This document shows, piece after piece, positions 1-51,888 of a stretch of 51,888 bases of DNA. The notes beneath the pieces are model-generated. The model was not told the origin of the DNA and searched no databases. It saw only the letters and a program-made list of their open reading frames with translations. The stretch's first letter is position 1. The number at the start of each line of letters is the position of its first letter. The position numbers were made by a program, and so were the translations under genes. Source of the stretch: Oscillospiraceae bacterium (GTDB taxonomy: Bacteria; Bacillota; Clostridia; Oscillospirales; Oscillospiraceae); assembly GCA_017397835.1 (NCBI GenBank), contig JAFQHV010000028.1, forward strand, positions 1 through 51,888, read 5' to 3'.

Positions 1-804
1 AACCTGGAAGCAACTCCCGCCGAGTCCACCACCTACCGCTTCGCCAAGCACGACAAGGCACACTACCCCGACATCATCACCGCCAACGAGAACGGCACCC
101 CCTACTACACCAACTCCTCTCACCTGCCCGTGGGCTACACCGAGGATATCTTCTCCGCGCTGGACGTGCAGGACGAGCTGCAGACTCTGTACACCTCCGG
201 CACCGTCTTCCACGCCTTCCTGGGTGAGAAGCTGCCCGACTGGAAGGCGGCCGCCAATCTGGTGCGCAAGATCGCCGAGAACTACAAGCTGCCTTACTAC
301 ACCATGTCCCCCACCTACTCCGTGTGCTCCGAGCACGGCTACCTCACCGGCGAGCAGCACGTCTGCCCCCATTGCGGTAAGGAGGCCGAGGTGTACAGCC
401 GTATCACCGGCTACTACCGCCCCGTCAAGAACTGGAACGACGGTAAGAGCCAGGAGTTCCAGGACCGCAAGGTGTATGACATTGCCAACTCCAAGCTGAC
501 CCGTTCCGGCGCTCCCCGTGCCGAGGATGTGCCCAACTGCGGCAACACCCCCGTGGTGGCTCCCAACGCCCGGGCTATCCTGTTCTCCCGGGTGACCTGC
601 CCCAACTGCCGCGTGGCCGAGAGTATGCTCAACAAGGCCGGCTTTGCCTATGAGAAGCTGATCGCCGACGACAACGTGGAGCTGTGCAAGCAGTACGGCG
701 TCAAGGGCGCCCCCACCCTGATCATCACCGACGGCACCAACTTCGAGAGCTACTACAGCGTGCCCGAGATCAAGAAGTTCCTGGCCTCTCAGCAGGCAGT
801 CTAA
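1..804 (+). CDS. nrdD: Anaerobic ribonucleoside-triphosphate reductase, C-terminal part with fused redoxin domain (5' end outside window)
   Basis: Frame 1 is open from the first base; 267 residues are visible, ending in TAA at 802-804. Class III NrdD reduces ribonucleoside triphosphates to deoxynucleotides without oxygen by glycyl radical chemistry. Visible are a zinc-site-like cluster (CSEHGY, then CPHC) and the glycyl radical loop RITGY followed by RPVKNWNDGK. After about residue 180 the protein continues into a thioredoxin/glutaredoxin-fold domain with a CPNC active site (in SRVTCPNCR) and a cis-proline motif (GAPTLII). This extra domain is absent from formate-using NrdD such as that of E. 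coli and suggests a redoxin-reduced NrdD2-like enzyme. trxB follows immediately, which fits as the electron source. Identity is secure; the reductant is inferred. The activase gene nrdG is not in the window. Confidence 0.93.
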   Translation, partial: NLEATPAESTTYRFAKHDKAHYPDIITANENGTPYYTNSSHLPVGYTEDIFSALDVQDELQTLYTSGTVFHAFLGEKLPDWKAAANLVRKIAENYKLPYYTMSPTYSVCSEHGYLTGEQHVCPHCGKEAEVYSRITGYYRPVKNWNDGKSQEFQDRKVYDIANSKLTRSGAPRAEDVPNCGNTPVVAPNARAILFSRVTCPNCRVAESMLNKAGFAYEKLIADDNVELCKQYGVKGAPTLIITDGTNFESYYSVPEIKKFLASQQAV

Positions 805-816
805 AACCCAACCCCC

Positions 817-850
817 AAAGGGCCGGGCGATACCGCCCGGCCCTTTCTCT
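817..850 (+). terminator. Intrinsic terminator after nrdD
   Basis: A perfect 13-bp G+C-rich stem (817-829 with 834-846) closes on the loop ATAC. The T tract is short (TTTCTCTT). It lies between nrdD and trxB, so the two genes may be transcribed separately or linked by partial readthrough. Confidence 0.8.
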
Positions 851-879
851 TGTATAACACAATTTGGGAGGAAATTCGT

Positions 880-1794
880 ATGTATGACGTGATTATCGTG
901 GGCGGCGGCCCCGCCGGTCTGACCGCGGCGGTCTACGCTATGCGCGCCGGCAAGAGCGTGCTGGTCATCGAAAAAGCCGGCTTCGGCGGACAGATCGCCT
1001 TCTCCCCCAAGGTGGAGAACATCCCCGGCTTTACCACCATCTCCGGCGCGGAGTTTGCCGATAAACTGGCCGAGCAGGTGATGAATCTGGGCGCCGACGT
1101 GGAGCTGGAGTGCGTTACCGGCGTGGAGAAAACCGACGGCGGCTTTGCCGTTACCACCGAGGAGGGTTCCTCCTTCGAGGGCAAGGCGGTTATTTTGGCC
1201 AACGGCGTCAAGCACCGGATGCTGGGGCTGCCCGGCGAGGAGGAGCTGGTGGGCCACGGCCTGTCCTTCTGCGCCGTGTGCGACGGCGCTTTCTATACAG
1301 GACAGGAGACTGCCATGATCGGCGGCGGCAACTCCGCCCTGCAGGAGGCTCTGCTGCTGAGCGAGGTGTGCACCAAGGTCACCGTGGTGCAGAATTTGGC
1401 CACCTTCACCGGCGAGCAGAAGCTGGCCGACGCCCTGCTGGCCAAGGACAACGTAGAGGTGCGGTTCAGCACCGTGGTCAGCGAGTACGTCACCGAGAAC
1501 GGCGAGCTGACCGGCCTGAAGCTGCACAACGATGCCACCGGCGAGGACAGCGAGATCCGGGTGGACGGCGCGTTTTTGGCCGTGGGCCTGCAGCCGGAGA
1601 ATGAGAACTTTGCCCATCTGGTGGGCTTGAACCAGTACGGTTACTATGACGTGGACGAGTTCTGCGCCACCAAGACTCCCGGCATCTACGTGGCCGGCGA
1701 CTGCCGCAGCAAGTTCATCCGTCAGGTGACCACCGCCGCTGGGGACGGCGCCGTGGCCGCCATGGGCGCCTGCCGCTGGCTGGATCAGCAGTAA
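880..1794 (+). CDS. trxB: Thioredoxin reductase-like flavoprotein, atypical electron-donor site
   Basis: 304 residues. The start is ATG 880, 7 bp after GGGAGGA (866-872). The N-terminal FAD motif is GGGPAG (residues 8-13), the redox disulfide is CAVC (131-134), the second dinucleotide fold has GGGNSA (148-153), and the C-terminal FAD motif is in AGDCRSK. Length and domain order are those of low-molecular-weight thioredoxin reductase. The odd point is the stretch after beta strand TKVTVV: NADPH-dependent enzymes have HRRxxxR there, whereas this protein reads QNLATFTGEQ (171-180). That argues against ordinary NADPH use and for NADH or a ferredoxin-type donor, as known for some clostridial relatives; this is inference. 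It probably reduces the redoxin domain of the adjacent NrdD and cellular thioredoxin. Confidence 0.88.
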   Translation: MYDVIIVGGGPAGLTAAVYAMRAGKSVLVIEKAGFGGQIAFSPKVENIPGFTTISGAEFADKLAEQVMNLGADVELECVTGVEKTDGGFAVTTEEGSSFEGKAVILANGVKHRMLGLPGEEELVGHGLSFCAVCDGAFYTGQETAMIGGGNSALQEALLLSEVCTKVTVVQNLATFTGEQKLADALLAKDNVEVRFSTVVSEYVTENGELTGLKLHNDATGEDSEIRVDGAFLAVGLQPENENFAHLVGLNQYGYYDVDEFCATKTPGIYVAGDCRSKFIRQVTTAAGDGAVAAMGACRWLDQQ

Positions 1795-1810
1795 TTGAAT
1801 ACGTATGAGC

Positions 1811-1843
1811 AAACCGCCTGCCGATTTTGGCAGGCGGTTTTTG
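1811..1843 (+). terminator. Intrinsic terminator after trxB
   Basis: A 12-bp stem, AAACCGCCTGCC pairing with GGCAGGCGGTTT, with loop GATTTT and a T-rich 3' side. Nearly the same stem is reused after ileS at 40869-40898. Confidence 0.9.
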
Positions 1844-1880
1844 TGGGAGGAATTTCGCCCTGCGGGGCGGGATGGGGATG

Positions 1881-2142
1881 TTCCGCCTGAGGGCGGGTTT
1901 CTTTTGTCACTGAACAAAAGAAACCAAAAATCAGCATAGAAACCCATGGTTTCTATGTATTTCCTTTGGGCGGTATCCGTGGGGTAACACCCACACGGTC
2001 GGCGGACACCTCTGACTCTGCAGCCTCCTATTAGGCTGTCGCAGTATGTACCATCTGTAAATTGTTCTGTCTAACGACCTCCGCCGACTATTGTGCAAAC
2101 CTTCAGGTTTGTTGTAGGGGCGGCCTTTGGCCGCCCGCGGGC
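1881..2142 (+). repeat. Hairpin-rich intergenic repeat, copy 1 (inverted partner at 4135-4397)
   Basis: About 262 bp that align along their length with the reverse complement of 4135-4397. Shared blocks in order: TTCCGCC/GGGCGGG; a hairpin (1897-1907 with 1914-1924); a near-palindrome CATAGAAACC..GGTTTCTATG (1935-1957); CCGTGGGGT; CACACGGTCGGCGGACA; ATTAGGCTG; CCGCCGACTATTGTGCAAAC; a hairpin CAAACCT/AGGTTTG (2096-2111); and GGGGCGGCC/GGCCGCCC (2117-2136). The 1897-1924 stem differs between copies but still pairs in both. No coding potential is convincing. Together the two copies bracket mgtE. It could be a non-autonomous mobile element or a conserved structured DNA/RNA element. Confidence 0.85.
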
Positions 2143-2428
2143 GCGCACTGCGCGCCCCTGCACCATCAGTGTGGTGCACAGGAACGAAATACCCACCGCA
2201 GCAGGCACGTAGTGACCAATCTCATCCCACGCAAACCCCGGCGGCGTTTTGGTTCCTTTGCCGCCGTAGGCAAAGGAACTCGCCCCGCGGGGCGAAAACC
2301 TCTCCATCCGCATCTGCTGCGGCAGGTTTGTCCTTGTCGCCACCTCACCCGTCGTTTGCTGCGCGAATGCCACCCTCCCCTCAAGGGGAGGGCCGTTTTC
2401 CTGTTGCACAACTTTTTTTCCTCCGGGG
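2143..2428. other. Non-coding interval with short hairpins, no gene
   Basis: No credible coding frame. It holds several small dyads: GGGCGCGC/GCGCGCCC near 2140-2156, GCACCA/TGGTGC at 2160-2177, an 11-bp stem GTTCCTTTGCC (2252-2262) with GGCAAAGGAAC (2269-2279), the 14-bp palindrome CGCCCCGCGGGGCG (2281-2294), and CCTCCCC/GGGGAGG near 2373-2391. The 2252-2279 hairpin resembles in shape and flanks the hairpins of the two flanking repeats. The last dyad recalls the start of the element at 42387-42500. Confidence 0.6.
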
Positions 2429-2458
2429 TTGCAATTTTTATTTTCCCGGTGCTATAAT
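2429..2458 (+). promoter_or_regulatory. Sigma-A-type promoter of mgtE
   Basis: TTGCAA (2429-2434), 18-bp spacer, TATAAT (2453-2458) with an extended TG upstream of the -10. The 18 bases GTGCTATAATAAGCGTAT (2449-2466) recur exactly in the lspA promoter at 40931-40948. Confidence 0.8.
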
Positions 2459-2466
2459 AAGCGTAT

Positions 2467-2642
2467 CCCAAATTTTCAGGAGGTGGAAGCCGCGTGGAAA
2501 GCCGAAGTTGCCGGGACACAGACAGCTGTTATCACTTATGCCGGACCGCGCGGCCCGACCCTGCCCTTTAACGGGGGCAGTGGCCCTTCGCGCCTTTCTC
2601 CATCGTGATGACAGCCACGGGGAACGCCCGTGGCTTTTTTGT
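2467..2642 (+). promoter_or_regulatory. Structured leader with intrinsic terminator upstream of mgtE (candidate attenuator)
   Basis: The transcript from the mgtE promoter would have a leader of about 210 nt. It contains a strong Shine-Dalgarno (AGGAGG, 2478-2483), a short open frame, a hairpin CTGCCC/GGGCAG (2561-2566 with 2575-2580), and a terminator with a 9-bp stem AGCCACGGG/CCCGTGGCT (2613-2621 with 2627-2635) followed by six T, all before the mgtE start. CGTGG at 2493-2497 could compete for the left terminator arm. A terminator ahead of a magnesium channel gene implies attenuation. I do not recognise the M-box (ykoK) or yybP-ykoY consensus here. Confidence 0.6.
2494..2571 (+). CDS. Possible 25-residue leader peptide of the mgtE leader
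   Basis: A GTG at 2494 stands 10 bases after AGGAGG (2478-2483) and opens 25 codons ending in TAA at 2569-2571, inside the hairpin arm/loop at 2561-2580. The peptide has three Cys and ends ARPDPAL. An Asp/Pro-rich stretch in a leader peptide ahead of a magnesium transporter recalls enterobacterial MgtL, where such codons destabilise ribosomes at low magnesium. The similarity is only in kind. A second frame from GTG 2483 is also open for 41 codons but its start overlaps the Shine-Dalgarno. Translation is unproven. Confidence 0.2.
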   Translation: MESRSCRDTDSCYHLCRTARPDPAL

Positions 2643-2679
2643 GTCCCTTTTTCAAGCCAAGAGAAAGGGGATGTGCCAT

Positions 2680-4050
2680 ATGCACGAAAATTTTGATTTG
2701 GAGCTGCTGCTGGAACTGGTGGAGCAGAAGAAACTGCGCCAACTGCGGGAGATCCTGCAGGAAATGAACGAGGTGGACATCGCCTCGTTTCTGGACGAAC
2801 TGGAACCCGAGCAGCTTATCGTGGTCTTCCGCCTGCTGCCCAGGGAGCTGGCGGCGGAAGTGTTCGCCTACATGGAGGACATCGACAGTCAGCAGCGGCT
2901 TGTCAGCTCCCTGAGCGACCGGGAGCTGCGGGAGGTGCTGGACGAGCTGTACGTGGACGACGCCGTTGACATCATCGAGGATATGCCCGCCAATCTGGTC
3001 ACCCGTATCCTGCGCAACACCGACCCGTCCACCCGGCACCAGATCAATCAGCTTCTGAACTACCCCAAGGACTCCGCCGGCTCCATCATGACCACGGAGT
3101 ACGTCTTCCTCCACCCGGAGGATACGGTGGCCGAGTCCTTTGCCCGCATCCGCAAGGTGGGTTTGGACAAAGAGACCGTCTACACCTGCTACGTCACCAA
3201 AAACCGGATTCTGCAGGGCGTTGTTACCGTGCGCCAGCTGCTGCTGAGCGACTACGAAACCAAAATTGCCGACATCATGGAGACCAACGTGCTGTCCGTC
3301 AACACGCTGGACGATAAAGAGGACGCGGCCCAGCTGCTGTCCCGTTACGACTTCACCGCCCTGCCCGTGGTGGATGGGGAAAATCGGCTGGTGGGCATTA
3401 TCACCGTGGACGATGCTATGGACGTTATGGAAGAGGAGGCCACCGAGGACTTCGAGAAGATGGCGGCTATCCTCCCCTCGGATAAACCCTACCTCAAGAC
3501 CGGCGTGTTTGAAACGGCACGGGCAAGACTGCCCTGGCTGATGCTGCTGATGCTGTCGGCCACCTTTACCGGGGTCATTCTCACCGGGTTTGAAAGCGCC
3601 CTTGCCGCCTGCGTGGTGCTGACGGCGTTCATTCCCATGCTTACCGGTACCGGCGGCAACGCCGGGGCGCAGGCCTCCGTGGCTGTCATCCGCGCCCTGT
3701 CGCTGAACGAGGTGGAGTCTCAGGACCTGTGGGGCGTTATCTGGAAAGAACTGCAGGTGTCCGTCCTGTGCGGTGTGGCGCTGGGCGCGGTCAACTTCGG
3801 CAAGATGCTGCTCATTGACCGGCTGCTGCTGTCCAACCCCGAAGTCACGGTGGCCGTGTCGGCGGTGGTGTGCCTGACCCTGACCGTCACCGTCATCTGT
3901 GCCAAAGTGGTGGGCTGTCTGCTGCCCATGGCGGCGGAGAAGATCGGCCTTGACCCCGCCGTGATGGCCTCTCCCTTCATCACTACGGTGGTGGACGTGC
4001 TGTCCCTGCTGATCTACTTCGGCATCGCTGTGGAGCTGCTTGGATTGTAA
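2680..4050 (+). CDS. mgtE: Magnesium channel/transporter MgtE
   Basis: 456 residues. The start is ATG 2680, nine bases after AGAAAGGGG (2662-2670); an in-frame ATG at 2671 abuts that site. It carries Mg2+ (also Co2+) across the membrane, gated by cytoplasmic magnesium. Domains: helical MgtE_N repeat (about 1-130), two CBS modules (about 137-195 and 198-255), a linking helix, then a five-helix membrane domain from about 285. The conserved pore-region block GTGGNAGAQ is at 323-331. It is monocistronic: own promoter and leader upstream, terminator at 4060-4095. Two inverted repeat copies bracket the whole unit. Length and architecture are normal. Confidence 0.96.
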   Translation: MHENFDLELLLELVEQKKLRQLREILQEMNEVDIASFLDELEPEQLIVVFRLLPRELAAEVFAYMEDIDSQQRLVSSLSDRELREVLDELYVDDAVDIIEDMPANLVTRILRNTDPSTRHQINQLLNYPKDSAGSIMTTEYVFLHPEDTVAESFARIRKVGLDKETVYTCYVTKNRILQGVVTVRQLLLSDYETKIADIMETNVLSVNTLDDKEDAAQLLSRYDFTALPVVDGENRLVGIITVDDAMDVMEEEATEDFEKMAAILPSDKPYLKTGVFETARARLPWLMLLMLSATFTGVILTGFESALAACVVLTAFIPMLTGTGGNAGAQASVAVIRALSLNEVESQDLWGVIWKELQVSVLCGVALGAVNFGKMLLIDRLLLSNPEVTVAVSAVVCLTLTVTVICAKVVGCLLPMAAEKIGLDPAVMASPFITTVVDVLSLLIYFGIAVELLGL

Positions 4051-4059
4051 GAAACCGCG

Positions 4060-4095
4060 ACACCGCACGGAGCAAGGCTCCGTGCGGTGTTTTTG
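4060..4095 (+). terminator. Intrinsic terminator after mgtE
   Basis: A perfect 14-bp stem, 4060-4073 with 4077-4090, three-base loop AAG, then TTTTTGCTT. Confidence 0.93.
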
Positions 4096-4134
4096 CTTCT
4101 GCGGGGGAGTTCGCCCTGCGGGGCGACCTCCATT

Positions 4135-4397
4135 GCCCGCGGGCGGCCGAAGGCCGCCCCTACGACAAACCTGGAGGTTTGCACAATAGTCGGCGGGAGT
4201 TCGTTAGACAAGCAATGCTGCAGATGGTATTGAGTGCGGCAGCCTAATCGGAGCAGGCACAGTCAGATATGTCCGCCGACCGTGTGGGTGTGACCCCACG
4301 GAGGTCGCCAAAAGGAAGTACATAGAAACCATGGGTTTCTATGCGCCTTTTTCGTGTCTTTTGTGGCGTTACAAAAGACACCCGCCCGGGGGCGGAA
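4135..4397 (-). repeat. Hairpin-rich intergenic repeat, copy 2 (inverted relative to copy 1)
   Basis: The reverse complement of this stretch aligns with 1881-2142. The terminal hairpin (4354-4364 with 4371-4381) reads GTGTCTTTTGT/ACAAAAGACAC, where copy 1 reads GTTTCTTTTGT/ACAAAAGAAAC, so one base pair changed on both sides. The near-palindrome is 4321-4343, the CAAACCT/AGGTTTG hairpin 4166-4181, and the GGGCGGCC/GGCCGCCC hairpin 4141-4160, with GAA instead of AAA in its loop. Just outside (4109-4125) lies TTCGCCCTGCGGGGCG, also found just outside copy 1 (1854-1869). Confidence 0.85.
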
Positions 4398-4407
4398 TAG
4401 CCCCAAA

Positions 4408-4447
4408 ACAAAAACAGCACGGCGCACCCAAAGAGTGCGCCGTGCTG
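4408..4447 (-). terminator. Intrinsic terminator of the minus-strand RHH gene
   Basis: A perfect 12-bp stem CAGCACGGCGCA (4415-4426) with TGCGCCGTGCTG (4436-4447). On the minus strand it is followed by TTTTTGTTTTGG. It starts right after the stop codon of the gene at 4454-4621. Confidence 0.9.
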
Positions 4448-4453
4448 CTTGAA

Positions 4454-4621
4454 TTACTGCTGTTTTTGCTGCTCCCTGCGCTCCAGTCGCTCTAAATGGG
4501 CCTTGAGCACAAGGTTGATATAGCTGGAGAGTGGGCGGTCGTCCATCTCCGCGCGAAGCTTGATTTTCTCTAAAACAGGTTCATCAATCGTGATGCTGAT
4601 TTTTTCTTTCAATGGCTTCAT
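4454..4621 (-). CDS. Small ribbon-helix-helix DNA-binding protein
   Basis: 55 residues starting MKPLKEKISITIDEPVLEKI. The beta strand KISITIDEPVLEKIK, a turn DDRP, and the second helix SSYINLVLKAHLERLERREQ match the Arc/CopG ribbon-helix-helix fold, which dimerises and inserts the strand in the DNA major groove. The longer open frame upstream is non-coding: the ATG at 4621 begins the conserved fold. The Shine-Dalgarno (GGGTGAT) is weak. It is divergent from the small gene at 4712, and the space between holds dyads that could be its own operator. It is a likely autoregulator; the target is unknown. An antitoxin role is possible, but no co-directional toxin gene is present. Confidence 0.75.
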   Translation of the reverse strand: MKPLKEKISITIDEPVLEKIKLRAEMDDRPLSSYINLVLKAHLERLERREQQKQQ

Positions 4622-4640
4622 TGTAATCACCCATAAAAAA

Positions 4641-4689
4641 TATACCACCCAATAATATGAAATATTGCAATATCCTGCCGGGTAGTATA
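4641..4689. promoter_or_regulatory. Divergent regulatory region with nested dyads (candidate RHH operator)
   Basis: TATACCACCC (4641-4650) is mirrored by GGGTAGTATA (4680-4689), nine of ten positions matching. Between them is the perfect 12-bp palindrome ATATTGCAATAT (4662-4673). A plus-strand promoter TTGCAA (4665-4670) with 15-bp spacing to TATAAA (4686-4691) overlaps both. Symmetric sites between an RHH gene and its divergent neighbour suggest a shared operator. Confidence 0.45.
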
Positions 4690-4711
4690 AAATCTTACCG
4701 AGGTGATCGTT

Positions 4712-4903
4712 ATGATGAGCAATGAATTTGAAAAAGCCTTCAGCGATTTTTTGGACCGGCACGAGTATGACGAGGCGGAAGCCTATCTGTTTTCTATGGT
4801 TCGGCTGGCCTTTGCGGCCGGCTGGAAGGCGGCGGGGGGTACTCCGCCCCAATCGGAACGCATTTTTGAGCTTCTGCCCGGCGGAGCGGGCCGGGAGCCG
4901 TGA
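4712..4903 (+). CDS. Small hypothetical protein
   Basis: 63 residues, start ATG 4712 after GAGGTGAT (4700-4707); an in-frame GTG at 4703 lies inside that site. The protein is acidic at the N-terminus (MSNEFEKAFSDFLDRHEYDE), then has one amphipathic helix (AYLFSMVRLAFAAGWKAAGG) too polar to be a clear membrane span, and a Pro/Gly-rich tail. I do not recognise a family. It is transcribed divergently from the RHH gene and toward typA, 98 bp upstream, with no terminator between but a separate typA promoter. Confidence 0.6.
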   Translation: MMSNEFEKAFSDFLDRHEYDEAEAYLFSMVRLAFAAGWKAAGGTPPQSERIFELLPGGAGREP

Positions 4904-4929
4904 CTGCAGGATTTTTTGCGGCAGGGGGA

Positions 4930-4958
4930 TTGCGTTTTCGACAGCGGAGCGGTATAAT
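4930..4958 (+). promoter_or_regulatory. Promoter of typA
   Basis: TTGCGT (4930-4935), 17-bp spacer, TATAAT (4953-4958). The typA start is 43 bp further on. Confidence 0.8.
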
Positions 4959-5001
4959 ACCCTGTTGCAATATGTAAACCTGTGACAGAGGAGCTGTCTT
5001 T

Positions 5002-6828
5002 ATGAGAAACGAGAAACTAAGAAATGTTGCCATCATTGCCCATGTCGACCATGGCAAGACCACACTGGTGGACGGCCTGCTCAAGCAGTCGGGCGTGTAC
5101 CGCGACAATCAGGCGGTGGAGGACCGTGTGATGGACTCCAACGATCTGGAGCGCGAGCGCGGCATCACCATCACCGCCAAGAACACCGCCGTCCAGTACG
5201 GCGACATCAAGATCAACATCGTGGACACCCCGGGTCACGCCGACTTCGGCGGCGAGGTGGAGCGTATTTTGAAGATGGTCAACGGCGTTATCCTGCTGGT
5301 GGATGCCGCCGAGGGTCCCATGCCCCAGACCCGCTTCGTCCTGTCCAAGGCGCTGGAACTGGGCCACAAGGTCATCGTGGTGGTCAACAAGATCGACCGC
5401 CCCGACCAGCGCATTCACGAGGTCATGGACGAGGTGCTGGAGCTGCTGCTGGACCTGAACGCCACCGAGGAGCAGTTCGAGTCCCCTACCCTGTTCTGCT
5501 CTGGCCGACAGGGCACCGCCTCCTACTCCCCCGACGTGCCCGGCGAGGACCTGAAGCCTCTGTTCGATACCATCGTGGACTACATCCCCGCCCCCGAGGC
5601 CGAGGAGGACGCCCCCTTCCAGATGCTGGTGTCTGCCATTGACTACAACGACTTTGTGGGCCGTATCGCCATCGGCCGCATCGAGCGGGGTGTCATCAAG
5701 CAGAATCAGGAAATTGCCGTGTGCAACTACCACGCCGCGGACGAGGCGCCCAAGAAGGCCAAGGCCACCGCGCTTTACCAGTATGACGGCCTTGCCAAAG
5801 TCCCCGTGACCGAGGCCACCGCCGGCAATATCATCGCCATGAGCGGTATCGGTGAGATCACCATCGGCGATACCATTTGCGCCGCCGACTGTGTGGAACC
5901 TATGGAGTTCATTCAGATCTCCGCCCCCACCATCGAGATGACTTTCTCCGTCAACGACTCCCCCTTCGCCGGCAAGGAGGGCAAGTTCGTCACCAGCCGC
6001 CAGCTGCGCGAGCGCCTGTACCGCGAGACCATGAAGGACGTGTCCCTGCGCGTGTCCGACACCGACAGCACCGAGGCGTTCAACGTGGCTGGCCGGGGCG
6101 AGATGTCCCTGTCCATCCTGATCGAGACCATGCGCCGTGAGGGTTACGAGCTGCAGGTCTCTCCCCCCCGCGTGCTGTACAAGGAAATTGACGGCGTCAT
6201 GTGCGAACCCATCGAGCGCATGGTGGTGGATGTGCCTGCTGACTGCATCGGTGCAGTCATCGAGAAGATCGGCGCCCGCAAGGGCGACCTGCTGGATATG
6301 ACCCCCGTGGGCGAGCGGATGAAGGCCCAGTTCCTTGTCCCCTCCCGTGGTCTGTTCGGCTATCGCAACGAATTTTTGACCGACACCAAGGGCGAGGGCA
6401 TCATGGCCAGCGTCTTTGAGGAATACGCCCCCCTGAAGGGTGAGATCTCCCGCCGTTCCACCGGCTCTCTGGTGGCCTTTGAGACCGGCGAGGCTGTGAC
6501 CTACGGCCTGTTCAACGCTCAGGAACGCGGCGTGCTGTTCATCGGCGCCGGCACTCCGGTCTACGCCGGTATGATCGTGGGCGTGTCCCCCAAGCAGGAG
6601 GATATCTCCGTCAACGTCTGCAAGAAGAAGCAGCTGACCAATATGCGCGCCTCCGGCTCCGACGAAGCCCTGCGCCTGACCACCCCCCGCAAGATGAGTC
6701 TGGAGCAGTGTCTGGAGTTCCTGGCCGACGACGAACTGCTGGAGTGTACTCCCGAGAACCTGCGCCTGCGCAAGCGATTGCTGGACCACTCCGCCCGTAT
6801 GCGCGAGGCATCCAAGAAAAAAGGTTGA
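5002..6828 (+). CDS. typA: Ribosome-associated GTPase TypA/BipA
   Basis: 608 residues, the usual size. Translation-factor GTPase related to EF-G that binds the ribosome and helps large-subunit assembly and stress adaptation. G1 is AHVDHGKTT (residues 13-21), G2 RGITI, G3 [15 protein letters not shown]4 NKIDRPDQR; then domain II, EF-G-like domains III and V, and the TypA-specific C-terminal domain ([18 protein letters not shown], then [15 protein letters not shown]). Start ATG 5002 follows AGAGGAG (4987-4993). It has its own promoter and ends at a terminator shared with convergent mnmG. Confidence 0.97.
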
Positions 6829-6841
6829 TTGGATATAAGAG

Positions 6842-6877
6842 AAAAAAGCTGTCCTGCGAGAGCAGGACAGCTTTTTT
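6842..6877. terminator. Bidirectional terminator between typA and mnmG
   Basis: A perfect 16-bp stem, 6842-6857 with 6862-6877, loop GAGA. It begins AAAAAA and ends TTTTTT, so it works in both directions. The mnmG stop codon (6876-6878) overlaps its last bases. Confidence 0.93.
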
Positions 6878-8750
6878 ATTCTTCTTGCTGCTTCAACCAC
6901 ACCATCAGCACGGCCAGATCTGCCGGGGAGACGCCGGAGATGCGACCGGCCTGTCCCAAATTCAGGGGGCGGATCTTGTCCAGCTTCTGCCGGGCCTCCA
7001 GCCGCAGGCCGGCGATGGACAGATAGTCCGCGTCGGCGGGCAGGGTGCGCTCCTCCAGCCGCTGCATTTCGGCTACCTGCCGCAGTTGCCGGTCGATATA
7101 CCCCTGATACTTGGTGTCGATCTCCACCGCTTCCACCACGTCAGCGGGCAAATCGGGTCGATTGGGGTCAAAGGGGGCAAGGTCGGCGTAGGTCACGCCG
7201 GGGCGGCGCAAAAGGTCTGCAAGCCGCGCGCCGTCGGCGGCAGGCACCTCCCCCTTTTGAGTCAGGAACTCCGCCAAAGCTGGGGAGGGTGCGACGCCGG
7301 TATGCTCCAGGCGCTTTTGCTCCCGGGTGACGGCGGCATATTTTTCCTCCACGGCGGCAAGCTGTTCATCGGTCACAAGACCAAGCTCGTGACCAAACCG
7401 GGCCAGACGGCGGTCGGCGTTGTCCTGCCGGTGGAGCAGGCGGTACTCCGTGCGGCTGGTCATCATGCGGTATGGTTCGTTGGTGCCTTTCGTCACCAGA
7501 TCGTCGATGAGCACGCCGATATAGCCCTGATCCCGGCGGAGAATGAAGGGCGGACGGCCCAAAATTTTCAATGCGGCGTTGACGCCGGCCACAAAGCCCT
7601 GCACCGCAGCCTCCTCATAGCCGGAAGAGCCGTTGAACTGCCCCGCGCCGAACAGGCCGGGGACTTTTTTGGACTCTAATGTGGGGTGCAGCTCGGTGGG
7701 ATCCACGCAGTCGTACTCAATAGCGTAGGCGCAGCGGGTCATTTCGGCATGCTCCAAGCCGGGGATGGTGTGCAGCATTTCAAGCTGCACCTCCTCGGGC
7801 AGGGAGGAGGAGAAACCCTGTATGTAAAGTTCCTCGGTATCAAGACCCATAGGTTCCACAAAGAGCAAATGCCGCTCTTTATCCGCAAAACGCACCACCT
7901 TGTCCTCGATGGAGGGGCAGTAGCGGGGACCCACACCCTCAATGACCCCGGAAAAGAGGGGGGAGCGGTGGAGGTTGGCCCGGATGACCTCGTGGGTGGC
8001 CTGAGTGGTGGAGGTCAGCCAGCACACGGCCCGGTTTTCCGGGCGGTGGCCGGTGGAGAAAGAGAAGGGCAGGGCGTCCTCGTCCCCGGGCTGGACCTCC
8101 ATTTTGGAAAAGTCCACGCTCCGGGCGTTGACCCGGGGGGGCGTGCCGGTCTTGAACCGGCGGATGGACAGGCCCAGAGAAATCAAACTTTCGGTCAGGG
8201 GCAGGGCGGCGGCGAGCCCGTCCGGGCCGCTGTCCCGGACCACCTCGCCCACGATGGTGCGGCCCCCCAGATGGGTGCCGGTGGCGATGACGGCGGCCTT
8301 CACCGCGTAGGTGGCGCCGGTTTGGGTGACCACGGCGGAGACGGCGCCGTTCTCGGTGAGAATCTCTACCACCTCGGCCTGCTTGACCCACAGGTTTTCC
8401 TGCCGCTCCAGAGTATGCTTCATGACTTTCTGGTACTCCCGCCGGTCGGCCTGGGCGCGGAGGGACCACACCGCAGGGCCTTTGCCCCGGTTGAGCAGGC
8501 GATACTGGATGCAGGCCCGGTCCGCCGCCCGTCCCATCTCGCCGCCCAAAGCGTCCAGCTCCCGCACCAGATGCCCCTTGCCCGTGCCGCCGATGGCGGG
8601 GTTGCAGGGCATATTGCCCACCGCGTCCAGATTGACGGTAAAGCACAGGGTGCGCAGACCCATCCGGGCGGCGGCAAGTGCGGCTTCGATACCCGCGTGG
8701 CCAGCGCCGATAACGGCGATATCATATTGTCCGGCGTCGTATTTCGTCAT
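6876..8750 (-). CDS. mnmG: tRNA uridine-5-carboxymethylaminomethyl modification enzyme MnmG (GidA)
   Basis: 624 residues, typical for the family. With MnmE it installs the (carboxymethyl)aminomethyl group on wobble U34 of several tRNAs using FAD, NADH and methylene-THF. The N-terminal FAD motif is GAGHAG (15-20), followed by the MnmG signatures [22 protein letters not shown] and GTGTPPRV-type block [21 protein letters not shown], and the C-terminal MnmE/tRNA-binding helical domain ([25 protein letters not shown]). Start ATG 8750 follows AGAGGG on the minus strand. mnmE, often adjacent, is not in this window. Confidence 0.97.
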
Positions 8751-8783
8751 GGAGAAACCCTCTTTGCAGAAGAATGCACCAGT

Positions 8784-8812
8784 ATTTTATCACAGCCGCT
8801 CCTCGGGGACAA
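8784..8812 (-). promoter_or_regulatory. Promoter of mnmG
   Basis: Read on the minus strand: TTGTCC (8807-8812), 17-bp spacer, TAAAAT (8784-8789), 34 bp before the mnmG start. Confidence 0.6.
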
Positions 8813-8911
8813 GTAGGAATGGAACCCGCAGCTGTTGTGCAACATATACAAGAAAAGGACATCAAAACATAGCGACTTGTCCATTCGAACTATTTACTTC
8901 TGCGGGGAAGT

Positions 8912-8951
8912 TTGTTAAACTATTGACAAAGGTTTGTTAATAAATTAACAG
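8912..8951 (+). promoter_or_regulatory. Two tandem Rex-type operators overlapping the adhE promoter
   Basis: Site 1 (8912-8929) is TTGTTAA-ACTA-TTGACAA; site 2 (8934-8951) is TTGTTAA-TAAA-TTAACAG. Each matches the clostridial Rex consensus TTGTTAA-N4-TTAACAA at 13 of its 14 defined positions. The centres are 22 bp apart, about two helical turns. The right half of site 1 supplies TTGACA (8923-8928), the likely -35; the -10 is poor (TTAACA/TAACAG inside site 2). Rex, the NADH/NAD+ sensor, is known to repress adhE in clostridia. The rex gene is not in the window. Confidence 0.82.
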
Positions 8952-8987
8952 ATTGCCCCGCGAGTGGGCGAAAGGAGCAGGATTATT

Positions 8988-11594
8988 ATGGCCAAGACCA
9001 ATAACATTCCCGTCACTGACAAGGACAGCTTTTTGTCCCTGCTGACTCGTGTGCGTGCCGCGCAGGAGAAATTTGCTTCCTACTCTCAGGAGCAGGTGGA
9101 TACCATTTTCAAGGCGGCGGCCATGGCGGCCAACCGGGCTCGCATCCCCCTTGCCAAGCAGGCGGTGGAGGAGACCGGCATGGGCGTGGTGGAGGACAAG
9201 GTCATCAAAAACCACTTTGCCGCCGAGTATATCTACAATGCCTATAAAAACGTAAAGACCTGCGGCGTGGTGGAGGAGGACCCCGCCTTCGGCATCAAGA
9301 AGATTTTGGCGCCGGTCGGCGTGATCGGTGCGGTCATTCCCACCACCAACCCCACCTCCACGGCGATTTTTAAGACTCTGCTGGCGCTTAAGACCCGCAA
9401 CGGCATCATCATCAGTCCTCACCCTCGCGCCAAGGAGAGCACCGTGGCTGCGGCCCGTGTGGTGCTGGAGGCGGCGGTGGCTGCCGGCGCGCCGGCGGAC
9501 ATCATCGGCTGGGTGGATAAGCCCAGTCTGGAACTGACCGACCTGCTTATGGGTGAGGTGGACCTGATTTTGGCCACCGGCGGCCCCGGCATGGTCAAGG
9601 CGGCTTACTCCTCCGGCAAGCCTGCCGTGGGCGTGGGTGCCGGCAACGTCCCCGCCATCATCGACGACAGCGCCGACCTGCTGCTGGCGGTCAACTCGGT
9701 CATTCACTCCAAGACCTTCGACAACGGTATGATCTGTGCCTCCGAGCAGTCGGTCATCGTGCTGGACGGCGTGTATGACCGGGTGAAGAAGGAATTTGCC
9801 GACCGAGGCTGCTACATCCTCAGCAGCGAGGAGCTGGATAAGGTCCGGGCCGTGATTTTGAAGAACGGTGCCCTGAACGCCGGCATCGTGGGCCAGACCG
9901 CCCACAAGATCGCTGCCATGGCCGGGGTCAGCGTGCCCGAGAGCGCCAAGATCCTCATTGGTGAGGTGGACAGCGTGGAACTCAGCGAGCCCTTCGCCCA
10001 CGAGAAGCTGTCCCCCGTGCTGGCCATGTACCGTGCCAAAACCTTTGCCGAGGCCGTTGACAAGGCAGACCGGCTGGTGCTGGACGGCGGCATGGGCCAC
10101 ACGGCCTCTATCTTCCTGAATACCACCACCCAGCAGGAAAAACTGGACCTTTACGCCCGGCGGATGAAGACCTGCCGCATCGTGGTCAACACCCCCTCCT
10201 CCCAGGGCGGCATCGGTGACCTGTACAACTTCAAGCTGGCCCCCTCCCTGACCTTGGGCTGCGGTTCCTGGGGCGGCAACAGCGTCAGCGAAAACGTGGG
10301 CATCAAGCACCTGCTGAACATCAAGACCGTGGCCGAGAGGAGAGAGAATATGCTTTGGTTCCGTGCCCCCGATAAGGTGTATTTCAAAAAAGGATGCCTG
10401 GCGGTTGCTTTGGATGAGCTGAAGAACGTGCTGGGCAAGAAGCGGGCCTTTATCGTCACCGACCAGTTCCTCTATGCCAACGGCTACGCCAAGCCCATCA
10501 CCGACAAGCTGGACGAAATGGGCATCGCCTACGACGTGTTCTACGACGTGGCGCCCGACCCCACCCTGGCCTGTGCCAAGGCCGGCGCGGAGCGTATGCG
10601 CGGCTTTAACCCCGACTGCATCATTGCCCTGGGCGGCGGTTCCGCCATGGACGCGGGCAAGATCATGTGGGTGCTGTACGAGCATCCCGAAGTTGACTTC
10701 ATGGATATGGCCATGCGCTTTGTGGACATCCGCAAGCGCGTGTATACCTTCCCCAAGATGGGCGAAAAGGCGTATTTCATCGCCGTTCCCACCTCTGCCG
10801 GTACCGGCTCCGAGGTCACTCCCTTTGCCGTCATTACCGACGAGCAGACCGGGGTGAAGTACCCCCTGGCCGACTACGAACTGATGCCCGATATGGCCAT
10901 CGTGGATGCCGACCTGATGATGAACGCCCCCAAGGGGCTGACCTCCGCCTCCGGCATCGACGCGGTGACCCACGCGCTGGAGGCGTACGCATCCATGCTG
11001 GCCACCGACTACACCGACGGTTTGGCTCTGCGCGCCCTGCAGATGATCTTCAAGTATCTGCCCCGTGCCTATGACAACGGTGCCAACGACCCCGTGGCCC
11101 GGGAGAAGATGGGCAACGCGGCCACCATGGCGGGCATGGCCTTTGCCAACGCCTTTTTGGGTGTGTGTCACTCCATGGCCCACAAGCTGGGCGCTTTCCA
11201 CCACCTGCCCCACGGCGTGGCCAATGCCCTGCTGATCTGCCACGTACTGCGCTTCAACGCGGTGGAAGCTCCTGCCAAGATGGGAACCTTCCCCCAGTAT
11301 GACCACCCCCACACCTTGGCCCGTTACGCCGAGGTGGCCGATGCCCTTGGCATTGACGGCAATACCGACGAGGAGAAGCTGGACGGTCTGTGTGCCGCCA
11401 TCGATAAGCTGAAGGAGCAGGTGGGCATCAAGGCCACCATCCGGGACTACGGCATTGAGGAGACGGACTTCCTTGCCACGCTGGATGCCATGGTGGAGCA
11501 GGCCTTTGACGACCAGTGCACCGGCGCCAACCCCCGTTACCCCCTGATGAGCGAGATCCGCGAGATGTACCTCAAAGCTTACTACGGCAACTGA
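8988..11594 (+). CDS. adhE: Bifunctional acetaldehyde-CoA/alcohol dehydrogenase AdhE
   Basis: 868 residues, normal for AdhE. It reduces acetyl-CoA to acetaldehyde and then ethanol with two NADH, and typically assembles into spirosomes. The N-terminal aldehyde dehydrogenase domain (to about 440) has catalytic Cys250 in [10 protein letters not shown] and the NAD-binding block [10 protein letters not shown]. The C-terminal iron-dependent alcohol dehydrogenase domain has [25 protein letters not shown], and the metal-binding histidines in [17 protein letters not shown] and YDHPHT. Start ATG 8988 lies 10 bp after AAAGGAG (8971-8977). It is monocistronic, preceded by tandem Rex sites, so it should be induced when NADH/NAD+ is high. 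Confidence 0.98.
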
Positions 11595-11609
11595 TCGAAA
11601 CAAAAACGT

Positions 11610-11650
11610 ACACACCCCTGCAGTATTGGCTGCGGGGGTGTGTTTTGTTT
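11610..11650 (+). terminator. Intrinsic terminator after adhE
   Basis: A 14-bp stem, 11610-11623 with 11630-11643, loop TATTGG, followed by TTTGTTTTGG; one non-Watson-Crick pair. Confidence 0.9.
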
Positions 11651-11682
11651 TGGGAAACGAGGGGCGGGACGTTCGTTTTTTC

Positions 11683-11711
11683 TTGTATTTCAACGGATGA
11701 CATGATATAAT
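11683..11711 (+). promoter_or_regulatory. Promoter of the recJ-relA gene string
   Basis: TTGTAT (11683-11688), 17-bp spacer, TATAAT (11706-11711), 45 bp before the recJ start. No further clear promoter was seen before the GH13 gene, so the seven genes may be one transcript. Confidence 0.75.
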
Positions 11712-11755
11712 AGGAAGTCAAATTGTGATTTACGGCCGGAAAGGAGGGCTGCAAT

Positions 11756-13801
11756 ATGCGATATAAGATCTGGACCGTGGCGCAGCCCGACCTTGCGGGT
11801 CGTGCCCGGCTGGAGCGGGAGGGGGTACACCCTCTGACCGCGGCGGTGCTGTCTGCCCGGGGTCTTGCCAGTGTGGAACAGGCAAGGCAGTATCTGTCCA
11901 TGGCGGATATGCCGCTTTTGGACAGCTGTCTGATGCGGGATATGGACCGTGCGGTGGCGCGGGTGCGGCAGGCCCTGAACCGGGGAGAAAAGATGGCGGT
12001 CTACGGTGACTACGACGTGGACGGCATAACCTCCACCTGCCTGCTGACCCGCTTCCTGACCGAGCAGGGCGGTGATGTGACCGCCTATATCCCCGACCGG
12101 CTGGAGGAGGGTTACGGCCTGAACCGGGCCGCAGTCAGCACCCTTGCGGAACAGGGGGTCAAGTTGATTATTACCGTGGACTGCGGCATCACCGCCGTGG
12201 AAGAGGTGCTGTGGGCTGCCAGTTTGGGTGTGGACGTAGTCGTCACCGATCACCACGAGTGCAAAAACATTCTGCCGGCCGCCTGTGCGGTGGTAAACCC
12301 CCATCGCCCCGACTGCGATTACCCGTTTAAGGGGCTTGCGGGTGTGGGAGTGGCACTGAAGCTGGCGATGGCTCTGTCCGACCACCCGGATCGGGTGCTG
12401 GACGCCTACGCCGACCTTGCCGCCATCGGCACGGTGGCCGATGTTATGCCCGTCATTGGGGAAAACCGAACCATCATTCAGCGGGGCCTGCGGACCTTGG
12501 AGCAACGGCCCCGGCCCGGCATTGCCGCCCTGGCCGCTCAGGCGGGACTGGAGGGCCGCGGAGTCAACTCCGTCACCATCGGCTACACCCTTGCACCCCG
12601 CATCAACGCCGCGGGAAGAATGGGCTGCGCCGGTATCGCGGTGGAGCTGCTGCTGACCGATGACGTGGTCCGGGCGGAGGAACTGGCGGCGGATCTGTGC
12701 CGCCTGAATAAAGAACGGCAGAATGTGGAACTGGGCATTTTTGAACAGTGTGTCCGCCGACTGGAACGGGAACCGCAACCCGATGCCATCGTCTTGGCGG
12801 ACGAGAGCTGGCATCAGGGCGTGGTGGGCATCGTGGCCTCCCGCCTGACCGAGCAGTATAACTGCCCTGCCATGATGATCTGCCTGTCCGAAGGGGTGGG
12901 CAAGGGCTCCTGCCGCAGTTACGGCGGAGTCAATCTGTTCACCGTGCTGGAGGGCTGCCAGGACCTGCTGGAGGCTTTCGGCGGTCACGAACTGGCGGCC
13001 GGATTTACCGTGCGGCAGGAGAACATTCCCGCCTTACGCCGGCGCGTGGCGCAGCTGGTGCGGGAACAGCGGGCGGGTGGCGAAGAGGCCAACGCGCTGG
13101 ATGTGGACGTCCAGCTGGATGACCTGAGGCTTTTGGATCTGCCTGAAGTGGAACAGCTGGAACGGCTGGAACCCTACGGCGCGGGCAATCCCCGACCGGT
13201 GCTGGCGGTGATGGGAGCCAAGGTGGTCAGCCGCTCCATGGTGGGCGGCGGGCGGCACCTGAAGCTGAAGCTGAACAAACAGGGTGTCAATCTGGATGCT
13301 ATTTTCTTTTCCGCAAGTGACTGGCTGCCGGAACCGGACAGTCTGGTCGATGCGGCGTTCTGTCCGCAGATCAACGAGTATCGCGGCCAGCGGTCGGTCC
13401 AGCTGCAGCTGGTGGATCTGCGCCCGGCCCGTCAGGAGCAGGAGTTGTATGAGTGCTACCTGCATGGGATGGAACTGACCGGAGAGCAGGCGCGGCGGCT
13501 GCTCCCCGTGCGGGAAGAATTTGTCGCGCTGTGGCGCTGGCTGAAGCGGCAGACCGACTTAAACGGTCCGCCGGAGCACAGTGCCGCCGATATTGCGGTG
13601 GCAGTGGCCCGCGCGGCGGGCGGCAAGGAAGATCTGCTGCACACCCGGGTCTGTCTGGACGTGCTGGCTGAGCGGGGACTGACCCGCATGACCGCCGCCG
13701 ACGGCCGCCTGCGGGTGGAACTCATACCCACGGCGGAAAAAGTAGATTTGGAAGCTTCGGACATCCTGCGCCGTCTGCGCAGTATGGCCGGGCAGGAATA
13801 A
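11756..13801 (+). CDS. recJ: Single-stranded-DNA-specific 5'-3' exonuclease RecJ
   Basis: 681 residues. DHH-family exonuclease acting in recombination repair and after mismatch excision. Motif I is DYDVDG (85-90), the DHH motif is TDHHECK (DHH 165-167), followed by VNPHRPDCDYPFKGLAGVGV and the LAPRINAAGRMG block. The DHHA1 domain has HQGVVGIVASR, GKGSCRS and GGHELAAGFTV, and an OB-fold domain follows (PYGAGNPRPV, then GVNLDAIFF). Start ATG 11756 after AAAGGAGGG. The C-terminal roughly 100 residues are variable, as in other Firmicutes RecJ. relA starts 13 bp downstream. Confidence 0.96.
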   Translation: MRYKIWTVAQPDLAGRARLEREGVHPLTAAVLSARGLASVEQARQYLSMADMPLLDSCLMRDMDRAVARVRQALNRGEKMAVYGDYDVDGITSTCLLTRFLTEQGGDVTAYIPDRLEEGYGLNRAAVSTLAEQGVKLIITVDCGITAVEEVLWAASLGVDVVVTDHHECKNILPAACAVVNPHRPDCDYPFKGLAGVGVALKLAMALSDHPDRVLDAYADLAAIGTVADVMPVIGENRTIIQRGLRTLEQRPRPGIAALAAQAGLEGRGVNSVTIGYTLAPRINAAGRMGCAGIAVELLLTDDVVRAEELAADLCRLNKERQNVELGIFEQCVRRLEREPQPDAIVLADESWHQGVVGIVASRLTEQYNCPAMMICLSEGVGKGSCRSYGGVNLFTVLEGCQDLLEAFGGHELAAGFTVRQENIPALRRRVAQLVREQRAGGEEANALDVDVQLDDLRLLDLPEVEQLERLEPYGAGNPRPVLAVMGAKVVSRSMVGGGRHLKLKLNKQGVNLDAIFFSASDWLPEPDSLVDAAFCPQINEYRGQRSVQLQLVDLRPARQEQELYECYLHGMELTGEQARRLLPVREEFVALWRWLKRQTDLNGPPEHSAADIAVAVARAAGGKEDLLHTRVCLDVLAERGLTRMTAADGRLRVELIPTAEKVDLEASDILRRLRSMAGQE

Positions 13802-13813
13802 GCAGGTGATCGT

Positions 13814-16045
13814 ATGGATCCAATTTTAGAGAGATATCAGGCACTGGAGGAACGGGTGCGGGCCTATACCCCAAATTTGGACGCCCAGCGGCTGTTCACG
13901 GCCTTTACCTATGCCGATGCCGCCCACCACGGACAGCTGCGCAAGAGCGGCGAGCCGTATATCATCCATCCACTCGCTGTGGCCGAGATCGTAGCCGATC
14001 TGGGTCTGGATCTGGACAGCGTGATCGCGGCGCTGCTCCACGACTGTCTGGAGGATACGGAAGCCACCCATGAAGAGGTGGCAAAAAAGTTTGGTGCCCC
14101 CGTGGCCGAGCTGGTGGAGGGCGTTACCAAACTGACCAAGATGCAGTACGTGTCCAAGGAAGAGGAGCAGATGGAAAATCTGCGTAAGATGTTTATGGCC
14201 ATGGCCCAGGACATCCGGGTCATCCTCATCAAGGTCTGTGACCGTCTGCACAATATGCGCACCATGGAGTACCAGTCCCCCCGCAAGCAGCGGGAAAAGT
14301 CGCTGGAAACCATGGAGATCTATGCACCGATCGCGCACCGCCTCGGTATGCAGAAGCTGAAGTGGGAACTGGAGGACATCTCCCTGCGTTATTTGGACCC
14401 CGTGGGCTACAAGGAAATTCAGGACGAGATGACATCCCGCTCCGCCGCCCATGAGGAGTTCAAGGTGGCGATCGAGGCCCGCATCGCCGAGCGGCTGGCG
14501 CAGGAGGGCATCCAGTGCAAGGTGTACGGCCGTGTCAAGCACGTGTACTCCATCTACCGCAAGATGTATTCCCAGAACAAAACGCTGGACGAGATCTTCG
14601 ACCTGTACGCGTTCCGTGTCATCGTGGACGACATCTCCGCCTGCTACAACGTGCTGGGCTGTATCCACGATATGTTCCGCCCGGTGCTGGGGCGGTTCAA
14701 GGACTACATCGGCACCCCGAAACCCAATATGTACCAGTCCCTGCATACCACGGTTATCGGCAGTGAGGGCATTCCCTTCGAAGTGCAGATCCGCACCTGG
14801 GAAATGCACCAGACCGCCGAGTACGGCGTTGCCGCCCACTGGAAGTATAAGCAGGGGCTGGCCAACCAAAAGCTGGGTACCGAGGGCGACTTTGAATGGG
14901 TGCGCAAGCTGCTGGAAACGCAGCAGGACTCCGATGCCGAGGAATTCGTCCACACGCTGAAGGTGGATATGTTCTCCGACGAGGTGTTTGTGTTCTCGCC
15001 CAAGGGGGACGTAAAGAGCCTGCCCTCCGGGGCCACCCCCATCGACTTTGCCTACTCCGTCCACTCTGCCGTGGGCAACAGCATGGTGGGCGCCAAGGTC
15101 AACGGCCGCATGGTGGGATATGACTACAAGCTGTCCAACGGCGACATCGTGGAGGTCATCACCTCCAAGAGCGCCAAGGGGCCCAGCCGTGACTGGCTGA
15201 ATATCTGCAAGTCCAACGAGGCGAGAGTCAAGATCCGCCAGTGGTTCAAAAAAGAGCGCCGGGAGGAGAACATCACCACCGGCCGGGCTGCGCTGGAATC
15301 CGAGCTGCGGCACAACAAGATCGCTCTGTCCACCATTTTGGACGAGGACGTGCTGCCCAACATCCTGCGAAAGCTGCGCTGCCCCACCTTTGACGAGGTG
15401 TGCGCAACCATCGGCTACGGCGGCACCACCGCCAACAAGGTGGTGGTCCGGATCAAGGACGAGCTGCTGCGGCTGGACCGTTTGGCCGAGGCACAGGCCG
15501 CTGCCAAAGCCGCCACCGAAAGTATCGTGCATCCGGGCAACACCACGGTGCCGACGGACGGCCTGAAGGGGTCCAACAAACACTCCGACTCCGGCATCAT
15601 CGTGGAGGGACTGGGCAACTGTCTGGTCAAGTTTGCCAAGTGCTGCACCCCCGTCCCCGGCGACCCCGTGGTGGGCTTCATCACCCGTGGCTACGGCGTG
15701 TCCATCCACCGGCTGGACTGCCCGAACGCCGCTCCCGAACGCCGCAATCCCGAAGAGGAGGCCCGCTGGGTCCGGGTGACCTGGCTGGAGGACAGTCTGC
15801 CCAACTACGAGACTGCGTTGGAGCTGTTTGCTAAGGACCGGGACGGTCTGGCTCTGGACGTGACGATGGCCCTGTCTGCCGCCAAAGTGAAGGTAAAGGC
15901 CATCTCCGCCCGCTCCACCGACGAGGGCGATGCCAACATCAACGTGGTGCTGGAGGTCAGGGACCGCAGCGAACTGACCTCCGTTATCAACCGCCTGCAT
16001 CAGATCCAGAGCGTCTATCTGGTCAAGCGCAGCAGCGGAAATTAA
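13814..16045 (+). CDS. relA: (p)ppGpp synthetase/hydrolase, RelA/SpoT family
   Basis: 743 residues, the usual bifunctional Rel length. It makes (p)ppGpp from ATP and GTP/GDP on amino-acid starvation and degrades it otherwise. The HD hydrolase domain has HHGQLRKSGEPYIIHP and LLHDCLEDTEA (HD at 76-77), and CDRLHNMRTM. The synthetase domain has YSIYRKM, YAFRVIVDD, and the block YIGTPKPNMYQSLHTTV, FEVQIRTWEMH. Then come TGS (VFVFSPKGDVKSLPSGATP) and a C-terminal ACT domain (NINVVLEVRD). Both catalytic halves look intact. It follows recJ by 13 bp and precedes dtd, the common Firmicutes order relA-dtd. Confidence 0.97.
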   Translation: MDPILERYQALEERVRAYTPNLDAQRLFTAFTYADAAHHGQLRKSGEPYIIHPLAVAEIVADLGLDLDSVIAALLHDCLEDTEATHEEVAKKFGAPVAELVEGVTKLTKMQYVSKEEEQMENLRKMFMAMAQDIRVILIKVCDRLHNMRTMEYQSPRKQREKSLETMEIYAPIAHRLGMQKLKWELEDISLRYLDPVGYKEIQDEMTSRSAAHEEFKVAIEARIAERLAQEGIQCKVYGRVKHVYSIYRKMYSQNKTLDEIFDLYAFRVIVDDISACYNVLGCIHDMFRPVLGRFKDYIGTPKPNMYQSLHTTVIGSEGIPFEVQIRTWEMHQTAEYGVAAHWKYKQGLANQKLGTEGDFEWVRKLLETQQDSDAEEFVHTLKVDMFSDEVFVFSPKGDVKSLPSGATPIDFAYSVHSAVGNSMVGAKVNGRMVGYDYKLSNGDIVEVITSKSAKGPSRDWLNICKSNEARVKIRQWFKKERREENITTGRAALESELRHNKIALSTILDEDVLPNILRKLRCPTFDEVCATIGYGGTTANKVVVRIKDELLRLDRLAEAQAAAKAATESIVHPGNTTVPTDGLKGSNKHSDSGIIVEGLGNCLVKFAKCCTPVPGDPVVGFITRGYGVSIHRLDCPNAAPERRNPEEEARWVRVTWLEDSLPNYETALELFAKDRDGLALDVTMALSAAKVKVKAISARSTDEGDANINVVLEVRDRSELTSVINRLHQIQSVYLVKRSSGN

Positions 16046-16060
16046 GGAGAGTGAAACCAC

Positions 16061-16495
16061 ATGAGAGCTGTGGTGACAAGAGTTTCTTCCGCTTCCGTTA
16101 CCATTGACGCAGTGGTGGAGGGCGCCATTGAGACAGGCTTTCTCGTCCTGCTGGGGGTCGGCCCCGACGATACGCCGGAGGTGTGCGACAAGCTGGCGGA
16201 GAAAATCTGCAACCTGCGGGTCTTTGAGGACGAAAACGGCAAAATGAACCTGAACCTGGAGCAGGTTGGCGGGTCGCTTTTGGTGGTATCCCAGTTTACG
16301 CTGTATGCCGACACTTCCAGCCGCCGCCCCGGTTTCTCCGGTGCGGCAAAGCCCGATTTGGCCATTCCCCTCTACGAGCGGTTCATGGACAAATGCCGCG
16401 AACGGGGGTTTGCCGTGGAGCACGGTCGGTTCGGCGCGGACATGAAAGTGGCCAGCGTCAACGATGGGCCGGTGACCATACTGTTTGAGATGTGA
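16061..16495 (+). CDS. dtd: D-aminoacyl-tRNA deacylase
   Basis: 144 residues, full length. It removes D-amino acids (and glycine mischarged on tRNA-Ala) from tRNA, recycling the tRNA. The family motifs are present: SQFTLYAD (from residue 77), KPDLAIPLYERF, and the C-terminal NDGPVTI carrying the Gly-Pro that excludes L-aminoacyl substrates. Start ATG 16061 with AAGGAGAGTG upstream, 15 bp after relA. Co-transcription with relA is inferred from spacing. Confidence 0.97.
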   Translation: MRAVVTRVSSASVTIDAVVEGAIETGFLVLLGVGPDDTPEVCDKLAEKICNLRVFEDENGKMNLNLEQVGGSLLVVSQFTLYADTSSRRPGFSGAAKPDLAIPLYERFMDKCRERGFAVEHGRFGADMKVASVNDGPVTILFEM

Positions 16496-16518
16496 GATAA
16501 GAGATATGGGGTGGTTTT

Positions 16519-17136
16519 GTGGAGATTAAAATTCTGCCGGTAGGTGGGCTGGGGACCAACTGTTACATTCTGCTGGACGAGGAGACCCGTCAGGCCGCCG
16601 TCATCGACCCCGGTGACGAGGCCGGGCGCATTTTGGAGCAGCTGCGGCAGGACGGTGCCAACGTGCGCTACATCCTGCTGACCCACGGCCATTACGACCA
16701 TACCACCGCCGTACCCGACCTGCACGAGGCGCTGCCTCACGCGGATATCTACATCCATCAGGGCGATGCCCACGGAGCGGGCAGCCGCCTGTTTCCTCTG
16801 GCCGGACAGGTGGAGGATCTGAAGCTATACGACGAGGGGGACACCCTGTCCCTCGGCGGCCTGACCATCCGAGTGCTGCACACCCCCGGCCACTCCCGGG
16901 GCAGCGTGGTGCTGCAGGCGGCTGACGTGCTGTTTACCGGCGACACCCTCTTTGCCGGCAGCTGCGGGCGTACCGACCTGCCCGGCGGCGATTTTGGACA
17001 GATTTGTGACAGCCTGGCCCGGCTGGGCAGGCTGGAGGGGGACTATCACGTGCTGCCCGGTCACGGCGAACTGTCCGAACTGAGCCGGGAGCGCAGCTAC
17101 AACAGCTATATGATTCAGGCCATGGGCCGCAAGTGA
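16519..17136 (+). CDS. Metallo-beta-lactamase-fold hydrolase (glyoxalase II-like)
   Basis: 205 residues, start GTG 16519 after GGGGTGG. Metal ligands of the fold are all visible: THGHYDHT (HxHxDH), HTPGHSRGS, FTGDTLFAGSCGRTDL, and the terminal LPGHGELS. The length and GRTDLPGGD block match the short bacterial YcbL/glyoxalase-II-like group, which hydrolyses thioesters such as S-lactoylglutathione analogues; the substrate here is unknown. It sits between dtd and hemZ, 4 bp before hemZ, an arrangement I associate with Clostridia. No signal peptide, so cytoplasmic. Confidence 0.9.
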   Translation: MEIKILPVGGLGTNCYILLDEETRQAAVIDPGDEAGRILEQLRQDGANVRYILLTHGHYDHTTAVPDLHEALPHADIYIHQGDAHGAGSRLFPLAGQVEDLKLYDEGDTLSLGGLTIRVLHTPGHSRGSVVLQAADVLFTGDTLFAGSCGRTDLPGGDFGQICDSLARLGRLEGDYHVLPGHGELSELSRERSYNSYMIQAMGRK

Positions 17137-17140
17137 ACGA

Positions 17141-18610
17141 ATGAAACTGTATTTTCAAGGACATGATTATAAATACGCCGCGGAGCAGATGCTGCTGACC
17201 CTGTTTCCCGACGAGCGGCCGGAGTATCCCCATACGCCGGGCGCGGAGGAGGAGGACAGTCTGCACCTGACCCTGTCCCGGGGGCAGACGTGGGTCACCG
17301 CCCGGGCGCAGCTTTGGCTGAATGGGGCAAAGCACGTTGCGGTGCGCCGCTGCCCTGCAAGCGAATTGGACGGCGGACCGCTGCAGACCGACCGGGCCTG
17401 TCAGCGCATTTTGAAGCTTGCTTTTTTTCAGGCGGCGACCGAGGCGCTGGGGACCTGCCCCCCCTGGGGCGCCCTGACCGGCGTGCGGCCGGTGAAGATC
17501 CCCACCCGGGCCATGCAGCAGGGCAAAACTTCTGCCGAAGCCCGCAGGATTTTGGAGCGGGAATACTTTGTCGCCCCGGACAAAGCGGACCTTGCCATGG
17601 ACTGCACAAAGGCCAGCATGGCGGCGGACAGAAGCCTGAAGCCGGACGAGGTGTCCCTGTACGTGGGCATTCCTTTCTGCCCCAGCCGGTGTGCCTACTG
17701 CTCTTTCATCAGTGCCGATGTGGGCCGCAGCCTGAAGATGGTGGGGCCCTATTTGGACGCGCTGCTGCAGGAGGTGGAGCAGGCGGGCCTTGGCCTGCGG
17801 GACGCGGGCAAGCGGGTGCGCACGGTGTACGTCGGCGGCGGCACGCCCACGACGTTGAACGCACAACAAATGGATGCTCTGCTGACCCAAATGTACCGTT
17901 ATCTGCCGTTGGACGGCTGCACGGAATTTACCGTGGAGGCCGGGCGGCCCGACACCATTGATTTGGAAAAATTGCAGGTGCTGCGCGCCCACGGCGTGGG
18001 CCGCATCTCCATCAATCCCCAAACCCTGGAGGATCACGTGCTGGATGCCATCGGACGAAAGCACTCCGCCGGGGATATTGCCGAAGCTATGAAGCTGGCC
18101 CGGCAGGTGGGATTTGACTGTATCAATATGGATCTGATCGCCGGTTTGCCCCGGGACAGTTTCGAGGGGTTCTGCCGCTCCCTGAACGGGGTGCTGGCCA
18201 TGGGACCGGAAAACATCACCGTCCACACGCTGGCGCTGAAAAAAGGCTCCCGGCTCATGGAACAGGGCGGCACCATCCCCGACGGGGACGAGGTGGCCCG
18301 GATGCTGGACTTCAGCAATGACGCGCTGCGCACAGCGGGGTACGCCCCCTACTACCTTTACCGGCAGAAGTATATGTCCGGCAGTCTGGAAAACGTGGGC
18401 TGGGCCCTGCGGGGACAGGAAAACGTTTACAACATCTGCATGATGGAGGAGCTGCACAGCGTTCTGTCCCTGGGCGCGGGCGGCGTGACCAAGCTGGTGG
18501 ACCGCGCTACCGGGGCCATCCGGCGCATATCCAACCCTAAATTTCCATACGAATACATGGAACAGCTGCCCCAGATCCTGGAGCAGAAGCGAACTATGTG
18601 GAACAACTAG
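17141..18610 (+). CDS. hemZ: Coproporphyrinogen dehydrogenase-like radical SAM protein HemZ
   Basis: 489 residues. Radical SAM protein of the HemZ/HemN family. HemZ is linked to oxygen-independent oxidation of coproporphyrinogen III, but many such proteins lack proven HemN activity. The 4Fe-4S site is C180-x3-C184-x2-C187 in GIPFCPSRCAYCSF; it also has YVGGGTPTTL and the HemZ-like N-terminal extension of about 170 residues (WGALTGVRPVKIPTRA). Start ATG 17141 is only 4 bp after the preceding stop, with a weak Shine-Dalgarno, suggesting translational coupling. No other heme genes are in the window, so its role here is uncertain. Confidence 0.88.
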   Translation: MKLYFQGHDYKYAAEQMLLTLFPDERPEYPHTPGAEEEDSLHLTLSRGQTWVTARAQLWLNGAKHVAVRRCPASELDGGPLQTDRACQRILKLAFFQAATEALGTCPPWGALTGVRPVKIPTRAMQQGKTSAEARRILEREYFVAPDKADLAMDCTKASMAADRSLKPDEVSLYVGIPFCPSRCAYCSFISADVGRSLKMVGPYLDALLQEVEQAGLGLRDAGKRVRTVYVGGGTPTTLNAQQMDALLTQMYRYLPLDGCTEFTVEAGRPDTIDLEKLQVLRAHGVGRISINPQTLEDHVLDAIGRKHSAGDIAEAMKLARQVGFDCINMDLIAGLPRDSFEGFCRSLNGVLAMGPENITVHTLALKKGSRLMEQGGTIPDGDEVARMLDFSNDALRTAGYAPYYLYRQKYMSGSLENVGWALRGQENVYNICMMEELHSVLSLGAGGVTKLVDRATGAIRRISNPKFPYEYMEQLPQILEQKRTMWNN

Positions 18611-18621
18611 GAGGCGAGAGC

Positions 18622-19560
18622 ATGGCCTATCAACTGCAGCAGATCAACGACAGCATCCGCCGGGATGTCCACGGCTTTCTGGCCGAGTGCGACCACGTGT
18701 ATGCCCAGCGGGTGTCCCTTGCCGCGGATAAGATTTTAAGCAATCTGGAGCGCAGCCCCATCGTGCTGCTGTCCGGGCCCTCCGGCTCGGGCAAGACTAC
18801 CACGGCGCTGAAAATTGCCGAGGAGCTGCGCCGCCGTGGTGTGGAGTCCCACGCGGTGGCTATGGACAACTACTTCCGCACCCTTGACCTCCGCACCGTT
18901 CCCCGCACCCCTGACGGGAGCATCGATTACGAGTCCCCCCTGTGTATGGATATGGAGCTGCTGGACGACCATTTTACCCGCCTTTCCAAGGGGGAGGAGG
19001 TACTGGTGCCCCGCTTTGAATTTGCCCGGCAGATGCGCAACGATGCCGCCGGTACGCCCCTGCAGCTGGGTAAGAATGAAATCGCTATTTTTGAGGGCAT
19101 CCACGCCCTGAACGACGACATCACCGGCCGCCATCCGGAGGCCACAAAGCTGTACATCTCCGCCCGCTCCAACGTCAACGAGGGGACCGCGCTGCGGTTC
19201 AAGGGCACGTGGATGCGGCTGACCCGCCGCACGGTGCGGGACTTCCAGTTCCGCGGCACCGATGCCGACCAGACCCTTGATATGTGGGCCAACGTGCGCC
19301 GGGGTGAAAAGCTGTATATCTCTCCGTTCAAAAACAGGGCGGACATTATTTTCGACTCGTCCCTGCCTTATGAAGTGTCCGTTATGCGCAACTTCGCGCC
19401 CCCCATTCTCAAGGGTGTGAGCGAGGATAATGAGCGCTATGCGGAGATTTTGGACCTGATGGCTGCTTTCGAGTGCTTTGAGCCCATCGACCCGGAGCTG
19501 GTCCCCCGGGACTCCCTGCTGCGGGAGTTTATCGGCGGCGGAAGCTACAAATATCATTAA
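18622..19560 (+). CDS. Nucleoside kinase (uridine kinase-like P-loop protein)
   Basis: 312 residues from ATG 18622, chosen over an in-frame GTG at 18598 because AGGAGG (18609-18614) is placed for it. The Walker A is GPSGSGKTT (52-60); AMDNYF with VPRTPDGSIDYESP matches the uridine kinase substrate region; IFEGIHALND is the Walker-B-like segment. The family phosphorylates uridine/cytidine, or forms the kinase half of TGS-kinase fusions; here the N-terminal TGS/threonyl-tRNA-synthetase-like part is missing. It starts 11 bp after hemZ. Substrate not determined. Confidence 0.8.
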   Translation: MAYQLQQINDSIRRDVHGFLAECDHVYAQRVSLAADKILSNLERSPIVLLSGPSGSGKTTTALKIAEELRRRGVESHAVAMDNYFRTLDLRTVPRTPDGSIDYESPLCMDMELLDDHFTRLSKGEEVLVPRFEFARQMRNDAAGTPLQLGKNEIAIFEGIHALNDDITGRHPEATKLYISARSNVNEGTALRFKGTWMRLTRRTVRDFQFRGTDADQTLDMWANVRRGEKLYISPFKNRADIIFDSSLPYEVSVMRNFAPPILKGVSEDNERYAEILDLMAAFECFEPIDPELVPRDSLLREFIGGGSYKYH

Positions 19561-19610
19561 AAAGCGGTAGGGCGGGGGTTGCCCCGCCGTGCCGTTCTGG
19601 AGGCGCACCT

Positions 19611-21431
19611 ATGCGACCCATCTTTGATTCCCGTGACAGGCGGTATAAAACTCCATACGGCGCCGTGAAATCCGGGACGAAGGTGGACTTGCGCCTGCGC
19701 CCCCGGCGGCAGCTTGGCTTTTCCCGGGCGGTGCTGCTGGCGCGGTTCGAGATGGACGGCGACCGGACGGTGGAGATCGCCATGCCCTGGACGGATACCG
19801 ACCTTGGCTATGACTGCTTTGCCGGGCGGCTGGACACCGGAGATTACGTGGGCCTTGTGTGGTACAGCTTTCGACTGGAACGGCCGGATGGAAAACATGT
19901 GGATTTGGGCGAGTACCAGCTGACGGTGTACGACGGCGGCGAAGCCGTCCCGGATTGGTTTGGTCAGGGTGTGACCTATCAGATATTCCCTGACCGCTTC
20001 TTCCGCACCCACGCCCCCGACCCCATCGGCATGGTGGGCGGGCGAAGTGTCCACGAGGATTGGGACGAGGAGCCGGAGTACCGCCCCAACGAAAAGGGCG
20101 AAATACGAAACCGGGACTTTTTCGGCGGCAATTTGGCCGGAATTTGCGAAAAACTGGACTATTTGAAGAAACTCGGGGTGGAGACCCTGTACCTCTGCCC
20201 TATCTTTGAGGCGGCGGAAAACCACCGCTACGGCACGGCGGACTACAGCCGCATCGACCCCATGCTGGGGGAGGAAGCGGACTTTACGGCCCTGTGCGAC
20301 GGCCTGCACAAGCGGGGTATGCGCCTGATGCTGGACGGCGTGTTCAACCACACGGGCTTTGTCAGCCGCTACTTCAACGGCGACGGCGCCTATGATACCG
20401 TGGGGGCCAGCCAAAGCGAGGACTCCCCCTATCGCAGCTGGTTCAACTTCAAACACTGGCCCGACGAGTACGAAAGCTGGTGGGGTATTTACTCCCTGCC
20501 CGCGGTGAACGAGGCCGACCCCGGCTATCGGGACTTCATCTTCGGCGGCCGGGACAGCGTGGTCCGCCGCTGGCTGCGGGCCGGGGCCGACGGCTGGCGG
20601 CTGGACGTGGCGGACGAGCTGCCCGACGACTTCGTTCACGGTATCCATCAGGCTGCCCGTGAGGAGAAGCCGGATGCCGTGGTCGTTGGTGAAGTGTGGG
20701 AGGACGGCAGCACCAAAATTGCCTACGATGTCCGTCGCCGCCATCTGCTGGGTGGTCACTGCGACGGACTGATGAACTACCCCTTCCGCACGGCTCTGCT
20801 GGACTGGCTGCGGGGCGGCAGTGCCGCCAGCTTCATGGAAACCATGGAGACCCTGCGGGAGCATTACCCGCCCTTTGCCTACTACTCCGCCATGAACGCC
20901 CTTGGTACCCACGATACCCTGCGGGTGCTGACTCTGCTGGGCGCGGGGGACGGCGCGGGCATGAGCCGCCGGGAAAAGTCGGAGCATCGATTGAACAAAG
21001 AACAGCGCGCCCGCGGCAAGGCGCTTTTGATGACCGGCGCGGCGGTGCTGTTCTGCTTCCCCGGCTCCCCCACGGTGTACTACGGGGACGAGGCGGGCAT
21101 GGAGGGTTTTGAGGACCCCTTTAACCGCCGGACCTTCCCCTGGGGCAAGGAGGACAAACAGTTGACCCGGTGGTTTGCCGCTTTGGGCAAGATGAGAAAG
21201 ACCCTGCCCGCTTTGCGAAAGGGCGACATCCGCTATCTTGCGGCAGAGGACAGCCTGCTGGCCTTTGCCCGCACCGAGGGGAAACAAAAGATCCTGTGCG
21301 CCGCCAACGCCGGAGAGGACGAGGCGACCCTGCCCCTGCCGGGAAAGGCCAAGATACTGCTGGGCGACGGTCAGATACAAAAAGGCGTGCTGACCCTGCC
21401 CCCCCGGAGCGCGGCGATTTTGGAGCTGTAA
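19611..21431 (+). CDS. Cytoplasmic GH13 alpha-glycosidase (neopullulanase/cyclomaltodextrinase type)
   Basis: 606 residues, start ATG 19611 after GGAGG (19599-19603). It hydrolyses alpha-glucans or cyclodextrins imported as oligosaccharides. An N-terminal beta-sandwich domain (about 1-110) precedes the barrel. Conserved regions: DGVFNH (Asp242), GWRLDVADE with nucleophile Asp332, GEVWED with acid/base Glu361, and GTHDTLR with Asp435. No signal peptide or membrane segment, so intracellular. The N-domain and spacing match the maltogenic amylase/neopullulanase subfamily; exact substrate preference cannot be read off. It is last in the plus-strand string from recJ and ends at a strong terminator. 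Confidence 0.9.
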   Translation: MRPIFDSRDRRYKTPYGAVKSGTKVDLRLRPRRQLGFSRAVLLARFEMDGDRTVEIAMPWTDTDLGYDCFAGRLDTGDYVGLVWYSFRLERPDGKHVDLGEYQLTVYDGGEAVPDWFGQGVTYQIFPDRFFRTHAPDPIGMVGGRSVHEDWDEEPEYRPNEKGEIRNRDFFGGNLAGICEKLDYLKKLGVETLYLCPIFEAAENHRYGTADYSRIDPMLGEEADFTALCDGLHKRGMRLMLDGVFNHTGFVSRYFNGDGAYDTVGASQSEDSPYRSWFNFKHWPDEYESWWGIYSLPAVNEADPGYRDFIFGGRDSVVRRWLRAGADGWRLDVADELPDDFVHGIHQAAREEKPDAVVVGEVWEDGSTKIAYDVRRRHLLGGHCDGLMNYPFRTALLDWLRGGSAASFMETMETLREHYPPFAYYSAMNALGTHDTLRVLTLLGAGDGAGMSRREKSEHRLNKEQRARGKALLMTGAAVLFCFPGSPTVYYGDEAGMEGFEDPFNRRTFPWGKEDKQLTRWFAALGKMRKTLPALRKGDIRYLAAEDSLLAFARTEGKQKILCAANAGEDEATLPLPGKAKILLGDGQIQKGVLTLPPRSAAILEL

Positions 21432-21442
21432 TAGAACGAAAG

Positions 21443-21478
21443 AACCCGACCTGTGAGGATCACAGGTCGGGTTTTGTT
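21443..21478 (+). terminator. Intrinsic terminator after the GH13 gene
   Basis: A perfect 13-bp stem AACCCGACCTGTG (21443-21455) with its complement (21461-21473), loop AGGAT, then TTGTTGTG. It marks the left edge of the A+T-rich island. Confidence 0.9.
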
Positions 21479-21482
21479 GTGT

Positions 21483-21509
21483 ACCGACAAATTGGAATTT
21501 GTCGTTATA
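21483..21509 (-). repeat. Cassette-boundary repeat r1
   Basis: 27 bp containing the inverted repeat CGACAAATT-GG-AATTTGTCG (21486-21505). It matches r2 (22002-22028) at 24 of 27 positions and partly matches r3. The stop codon of the 21505-21993 gene lies 22 bases into the repeat, the same offset as the other gene's stop in r2. Confidence 0.75.
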
Positions 21510-21993
21510 TTTTATTTAGAAATTCTTCTGCTTGGATGCGATTTGAAAATATGTAAATATCTTTGTGAGAATATCTTTTCAATAGTTCTGTTACTTTTGG
21601 TCTGCTTTGTGAATTGTAGTTTTTTATAAACTCAATAAAATCTGCATCATCTTCATCGCTTTCTATCCAAGGCATATCACTTCTTGGTTTTCCTTTTCTC
21701 TCCTTAATACCATCAAGACAAACATCTAATGGATAGTCAAGAAAAATAACCGTATCACACTTTTTCATTCTCAATTCCATTGTGGAACCATAATTGCCAT
21801 CAATTATCCACTCACTATTTTCAATTATTTTTGATAGTCTATCAAGAAAAACTGATTTTTCAACAGTTGTTTTATCTTCATTCCAAAACAACATATCTAA
21901 ATGATACAGTGGAATTTTTGTGATTTTGTGTAATGACTTGGAAAAGGTACTCTTGCCACTTCCGGGACATCCGATCACAATAATTTTTTTCAT
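21505..21993 (-). CDS. Small P-loop kinase of the DNA topology modulation (FlaR)-like/adenylate kinase-like family
   Basis: 162 residues. The Walker A is GCPGSGKS (8-15), followed by YHLDMLFWN, WIIDGNYG, and VIFLDYPLDVCL with KERKGKPRSDMPW, the pattern of small nucleotide kinases annotated as topology modulation protein FlaR or adenylate kinase-like. The substrate is unknown and the FlaR name should not be taken as function. The region is strikingly A+T-rich (about a third G+C in the lines I counted) with many AAA, ATT and TTT codons, unlike all neighbours, so recent horizontal gain is likely. It is bounded by r2 upstream (which supplies GTAGGTAAG near the start) and r1 at its stop. Confidence 0.8.
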   Translation of the reverse strand: MKKIIVIGCPGSGKSTFSKSLHKITKIPLYHLDMLFWNEDKTTVEKSVFLDRLSKIIENSEWIIDGNYGSTMELRMKKCDTVIFLDYPLDVCLDGIKERKGKPRSDMPWIESDEDDADFIEFIKNYNSQSRPKVTELLKRYSHKDIYIFSNRIQAEEFLNKI

Positions 21994-22001
21994 ATTTACT
22001 T

Positions 22002-22028
22002 ACCTACAAATTGGGATTAGTCGTTATA
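22002..22028 (-). repeat. Cassette-boundary repeat r2
   Basis: 27 bp, 24/27 identical to r1. It separates the two kinase genes: it carries the stop of the 22024-22536 gene and, on the minus strand, the ribosome-binding region of the 21505-21993 gene. The imperfect inverted repeat is weaker than in r1. Confidence 0.75.
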
Positions 22029-22536
22029 ATTCAATGCTTATTTCGTATTTGTCTTCAATGAGTATATAGTTCACATTATACTTTTTGGCAAGGGATAACA
22101 CTTCTGCATTATCTGCCAACACACTCTCCATTGTGCACCATTCATCATCCGAACGATTCTCAATGGTATTTGCATATCCCTTTATGTCTGCAAAATGATT
22201 TCTTATATAGTCCTCACTCATCACCAAACAATAGTATTTAATATGTTCAAGATATTCCTGCTCAAAGTCTTTTTGCCAATCGAAAGGAATATAGCAACCT
22301 TCGACAATTAAGTTTTGCTTGTTCTCAATGGCGGTTTTAATCATTTCACGAACAATCGGCCACAGATATTCGACTAAATCCGCATCGTCCATAGGGGTAA
22401 GTTCTGTATTACCACTATGGATTAAGCCCATCTTTAGATGGTCTATTGACAGGTATGGATATTTATATTTTTCGAGCAATTTTTGGGCAAGTGCAGTTTT
22501 GCCTGTATGCGATGCTCCTGTAATTAAAATAATCAT
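22024..22536 (-). CDS. Small P-loop NTPase/kinase
   Basis: 170 residues. The Walker A is GASHTGKT (7-14), followed by YLSIDHLKMGLI and LIVEGCYIPFDW, a layout of small AAA-type or 2-phosphoglycerate-kinase-like kinases that phosphorylate small molecules. No substrate can be assigned. Like its neighbour it is A+T-rich and bounded by repeat copies (r3 at its start, r2 at its stop). On the minus strand r3 gives GTAGGTGAG seven bases before the ATG. It follows the AraC-type gene in the same direction and has no obvious promoter of its own, so expression may depend on readthrough. Confidence 0.78.
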   Translation of the reverse strand: MIILITGASHTGKTALAQKLLEKYKYPYLSIDHLKMGLIHSGNTELTPMDDADLVEYLWPIVREMIKTAIENKQNLIVEGCYIPFDWQKDFEQEYLEHIKYYCLVMSEDYIRNHFADIKGYANTIENRSDDEWCTMESVLADNAEVLSLAKKYNVNYILIEDKYEISIEL

Positions 22537-22542
22537 TATCTC

Positions 22543-22566
22543 ACCTACAAATTCTTATTTATCGGT
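22543..22566 (-). repeat. Cassette-boundary repeat r3 (diverged)
   Basis: Shares ACCTACAAATT (11 of 11) plus ATT, TCG and a final T with r2 at the same spacing. Its outer part is degenerate. It lies 11 bp from the stop codon of the AraC-type gene and marks the right edge of the A+T-rich island. Confidence 0.55.
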
Positions 22567-22577
22567 CTGTGTATCCC

Positions 22578-23426
22578 CTACGGCTGCATCTGCCGGGGGG
22601 TCATGCCGAACTCCCTCCGGAAGGCCCGGTGGAAGGCGGAGTAGTCCTGAAAGCCGCAGCGGGCGCAGGCTTCCTGAGCCGACACACCTCTTCGCAGCAT
22701 GCTGGCGGCGGCCAGCAGCCGCTTTTGGGAAATATACTGGTGGACGGGGAAGCCGGTCAGCTGCTTGAACCGGCGCATGAAGTGGTAGCGGCTGGTGTAG
22801 GCCTGCCCGGCCAGCACATCCACACTCAAAGCTCCGGATAGGTTGTCGTTGATATAGGACAGGGCCCGCTCGATTTTGGGGTCATGGACGCTGGCGGCCA
22901 TGTCCCGGTCGGTGTGGTCGTGGCCCATGTCCCGGTTGAGCTGGATGAGCAGCCGCAGAAAACAGCTCTGCGCCAGCAGATCCGCGCCAAAGCCCCTGTC
23001 CGAAACGGCGCGCTCCAATTCCTCCAGCAGCTGCTCCAGCACCTGCCGCTGCCCTTCGTCCGGGCGCATGAGGGCGAACTGCCGCTGCCGGGCCAGCCGG
23101 AAGCAGGCGGACAGGTCGGTCTGTTCCGTGCTGCCCGAGCGGAGAAAGCCGGGGTCCAAATAGATGACCACCCGTTCGTAGGGGTCGTCCGGGTCGATGA
23201 CCGGTTTGTGAATGAGATGGTGGCGCACCAGCAGCACGTCCCAGGGCTCCAAAAAATACTCCCGCCCCTCGATCATATAGCTGGCGGTGCCGGACAGGAA
23301 GATCACGATTTTATCAAACTCGTGGTAGTGGTACTCCATCTCCTCCACCCCCACGTCCCGCAGGTGGAACAGGCGAAACGGCTCGTGCAGATAGCCTTTT
23401 TTTTGATAGCCGGATGGCGCTTCCAT
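22578..23426 (-). CDS. AraC-family transcriptional regulator with N-terminal cupin domain
   Basis: 282 residues from ATG 23426; an upstream ATG at 23450 is in frame, but AAAGGGGGTGGGGG fits the inner start. The N-terminal cupin sensor (HYHEFDKIVIFLSGTASYMI, LEPWDVLLVRHHLIHKP) is followed by a C-terminal double helix-turn-helix: VDVLAGQAYTSRYHFMRRFK and QEACARCGFQDYSAFHRAFR, ending in the signature FGMTPRQM. A TATAAT reads on the minus strand at 23449-23454. It is divergent from the PLP enzyme-dapF-murE string across 146 bp, so it may control those genes, but the ligand and targets are unknown. Confidence 0.9.
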   Translation of the reverse strand: MEAPSGYQKKGYLHEPFRLFHLRDVGVEEMEYHYHEFDKIVIFLSGTASYMIEGREYFLEPWDVLLVRHHLIHKPVIDPDDPYERVVIYLDPGFLRSGSTEQTDLSACFRLARQRQFALMRPDEGQRQVLEQLLEELERAVSDRGFGADLLAQSCFLRLLIQLNRDMGHDHTDRDMAASVHDPKIERALSYINDNLSGALSVDVLAGQAYTSRYHFMRRFKQLTGFPVHQYISQKRLLAAASMLRRGVSAQEACARCGFQDYSAFHRAFRREFGMTPRQMQP

Positions 23427-23572
23427 GCCCCCACCCCCTTTCAAGGGCATTATACAGCACTTTTTGCAAAAAAGAAAGCAGAAAATGCGATGCTATTTGG
23501 AAAATGTTGCGATATACTGATGTTATAGTAAGATAGGCAGTGCGACCCTGTCGCCGAAAACGGGAGGTTTTT

Positions 23573-24751
23573 ATGAAAAACGAGTGCTATTACGACGAAT
23601 TTGACCGTAAGGAAGATTTGGCCTTTGACTCCAAAGTGGTTCACGGCGGTATGGGCTGCGACCCCATCACCGGCGCGGTCAGCTTCCCCATTTTCCAGAC
23701 GGCCACCTTCCGTCACCGGGCCTTTGGCATTTCCACCGGCTATGACTACACCCGGGTCCAGAACCCCACCCGTCAGGAGCTGGAGCGCACCATGGCCATT
23801 TTGGAAAACGGCATTGAGGGCTTTGCCTTCTCCAGCGGTCAGGCGGCCAATATGGCGCTGTTTACCTGGCTGCCCAACAACAGCCACGTGATTCTGTCCG
23901 ACGATATTTACGGCGGGACCTTCCGCATCTGTGACGAGATCTTCTCCAAGTTCGGCTGCACCTTCTCTTGGGTGGACCTGTCCGATCTGGAGGCCGTCCG
24001 CGCCGCCATCCGCCCCGAAACCAAGATGATCTACGCCGAGACCCCCACCAACCCCATGATGAAGGTGGCGGACATTGCGGCGCTGGCAGATATCGCCCAC
24101 TCCATCGGCGCGCTGATGGTGGTGGACAACACCTTTATGACACCCTACTTCCAGCGGCCTTTGGACCACGGTGCCGACGTGGTGGTCCACAGCGGCACCA
24201 AGTATTTGGGCGGTCACAACGACACCATCGCCGGCATCGCCGTGGTCAAGAGCCGGGAGATGGCCGACTTCTTCCACGCCCAGCTCAAGAGCCACGGCAA
24301 CGGTCTTGCTCCCATGGACTGCTGGCTGCTGCTGCGCGGCATCAAGACCCTGGCTCTGCGTATGGACCGCCACAATGAAAACGCCATGCAGGTGGCCCAC
24401 TGGCTGCGCAACCACCCTAAGGTGAAGAAGGTCTATTACACCGGCTTTGAAGACCACAAGGACTATGACATTATGACCAAGCAGACCACCGGCTTCTCCG
24501 GTATGATCTCCTTCGAGCTGGACTGTCTGGAAACCGCCATGAACCTGCTGTCCCGGGTGAAGATGATCCTGTTTGCCGAAAGCTTGGGCGGTGTGGAGAC
24601 CCTGGTCACCTACCCCATGACCCAGACCCACGAGTCCATCCCCGCCGACGTGCGGGAAAAGCTGGGCATCAACGAGCGGTTCATCCGCATCTCCATCGGT
24701 ATCGAGAACGTGAACGACATCATCGCCGATTTGGAGCAGGCGCTGGCATAA
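23573..24751 (+). CDS. Cys/Met-metabolism PLP-dependent enzyme (cystathionine synthase/lyase family)
   Basis: 392 residues from ATG 23573 (GGGAGG at 23562-23567; an upstream in-frame GTG at 23540 lacks a site). Fold-type I PLP enzyme: N-terminal FDSKVVHGG, FQTATFRH, YTRVQNPTRQELE; Asp in MVVDNTFMTP; and the PLP lysine Lys210 in HSGTKYLGGH. The C-terminal SLGGVETLVTYPMTQTH is typical. It could be cystathionine gamma-synthase, beta-lyase, gamma-lyase or O-acylhomoserine sulfhydrylase; sequence alone does not decide. A weak promoter (TTGCGA 23507-23512, TAAGAT 23529-23534) precedes it, and no SAM riboswitch was recognised. It is 10 bp upstream of dapF, probably co-transcribed. Confidence 0.88.
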   Translation: MKNECYYDEFDRKEDLAFDSKVVHGGMGCDPITGAVSFPIFQTATFRHRAFGISTGYDYTRVQNPTRQELERTMAILENGIEGFAFSSGQAANMALFTWLPNNSHVILSDDIYGGTFRICDEIFSKFGCTFSWVDLSDLEAVRAAIRPETKMIYAETPTNPMMKVADIAALADIAHSIGALMVVDNTFMTPYFQRPLDHGADVVVHSGTKYLGGHNDTIAGIAVVKSREMADFFHAQLKSHGNGLAPMDCWLLLRGIKTLALRMDRHNENAMQVAHWLRNHPKVKKVYYTGFEDHKDYDIMTKQTTGFSGMISFELDCLETAMNLLSRVKMILFAESLGGVETLVTYPMTQTHESIPADVREKLGINERFIRISIGIENVNDIIADLEQALA

Positions 24752-24761
24752 GAGGGACGAT

Positions 24762-25610
24762 ATGGACCTGAAATTCACCAAAATGCAGGCCTACGGCAAC
24801 GATTACGTTTATATCAACGCCGTAGACCAGAAAATTGACGACCCCAACGCCCTGGCCCGACGGGTCAGCGAGCGGCATTTCGGCATTGGCTCCGACGGGC
24901 TGGTGCTGGTCTGTCCGTCGGACCGGGGCGAATTCCGTATGCGAATGTTCAACCCCGACGGCACCGAGGGGGAGATGTGCGGCAACGCCCTGCGCTCCCT
25001 GTCCAAGTACGTCTACGACCACGGCATGACGGACAAAACCGAATTTGAGATCGAAACGCTGGGCGGCATGCAGCACATCTGGCTGCAGGTGGAGGACGGC
25101 AAGGCGGTCAACATCACCGCCGACATCGGCCGGCCCCGCATGGACGCCAAAGTGATTCCCGTCAATACCCATTTGCCCGAATTTGTCGATCAGCCGGTGG
25201 AGATTTTGGACCGCACCTTCCGCATCACTGCCGTGTCCTGGGGCAACCCCCATTGCGTGATGTTCGTTGACGACACCGCGGGCTTTGACGTGGCCAAGTA
25301 CGGCCCGGTCATCGAGCATTACACCGACCTGTTCCCCAACAAGACCAACGTGACCTTTGCACAGGTGGTTTCCCGGGACTACGTTAAGATCCGGGAGTGG
25401 GAGCGGGGGACCGGCGAGACCATCGGCTGCGGCACCGGCTGCTGCACCGCGGCGGTGGCTGCGGCTATGCTGGGTTACTGCGACCGAAAGGTGACGGTGG
25501 AGCAGATCGGCGGCAATTTGTATGTTGACTGGCGTGAGGAGGACGGCCATGTGCGCATGACCGGCCCGTCCCACACCGTGTTTGAAGGAGTCCTGTTTGA
25601 TGAAGCTTGA
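24762..25610 (+). CDS. dapF: Diaminopimelate epimerase
   Basis: 282 residues. It converts LL-diaminopimelate to meso-DAP, the lysine precursor and peptidoglycan crosslinker. Catalytic cysteines are Cys73 in EMCGNALR and Cys223 in TIGCGTGCC. The N-terminal QAYGNDYVYI is also diagnostic. The second motif carries two additional cysteines (Cys227, Cys228), where GAC is more usual than GCC. The start ATG 24762 follows AGAGGGA. Its last 11 bases overlap murE, which uses the product, so expression is probably coupled. Confidence 0.96.
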   Translation: MDLKFTKMQAYGNDYVYINAVDQKIDDPNALARRVSERHFGIGSDGLVLVCPSDRGEFRMRMFNPDGTEGEMCGNALRSLSKYVYDHGMTDKTEFEIETLGGMQHIWLQVEDGKAVNITADIGRPRMDAKVIPVNTHLPEFVDQPVEILDRTFRITAVSWGNPHCVMFVDDTAGFDVAKYGPVIEHYTDLFPNKTNVTFAQVVSRDYVKIREWERGTGETIGCGTGCCTAAVAAAMLGYCDRKVTVEQIGGNLYVDWREEDGHVRMTGPSHTVFEGVLFDEA

Positions 25611-27060
25611 GAAGCTGCTGAGAGAACTGGAATACACCCTGGATGCGGGCGGTACCCAGACGGAGATCACCTCTTTGGTCTACGATTCCCGCAAGGTGGA
25701 GCCGGGCAGCCTGTTCGTCTGCCTGACCGGATTTCAGACCGACGGGCACGACTACATCCCCGCGGCCGTGGCTGCCGGTGCCGCTGCGCTGGTGGTAGAG
25801 CGGGAGGTGGCGGTTCCCGACGGAGTAACGGTCGTTCGGGTGGAGAACAGCCGCTATGCTTTGGCGCTGCTGGCGGCGGCGTGGTTTGACCACCCTGCCC
25901 GGAAGCTGTGTGTCATCGGTCTGACCGGAACCAAGGGCAAGACCACCACCGCCCATATGATCAAAGCGATTTTGGAGGCGGCGGGCCATACCGTCGGCAT
26001 GATCGGCACGGTGGGTGCCGTCGTCGGCGACAAGCTGCTGAAAACCCGCAACACCACCCCCGAGTCCTATGAGCTGCACGCGCTGTTTGCCAAGATGGTG
26101 AAAGAGGGCTGCACCCACGTGGTGATGGAAGCATCCTCGCAGGGCTTCAAGCTCCACCGCACGGCGGGCATCCTGTTTGACGTGGGTGTGTTTTTGAACC
26201 TGTCCCCCGACCATATTGGAGCGGGAGAGCACGCGGATTTTGACGAATACCTCCGGTGTAAGAGTATGCTCTTTTCCCAGTGCAAACAGGGACTTGTCAA
26301 CACGGATGACGACTACTGGCAAGCGGTGACCGCCAAGGCGGACTGCCCCCTGTCCTCGGTCAGTATGACACACAGAGCCGACTATATGGCCGACGGTATC
26401 ACGGAGGAACGCGGGGCGGGCTTTTTGGGCAGCCGCTTCACCGTGAAGGGACGGCTGGAGGGTCAGCTGATGCTGAATATGCCCGGTCGGTTCAACGTGG
26501 AAAACGCGCTGGCGGCCATCGCCGCGGCGGATATGGTGGGGATCGAGCTGCCTGCCATGGCGGCCGGCCTTGCCAAGGTGCGCGTCAAGGGCCGGACTCA
26601 GGTGCTGGAAACGCCTGCCCACTACACCATGCTCATTGACTACGCACACAACGCCGTCAGCATGAAAAATCTGCTGCAGATGCTGCGTTCCTATAACCCC
26701 GGTCGGCTGATCTGCGTGTTCGGCGGCGGCGGAAACCGTGCCCGCGCCCGTCGCTGGGACATGGGCGAGATCAGCGGTAAGTACGCCGACCTGACCGTGC
26801 TGACCATGGACAATCCTCGGGACGAGGAAGTGGAGGCCATCAACGAGGATATCAAGATCGGCCTTGCCAAGCACGACGGGAAGTACGTCACCATCACCGA
26901 CCGGGGCGATGCCATCCGCTGGGTCATGGACACCGCTGTGACCGGGGACATCATCGCGCTCATCGGCAAGGGGCATGAAGAATATCAGGAGATCAAGGGT
27001 GTCAAGCACTTCTTCTCCGAGGAGCAGGTGGTGCAAAAACACCTGCTGGGAAAGATGTGA
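25600..27060 (+). CDS. murE: UDP-N-acetylmuramoyl-tripeptide synthetase MurE (meso-DAP type)
   Basis: 486 residues, start ATG 25600 inside dapF, after AAGGAG (25585-25590). It adds the third residue to UDP-MurNAc-L-Ala-D-Glu in the cytoplasm. The ATP site is GTKGKTTT (110-117); TTPESYELH and EASSQGFKLHR are Mur ligase blocks; DYAHNAVSMKN and GGGGNRARARRWDMGEI follow. The specificity motif is DNPR (404-407), which selects meso-DAP over lysine, and gene overlap with dapF supports this. mraY, murF and other dcw genes do not follow; a terminator and miaB do. Confidence 0.97.
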   Translation: MKLEKLLRELEYTLDAGGTQTEITSLVYDSRKVEPGSLFVCLTGFQTDGHDYIPAAVAAGAAALVVEREVAVPDGVTVVRVENSRYALALLAAAWFDHPARKLCVIGLTGTKGKTTTAHMIKAILEAAGHTVGMIGTVGAVVGDKLLKTRNTTPESYELHALFAKMVKEGCTHVVMEASSQGFKLHRTAGILFDVGVFLNLSPDHIGAGEHADFDEYLRCKSMLFSQCKQGLVNTDDDYWQAVTAKADCPLSSVSMTHRADYMADGITEERGAGFLGSRFTVKGRLEGQLMLNMPGRFNVENALAAIAAADMVGIELPAMAAGLAKVRVKGRTQVLETPAHYTMLIDYAHNAVSMKNLLQMLRSYNPGRLICVFGGGGNRARARRWDMGEISGKYADLTVLTMDNPRDEEVEAINEDIKIGLAKHDGKYVTITDRGDAIRWVMDTAVTGDIIALIGKGHEEYQEIKGVKHFFSEEQVVQKHLLGKM

Positions 27061-27069
27061 TGAAACGAG

Positions 27070-27100
27070 ATCGGCCGTCCGCGAGGGCGGCCGATTTTTT
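27070..27100 (+). terminator. Intrinsic terminator after murE
   Basis: An 8-bp stem ATCGGCCG/CGGCCGAT with partly paired interior (TCC..GGG) around GCGA, then TTTTTT. Confidence 0.9.
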
Positions 27101-27133
27101 GCGCAAACGGGCAAGAAAATACCTCGCTTGCCC

Positions 27134-27162
27134 TTGCTCTTTGGGTCGAAAAATGATATAAT
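27134..27162 (+). promoter_or_regulatory. Promoter of the miaB-mutS-mutL-miaA-hfq string
   Basis: TTGCTC (27134-27139), 17-bp spacer, TATAAT (27157-27162), 61 bp before the miaB start. Confidence 0.75.
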
Positions 27163-27222
27163 TTTAAGCTGTGATAATGGGTGATTATACCCACCGAAAC
27201 CCGGTTGTCGGAGGGCGATTAT

Positions 27223-28635
27223 ATGGAGCGTAAAACCACACATATTTCGCAGGCGGATATTGACCGCCAGCTGCAATATTGCCAGGAAGTCAAAGCGGTC
27301 TACGCCGCCCGCGGCGTGCAGCCCCTGGCCTTTGTGGACACCTACGGCTGCCAGCAGAATGAGGCCGATTCCGAGCGCATCCGCGGTTATTTGCGTGAGA
27401 TGGGTTTCGGTTTTACCGACAAGGAGGCCGAGGCCGATATCATCGTCATCAACACCTGCGCCGTGCGGGAGCATGCCGAGCAGCGGGTGCTGGGCAACGT
27501 GGGCGCGCTGGTGCACACCAAGCGCAAAAAGCCCGACCAGCTCATCTGCCTGTGCGGCTGCATGATGCAGCAGCAGCACGTGGCCGACAAAATCAAACAG
27601 TCCTTCCGCCACGTGGATCTGGTCTTCGGCCCCCACGTGCTGTGGAAGTTCCCTCAGTTTATCCACGGTCTGCTCAGCCGACGGGGCCGCATCTTCCAAA
27701 TCCCCGACGAGGCCGGATCCATTGCCGAGGGTATCCCCGTAGTCCGGCAGGACGGAGTGAAGGCGTGGGTGTCCGTCATGTACGGCTGCAACAACTTCTG
27801 TACTTACTGCATCGTGCCCTACGTCCGGGGCCGGGAGCGCAGCCGGGACCCGAAAATCATTCTGGACGAGGTGCGGACACTGGTGGCTGAGGGGTATAAG
27901 GACATCACCCTGCTGGGTCAGAACGTCAACTCCTACGGCAAGGACCTGGAGTGCGGTATGGACTTTGCCGACCTGCTGCGGGCGGTGAACGACATTCCCG
28001 GCGACTTCCTCATCCGCTTTATGACCTCCCACCCCAAGGATGCCACTGACAAGCTGTTCGTGGCCATGGCGGAATGTGAAAAAGTTGCTCCGGTGCTGCA
28101 CCTGCCTTTCCAGGCGGGCAACGACCGGGTGCTGAAGGTGATGAACCGCCGCCACACCCGGGCGGAGTATCTTGCCAAGATCGCCCGGCTGAAAGAGCTG
28201 ATCCCCGACATCGTGCTGACCTCCGACGTCATCGTGGGCTTCCCCGGCGAGACCACCGAGGAATTTGAGGATACCATGACCGTGCTGAACGAGGTGCGCT
28301 ACGATGCTCTGTTCACGTTTATCTACTCTCCCCGGGTGGGCACCCCCGCCGCCGCCATGGACGACCCCATGAGTCGGCAGGAGAAGCTGGCGAACTTCAA
28401 CCGCCTGGTGGTCCTGCAGGACACCATTTCCGAGGAGAAGCACCGGGCGTATATCGGTAAGACCGTGCGCTGTCTGATCGACGGCACCTCCGATGATCCC
28501 CGCTGGGCGCTGACTGCCCGAACCCCCGGCAACCGTCTGGTCCGGCTGGACGGTCCTGCCGATGCGGTGGGGCAGTTCCGGGACGTGACCATTACCGACG
28601 CCAACAAGTGGTCGCTGTACGGAGAACTTGTATAA
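27223..28635 (+). CDS. miaB: tRNA-2-methylthio-N6-dimethylallyladenosine synthase MiaB
   Basis: 470 residues from ATG 27223 (GGAGGG at 27210-27215). Radical SAM enzyme that adds the methylthio group to A37 after MiaA has prenylated it. The N-terminal UPF0004 domain carries the auxiliary cluster cysteines Cys43 (DTYGCQQN), Cys79 (NTCAVREHAE) and Cys113 (CGCMMQ). The radical SAM site is Cys189-x3-Cys193-x2-Cys196 (YGCNNFCTYCIVPYVRG). A C-terminal TRAM domain closes the protein. An N-terminal extension of about 35 residues is common in Firmicutes. MiaA, the preceding enzyme of the pathway, is encoded three genes downstream. Confidence 0.97.
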   Translation: MERKTTHISQADIDRQLQYCQEVKAVYAARGVQPLAFVDTYGCQQNEADSERIRGYLREMGFGFTDKEAEADIIVINTCAVREHAEQRVLGNVGALVHTKRKKPDQLICLCGCMMQQQHVADKIKQSFRHVDLVFGPHVLWKFPQFIHGLLSRRGRIFQIPDEAGSIAEGIPVVRQDGVKAWVSVMYGCNNFCTYCIVPYVRGRERSRDPKIILDEVRTLVAEGYKDITLLGQNVNSYGKDLECGMDFADLLRAVNDIPGDFLIRFMTSHPKDATDKLFVAMAECEKVAPVLHLPFQAGNDRVLKVMNRRHTRAEYLAKIARLKELIPDIVLTSDVIVGFPGETTEEFEDTMTVLNEVRYDALFTFIYSPRVGTPAAAMDDPMSRQEKLANFNRLVVLQDTISEEKHRAYIGKTVRCLIDGTSDDPRWALTARTPGNRLVRLDGPADAVGQFRDVTITDANKWSLYGELV

Positions 28636-28653
28636 AAGAAAGCTGGTGAGCCC

Positions 28654-31245
28654 ATGGCGGAATTGACCCCCATGATGCGGCAATATCTTGAGATAAAAGA
28701 GAAGCACCCGGACTGTATCCTGTTTTTCCGTCTGGGCGACTTTTACGAGATGTTCAATGAGGATGCAAAGACTGCCTCCCGTGAACTGGATTTGACCCTG
28801 ACCACCCGGGACCGCAACAAGCCGGAGGAGGAGCGCACCCCCATGTGCGGCGTGCCCTACCACTCCTGCGACAGCTACATTGCCCGGCTCATCGCCAAGG
28901 GGTACAAGGTCGCCATCTGCGAGCAGACCGAGGACCCTGCCCTTGCCAAGGGGCTTGTGGAACGGGACATTGTGCGCATCATCACCCCCGGTACCGTTAC
29001 CGCCGCCTCCATGTTGGAGGAGGGGCGCAACAACTTCATCAGTGCCGTGTGCGTGGAGGGTGACCGTGTGGGTCTGTGCCTGTGTGACATCTCCACCGGC
29101 GAAGTGTACGCAACCTCTATCAATGCCGATGAGGCGGCCCATTTGGAGAACGAACTGGGTCGCTACCGCCCGGCGGAGGCGGTTTTGTCCCCTGCCGCCA
29201 TGGAGATGGACGGCCTGTGCCACTTCCTGTCCGCGCGGCTGGACTGCACCGCCCAAAACATGGGGCAGGAGCGGTTTGATTTCGATAACGCGTGGGCGCT
29301 GACCTGCCGCCAGTTTGGCGAGGGGCAGCTGCCTACCGATGACCGGGCGGCCATCTGCGCCGCCGGCGGTCTGTTGAGCTATCTGTACGAAACCCAAAAG
29401 ACCGACCTTTCCTACATCGCCAACTTCAATTACTACACCACCGGCCAGTTCATGGAACTGGACCTGACCGCCCGGCAGACCCTGGAACTGACCGAGACCC
29501 TGCGGGCCAAGGAAAAGCGCGGCTCCCTGCTGTGGGTGCTGGATAAAACCAAGACAGCCATGGGAAGCCGCCTGCTGCGCAGCTGGATGGAGCGGCCTCT
29601 ACTGTCCCCGGTGCAGATCGGTCGCCGCCAGCAGGCGGTGAGCGATTTGGTAGAGGACATCATCACCCGGGAAGAGCTGGCCCTCGTCCTGCGTGAAGTC
29701 ACCGATTTGGAGCGACTTATCGGCCGCGTGGTTTACGGCTCCGCCGGCGGCCGGGACCTGGTGGCCTTGGCCAACGGCCTTGGTAAGCTGCCCGACATTC
29801 GTAATTTGCTGGAGGGCTGTTCCTCCAACCTGCTGCAATCTCTGCGGGAAGAGCTGGACGATTTGCCCGACCTGCGGGCGGAACTGGCCCGTGCTTTGGT
29901 GGACGAGCCGCCCTTCTCCGTGCGGGAGGGCAAATTCATCCGACCCGGCTACCACGCCGATGTGGACCGTCTGCGTGACGTGATGGAGCATGGCGGGGAA
30001 ATGCTGGCCCGGCTGGAGACCGAAACCAAGGAGCAGACCGGCATCCGCAACATGAAAGTCAGCTACAACAAGGTCTTTGGCTATTACATCGAGGTGGCCA
30101 AGAGCCAAATCGATCTGGTGCCGGAGGGGTGGGTGCGCAAGCAGACCACCGTCAACTCCGAGCGGTACATTTCCCAGGAACTCAAGGAACTGGAGCACAC
30201 CATCCTGTCCGCCCAGGACCAGGTGGTGGCACTGGAATATCAGCTGTTTTGCCAATTGAAGGACGCGGTGTGCGCCCACGTGGCCCGCATCCAGCAGTCC
30301 GCCGCCGCCGTGGCCCAGGTGGACGTGCTGTGCAGCTTCGCTTCCGTAGCCGCCGCCAACGGCTACTGTATGCCCCAGGTGGATGACAGCGACGTGTTGA
30401 CCATCGTGGAGGGGCGCCACCCTGTGGTGGAGAAGATGCTCAAGGGAACCCCCTTCGTCCCCAACGATACCCACATGGACGGAACCGGCGACCTGTGCGC
30501 TGTCATCACCGGCCCCAACATGGCGGGTAAGTCCACCTATATGCGTCAGGTGGCCCTTATCGTGCTCATGGCCCAGATGGGCAGCTTCGTCCCGGCCAAG
30601 TCCGCCCGGGTGGGCATTGTGGACCGGGTGTTCACCCGCATCGGTGCCAGCGACGATCTGGCCGCCGGCCAGTCCACCTTCATGGTGGAGATGAGCGAGG
30701 TGGCCGCGCTGCTGCGCCACGCCACGGCTCGTTCCCTGCTGATTTTGGACGAGATCGGCCGCGGTACCAGTACCTACGACGGCATGGCCATCGCCCGGGC
30801 GGTGGTGGAGTTCTGCGTGGATAAAAAGCGGGTGGGAGCCAAGACCCTGTTCGCCACCCACTACCACGAGCTGACCCAGTTGGAGGGGCAGCTGCCCGGG
30901 GTGAAAAACTACAACATTGCCGCCAAAAAGCGCAAGGACGACGTCATCTTCCTGCGGAAGATCGTCCGGGGCGGCGCCGACCAGAGCTACGGCGTGGAAG
31001 TGGCCAAGCTGGCGGGCGTCCCCGACCGGGTCATCAAGCGGGCCCGTGAGATTTTGGACGAGCTGGAACAGCAGGGCGGCGGATCCGCCCCCGCGCCTCA
31101 GGCTGCCGGCGAAAGCCAGCTGTCCCTGGGTGACATGGGCGGGCAGACCGTGCTGGCGAAACTGCGCATGACCGACGTGAACATTCTCTCGCCCATTGAG
31201 GCGCTGAACCTGCTGGCGGAACTCAAGCAGGATCTGAACGGATAA
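28654..31245 (+). CDS. mutS: DNA mismatch repair ATPase MutS
   Basis: 863 residues, typical MutS1. It recognises mismatches and recruits MutL. The mismatch-contacting Phe-x-Glu is in GDFYEMF near the N-terminus; connector, lever and clamp domains follow. The ATPase has Walker A GPNMAGKST (620-628), LILDEIGRGTSTYDG and the ABC-type FATHYHEL. The start ATG 28654 is 18 bp after miaB. The C-terminus has an Ala/Pro/Gln-rich linker (GGGSAPAPQAAGESQL) before the last helical segment, as is common for the tetramer/clamp-binding tail. Confidence 0.98.
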   Translation: MAELTPMMRQYLEIKEKHPDCILFFRLGDFYEMFNEDAKTASRELDLTLTTRDRNKPEEERTPMCGVPYHSCDSYIARLIAKGYKVAICEQTEDPALAKGLVERDIVRIITPGTVTAASMLEEGRNNFISAVCVEGDRVGLCLCDISTGEVYATSINADEAAHLENELGRYRPAEAVLSPAAMEMDGLCHFLSARLDCTAQNMGQERFDFDNAWALTCRQFGEGQLPTDDRAAICAAGGLLSYLYETQKTDLSYIANFNYYTTGQFMELDLTARQTLELTETLRAKEKRGSLLWVLDKTKTAMGSRLLRSWMERPLLSPVQIGRRQQAVSDLVEDIITREELALVLREVTDLERLIGRVVYGSAGGRDLVALANGLGKLPDIRNLLEGCSSNLLQSLREELDDLPDLRAELARALVDEPPFSVREGKFIRPGYHADVDRLRDVMEHGGEMLARLETETKEQTGIRNMKVSYNKVFGYYIEVAKSQIDLVPEGWVRKQTTVNSERYISQELKELEHTILSAQDQVVALEYQLFCQLKDAVCAHVARIQQSAAAVAQVDVLCSFASVAAANGYCMPQVDDSDVLTIVEGRHPVVEKMLKGTPFVPNDTHMDGTGDLCAVITGPNMAGKSTYMRQVALIVLMAQMGSFVPAKSARVGIVDRVFTRIGASDDLAAGQSTFMVEMSEVAALLRHATARSLLILDEIGRGTSTYDGMAIARAVVEFCVDKKRVGAKTLFATHYHELTQLEGQLPGVKNYNIAAKKRKDDVIFLRKIVRGGADQSYGVEVAKLAGVPDRVIKRAREILDELEQQGGGSAPAPQAAGESQLSLGDMGGQTVLAKLRMTDVNILSPIEALNLLAELKQDLNG

Positions 31246-31295
31246 ATAAGGCTTCCCTCCTGAGGAGGAAGGCAAATGACGTAAGGGGTGATATT

Positions 31296-33179
31296 ATGCC
31301 CGACATTCGCATACTGGACAGCCATGTGGCCGATCTGATCGCCGCCGGCGAGGTGGTGGAGCGGCCGGCCAGCGTGGTCAAGGAACTGATGGAGAACGCC
31401 ATCGATGCCGGAGCGGCCAAGTTGACGGTGGAGATTCAGAACGGCGGTATGACCCTTATCCGGGTGGCTGACGACGGCTGCGGTATCCCCGCCGACCAAT
31501 TGGAGCGGGCCTTCGTCCGCCACGCCACCAGCAAGCTGCGTACCGAGTACGATCTGGAGGCCATCGGCACCCTGGGCTTCCGCGGGGAAGCTTTGGCAGC
31601 TATCGCCGCCGTGTCCCGCGTCCGGGTCGCCAGTCGAACTGCCGACGCCGACCTGGGTGCCGTGCTGAAGCTGGAGGGCGGCATCGCCGGAGCGGTGGAG
31701 GAGGTGGGCTGCCCCCTCGGCACCGAGATGGAGGTCCGGGACCTGTTTTTCAACACCCCCGCCCGGCTGAAATTTATGAAAAAGGACGCGGCGGAGGGTG
31801 CGGCGGTCTTTGGCATGGTCCAGCGCATCGCCCTTGCCCACCCGGAGGTCAGCGTCAAGTTCGTCCGGGACGGCAAACAGGAACTGCTCACCCCCGGCGA
31901 CGGCCAGCTGCAAAGCGCGGTGTATGCCGTTATGGGTCGGGAGTTTGCACTTGGCTTTCTGCCTGTCCGGGGCAGCGGTGAGGATATGACGGTCACCGGT
32001 TTTGCCACCCTGCCCACCTGCTGCAAGGGCAGCCGCAACTATCAGCATTTCTTCGTCAACGGACGTTACATCAAGTCCCGCACCATGACCGCCGCCGTGG
32101 AAGAGGCTTATGCCAACCGCAAAATGGTGGGCAAGTTCCCCGGCTGCGTTATTCACCTGCAGACGGGGCTGAACCGCGTGGACGTCAACGTCCACCCCGC
32201 CAAGACCGAGGTGAAGTTCGTGGACGAACGGCAGGTGTTCTCCGCCGTCTACCACGCGGTGATGGCGGCACTGGACGGGGAGAAACAGCATCCTGCCGCT
32301 GTTGTGGATAAACCGAAGCCCCACGATACCGTTACCCCCAACCAAATCAAATTCAACGCTACACCCATTCCCAAGGCGGAGCCTAAGCTGACCTCCACAT
32401 CGCTGCCCCTGCACGATTTCACCGCCCCCAAAGCGCCGCCGGTGCAGAAACCCGCAGCCCCGGCTTCTGTCCGCACCGCGGCACCGGTGTCCGTGACCTG
32501 GACCCCCCCGGCGGAGAAACCGGCCCCCAAGGCGGAGCCTGCGCCCATGGCCAAAGCGGAGCCTGCCCCGGTTAAGGTGGCGCCTGCGGTGGAGGTCAGA
32601 GAAGAAGCCGAGCAGCAGCCGTGGAAGATCACCGGAGAACTGTTTGACACCTACATCATCGTCCAGCAGGGGGAACGCGCCCTGCTCATCGACAAGCACG
32701 CCGCCCATGAGCGAATGAATTTCGACCGGCTGAAGGCGGAGGACTATGAGCCTATGGTCCAGCAGCTGCTGACTCCTGCGGTCTTTACTCCCGCGGCGCA
32801 GGAACGGCAGGTGCTGGCAGAAAACCTGACGTTGCTTGCCAGATTTGGCTTTGAGGTGGAGGAGTTCGGCTCCGACGCCCTTATCGTCCGTCAGGCCCCC
32901 TTTGACGTGGGGGCGGAGGACGTGGTCAACACCCTGACCGAGATCGCCGCCGGCCTTTTGACCACCGGTCGGGCCGACCCCTCGGCGGCCCGGGACCACC
33001 TGCTGCACACCATGGCCTGCAAGGCGGCCATCAAGGGCGGCTGGAAGTCCGGCCCTCAGGAGCTGGAGCGGGTCGCAAAGGCCGTCATGGACGGCAGCGT
33101 GAAGTACTGCCCCCACGGCCGCCCCGTGGCCATTGAGCTGACGCGCAAAGATCTGGAAAAGCAATTCAAACGGGCTTGA
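31296..33179 (+). CDS. mutL: DNA mismatch repair protein MutL (endonuclease type)
   Basis: 627 residues. GHKL ATPase: LIAAGEVVERPASVVKELME, DAGA, DDGCGI and GFRGEAL. A flexible linker (about 330-440) is rich in Lys, Pro and Ala, with imperfect KAEPAP repeats. The C-terminal domain has the nicking motif as DKHAAHERMNFD (from Asp466) where DQHAxxExxxxE is usual, so Gln is replaced by Lys and the last acid is Asp; it also has ACKAAIKGG and CPHGRP, which complete the metal site. Organisms without MutH use this nuclease. Start ATG 31296 with AAGGGGTGAT. It is 50 bp after mutS across a small CTTCC/GGAAG dyad. Confidence 0.97.
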   Translation: MPDIRILDSHVADLIAAGEVVERPASVVKELMENAIDAGAAKLTVEIQNGGMTLIRVADDGCGIPADQLERAFVRHATSKLRTEYDLEAIGTLGFRGEALAAIAAVSRVRVASRTADADLGAVLKLEGGIAGAVEEVGCPLGTEMEVRDLFFNTPARLKFMKKDAAEGAAVFGMVQRIALAHPEVSVKFVRDGKQELLTPGDGQLQSAVYAVMGREFALGFLPVRGSGEDMTVTGFATLPTCCKGSRNYQHFFVNGRYIKSRTMTAAVEEAYANRKMVGKFPGCVIHLQTGLNRVDVNVHPAKTEVKFVDERQVFSAVYHAVMAALDGEKQHPAAVVDKPKPHDTVTPNQIKFNATPIPKAEPKLTSTSLPLHDFTAPKAPPVQKPAAPASVRTAAPVSVTWTPPAEKPAPKAEPAPMAKAEPAPVKVAPAVEVREEAEQQPWKITGELFDTYIIVQQGERALLIDKHAAHERMNFDRLKAEDYEPMVQQLLTPAVFTPAAQERQVLAENLTLLARFGFEVEEFGSDALIVRQAPFDVGAEDVVNTLTEIAAGLLTTGRADPSAARDHLLHTMACKAAIKGGWKSGPQELERVAKAVMDGSVKYCPHGRPVAIELTRKDLEKQFKRA

Positions 33180-33199
33180 TGCCCGGAAAGGAGGCAGTC

Positions 33200-34141
33200 G
33201 TGCCACCCAAAATACTGGTTATCACCGGCCCGACGGCCTCGGGTAAGACCGCCCTTGCGGTGGAGCTTGCCAAGCTGCGCGGCGGCGAGGTGGTGTCCGC
33301 CGACTCCATGCAGATCTACCGCGGTATGGACATCGGCACCGCCAAACCCACTGCCGATGAGATGCAGGGGGTACCTCACCATATGCTGGACATAGTGGAC
33401 CCCAGCGAAAACTTTTCCGTGGCCCGCTATGTGGATATGGCTGCCGCCTGCGTGGACGATATTCTCGCCCGGGGCAAGCTGCCCATCGTGGCCGGAGGTA
33501 CGGGACTCTATATCGACTCCCTGCTGTCCGGACGGGACTTTGCCGCCTTTGACCCGGACAGCGGCCTGCGGGCAAGACTGGAAGCCGATTTCGCCGCGGA
33601 GGGCGGCGAGGAAATGCTGAAAAAACTGGCCGCGGTGGACCCGGAGTCCGCCGCCCGGCTTCACCCCAATGATGCCAAGCGCATCATCCGGGCGCTGGAG
33701 GTCTTTGAGTCCACCGGCATGACCATTACACAGCACAATCTGCACACCCAAAGTATCCCGCCCCGGTACGAGGCCCTGACCATCACCCTCTGTTTCGACC
33801 GGCGGGAGGATATGTGGGCGCGCATCGACCGGCGGGTGGACGTGATGATGGCAAACGGACTTGCGGACGAGGTGCGGGGCCTTTTGAACAGCGGACTTGA
33901 TCCCCGCTGCACCGCCATGCAGGCCATTGGGTACAAGGAGTTCGCCTGTGCTCTGACCGAAGGCGGCGACCTGCGGGCTGCGGCGGAGGAAGTAAAGCTC
34001 CGATCCCGCCAGTACGCCAAACGGCAGCTGACCTGGTTTGCCCGTAATCAGCAGGCGAAACGCTACAGCTGGGGAAGCGAACCGAATATTCACGACTGCC
34101 TACGGTATTCGACAGAAAAAATGGAAGAATTTGGTATATGA
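33200..34141 (+). CDS. miaA: tRNA dimethylallyltransferase MiaA
   Basis: 313 residues from GTG 33200, chosen because AAAGGAGG (33187-33194) is placed for it; ATG 33176 overlaps the mutL stop and has no site. It transfers the prenyl group of DMAPP to A37 of tRNAs reading UNN codons. P-loop GPTASGKT (10-17), SADSMQIYRGMDIGTAKP, VPHHMLDIVDP, GGTGLYIDSLL, and AIGYKEF are the conserved blocks. It works just before MiaB, and miaA-hfq adjacency is widespread in bacteria. Confidence 0.96.
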   Translation: MPPKILVITGPTASGKTALAVELAKLRGGEVVSADSMQIYRGMDIGTAKPTADEMQGVPHHMLDIVDPSENFSVARYVDMAAACVDDILARGKLPIVAGGTGLYIDSLLSGRDFAAFDPDSGLRARLEADFAAEGGEEMLKKLAAVDPESAARLHPNDAKRIIRALEVFESTGMTITQHNLHTQSIPPRYEALTITLCFDRREDMWARIDRRVDVMMANGLADEVRGLLNSGLDPRCTAMQAIGYKEFACALTEGGDLRAAAEEVKLRSRQYAKRQLTWFARNQQAKRYSWGSEPNIHDCLRYSTEKMEEFGI

Positions 34142-34189
34142 TGCACTGGGGCGGGGATACCGCCCAAGAAAGAAAAGGAGTGCATCATC

Positions 34190-34426
34190 ATGCAAAAGGC
34201 AAACAATCTGCAGGAAATTTTTCTCACTCAGGTTCGCCGGGAGCGGCGCCAGGTCACCGTTTTTTTAATGAACGGCTTTCAAATGCGGGGGTACGTGTCG
34301 GGCTTTGACGCATTCACCCTGGTTTTGATGACCGATGGAAAGCAACAGGTCATTTACAAGCATGCAATTTCGACGATCGTGCCGGAACGGCCCGTGTCTT
34401 TGGAGCGGGAGGAGGAGCCGGCGTAA
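34190..34426 (+). CDS. hfq: RNA chaperone Hfq
   Basis: 78 residues. Sm-like hexameric protein that binds A-rich and U-rich RNA and can mediate small-RNA pairing. The Sm1 part is [20 protein letters not shown] then [18 protein letters not shown]; the Sm2 motif is YKHAIST. Start ATG 34190 after AAAAGGAG. The C-terminal tail after Sm2 is short ([15 protein letters not shown]), the usual form in Firmicutes. It follows miaA by 48 bp. Its stop codon runs into the Shine-Dalgarno of the next gene. Confidence 0.97.
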
Positions 34427-34437
34427 GGAGTGTCCCC

Positions 34438-35691
34438 ATGAAGGAAGGAACTGCCATCACAAAACTGGTCATGCTGTTTTTGGTCGCGTGTCTTGCGGCC
34501 TATTTCGGCATCTATATTTTCCGCGGTCTGACGGATGACGTGACCACCGCGGTGGCCTATACCTACACCGTTAACGACAGTGTGGAGACCGACGGTCTGC
34601 TGGTACGGCAGGAGGAGATTCTGCCCGGCTACGACGGCATTGTGAACGTCATGCCCGGCGAGGGCGAGCGTGTGGGTGCCGGCCAGACGGTGGCGGTGAT
34701 CTACCGTGACGGAGATGCTTTGGCCAGAGAAGATGAAATGCAGGCGCTGTCGCTGGAAGCGGAGCTTCTGCAGTATGCCATGGAACAGCCCGCCATGACC
34801 GGTGGAACGGGCCAGTTGGAAGATCAGGTGTTCCGGGCGGTGGTGGATCTGCGTACCAGCACCGCGGCGGGTGAGTTCGGCCGGCTGGAGGAGCAGGTGC
34901 TGGAATTGAAACGGGCGGTGCTGCGCCGGGACTATACTTACGGTCAGGGCGTAGATCCGGGCCGTTTGGCGCAACTGAACAGCCGCTTGAGCCAGCTGCG
35001 CAGCCGTTCTGCCATGGACACCAGCCGTGTGCTGGCCCAGCAGGCCGGGGTCTATTCTGCCCTGGTGGACGGTTACGAGGGGCGCATCACCCCTGAGGGA
35101 GCTTTGGTGCTGACACCGTCCATGCTGGACGACCTGTTGGAGCAGGAGATGCCGACGCAGGAGCACAGCCTTGGCAAGCTGATCACCGCAAACCGCTGGT
35201 ACGTGGTGGTAGCCCTGCCCGAGGACCGGGTCCAAAAGCTGGTCCGGGGCCATACGCTGCTGGTAGGCTTTACCGGCGACTTTGAGCGCACGGTAGAGAT
35301 GCGCATCGACCACATCAGCAAGGCGGAGGACGGCCGGTGCGCGGTCACCCTGTCCACCGACCGGTTCCTGTCCAATACCACTCTGCTGCGCACACAAACG
35401 CTGGAGATCATCTTTGATCGACAGGAAGGCCTGCGCGTGCCTAAGGCGGCGGTGCACATTCTGATGAAAGAAAGCACGGACGAGCAGGGAAACACCGTAC
35501 AGACCAGCATCACCGGGGTGTATGCCGTGGTGAACGGACAGGCGGAATTCAAAACGGTGAAAGTGCTGGCGGAGGGACGTCAGTTCTACGTGGTACAGCC
35601 GTTGGATGAGGGAAAAACGACTCTGCGCGCCGGCGATCAGGTCATCACCCGGGCGCAGGATGTGCACGACGGAAAAGTGCTGGTCGGTTAA
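34438..35691 (+). CDS. HlyD-like membrane-anchored protein
   Basis: 417 residues. One N-terminal membrane helix (LVMLFLVACLAAYFGIYIF, about residues 10-28) is followed by an extracytoplasmic part. GLLVRQEEILPGYDGIVNVM then GEGERVGAGQTVAVIYRDG form the biotinyl-lipoyl-like hairpin typical of HlyD adaptor proteins; the middle is helical (about 90-200), and a beta-barrel with LRVPKAAVHILMKES and GDQVITRAQDVHDGKVLVG ends the protein. No partner transporter is adjacent. Its position between hfq and PLPBP-sepF-divIVA, in the segment often held by division-linked genes, hints at an envelope role, but function is unassigned. Confidence 0.7.
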   Translation: MKEGTAITKLVMLFLVACLAAYFGIYIFRGLTDDVTTAVAYTYTVNDSVETDGLLVRQEEILPGYDGIVNVMPGEGERVGAGQTVAVIYRDGDALAREDEMQALSLEAELLQYAMEQPAMTGGTGQLEDQVFRAVVDLRTSTAAGEFGRLEEQVLELKRAVLRRDYTYGQGVDPGRLAQLNSRLSQLRSRSAMDTSRVLAQQAGVYSALVDGYEGRITPEGALVLTPSMLDDLLEQEMPTQEHSLGKLITANRWYVVVALPEDRVQKLVRGHTLLVGFTGDFERTVEMRIDHISKAEDGRCAVTLSTDRFLSNTTLLRTQTLEIIFDRQEGLRVPKAAVHILMKESTDEQGNTVQTSITGVYAVVNGQAEFKTVKVLAEGRQFYVVQPLDEGKTTLRAGDQVITRAQDVHDGKVLVG

Positions 35692-35703
35692 GGAGGGCGC
35701 CGT

Positions 35704-36408
35704 ATGCAACTGAACGAACGCATCTGTGCGGTGCAGGAACGAATTGCACGGGCGGCCCGCCGTGTGGGACGTGACCCCGGAGAGATCACGCTCTGCGCGG
35801 CCACCAAGACCCAGTCCGACGAAACCATCCGCGGGGCCATCGCCGCGGGCTTGCAGGTGTGCGGTGAGAACCGGGTGCAGGAACTGTGTGCCCACTTGGA
35901 GGCGGATGCCTACGCCGGAGCCGGTCAGGTCCACTTCATCGGGCACCTGCAGACCAACAAGGTCAATAAAGTGGTGGGAAGAGTGGAACTGATCCACTCG
36001 GTGGACTCTCTGCACCTGCTGCAGGCCGTTGAGAAGCAGGCCGAAAAGCTGGGGATCGTGCAGGATATCCTGCTGCAGGTCAACATCGGCGGCGAGGAAA
36101 GCAAGGGCGGCGTCGAGCCGGAGGCGCTGGAAGAGCTGGTAAATGCGGCCTGCGCCACGGAACACGTGCGCCTGCGCGGACTGATGGCAATACCACCTAT
36201 TGCGCATGAGCCGGGGGCGAATACACATTATTTTGTGAAAATGCATCAGCTTTTTGTTGACATGCGGGATAAAATGCCACATAATAAGTGTGATATGGAT
36301 TGTCTGTCTATGGGCATGAGCGGCGACTTCGAGGATGCGATTGCCCATGGCGCTACTTTGGTGCGGGTGGGAACGGCTCTGTTTGGGCCCCGCCCGGCCC
36401 CGGTGTAA
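35704..36408 (+). CDS. PLP-binding homeostasis protein (YggS/YlmE/PLPBP family)
   Basis: 234 residues. It binds pyridoxal phosphate without known catalysis and balances vitamin B6 and amino-acid pools. The PLP lysine is in ITLCAATKTQ; other family blocks are CGENRVQEL, HFIGHLQTNKVN, HSVDSL, LLQVNIGGEESKGG, LRGLMAIPP, LSMGMSGDFEDAI and RVGTALFGPR. ylmE-sepF adjacency is standard in Gram-positives. Oddity: codons from about 36187 to 36315 shift abruptly to A/T-ending ones (ATA, CCA, AAT, TTT, TGT), about 42% G+C by my count, while the protein remains family-like. Confidence 0.95.
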   Translation: MQLNERICAVQERIARAARRVGRDPGEITLCAATKTQSDETIRGAIAAGLQVCGENRVQELCAHLEADAYAGAGQVHFIGHLQTNKVNKVVGRVELIHSVDSLHLLQAVEKQAEKLGIVQDILLQVNIGGEESKGGVEPEALEELVNAACATEHVRLRGLMAIPPIAHEPGANTHYFVKMHQLFVDMRDKMPHNKCDMDCLSMGMSGDFEDAIAHGATLVRVGTALFGPRPAPV

Positions 36409-36436
36409 GAGCAATACGGAAGAAAGAGGGATCGTT

Positions 36437-36916
36437 ATGGGAATTTTTGATGAGTTTAAGCGCCTGACCCGCTCCTACGAGGATGAGGACGACGAGGTTT
36501 TTGACGAGTTTGAGCAGCCTGCCGAGCGTGCCGACAGCCGCCGTGAGCGGGGCGGAAGCCGCGTGGAGCGCAGCGAGGCGGGCATTTACGCCGCCGAGCA
36601 GGAGCGCCGCAGCAACAAGGTGGTCAACATTCACACCACCACCCAGCTGCAGGTGGTTTTGGTCAAGCCCGACCGCTATGAGAACGCCAGTGAGATCGCA
36701 GACCACCTGCGGGAAAAGCGCACCGTGGTGCTGAATCTGGAGTCCACCAATAAGGACGTGGCCCGTCGCCTGTTGGACTTCCTGTCCGGCGTGACCTATG
36801 CCCACGGCGGCAAGATCAAAAAGGTCGCGCTGTCGACTTACATTATCACGCCCTACAATGTGGACATCCTCGGTGACCTCATTGATGAGCTTGAGAACAA
36901 CGGCCTTTATTTTTAA
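36437..36916 (+). CDS. sepF: Cell division protein SepF
   Basis: 159 residues from ATG 36437. SepF binds the FtsZ C-terminal peptide, anchors it to the membrane and shapes the septum. The N-terminal amphipathic membrane helix is MGIFDEFKRL, then an acidic/Arg-rich linker (DEDDEVFDEFEQ, DSRRERGGSR), then the globular core: VVLVKPDRYENASEIADHL, TVVLNLESTNKDVARRLLDF, LSGVTYAHGG and STYIITPYNVDI. Length is normal. It lies between the PLPBP and divIVA genes, the usual Firmicutes context. Confidence 0.96.
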   Translation: MGIFDEFKRLTRSYEDEDDEVFDEFEQPAERADSRRERGGSRVERSEAGIYAAEQERRSNKVVNIHTTTQLQVVLVKPDRYENASEIADHLREKRTVVLNLESTNKDVARRLLDFLSGVTYAHGGKIKKVALSTYIITPYNVDILGDLIDELENNGLYF

Positions 36917-36943
36917 TTGACAAACAGCAGGAGGGAATGGACG

Positions 36944-37705
36944 ATGCTGACTCCGCAGGAAGTATCTGAACGCGCATTTGCAAAGGCATCCTTCGGCGGC
37001 TATAACATGGCCATGGTGGACGAGTTTTTGGACATCCTGACCGCGGACTATACCGCGCTTTATAACGAAAACGCCGTGCTGAAAAGCAAGATGAAGGTTT
37101 TGGTGGACAAGGTGGAGGAATACCGTGCCACCGAGGAAGCTATGCGCAAGGCCCTGATGAGTGCCCAGCGCATGGCCGACCAGCTGGTGCAGGAAGCGCA
37201 GGAGAAAAAACAGGCTATCCTCTGGGAAGCGGAGCAGGAGGCTGCCAACCAAACGGCGGCCATCCGCCAGCAGACCGAGCTGGAGCAGGCCCGCCTGGTC
37301 GCCGCCCAGCAGGCCACCGCGACCTACGTGCAGCAGGTACGCCAGCTGCAGGAGAAAGCGCAGGAGATTTTGGAGCATCTGGACGAGATCACTCCGGCCA
37401 CGCAGCCTGCCGCCGCGATCACCCGCGAGGAAGAAGCCGCACAGGAGATCGAGGACAGCGTCCAGCGCATTTTGGAGGCTCAGCTGTCCGTGGTTCGCCA
37501 GGAGCTGGAGGAAGAGCCGGAGGAGCCCACCACCGACCTGGACCTGGAGCAGACCACCGACTTTGCCTTGGATCGGGAGCCCGGCCTGTTTGACGAGCCG
37601 GAGGATGTTGACGAGCAGGAGGCCGACGAGGACATGGACCGCACCCGGGTCATCCACCGGGATTTCGGCCCGCTGGAGTTCGGCCGGGACTACGAAATCA
37701 AATAA
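36944..37705 (+). CDS. divIVA: DivIVA-family polarity/septum protein
   Basis: 253 residues from ATG 36944, eight bases after AGGAGGG (36929-36935). The N-terminal membrane-curvature domain has LTPQEVSERAFAKASFGGYN then MVDEFLDILTADY. Next is a long coiled coil (about 45-150, heptads rich in Ala, Gln, Glu), and the C-terminal 100 residues are acidic (DLDLEQTTDFALD, EDVDEQEADEDMD). DivIVA-like proteins localise to poles and septa and recruit partners. It is the last gene of this string and is followed by a terminator. Confidence 0.92.
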   Translation: MLTPQEVSERAFAKASFGGYNMAMVDEFLDILTADYTALYNENAVLKSKMKVLVDKVEEYRATEEAMRKALMSAQRMADQLVQEAQEKKQAILWEAEQEAANQTAAIRQQTELEQARLVAAQQATATYVQQVRQLQEKAQEILEHLDEITPATQPAAAITREEEAAQEIEDSVQRILEAQLSVVRQELEEEPEEPTTDLDLEQTTDFALDREPGLFDEPEDVDEQEADEDMDRTRVIHRDFGPLEFGRDYEIK

Positions 37706-37713
37706 AAATGAGC

Positions 37714-37751
37714 ATCCGGGGGAGGAAAAACGCCTCTCCCGGATTTTTTTG
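37714..37751 (+). terminator. Intrinsic terminator after divIVA
   Basis: A 12-bp stem ATCCGGGGGAGG/CCTCTCCCGGAT with one G-T pair, loop AAAAACG, then TTTTTTT. The ileS promoter starts just beyond it. Confidence 0.92.
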
Positions 37752-37752
37752 C

Positions 37753-37781
37753 TTGACATTCCGAACAAAAGCGGATAAGAT
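37753..37781 (+). promoter_or_regulatory. Promoter of ileS
   Basis: TTGACA (37753-37758), 17-bp spacer, TAAGAT (37776-37781). Confidence 0.8.
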
Positions 37782-37794
37782 ACAGGGGCATATG

Positions 37795-38040
37795 GAATTG
37801 CGTGGACGAGGACGAGTAACCGCTCCCCGCCGTACAGAGAGCTGCCGTTTGGTGCAAGGCAGCCGGCAGCAGCGGTGAATATCACCTCCGAGCAGAGGGC
37901 CGAACCCCCACCGGGAAGTAAGCGCCTCCGGCCGCCCCCGTTACCGGGCATAGCTTTGAGTGGTCGGCACAGCCGGCAATAAGAGTGGTACCGCAGAGGA
38001 GTTTCCTTTGTCTCTTAACGAGGCAAGGGGTTTTATTTTT
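37795..38040 (+). promoter_or_regulatory. T-box leader (isoleucine) of ileS
   Basis: An uncharged-tRNA-sensing leader. The stem I region lies in 37795-37895, with the specifier ATC (37881-37883) inside GTGAATATCACC, an Ile codon that agrees with the downstream gene. The T-box antiterminator bulge is in AGAGTGGTACCGC (37982-37994). The terminator is CCTTTGTCTC (38005-38014) pairing with GAGGCAAGGG around TTAAC, then TTTTATTTTTTTG. Uncharged tRNA-Ile would stabilise the antiterminator and permit ileS transcription. Confidence 0.93.
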
Positions 38041-38078
38041 TTGTAAACAATTGTGATTTGATATAGGAGGAAACAGAG

Positions 38079-40856
38079 ATGGATTACAACAAGACCATTA
38101 ATCTGCCCCAGACCGAATTTCCCATGCGCGCGGGTCTGCCCAACCGGGAGCCCGGTATGCTGGAGAAGTGGTACGAGATGGATCTGTACAACGAGCTGCT
38201 GAAGAAGAACGAGGGCAAGCCCCGCTTCTCCCTCCACGACGGCCCTCCCTTCTCCAACGGCAGCCCCCACATGGGCCACGCCATGAACCGCTCCCTGAAG
38301 GACTTTATCGTGCGTATGCACGCCATGCGCGGCTACTGGACCCCCTTTATCCCCGGCTGGGACAACCACGGTATGCCCATCGAGTCCGCTATCATCAAGG
38401 AGCAGAAGCTCAACCACAAGGCCATGTCCGTGCCCGAGTTCCGCACCGCCTGCCGCGACTACGCCATGAAGTATATCAACATCCAGCGCGACGGCTTCAA
38501 GCGGCTGGGTGCCCTGGGTGACTGGGACCACCCCTATATGACCATGGATCCCGGCTTTGAGGCCGAGGAGGTCAAGATCTTCGGCGAGATGTTCAAGAAG
38601 GGCTACATCTACAAGGGGCTGAAGCCCGTGTACTGGTGCCCCAAGGACGAGACCGCCCTGGCCGAGGCCGAGATCGAGTACAAGGACGACCCCTGTACCA
38701 CCGTCTACGTCAAGTTCGCCGTCAAGGACGACCAGGGGAAGCTGGCCAAGTACGGCGATCTGTCCAAGATGTTCTTTGTCATCTGGACCACCACCATCTG
38801 GACCCTGCCCGGCAACCTGGCCATCGCCGTCCATCCCCGCGAGAGCTACGTGCTGGTGAAGGCCGACAACGGCGAGATGTACATCGTGGCCGAGGCTTTG
38901 TGCAATAAGGTCATGGCTGTGGGCGGTATTGAGAACTTTGAGATCGTGGAGCGTTTCGTGGGCCAGGACTTTGAGTATATGCTGGCCCAGCACCCCTTCC
39001 TGGATAAGACCAGCCAGCTGTGCACCGCCGAATACGTCACCATGGACTCCGGTACCGGCTGCGTTCACACCGCCCCCGGCTTCGGTGCCGATGACTACGA
39101 GACCTGCAAGCGCTATAAAATCGAGATGGTGGTCCCCGTGGACGACCGCGGCCGCCACACCGACTACGCCGGCAAGTACGCCGGTATGAAGACCGACGAG
39201 TCCAACCCCGTGATTCTGGAGGACATGAAGCAGTCCGGCGCCCTGTTTGCCAGCGAGGAGATCATCCACTCCTATCCCCACTGCTGGCGCTGCAAGAACC
39301 CCATCATTTTCCGCGCCACGCCTCAGTGGTTCTGCTCCGTGGACGCCTTCAAGGACGATGCCTGCAGCGCCTGTGACGACGTGCGCTGGCTGCCCGCCTG
39401 GGGCATTGACCGCATGAAGGCCATGATCCGCGAGCGCGCCGACTGGTGCATCAGCCGCCAGCGCCGCTGGGGTCTGCCCATCCCCGTGTTCTACTGCGAG
39501 GACTGCAAGAAGCCCGTCTGCGACGACGAGACCATCGCCGCCGTATCCGCCCTGTTCGGGGAGAAGGGCTCCAACGCCTGGTACGAGAACGAGGCGGCGG
39601 ACATCCTGCCCAAGGGTTACAAGTGCCCCCACTGCGGCGGCACCCACTTCTTCAAGGAGGAGGACACGCTGGACGGCTGGTTCGACTCCGGATCCACCCA
39701 CTTCACTTCCATGAAAAAGACCCAGGGTTTCTGGCCTGCCGATATGTATATCGAGGGTCTTGACCAGTACCGCGGCTGGTTCCAAGCTTCCATGCTCACC
39801 GCCGTGGGTGCGCTGGGTCAGGGCGCTCCCTTCAAGCAGTGCCTGACCCACGGCTGGACCGTGGACGGCGAGGGTAAGGCCATGCACAAGTCTCTGGGCA
39901 ACGGCGTGGACCCCGCCGACGTGGTGAAGAAGTACGGCGCCGATCTGCTGCGCCTGTGGGCCGGCTCCGCCGACTACCACGTGGACGTGCGCTGCTCCGA
40001 CAACATCTTCAAGCAGCTCAGCCAGAGTTATCTGAAGTTCCGCAACACCGCCCGCTACTGCCTGGGCAACCTGGCCGGCTTCGACGCCGACAAGCTGGTG
40101 GCGCCCGCCGATATGCCGGAGCTGGACCGCTGGGCGGTCACCAAGCTCAACGAGCTGATCGAAAAGTGCTTCAAGGCCTACGACGAGTACGAGTTCCACT
40201 CCGTGTCCCACGCCATCAACGACTTCTGCGTGGTGGAGCTGTCCAGCTTCTATCTGGACATCATCAAGGACCGTCTGTACTGCGACGAGACCGACGGCCT
40301 GAGCCGCCGCTCCGCCCAGACTGCCCTGTGGCTGATTCTGGACACCATGACCAAGCTGTTTGCCCCCATCCTGGCCTTCACCTGCGACGAGATTTGGCAG
40401 GCCATGCCCCACAAGGCCGGCGACGATGCTCGTAATGTGGTGCTCAACGAGATGAACCAGCCCTTTGCCGACTACGCCCTGACCGACGAGCAGATGGCAA
40501 AGTGGGCCCGCATCATCGCCATTCGCGATGCCGTCAACGGCGCGCTGGAGGCTGCCCGCAACGAAAAGACCATCGGCAAGAGTCTGGAGGCCAAGGTGGC
40601 CCTGACCGTCCCCGCCGAGGATGCCTTTGTGGCCGAGCTGGATGCCGAGTATTTGGCCGACCTGCTCATCGTGTCTCAGGTCGAGGTGGCCGTGGGCGGC
40701 GAGCTGGCCGTGGCCGTTTCCCCTGCCGAGGGCGAAAAGTGCGAGCGCTGCTGGAAGAACCACGTCAAGGTGGGTGCCTGCGCCGACCATCCCGGTCTGT
40801 GCCCCCGCTGCGCTGCCGTGGTGGCCGCCATCGACCCCGCTCTGCTGGCCGAGTAA
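38079..40856 (+). CDS. ileS: Isoleucyl-tRNA synthetase
   Basis: 925 residues, class I synthetase that charges tRNA-Ile and edits valine. The HIGH motif appears as HMGH (64-67) in SNGSPHMGHAMN. The KMSKS loop is AMHKSLGN (601-608) in place of KMSKSLGN, a variant I associate with other clostridial IleRS. The CP1 editing domain includes FVIWTTTIWTLPGN and HTAPGFGADD. The C-terminal zinc site is CERCWKN then CPRCAAVV. Start ATG 38079 after ATAGGAGG. It is controlled by its own T-box and promoter and ends at a terminator. Confidence 0.98.
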   Translation: MDYNKTINLPQTEFPMRAGLPNREPGMLEKWYEMDLYNELLKKNEGKPRFSLHDGPPFSNGSPHMGHAMNRSLKDFIVRMHAMRGYWTPFIPGWDNHGMPIESAIIKEQKLNHKAMSVPEFRTACRDYAMKYINIQRDGFKRLGALGDWDHPYMTMDPGFEAEEVKIFGEMFKKGYIYKGLKPVYWCPKDETALAEAEIEYKDDPCTTVYVKFAVKDDQGKLAKYGDLSKMFFVIWTTTIWTLPGNLAIAVHPRESYVLVKADNGEMYIVAEALCNKVMAVGGIENFEIVERFVGQDFEYMLAQHPFLDKTSQLCTAEYVTMDSGTGCVHTAPGFGADDYETCKRYKIEMVVPVDDRGRHTDYAGKYAGMKTDESNPVILEDMKQSGALFASEEIIHSYPHCWRCKNPIIFRATPQWFCSVDAFKDDACSACDDVRWLPAWGIDRMKAMIRERADWCISRQRRWGLPIPVFYCEDCKKPVCDDETIAAVSALFGEKGSNAWYENEAADILPKGYKCPHCGGTHFFKEEDTLDGWFDSGSTHFTSMKKTQGFWPADMYIEGLDQYRGWFQASMLTAVGALGQGAPFKQCLTHGWTVDGEGKAMHKSLGNGVDPADVVKKYGADLLRLWAGSADYHVDVRCSDNIFKQLSQSYLKFRNTARYCLGNLAGFDADKLVAPADMPELDRWAVTKLNELIEKCFKAYDEYEFHSVSHAINDFCVVELSSFYLDIIKDRLYCDETDGLSRRSAQTALWLILDTMTKLFAPILAFTCDEIWQAMPHKAGDDARNVVLNEMNQPFADYALTDEQMAKWARIIAIRDAVNGALEAARNEKTIGKSLEAKVALTVPAEDAFVAELDAEYLADLLIVSQVEVAVGGELAVAVSPAEGEKCERCWKNHVKVGACADHPGLCPRCAAVVAAIDPALLAE

Positions 40857-40868
40857 GCAATCAAACCG

Positions 40869-40902
40869 AACCGCCTGCCGAAATTTCGGCAGGCGGTTTT
40901 CT
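40869..40902 (+). terminator. Intrinsic terminator after ileS
   Basis: A perfect 30-bp palindrome (40869-40898) centred on AAATTT, followed by TT. Stem core CCGCCTGCCG matches that of the trxB terminator. Confidence 0.88.
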
Positions 40903-40911
40903 GTTCGGGAA

Positions 40912-40940
40912 TTTACAGGCGGCGCTGACCGTGCTATAAT
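40912..40940 (+). promoter_or_regulatory. Promoter of lspA
   Basis: TTTACA (40912-40917), 17-bp spacer, extended TGC-TATAAT (TATAAT 40935-40940). 18 bases from 40931 are identical to the mgtE promoter core. Confidence 0.85.
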
Positions 40941-40970
40941 AAGCGTATAGTACGATCAAAGGAGTTTTTT

Positions 40971-41453
40971 ATGCTCTATTTCATTTTGGCCGCCGTTTTG
41001 GTGGCGGTGGATCAGTTAGTCAAATTTTTGGTCAGCACCAATATCCCCTTGGGCGGCAGTGTGCCCTTTTTACCGTACATCATGGACCTGACCTACGTGA
41101 AGAACACCGGCTGCGCCTTTTCTATGCTGGAAGATCACACCTGGCTGCTGGCGGTGGTTTCCGCGGTGATCTCCGTGGTGCTGGCGGTGGCCCTCGCCAA
41201 GCGGTTCTTCCGCCATCCCATTGGCCGCACGGCTTTGGCCCTGCTGCTGGCGGGCGCGGTGGGCAATCTCATTGACCGGGTGGTACTGGGTCACGTGGTG
41301 GATATGTTCCGCACCCTGTTTATCGACTTTGCCGTGTTCAACGTGGCGGATATCTGCGTGGTAGTGGGCGGTATCGCCGCCGCGATCTATTATTTGTTCC
41401 TCTATGACAAGCTGGAGGGGAAGAATCATGAGCCTACGCAAGCTGACGGCTGA
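40971..41453 (+). CDS. lspA: Lipoprotein signal peptidase (signal peptidase II)
   Basis: 160 residues, membrane aspartyl protease that removes prolipoprotein signal peptides after lipid attachment. Four membrane helices are visible (about 2-20, 57-76, 88-105, 126-146). Catalytic aspartates are Asp102 in GNLIDR and Asp127 in FNVADI; KNTGCAFSML is the conserved first-loop motif, with Cys where Ala is usual. Start ATG 40971 after AAAGGAG. Its last 26 bases overlap the pseudouridine synthase gene, the common lspA-rluD pairing. Confidence 0.97.
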   Translation: MLYFILAAVLVAVDQLVKFLVSTNIPLGGSVPFLPYIMDLTYVKNTGCAFSMLEDHTWLLAVVSAVISVVLAVALAKRFFRHPIGRTALALLLAGAVGNLIDRVVLGHVVDMFRTLFIDFAVFNVADICVVVGGIAAAIYYLFLYDKLEGKNHEPTQADG

Positions 41454-42339
41454 CCGGGACGGCGAGCGGGTGGATGCATTTTTGGCCCGCTGTGGGGAAC
41501 TGACCCGCTCCGCGGCCCAAAAACTGCTGGAGGAGGGGCAGGTCACCTGCCAAAACCGCCCTCTGAAGAAAAATGAAAAGACCGCCGTGGGACAGGAAAT
41601 CTGCGTGGAAGTCCCGGAGGCGGTGGAAGTGGACATCGTGCCGCAAAACATCCCGCTGGACGTGGTGTACGAGGATGACGACGTCATCGTGGTCAACAAG
41701 CCGGTGGGTATGGTGGTCCATCCCGCCCCGGGCCACCCGGATGGAACGCTGGTCAACGCCCTGCTGCACCACTGCGGCAGCAGCCTTTCCGGCATCAATG
41801 GCGAACTGCGCCCGGGTATTGTCCACCGCATCGACCGGGATACCTCCGGTTTGATTGCGGTTGCCAAGAATGACAAAGCCCATCTGGCCCTTGCGGCCCA
41901 GTTGCAGGACCATACCATGGCCCGCACCTACGCCGCTGTGGCGGTGGGTGGCTTCAAAGAGGACAACGGCACAGTGGATGCCCCCATTGGCCGGCATCCC
42001 GTTGACCGCAAGAAAATGGCCATCGACCGCAAAAACGGCCGGGAGGCGGTAACCCATTGGTCGGTGCTGGAGCGCTACAACGGCTATACCTATATTGAAT
42101 GTCAGTTGGAGACGGGGCGCACCCACCAAATCCGTGTCCACATGGCGAGTGTCGGCCACCCTCTGCTGGGCGATGTGGTCTACGGAGCGAAAAAGCCCTG
42201 TCCGGGACTTTCGGGTCAATGCCTCCACGCCCGGAAGCTGAAATTTATCCATCCCACCACCGGAGAAACGGTGGAATTGGAGTGTCCCCTGCCCGATTGG
42301 TTTGAGCAGGTGCTGGAAAAGTTGGGGAAAATGACGTGA
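41428..42339 (+). CDS. rluD: RluA/RluD-family 23S rRNA pseudouridine synthase
   Basis: 303 residues from ATG 41428, six bases after GGAGGGG (41415-41421, within lspA). It isomerises uridine to pseudouridine in rRNA; RluD modifies helix 69 of 23S RNA, but the exact site cannot be assigned here. An N-terminal S4 domain (about 10-60, RSAAQKLLEEGQV) is followed by the catalytic domain with HRIDRDTSG (catalytic Asp136), VNKPVGMVVHPAPG and LETGRTHQIRVHMA. It ends before a strong terminator. Confidence 0.93.
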   Translation: MSLRKLTADRDGERVDAFLARCGELTRSAAQKLLEEGQVTCQNRPLKKNEKTAVGQEICVEVPEAVEVDIVPQNIPLDVVYEDDDVIVVNKPVGMVVHPAPGHPDGTLVNALLHHCGSSLSGINGELRPGIVHRIDRDTSGLIAVAKNDKAHLALAAQLQDHTMARTYAAVAVGGFKEDNGTVDAPIGRHPVDRKKMAIDRKNGREAVTHWSVLERYNGYTYIECQLETGRTHQIRVHMASVGHPLLGDVVYGAKKPCPGLSGQCLHARKLKFIHPTTGETVELECPLPDWFEQVLEKLGKMT

Positions 42340-42340
42340 A

Positions 42341-42376
42341 AAAAGCTGTGCATCAACCGATGCACAGCTTTTCTTT
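42341..42376 (+). terminator. Intrinsic terminator after the pseudouridine synthase gene
   Basis: A perfect 13-bp stem, 42341-42353 with 42360-42372, loop CAACCG, followed by CTTT. Confidence 0.88.
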
Positions 42377-42386
42377 GGGAAAACGG

Positions 42387-42500
42387 CCTCCCCTGTGTAA
42401 GGGGAGGTGGCACGCCGTAGGCGCGACGGAGGGGTTGCCATGGGACAATCCCCCACCGCCCTTTGGGCGGAGCCCCCTTTGCACAAGGGGGCCTTAAGGG
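42387..42500. repeat. Intergenic hairpin element with CTCCCC/GGGGAG ends
   Basis: Starts with CCTCCCCTGTGTAAGGGGAGG (stem CCTCCCC/GGGGAGG), continues through GTGGCACGCCGTAGGCGCGACGG and GAGGGGTTG, and ends with CCCCCTTTGCACAAGGGGG (stem CCCC.TT/AAGGGG) up against the stop codon of the HD gene. I have a general recollection of similar units in Oscillospiraceae genomes, but no search was possible. A related CCTCCCC/GGGGAGG dyad lies near 2373-2391. Confidence 0.65.
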
Positions 42501-42504
42501 GGTA

Positions 42505-43089
42505 TCAGTCCCCCTCGTTCTCCAGGAAGTAGCTTGCCTCCATATCGGCGGTGGCAAGGGCAAAGGCTAGAGGGTACTGCTGCAGGGCCTGACCCACGGT
42601 GCGGTTGTCCTCGGTGCCGGAGAAGCCCATGTGCCAGCGGATGGCCATGGCCTCCTCCCGGCTGAGCCGGATGAAGCCGTTGGCGATGTACACCGACTTT
42701 TCCCCGTGGCCGTAAGGCAGGGGGTCGTCAAAAGTGTAGGTGGGGACGGACTGCCACTTGCCGTCGGCATCCTTCACGTTGCGGCTGCCCAGCTTGTAGC
42801 AGCCGATCTTGCACAGATCGTGGAGCAGGGCCACGATGGCGATGGACTCCTCGGTGTACTCCAAACCGTACAGCTCCTGCACCCGGGGGCGGGCCAGATA
42901 GTCCACCAGACAGTGGTACACGTTCAGGCTGTGCTCGCACAGGCCGCCGGCGTAAGCTCCATGGTAGCGGGCGGAGGCGGGGGCGGTGAAAAAGTCGCTT
43001 TTGTTTTCCAAATAGTCCAGCAGAGCGTCGGCGCCGGGCCGGGTGATGGTCTGCTTGAAAATTTCAATGAATTCTTCCTTGGCGGACAT
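42505..43089 (-). CDS. HD-domain phosphohydrolase
   Basis: 194 residues, start ATG 43089 after AAGGAGGG. HD fold: His53 in GGLCEHSLNVYH, the His90-Asp91 pair in VALLHDLCKIG, and later His/Asp residues (RWHMGF, ALATADMEASYF) are consistent with a metal-dependent phosphohydrolase or nucleotidase. The layout resembles HD proteins annotated beside YhaM-type exonucleases or phage-associated hydrolases, without a nucleic-acid-binding domain. Substrate unknown. It is monocistronic on the minus strand; a TATACT with an upstream TG reads on that strand at 43132-43137. The 174 bp to the rpsJ promoter hold only the two divergent promoters. Confidence 0.82.
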   Translation of the reverse strand: MSAKEEFIEIFKQTITRPGADALLDYLENKSDFFTAPASARYHGAYAGGLCEHSLNVYHCLVDYLARPRVQELYGLEYTEESIAIVALLHDLCKIGCYKLGSRNVKDADGKWQSVPTYTFDDPLPYGHGEKSVYIANGFIRLSREEAMAIRWHMGFSGTEDNRTVGQALQQYPLAFALATADMEASYFLENEGD

Positions 43090-43263
43090 AAGCGTCCCTC
43101 CTTATATAATATATGGCCTTTGATTGAGGACAGTATAGCACATCCGCGGTCCAAAAACCAGTACTTTAGGAGACGGAAATTGTGTGCCGTTTCCGCCGCA
43201 AACACAAGAAATTGTAGGTGTTAGGACGCTTTTGAAAAAAGATAAAAATTTTTCAAAAAAAGC

Positions 43264-43292
43264 TTGACACACACGAGGTAGTGTAGTATGAT
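43264..43292 (+). promoter_or_regulatory. Main promoter of the S10 operon
   Basis: Consensus TTGACA (43264-43269), 17-bp spacer, TATGAT (43287-43292), preceded by an A/T tract (43230-43260) that could serve as an UP element. Expected to be very strong. Confidence 0.9.
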
Positions 43293-43297
43293 AGCGG

Positions 43298-43571
43298 AGC
43301 GCCTGTATGGGCGCAGTCTGCGATGATGCGGGAGATTGCTCTGAAAAAGAGGTAACTTCCGCGGAGTATGTCCGTGAATCGGGCGGCTGAGGAATGTCTG
43401 TTTACGCGTATATCGCCAAGCAGAAAGAACCGGCCGGCTTAGGTTGCGCCGGTTTTCATTCTGGCCTGGAGTGATACGCACGAAACAGTGGACAGACAGA
43501 CTTCACCGTACGGAGAGCGACAAGACACGCAAACAAAGTCACTTCGTATGTATTTAAGGAGGAAACAAACC
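43298..43571 (+). promoter_or_regulatory. Long leader of rpsJ with terminator-like hairpin
   Basis: About 270 nt untranslated. It has a small hairpin GCGCC/GGCGC (43299-43314) and a terminator-like stem AACCGGC (43428-43434) with GCCGGTT (43448-43454) followed by TTTC. A leader of this size before S10 suggests autogenous control by a ribosomal protein, through attenuation or repression of translation. Leader motifs have been proposed upstream of S10 genes in Clostridia; I cannot test a match. Confidence 0.6.
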
Positions 43572-43883
43572 ATGGCTCAGAAAGAAATGATCCGCATTCG
43601 TCTCAAGGCCTATGATCATCAGCTGATCGACCAGTCCGCTGAGAAGATCGTCGAGACCGCCAAGCGCACCGGCGCTGCCGTCTCCGGCCCCATTCCCCTG
43701 CCCACCAAGAAGGAAGTCGTCACCATCCTGCGCGCTGTCCACAAGTACAAGGACTCCCGCGAGCAGTTTGAGCGCCGCACCCACAAGCGCCTGATCGACG
43801 TCATCAAGCCCTCCCCCAAGACTGTGGAGGCTCTGATGTCTCTCGAGCTGCCTGCTGGTGTGGACATTGAAATCAAGCTGTAA
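43572..43883 (+). CDS. rpsJ: 30S ribosomal protein S10
   Basis: 103 residues, full length. A 30S head protein, also NusE in antitermination. [31 protein letters not shown], and the C-terminal VDIEIKL are diagnostic. Start ATG 43572 after AAGGAGG. Unlike the compact E. coli operon, it is separated from rplC by 244 bp that hold another promoter, so S10 can be expressed separately from the rest. Confidence 0.98.
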
Positions 43884-43960
43884 TCGTCCATCTTTTTTCG
43901 CCATTCTGCGTTAAGCCGCTTTGCCGTGCAAAAAGCACTGCCTGCAGCGGCTCGCCTTGT

Positions 43961-43990
43961 CTGACAAAAAAACCTGCACGATTGTATAAT
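43961..43990 (+). promoter_or_regulatory. Internal promoter before rplC
   Basis: CTGACA (43961-43966), 18-bp spacer, TATAAT (43985-43990), in the gap between rpsJ and rplC. Confidence 0.7.
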
Positions 43991-43996
43991 GTAGTT

Positions 43997-44127
43997 TGAT
44001 TTCACCCAATCATGTGTACCCGCTGTTCGCCGCTGTATAGAGGCGAACGGGTCAAGTTGCCGTAGCAATGACAGCCAATGGTCAACTACGTCAACCAATA
44101 ACCTTTATATTAGGAGGAAACAAGTCA
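43997..44127 (+). promoter_or_regulatory. Leader before rplC with conserved-looking hairpin
   Basis: About 130 nt between the internal promoter and rplC. The main structure is a stem CCCG..TTCGCC/GGCGAA-CGGG around GCTGTATAGA (about 44019-44051). L4, encoded just downstream, represses the S10 operon in enterobacteria through its leader, so an r-protein-binding role is plausible but not shown. Confidence 0.45.
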
Positions 44128-44853
44128 ATGGAAAAGGCAATCATCGGCAAGAAGGTCGGTATGACCCAGATCTTCAACGAAGCCGGCCATGCCGTTCCCG
44201 TGACCGTCATCCAGGTCGGCCCCTGCACCGTGGTGCAGAAGAAGACCAAGGAGAAGGACGGCTACGAGGCGGTCCAGCTGGGTTTCGACGCAGTCCCCGA
44301 GCGCAAGCTCACCAAGGCTGAGGCCGGCCATCAGAAGAAGGCCGGCATCACCGAGTTCGTCCGCGTGCTCAAGGAGTTCGATCTGGACGCCAGCAAGTTC
44401 GAGGTGGGTGACACCATCACCGCCGAGATGTTCGCTGAGGGCGACCGTGTGGACGTGACCGGCATCAGCAAGGGCCACGGCTTCCAGGGCGTTGTCAAGC
44501 GCCACGGCGCCGCCATCAAGCGTATGACCCACGGCGGCGGCCCCGTCCACCGTCATCAGGGTTCTTTGGGCGCGGGCACCACTCCCGGCCACATCTTCAA
44601 GGGCCGTGACGGCGCCGGTCAGATGGGCAACGAGCAGGTCACCGTGCTGAACCTGGACGTCATCAAGGTCGATGCCGAGCTGGGCATCGTGGCCGTTCGC
44701 GGCGCTGTCCCCGGCCCCAAGGGCGGTGTGGTCAGCGTGCGCAGCTCCGTGATCAACGTCAAGGAGAAGGGCGCTTCCGCCGGCATCAGCAACAACCCGC
44801 AGAAGGCTTCTGCCCGCGTCAACCCCCAGAAGGCTTCCGCCCGCAATATGTAA
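44128..44853 (+). CDS. rplC: 50S ribosomal protein L3
   Basis: 241 residues from ATG 44128 (AGGAGG upstream). It binds 23S rRNA near the peptidyl transferase centre and nucleates assembly. GKKVGMTQIF, the long loop GHGFQGVVKRHG with GGGPVHRHQGSLGAGTTPGHIFKG, and PGPKGGVVSV are diagnostic. The tail is unusual: NPQKASAR occurs twice in tandem (NPQKASAR-V-NPQKASAR-NM), lengthening the protein beyond the usual 205-220 residues. Confidence 0.98.
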   Translation: MEKAIIGKKVGMTQIFNEAGHAVPVTVIQVGPCTVVQKKTKEKDGYEAVQLGFDAVPERKLTKAEAGHQKKAGITEFVRVLKEFDLDASKFEVGDTITAEMFAEGDRVDVTGISKGHGFQGVVKRHGAAIKRMTHGGGPVHRHQGSLGAGTTPGHIFKGRDGAGQMGNEQVTVLNLDVIKVDAELGIVAVRGAVPGPKGGVVSVRSSVINVKEKGASAGISNNPQKASARVNPQKASARNM

Positions 44854-44872
44854 GGAAAGGAGAGTTTGAATC

Positions 44873-45493
44873 ATGGCTAACGCTAAACTGTTTAACATGG
44901 CCGGTCAGCAGATCGGTGAGATTGAGCTCTCCGACGCCGTTTTCGGCATTGAGCCCAATCAGGTGGTTGTGCATGAGGTGGTCAAGAATCACCTGGCCAA
45001 CTGCCGTCAGGGTACCCAGTCCGCTCTGACCCGCGCCGAGGTTTCCGGCGGCGGCAAGAAGCCCTGGCGTCAGAAGGGTACCGGCCACGCCCGTCAGGGT
45101 TCCACCCGCGCTCCCCAGTGGACTCACGGCGGTATCGTGTTCGCTCCCAAGCCCCGCGATTACAGCTATGCGCTGAACAAGAAGGTCAAGCGCCTGGCTC
45201 TGAAGTCCGCCCTGTCCGACAAGGCTGCCAACGGCAACATCGTTGTGGTTGACGCCCTGGAGATGGCCGAGATCAAGACCAAGACCATGAAGGGTCTGCT
45301 GGACGCCGTGGGCGCCGGCAAGTCCGTGGTCATCACCCCTGAGCTGAACGAGAACGTGGTCAAGTCCGCCCGCAACATCCCCGGTGTGATCACCACCACC
45401 GCCAAGATCCTCAGCGTGTATGACATCGTCAACGCCAAGCAGCTGGTCATCGACAAGGCTGCCCTGGCTATCATCGAGGAGGTGTTCGCGTAA
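44873..45493 (+). CDS. rplD: 50S ribosomal protein L4
   Basis: 206 residues, normal length. It lines the exit tunnel and in enterobacteria is the autogenous repressor of this operon. [20 protein letters not shown] is the conserved tunnel loop; [14 protein letters not shown] and the C-terminal [17 protein letters not shown] follow. Start ATG 44873 after AAAGGAGAG. Its stop TAA shares one base with the rplW start (TAATG), implying coupled translation. Confidence 0.98.
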
Positions 45494-45789
45494 TGACTAA
45501 GGCTTATGATATCATCAAGCGCCCCATCATCACCGAACAGTCCATGGAACAGACTGAGATGAAGCGCTACACCTTCGAGGTCGACAAGACCGCCAACAAG
45601 ATCGAGATCGCCAAGGCGATCGAGGAGATCTTCGGTGTCAAGGTCGCCAAGGTCAACACCCTGCACGTGCAGGGCAAGATGAAGCGCATGGGTGCCCAGC
45701 CCGCCGGCCGCCGCGCCAGCTGGAAGAAGGCTGTTGTCACCCTGACCGCCGATTCCAAGTCCATCGAGCTCTTCGAGGGCATGGTGTAA
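45493..45789 (+). CDS. rplW: 50S ribosomal protein L23
   Basis: 98 residues. It lies at the tunnel exit and docks signal recognition particle and trigger factor. [33 protein letters not shown], and the block [17 protein letters not shown] are family features. It overlaps rplD by one base and is followed by rplB after 15 bp with AAGGAGGAG. Confidence 0.97.
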
Positions 45790-45804
45790 GGAGGAGAATG
45801 ACAA

Positions 45805-46638
45805 ATGGCTATTAAGACGTTTAAGCCCACTACCCCCTCCCGCCGTCACATGACTGTGTCCGCTTTCGAGGGGATCGACAAGAAGGCCAAGCCCGAGCGC
45901 GACCTGGTTGAGGTGCTGAAGAAGCACGCCGGCCGCAACAGCTATGGCCGCATCACCGTCCGTCATCACGGCGGCGGCAACAAGCAGAAGTACCGCATCA
46001 TCGACTTCAAGCGCGACAAGGAAGGAACCGCTACTGTCATTAACCTGCAGTACGACCCCAACCGCTCCGCTAACATCGCTCTGCTGGAGTACGAGGATGG
46101 CGAGCGCCGCTACATCCTGGCTCCCGTCCATCTGAAGGCCGGCCACAAGATCATGACCGGTGCCGATGCCGACATTCTGCCCGGCAACTGCCTGCCCATC
46201 GCCAACATTCCCGTTGGTGAAATGATCCACTGCATCGAGCTGTATCCCGGCAAGGGCGCTCAGCTGGTCCGCGCCGCCGGCGTGGCCGCTCAGCTGATGG
46301 CAAAGGAGAACGGCATGGCTCAGGTGCGCCTGCCCTCCGGCGAGGTGCGCTATATCCGCGAGAACTGCAAGGCCACCATCGGCCAGGTCGGTAACGCTGA
46401 TCACGCCAACATCCACATCGGTAAGGCTGGTCGTAAGCGCCACATGGGTTGGCGTCCCACCGTCCGCGGTTCCGTTATGAACCCCTGCGACCACCCCCAC
46501 GGTGGTGGTGAGGGCAAGAGCCCTGTCGGCCGTCCCGGCCCTGTTACCCCCTGGGGCAAGCCCGCTCTGGGTTACAAGACCCGCAAGACGAAGAACCGTA
46601 CCGATAAGTTCATCGTCAAGCGCCGCAATGCGAAGTAA
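45805..46638 (+). CDS. rplB: 50S ribosomal protein L2
   Basis: 277 residues, full length. It is essential for subunit association and peptidyl transfer. [33 protein letters not shown], the [19 protein letters not shown] block and [19 protein letters not shown] carry the universal residues, including the active-centre histidine loop. Codons are strongly biased to C-ending and AAG/CGC, as in the whole ribosomal block. Confidence 0.98.
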
Positions 46639-46654
46639 GGAGGCAGTGTAAAAG

Positions 46655-46927
46655 ATGAGCAGAAGCATTAAGAAAGGCCCCTTTTGCGCTCCCGAGCTGC
46701 TGAAGCGGGTTGACGAGATGAATCAGGTCGGCGAGAAGAAGGTTCTGAAGACCTGGAGCCGCAGCTCCACCATCTTCCCCGCCTTCGTCGGCCACACCTT
46801 TGCCGTCCATGACGGCCGCAAGCACGTTCCCGTCTATGTGACCGAGGATATGGTCGGCCACAAGCTGGGCGAGTTCGTTCCCACCCGCACCTTCAAGGGT
46901 CACGCGGGTTCCAAGACCGGTAAGTAA
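46655..46927 (+). CDS. rpsS: 30S ribosomal protein S19
   Basis: 90 residues. Part of the 30S head, near S13. [50 protein letters not shown] and [12 protein letters not shown] match along the full length. Start ATG 46655 is downstream of AAGGAGG with 16 bp from rplB. Confidence 0.98.
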
Positions 46928-46941
46928 GGAGGAGAGAAACA

Positions 46942-47274
46942 ATGGAAGCTAAAGCTAATCTGAAGTACCTGCGCATCTCTCCCCGCAAGGTTCAGATCGT
47001 TCTGGACCTGATCCGCGGCAAGAATGTGGCCACCGCGGCCGCCATTCTGATGCAGACCCCCAAGGCTGCTTCCGAGCCTGTTCTGAAGCTGCTGAAGAGT
47101 GCTGCTGCCAACGCCGAGAACAACCATCAGATGGACCCCGAGAAGCTGTACGTCAGCACTTGCTATGCCAACCCCGGCCCCATCATCAAGCGCATCCGTC
47201 CCCGCGCCCAGGGCCGCGCGTTCCGCATCAACAAGCGCACTTCTCACATCACCATCGCCGTGAGCGAGCGCTAA
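46942..47274 (+). CDS. rplV: 50S ribosomal protein L22
   Basis: 110 residues. It lines the exit tunnel opposite L4; mutations in its loop give macrolide resistance. [33 protein letters not shown], and the beta-hairpin loop [20 protein letters not shown] are visible; no resistance-type duplication is seen. Start ATG 46942 after AAGGAGGAG. Confidence 0.98.
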
Positions 47275-47289
47275 GGGAGGAGAACAGTT

Positions 47290-48099
47290 ATGGGACAGAA
47301 AGTTAATCCCCACGGCCTTCGCGTGGGTGTCATCAAGGATTGGGACTCCCGTTGGTACGCCCGCAACGAGAAGGTGGGCGACCTGCTGGTCGAGGATAAG
47401 AAGATCCGCGACTTTTTGAAGAAGACCCTGTACGGTGCCGGTGTGCCCAAGATCGAGATCGAGCGCGACAGCGCCAAGGTCAGCATCTACCTGCACTGCG
47501 CCCGTCCCGGTGTCGTCATCGGCAAGGGCGGCGAGGAGATCACCCGTCTGGAGGCTCAGGTCTCCAAGATGATCGGCAAGACCGTCAAGCTGAGCATCGT
47601 TGAGGCTCGCGACACCGACACCACCGCTCAGCTGGTTGCTGAGAACATTGCCCAGCAGATCGAGAAGCGTATTTCTCATCGCCGTGCTATGAAGAACGCC
47701 ATGGGCCGCGCTATGCGCGCCGGCGCCAAGGGTATCAAGGTGTCCTGCTCCGGTCGTCTGGGCGGTCGTGAGATCGCCGGTACCGAGCACTATCACGACG
47801 GTACCATTCCTCTGCAGACCATCCGTGCCGACATCGACTACGGCTTTGCCGAGGCTGCCACCACTTACGGCCGCATCGGCGTGAAGGTTTGGATCTACAA
47901 GGGTGAGGTCCTGACCCAGACCCTGCGCACCACCCCCCGTACCCTGGATACCAGCAAGCCCTATCAGGAGCGTCGTGAGCGTCCCCGCCGCGACCGCCGT
48001 GAGGGTGGCTTCAACCGCGAGCGCCGTGACGGCGACCGCCGCCAGGGCTTCAACCGTGGCCCCCGTGCCAATGCTCCTAAGGAAGGAGGCGCTCAGTAA
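47290..48099 (+). CDS. rpsC: 30S ribosomal protein S3 with long basic tail
   Basis: 269 residues, longer than the usual 207-235. S3 sits at the mRNA entry channel and has helicase activity there. [20 protein letters not shown], the KH motif [33 protein letters not shown] and [18 protein letters not shown]-like segment [17 protein letters not shown] are conserved. The last 45 or so residues are an Arg/Gly/Asn-rich extension (repeated RR, RD and GFNR units). Its stop overlaps the rplP start by one base. Confidence 0.97.
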
Positions 48100-48530
48100 T
48101 GCTGCTGCCCAAGAGAGTTAAGTATCGCCGCGTTCACCGTGGCCGCCTGAAGGGCAAGGCCATGCGCGGCAACTTCGTCAGCAATGGCGAGTTCGGCCTG
48201 ATGGCCACTGAGCCCAGCTGGATTACCAGCAACCAGATCGAGGCCGCCCGTATCGCCATGACCCGTCACACCAAGCGTGGCGGTAAGGTGTGGATCAAGA
48301 TCTTCCCCGATAAGCCCGTTACCGAGAAGCCTGCCGAGACCCGTATGGGTTCCGGTAAGGGTTCCCCCGAGTACTGGGTGGCCGTGGTCAAGCCCGGCCG
48401 CGTCATGTTTGAGATCGCCGGCGTTTCCGAGGAAGTCGCCCGTGAGGCTCTGCGTTTGGCCAGCCACAAGCTGCCCGTCAAGTGCAAGATCGTCAAGCGT
48501 GAAGAGACTGAGATGGGTGGTGAAGCATAA
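48099..48530 (+). CDS. rplP: 50S ribosomal protein L16
   Basis: 143 residues, full length. It positions the A-site tRNA and supports large-subunit maturation. [40 protein letters not shown], and the block [20 protein letters not shown] are diagnostic. It overlaps both neighbours by one base (TAATG), so rpsC-rplP-rpmC form a translationally coupled set. Confidence 0.98.
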
Positions 48531-48727
48531 TGAAGGCTATTGAAGTTCGTAAGATGAGCGCCGCCGAGCTGGAGAACAAGCTGGTGGAGCTGAAGAAGGA
48601 CCTGTTCAACCTGCGCCTCCAGCATGCTACCAACCAGCTGGAGAACCCCGGCCGCATCGCCGAGGTCAAGAAGGATATCGCCCGAGTCAAGACCATCATT
48701 CGCGAGCAGCAGCTCGCCAGCCGATAA
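48530..48727 (+). CDS. rpmC: 50S ribosomal protein L29
   Basis: 65 residues, two long helices. At the tunnel exit beside L23. [39 protein letters not shown] and the final VKTIIREQQ match the family. The start overlaps the rplP stop by one base. Confidence 0.97.
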
Positions 48728-48744
48728 GAAGGAGGAAATAGACA

Positions 48745-49005
48745 ATGGAAAACAGAACTTCTTCCCGTAAGACCAGAGTCGGCCTGGTGGTCTCTGACAA
48801 GATGGATAAGACCGTGGTGGTCGCCATCGCTGACCGCGTGGCTCATCCTCTGTACAAGAAGATCGTTAAGAGAACCTATAAGCTCAAAGCTCACGATGAG
48901 AACAACACCTGTGGCGTTGGCGACCGCGTCCGCGTCATGGAGACCCGCCCCCTGTCCAAGGACAAGCGCTGGCGCGTGGTTGAGATCATCGAGAAGGCCA
49001 AGTAA
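48745..49005 (+). CDS. rpsQ: 30S ribosomal protein S17
   Basis: 86 residues. OB-fold 16S rRNA binder, an early assembly protein. [36 protein letters not shown], and [20 protein letters not shown] are conserved. Last gene of the classical S10 operon; the spc operon continues after 12 bp with no terminator or promoter visible, so the two run together. Confidence 0.98.
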
Positions 49006-49017
49006 GGAGGTGCCGGC

Positions 49018-49386
49018 ATGATTCAGCAGGAAAGCTATCTGAAGGTCGCCGACAACACCGGCGCCAAGGAAATCAAGACCATCCGCGTGCTGGGCGGCTC
49101 CCGCCGCAAGTTCGGCAACATTGGTGATATCATTGTTGCCTCCGTGCGCAAGGCTGCTCCCGGCGGCACGGTCAAGAAGGGCGAGGTCGTTAAGGCCGTT
49201 ATCGTCCGCTCCGCCAAGGGTGTGCGCCGTCCCGACGGCAGCTACGTCCGCTTCGATGAGAACGCTGCCGTTATCATCAAGGACGACAAGAACCCCCGCG
49301 GCACCCGTATCTTTGGCCCGGTGGCCCGCGAGCTGCGTGACAAGGATTTTATGAAGATCCTGTCCCTGGCCCCCGAAGTGCTGTAA
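49018..49386 (+). CDS. rplN: 50S ribosomal protein L14
   Basis: 122 residues. It lies at the subunit interface and is the binding site of the silencing factor Rsf[41 protein letters not shown], and [20 protein letters not shown] are the universal blocks. First gene of the spc part. Confidence 0.98.
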
Positions 49387-49401
49387 GGGAGGGTATGCAA
49401 C

Positions 49402-49716
49402 ATGAATAAGATGAGCATTAAGAAGGACGATCTGGTGGTCGTTCTGTCCGGCAAGGACAAGGGCAAGCAGGGCAAGGTCCTGGAGGTTATGCCCAAGTCC
49501 GGCAAGGTGGTCGTGGAGAAGATCAACGTCGTTTCCCGCCACACCAAGCCCCGCAAGCAGGGTGAAGAGGGCGGCATCATTCAGAAGGAAGCCCCCATCT
49601 ACGCCTGCAAGGTGCAGACTGTCTGCCCCAAGTGCGGTAAGGCTACCCGTGTCGCCCACAAGGTGGACGGCGATAAGAAGGTTCGCGTCTGCAAGAAGTG
49701 CGGCGCTGAGTTCTGA
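49402..49716 (+). CDS. rplX: 50S ribosomal protein L24
   Basis: 104 residues from ATG 49402 (an internal ATG lies three codons on). One of the two initiators of large-subunit assembly. [20 protein letters not shown] is the KOW motif; [20 protein letters not shown] follows. The C-terminus keeps two CxxC pairs ([11 protein letters not shown] and [10 protein letters not shown]), i.e. the zinc-binding form. Confidence 0.97.
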
Positions 49717-49734
49717 GAGAGGAGGAGTTAAACA

Positions 49735-50292
49735 ATGGCTGATAAGAAGATGCCTAATCTGAAGGCTAAGTACCAGGCCGAGGTTGCTCCTGCTCTGATG
49801 CAGAAGTTCGGCTACAAGTCCACCATGCAGATCCCCCGCCTGGAGAAGATCGTCATCAACGTCGGCTGCTCCGAGGCCCGCGAGAATCCCAAGGTCCTGG
49901 ACGCTGTCGTCAGCGACCTGACCGCCATCTCCGGCCAGAAGGCCGTGATCACCAAGGCCAAGAAATCCGTGGCTAACTTCAAGCTGCGCGAGGGTATGCC
50001 CATCGGTGCCAAGGTGACTCTGCGCGGTGACAAGATGTGGGAGTTCCTGGATCGTCTGTTCAACGTGGCTCTGCCCCGTGTGCGTGACTTCCGCGGCATC
50101 TCCGCCGACGGCTTTGACGGCCGCGGTAACTTTGCCCTGGGTGTCAAGGAGCAGCTGATCTTCCCCGAGATCGAGTACGACAAGATCGACAAGATCCGCG
50201 GCATGGACATCGTCATCGTGACCACTGCCCAGTCTGACGAAGAGGCCCGCGAGCTGCTGACTCAGGTCGGCGCTCCCTTCGCCGCTCGCTAA
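49735..50292 (+). CDS. rplE: 50S ribosomal protein L5
   Basis: 185 residues, full length. It binds 5S rRNA and contacts the P-site t[69 protein letters not shown] and [20 protein letters not shown] match the family. Start ATG 49735 after AGAGGAGGAG. Confidence 0.98.
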
Positions 50293-50306
50293 GGAGGAAC
50301 ACAGAC

Positions 50307-50492
50307 ATGGCTAAGAAATCTATGATCCTGAAGCAGCAGAGAGATCCCAAGTTCTCTACTCGCCAGTACAACCGCTGCAAGCTGTGCGGCCGCCCCCACG
50401 CCTACCTGCGTGACTACGGCATCTGCCGTATCTGCTTCCGCGAGATGGCCTATAAGGGCCAGATCCCCGGCGTGAAGAAGGCGTCCTGGTAA
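50307..50492 (+). CDS. rpsN: 30S ribosomal protein S14, zinc-binding type
   Basis: 61 residues, the short zinc-containing (C+) form. [20 protein letters not shown] carries the four zinc cysteines; the N-terminus [20 protein letters not shown] and C-terminal [14 protein letters not shown] are typical. Unusually it is not followed closely by rpsH: 355 bp with a hairpin, a promoter and a folded leader intervene. Confidence 0.97.
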
Positions 50493-50501
50493 ATCAATTC
50501 C

Positions 50502-50539
50502 GTTCCCGGAGAGGGGCCCAAAAGGCCTCTCTCCGGAAC
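50502..50539 (+). terminator. Strong hairpin after rpsN (terminator-like or processing site)
   Basis: A roughly 16-bp stem, GTTCCCGGAGAGGGGCC (50502-50518) with GGCCTCTCTCCGGAAC (50524-50539), small bulge, loop CAAAA. There is no T run after it (AAACTTTCC), so it may protect or process the upstream transcript rather than end it. Confidence 0.6.
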
Positions 50540-50578
50540 AAACTTTCCACGCGTCCGTGTGTGCGCCGCCGAAAACCC

Positions 50579-50607
50579 TTGCAAAACGGAAGTTTTTGGG
50601 GTATAAT
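50579..50607 (+). promoter_or_regulatory. Promoter before rpsH
   Basis: TTGCAA (50579-50584), 17-bp spacer, TATAAT (50602-50607). It restarts transcription of the distal spc genes. Confidence 0.82.
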
Positions 50608-50612
50608 TAATT

Positions 50613-50847
50613 GGTTGCGCGCCCGGGAGGCGCAAATCCGACCCGCCCATTGCGAAAACTCTTCGCAATAGCGGGCTATTGCCCTGTTCGGGCAAAATTC
50701 CGGTCAAACCCGCTTCGGCGGTTTGATAAATAAACCGTGCCTGCCCCAACCAGGCACAAAGGCGGACAATAGGTCGAAGGCGCCTAACTTCGATACCTTG
50801 CCGTCTATACGGGCAAACCCCGTAACCTAAAAAGGAGGTCAAAATCC
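50613..50847 (+). promoter_or_regulatory. Multi-hairpin leader of rpsH
   Basis: About 235 nt with no gene. Consecutive stems: TTGCGC/GCGCAA (50615-50620, 50630-50635); CCCGC..ATTGCGAA/TTCGCAAT..GCGGG (50642-50675); TTGCCC/GGGCAA (50679-50695); TCAAACC-CGC with a TTCG tetraloop (50704-50726); GTGCCTG/CAGGCAC (50737-50757); TCGAAG/CTTCGA with flanking pairs (50771-50797). Then AAAAAGGAGG before rpsH. Probably a ribosomal-protein-binding leader; S8 is the first candidate ligand because it is encoded next and is a known spc repressor in E. coli. Confidence 0.7.
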
Positions 50848-51246
50848 ATGCATATCACCGATCCCATTGCGGATATGCTCACTCGCATCCGCAACGCAAA
50901 CAACGCAAAGCATGACACTGTGGACATCCCTGCTTCCAACATGAAGAAGTCCATCGCTCAGATCCTGCTGGATGAAGGCTACATCAAGAACTTCCAGCTG
51001 ATCGACGACGGTACTCAGGGTGTCATCCGCGTCACCCTGAAGTACGGTGCCGGTAAGGAGAAGGTTATCTCCGGCCTGCGCCGCGTCTCCAAGCCCGGGC
51101 TGCGTGTGTACGCCGGCGCTGAGGAGCTGCCCCGTGTTCTGCACGGTCTGGGTGTCGCCATCGTGTCTACGTCCAAGGGCGTCATGACCGACAAGCAGGC
51201 CCGTCAGGCCAATGTCGGCGGCGAAGTCCTGGCGTTCGTCTGGTAA
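50848..51246 (+). CDS. rpsH: 30S ribosomal protein S8
   Basis: 132 residues. Central 16S rRNA binder and, in E. coli, the autogenous repressor of the spc operon. [40 protein letters not shown], and the C-terminal [20 protein letters not shown] are diagnostic. Start ATG 50848 after AAAAAGGAGG. Here it is first gene of its own transcript, a fitting position for a regulator acting on the leader. Confidence 0.98.
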
Positions 51247-51260
51247 GGAGGTAAATCGAA

Positions 51261-51803
51261 ATGAGCAGAATTGGTAGAGCTCCGATCACCGTCCCTGCCG
51301 GCGTGGAGATCAAGCTGGATGGCAACGCCATCACCGTCAAGGGCCCCAAGGGCACCCTGACCCGCGAATTTAACGAGAACATGACCGTCGCTGTGGACAA
51401 CGGTGTCCTGACCGTTTCCCGTCCCAACGACGCCAAGGAGAACCGTGCTCTGCACGGCCTGACCCGCACCCTGATCAACAACATGGTCGTGGGCGTTACC
51501 GAGGGCTTCAAGAAGGAGCTGGAGGTCAACGGCGTTGGCTACCGTGTGGCCAAGGAAGGCAACAAGCTGGTCATGAACCTGGGCTACTCCCACCAGGTCA
51601 TTATGGAGGAGGTCCCCGGCATCACCATCGACGTGCCCAACCCCAACGCAATTGTGATCAACGGCTGCGACAAGCAGCTGGTGGGTCAGTTCGCCGCCAA
51701 CGTGCGCGAGAAGAGACCCCCCGAGCCTTATAAGGGCAAGGGCATCAAGTATTCCACTGAGGTCATTCGCCGCAAGGAAGGCAAGACCGGCGGTAAGAAG
51801 TAA
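51261..51803 (+). CDS. rplF: 50S ribosomal protein L6
   Basis: 180 residues, two duplicated domains. Near the factor-binding region. SRIGRAPITVPAGVEIKLDG, VKGPKGTLTREF, LEVNGVGYRVAKEGNKLVMN and REKRPPEPYKGKGIKYSTEV match throughout. Start follows AAGGAGG, 14 bp after rpsH. Confidence 0.98.
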   Translation: MSRIGRAPITVPAGVEIKLDGNAITVKGPKGTLTREFNENMTVAVDNGVLTVSRPNDAKENRALHGLTRTLINNMVVGVTEGFKKELEVNGVGYRVAKEGNKLVMNLGYSHQVIMEEVPGITIDVPNPNAIVINGCDKQLVGQFAANVREKRPPEPYKGKGIKYSTEVIRRKEGKTGGKK

Positions 51804-51820
51804 TTAGGAGGTGTGCCATA

Positions 51821-51888
51821 ATGATTAAGAAGTTTGACAAGAACGCACAGCGCGTCAAGCGCCATGTTAGAGTTCGCGGCAAAGTCTC
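51821..51888 (+). CDS. rplR: 50S ribosomal protein L18 (start only, runs off the window)
   Basis: ATG 51821 after TTAGGAGGTG opens 22 complete codons: MIKKFDKNAQRVKRHVRVRG then KV, still open at the window edge. The basic N-terminus and KRHxRVRxK pattern, together with its place after rplF, identify 5S-rRNA-binding L18. Confidence 0.9.
   Translation, partial: MIKKFDKNAQRVKRHVRVRGKV

What the first reader, a model, noticed from the sequence alone, without database searches (positions are those of the whole stretch)
21483..22566. Cassette-like island: two A+T-rich kinase genes, each ending inside a copy of the same repeat
The order is r1-gene-r2-gene-r3. r1 and r2 agree at 24 of 27 positions, and each gene's stop codon lies exactly 22 bases into its repeat. 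r2 and r3 supply on the minus strand the ribosome-binding region (GTAGGTRAG) of the next gene. r1 holds an inverted repeat CGACAAATT-GG-AATTTGTCG. The island has about a third G+C in the lines counted against a far higher flank. This is the signature of modular gene acquisition (one gene plus one recombination-like site per unit). The sites do not fit integron attC core motifs (GTTRRRY/RYYYAAC), so a different exchange mechanism is possible.
Basis: partly seen in the sequence, partly recalled or inferred. Interest (0 to 1): 0.72.

Follow-up and report, generated by a model that had tools for sequence, protein, structure and literature searches.

The report
Swappable gene cassettes in gut Clostridia
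Two foreign-looking genes in this bacterium sit between copies of a 25-base site at which a sister species carries a different gene, and the same sites frame interchangeable genes in other gut Clostridia and their viruses, so this looks like a gene-swapping system outside the known integron type, whose enzyme is still unknown.

Summary
In detail: two A+T-rich kinase genes (GC 0.303 and 0.357; rest of window 0.607) lie between three related ~25-bp repeats. The repeat behaves as a cassette boundary. At the same AraC–terminator locus a sister species (AraC 99% identical) is identical to the window up to ...GATAAATAAGAATTTG and again from AAATTCCAATTTGTCGGT..., with a different gene (DUF3784) between; another species has a third gene there with decayed sites. 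Kinase 2 has relatives between such sites in three other genomes, and beside one site in a fourth. A collection scan found the site in many Clostridia, in multi-gene arrays, and in temperate phages; shared units begin and end at sites. Sites are polar: left cores end in G (32 of 37), right cores in C (28 of 36). No recombinase is demonstrated: none lies on the window's contig. Platform-bearing phages carry large serine recombinases nearby, perhaps only their integrases. Closest known kinds are Acinetobacter dif modules and integrons. My literature searches found no description.

The parts
21443..21473 (-). intrinsic terminator after the cassettes; right edge of the platform
   Evidence: terminator scan, 14-pair stem; the same sequence follows the different cassette in sister species G763
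21482..21512 (-). r1, right-type site (TAACGACAAATTCCAATTTGTCGGTA); stop codon of gene 1 at 21505-21507
21505..21993 (-). cassette gene 1: 162-aa P-loop kinase; NCBIfam PRK08118 E 3.1e-45 (154 bits, below its cut-off of 215)
22001..22031 (-). r2, inter-cassette site (TAACGACTAATCCCAATTTGTAGGTAAG); stop codon of gene 2 at 22024-22026 and the region just before the ATG of gene 1
22024..22536 (-). cassette gene 2: 170-aa P-loop kinase (weak Pfam Zeta_toxin / AAA_33 matches); relatives beside the same kind of site in four other genomes
22542..22572 (-). r3, left-type site (ACCGATAAATAAGAATTTGTAGGTGAG), a few bases after the AraC stop codon; region just before the ATG of gene 2
22578..23450 (-). 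AraC-family regulator gene; the cassettes lie between its stop codon and the terminator
19611..21431 (+).

Best explanation
The island is two gene cassettes in a fixed platform between the AraC stop codon and the terminator. A cassette is one gene (sometimes two) that begins with the right half of a site (AATTTG-TAGG, just before the ATG) and ends, at or soon after its stop codon, with the left half (GACAAAT). The platform supplies the outer halves: ACCGATAAATAAG on the left, and TCCAATTTGTCGGT plus a terminator on the right. Shown: cassette content differs between close relatives and between unrelated flanks, with junctions inside the site cores. Inferred: exchange is conservative site-specific recombination by a recombinase acting in trans. 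The site has the layout of such sites (inverted arms of roughly 9-12 bp around a short asymmetric core); left and right sites are mostly of opposite polarity; and their different cores (TAAGAA left, TTCCAA right) stayed with the platform when the gene between them changed, as in cassette exchange between two sites that do not react with each other. Cassettes would be read from the upstream gene or from a promoter-like box before the left site. Temperate phages with the same platform are probable vehicles between hosts (inferred).
For: Sister-species swap: a 45-nt identical run ends in the left core and a 15-nt identical run begins in the right core, with different genes between. Two related viral contigs carry different cassettes between the same genes, homology resuming at the right site. 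37 cassette-like ORFs kept of 52 found. 59 of 162 alignment ends between loci lie within 25 nt of a site in both loci; 1000 shifts of the sites gave a mean of 0.17 and a maximum of 3. Seven locus pairs share a gene-bearing unit with both ends at sites: L020/L048, L047/L058, L053/L082, L069/window, L115/window, L101/L145, L145/L208. Polarity: core ends in G in 32 of 37 left and 7 of 36 right sites, Fisher p 6e-9. Multi-gene arrays in Lachnospiraceae AC2012 (record title not marked MAG) and in a horse-faeces MAG. Sites near contig ends: 22 of 113 within 250 nt, 3.2 expected. Cassette genes are varied small enzymes: GNAT in 8 of 66, methyltransferases in 3, kinases, nitroreductases.
Against: No recombinase is linked to the chromosomal platforms in the data seen, and no excised or circular cassette was observed. 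r2 is barely palindromic. Kinase 1 had no relative in the fetched loci at E 1e-4. The motif is rare in the family: 2 of 300 genomes, own included. In a class sample 22 of 391 genomes matched while the reversed control matched in 16 (my count). Of the 59 alignment ends, 11 belong to ~150-nt REP-like units of one genome (L050, L081, L089, L122, L137) and one to two cyanobacteria; the shift test does not correct for loci having been collected by the site. The 37 ORFs were chosen by eye, and sites between two cassettes count once as right and once as left. Some internal sites break the polarity rule (e.g. L020, L075, L116, L130, L145). Breaks in assemblies near sites could reflect repeats alone. 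Homologous exchange of flanks could explain the sister-species case taken alone.
Confidence: 0.72

Rival explanations
1. No dedicated enzyme: the repeats are intergenic terminator- or REP-like hairpins, and genes are replaced by RecA-dependent exchange of flanks or by chance recombination between short identical hairpins.
For: r1 is terminator-like on the plus strand. Some genomes hold many copies of the same core: 252 strand matches in G696, 116 in G700, 56 in G688, reversed control 0-1 (a palindrome can match on both strands, so copies are fewer). The sister-species flanks are 95% and 89% identical, enough for homologous exchange.
Against: Units are shared between unrelated flanks with both ends at sites (L115/window, L069/window, L101/L145). 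Left and right cores differ systematically. Sites differ in sequence between arrays, so long identity is not what is kept.
Confidence: 0.15
2. Mobile insertion cassettes: each unit is a transposase-less element whose terminal inverted repeats (ACCGAYAAATnnGAATTTG) are recognised by a transposase supplied in trans.
For: Outer arms of left and right sites are inverted repeats of each other (read). No transposase among the 25 commonest families of the 66 cassette and array proteins (list cut at 25 of 94).
Against: No convincing target duplication by eye: ACACAG/ACACAA beside the window's ends, none at L058, L119 and L139. Neighbouring genes share single sites, and the outer halves stay when the content changes.
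Confidence: 0.08
3. REP/RAYT- or IS200/IS605-type single-strand transposition of the hairpins, with genes carried between them.
For: The sites are short palindromes, numerous in some genomes; 10 of 15 site-bearing genomes have a Y1 transposase match.
Against: 5 of 15 have none, REP-rich G696 included (MAGs may be incomplete). In the 14 loci fetched, close motif copies occur only by a broken Y1 copy in REP-rich G700.
Confidence: 0.05

Closest known systems
dif (pdif) modules of Acinetobacter plasmids, XerC/XerD
   Same: Short two-armed sites around a short core, flanking sites of opposite orientation, single modules replaced between related plasmids with the same or nearly the same spacers (passages of PMC13141974).
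   Different: Site sequence unlike the pdif sites tabulated there; here chromosomal and phage platforms of Clostridia, genes read in one direction from gene ends or promoters; enzyme not shown.
Integron gene cassettes and CALIN arrays (attC/IntI)
   Same: Rows of stand-alone genes in one direction, about one site per gene, stop codon at the site and next start just after it, sometimes a promoter-like box before the first site. In L146, L084, L145, L071 and L057 a junction is a double site about 45 nt long.
   Different: No RYYYAAC...GTTRRRY ends in r1-r3 (read directly; consensus recalled). Some double sites hold GTTRRRY, but in the centre. No integron integrase shown.
Mobile insertion cassettes / MITEs
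   Same: Gene(s) between inverted repeats without a transposase (recalled definition; listing only).
   Different: Sites shared in tandem rows, no clear target duplication, content changes inside a fixed platform.
REP elements with RAYT transposases
   Same: Short palindromes at gene ends, numerous in some genomes.
   Different: No intact Y1 gene seen beside them; polar left/right pairing around genes.
Phage morons
   Same: In the phages the units lie close to the integrase end.
   Different: Bounded by the same sites as chromosomal cassettes, and some gene families are shared with them.

Membership tests
Integron / attC cassette | attC ends RYYYAAC ... GTTRRRY | tested here: not met
   r1-r3 read directly; consensus recalled. 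In double sites GTTAGAC/GTTAAAC occurs, but centrally and without RYYYAAC.
Integron / attC cassette | integron integrase next to the platform | tested here: inconclusive
   None on the window's contig. 219 of 281 flank ORFs of other loci scanned; only the 25 commonest families per set are shown, without Phage_integrase. PF00589 occurs in 18 of 18 genomes; distances were not measured throughout.
Integron / attC cassette | rows of one-gene units, same direction | tested here: met
dif modules (XerCD) | flanking sites of opposite orientation | tested here: met
   core polarity 32 of 37 against 7 of 36, with exceptions in some arrays
dif modules (XerCD) | replacement of a module between relatives with cores kept | tested here: met
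   window against G763
dif modules (XerCD) | site resembles the dif site of the host | tested here: inconclusive
   a recalled dif-like pattern matched at about the level of the reversed control in 12 genomes, and not at all in G000 and G763
dif modules (XerCD) | recombination by XerC/XerD | not testable with these tools
   needs bench work
REP/RAYT | RAYT gene flanked by the palindromes | tested here: not met
   14 Y1 loci scanned; only a broken copy in G700 is near motif copies
Mobile insertion cassette | target-site duplication | tested here: inconclusive
   read by eye at the window, L058, L119, L139
Exchange by a large serine recombinase | such a recombinase linked to the platform | tested here: inconclusive
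   Found in 8 of 48 viral loci, all 8 with a platform, but the queries came from such contigs. Chromosomal neighbours in L101 and G712 are explained by an element at tRNA-Pro. PF00239 is absent from 1 of 18 site-bearing genomes.

The most novel reading that the evidence does not exclude
A gene-cassette exchange system of gut Clostridia and their temperate phages that I could not find described: polar ~25-bp sites of a new sequence family, read by a dedicated recombinase acting in trans (possibly one of the twin large serine recombinases carried by the platform phages), swap single genes into the ends of transcription units, giving these Bacillota an equivalent of the integron.
Probability: 0.45. 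Interest if true: 0.92.

Novelty: new variant of a known kind. Interest (0 to 1): 0.8.

Why it matters
Integrons explain how many bacteria, mostly Gram-negative ones, trade single genes. An equivalent that uses different sites among gut Clostridia and their phages would explain part of the small-gene variation there, and the sister-species pair makes the mechanism testable. The AC2012 arrays include genes of the chloramphenicol acetyltransferase, aminoglycoside 3-N-acetyltransferase and aminoglycoside-2''-adenylyltransferase Pfam families, so such arrays can hold genes of resistance-type families; their function is untested.

Tried and rejected
Own-genome and family searches with the strict motif found almost nothing beyond the island, so relatives came from collection scans (one search found nothing). 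Most hits of the first viral scan look like chance or a repeated marine-phage sequence. Y1/RAYT link not supported. The large serine recombinase beside the platform in L101 and G712 is set aside as the cassette enzyme: L054 has the same flank with a tRNA-Pro where that element starts. Host dif kinship inconclusive. Double sites as conserved attC-like hairpins: an idealised one folds at -14.7 kcal/mol, but several real ones (L252, L253, L255, L259) do not look complementary, so a conserved hairpin is not claimed. Kinase 2 relatives on plasmids: the Ruminococcus albus one sits beside prfA, the Paraclostridium bifermentans one was seen as a gene list only; neither was scanned for sites. Rfam: nothing in 20400-23500. 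PDB sequences: nothing for kinase 2, one weak shikimate-kinase match for kinase 1.

Rows dropped: 15 of 52 automatic cassette ORFs, by eye, as chance site matches; three loci duplicating others (L042, L143, L147) from the alignment-end test, L143 and L147 from the recount; one of 114 loci (L051) from the contig-end count; 62 of 281 flank ORFs were not in the flank scans (some went into the cassette set, others, such as L048 copies, were left out).

Full report
The window. On the minus strand the order is AraC gene, r3, kinase 2 (170 aa), r2, kinase 1 (162 aa), r1, terminator. r1 and r2 match at 24 of 27 positions; r3 is 68% identical to r1 over 31 nt. Both stop codons begin 22 bases into their repeat, and r2 and r3 carry the region just before the next ATG. 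The genes have GC 0.303 and 0.357; the window without the island has 0.607. In the whole genome the 25-nt motif with up to 3 mismatches occurs only at r1 and r2.

The same locus in sister species. Sixty-one genomes of the genus, own included, were searched with the AraC protein; 16 matched at E 1e-30. In G763 (AraC 99%) the DNA matches the window through the AraC end and into the left core...ACAGACCGATAAATAAGAATTTG, then differs, and matches again from AAATTCCAATTTGTCGGTACACAACAAAACCCGACC, the terminator. Between lies a different gene of 105 aa (DUF3784; GC 0.346) in place of the two kinases. In G764 (AraC 92%, with one in-frame TGA) the locus holds a third gene, 78% identical in DNA to a gene of L104 that Pfam calls CDP-alcohol phosphatidyltransferase; its sites are decayed and its GC is 0.52. 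Of the more distant orthologues I printed seven (L210-L215 and L217, about 70-75% identical): the AraC gene is followed by other DNA. An empty platform was not seen.

The site elsewhere. By the record titles (counted by hand) 88 of 114 are Clostridia or other Bacillota, many from herbivore guts. With two duplicate loci left out, 29 sites have an AAG core and 69 a TCC core. An ORF start follows within -10..45 nt in 17 of the 29 AAG sites (no ORF seen on that side in 10) and in 7 of the 69 TCC sites (none seen in 18). A stop codon precedes within -10..30 nt in 36 of the 69 TCC sites (none seen in 13) and in 9 of the 29 AAG sites. A TATAAT-like box (at least 5 of 6) lies in the 14 nt before 13 of the 29 AAG sites. 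The set includes chance and REP-like hits. An automatic search gave 52 ORFs framed by two sites, of which I kept 37 by eye. Left cores end in G in 32 of 37; right cores end in G in 7 of 36 and in C in 28 of 36. So left and right sites are mostly of opposite polarity.

Mobility. Loci were compared with each other (104 alignments of at least 120 nt). Of 162 alignment ends not at contig edges, 59 lie within 25 nt of a site in both loci; shifting the sites 1000 times gave 0.17 on average and 3 at most. Eleven of the 59 belong to REP-like units of one genome and one to two cyanobacteria, and the test does not correct for loci having been collected by the site. Stronger are seven pairs that share a gene-bearing unit with both ends at sites. 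Two involve kinase 2: L115 (85% DNA) and L069 (82%). At protein level kinase 2 has relatives of 87, 85, 85 and 59% in L115, L236, L069 and L057. L115, L236 and L069 have a left and a right site around the gene; L057 has a clear right site and only a weak left one. The DUF3784 gene of the sister species has a cassette relative in L145 (69% DNA). Sites lie near contig ends more often than expected, 22 of 113 within 250 nt against 3.2, as if assemblies branch there; repeats alone could also do this.

Arrays. L057 (horse-faeces Lachnospiraceae MAG) holds kinase 2, a NUDIX gene, a small membrane gene, a flavodoxin-like gene, another kinase and further genes; by eye a site lies at six of the first seven junctions (NUDIX by Pfam; other names from reading). 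Lachnospiraceae AC2012, whose record is not titled MAG, has at least two such rows, with Pfam matches to chloramphenicol acetyltransferase, aminoglycoside 3-N-acetyltransferase, aminoglycoside-2''-adenylyltransferase, GNAT, isochorismatase and Na/H exchanger. Sixty-six cassette and array proteins gave GNAT in 8, methyltransferases in 3, and kinases, nitroreductases, GrpB and others in 2 or 3 (25 of 94 families shown). Some junctions are double sites: a right core, GAACAGTTMG or similar, and a left core (L146, L084, L145, L071, L057).

Phages. Two related viral contigs, L047 and L048, share metallopeptidase-like and deformylase genes on one side and serine recombinase genes on the other, with different cassettes between; identity is 89% before and 99.97% after the cassettes. 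L020 carries a row of cassettes that includes the L048 GNAT unit at 88% identity. With five large serine recombinases as queries, 8 of 48 viral loci had such a gene, and all 8 (L012, L020, L047, L048, L362, L364, L366, L369) have a platform. L012 is an identical piece of L020, L047 and L048 are close relatives, and the queries came from such contigs, so this is a lead, not a test. Of the other 40, most look like chance matches, but L021, L360 and L361 look like real sites beside genes, with little DNA held on one side. These recombinases are the likely phage integrases; whether any acts on cassette sites is open.

The enzyme. In the own genome the 4 tyrosine-recombinase and 1 resolvase-type matches lie on other contigs than the window's. 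Of 281 flank ORFs in other loci, 219 were scanned with Pfam; the 25 commonest families per set included serine recombinases in 5 members and no tyrosine integrase, so a single linked enzyme could be missed. Tyrosine recombinases occur in 18 of 18 site-bearing genomes, resolvase-type in 17 of 18. The chromosomal neighbour seen, a large serine recombinase in L101 and G712, belongs to an element that starts at a tRNA-Pro. Y1 transposases are not linked.

How it most likely works. A recombinase in trans recombines left with left and right with right sites of different molecules, replacing the gene between, or joins a circular cassette into a site. The first is inferred from the kept, different cores in the sister-species swap, the second from tandem rows. 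Expression would come from the upstream gene or from a promoter before the left site, and the terminator would end it. Shown: boundaries and differing content. Inferred: enzyme class, direction and expression.

Known systems. [quoted passage not shown] A review lists integrons in several phyla including Firmicutes (passages of PMC8618304), but r1-r3 lack attC ends. Searches for a description in print (and 85 and 86 for the comparison systems; listings only, apart from passages of the two papers) found none. The library holds no preprints and few subscription papers.

Noticed in passing
L357 (IMGVR_UViG_3300032167_007702) 1588-8797: A viral contig with nine copies of a related site (ACCGAYAAATCGGAATTTG and variants, up to 2 mismatches) spread between genes of one stretch; possibly the same kind of site in phage gene mosaicism.
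   Followed up: partly
G696 (RUG13043), e.g. L089 3740 and 5564; also G700 and G688: Dispersed REP-like palindromes with the same core: 252, 116 and 56 strand matches per genome, reversed control 0-1; in G696 part of ~150-nt units.
   Followed up: partly
L047 and L048: Identity of the two viral contigs jumps from 89% to 99.97% across the cassette region, a mosaic junction at the right site.
   Followed up: partly
L108 and L147: Lachnospiraceae AC2012 and Pseudobutyrivibrio ruminis AD2017 share 3.6 kb at 99.9% identity that includes a site, probably a recent transfer.
   Followed up: no
L228 and L230 (Lachnospiraceae AC2012): Arrays include genes of three antibiotic-modifying enzyme families; function untested.
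   Followed up: partly
L344 40-1520 and L071 1795-3275: Two genes of GC about 0.40 beside a gene of 0.64 lie between two inverted sites; they read like a sigma factor and its partner (by eye).
   Followed up: no
L360, L362, L340, L135, L057: One kinase family (MKTLYMIGG/MKTLYLIGG start) follows such sites in viral contigs and in chromosomal loci, including sister species G764.
   Followed up: partly
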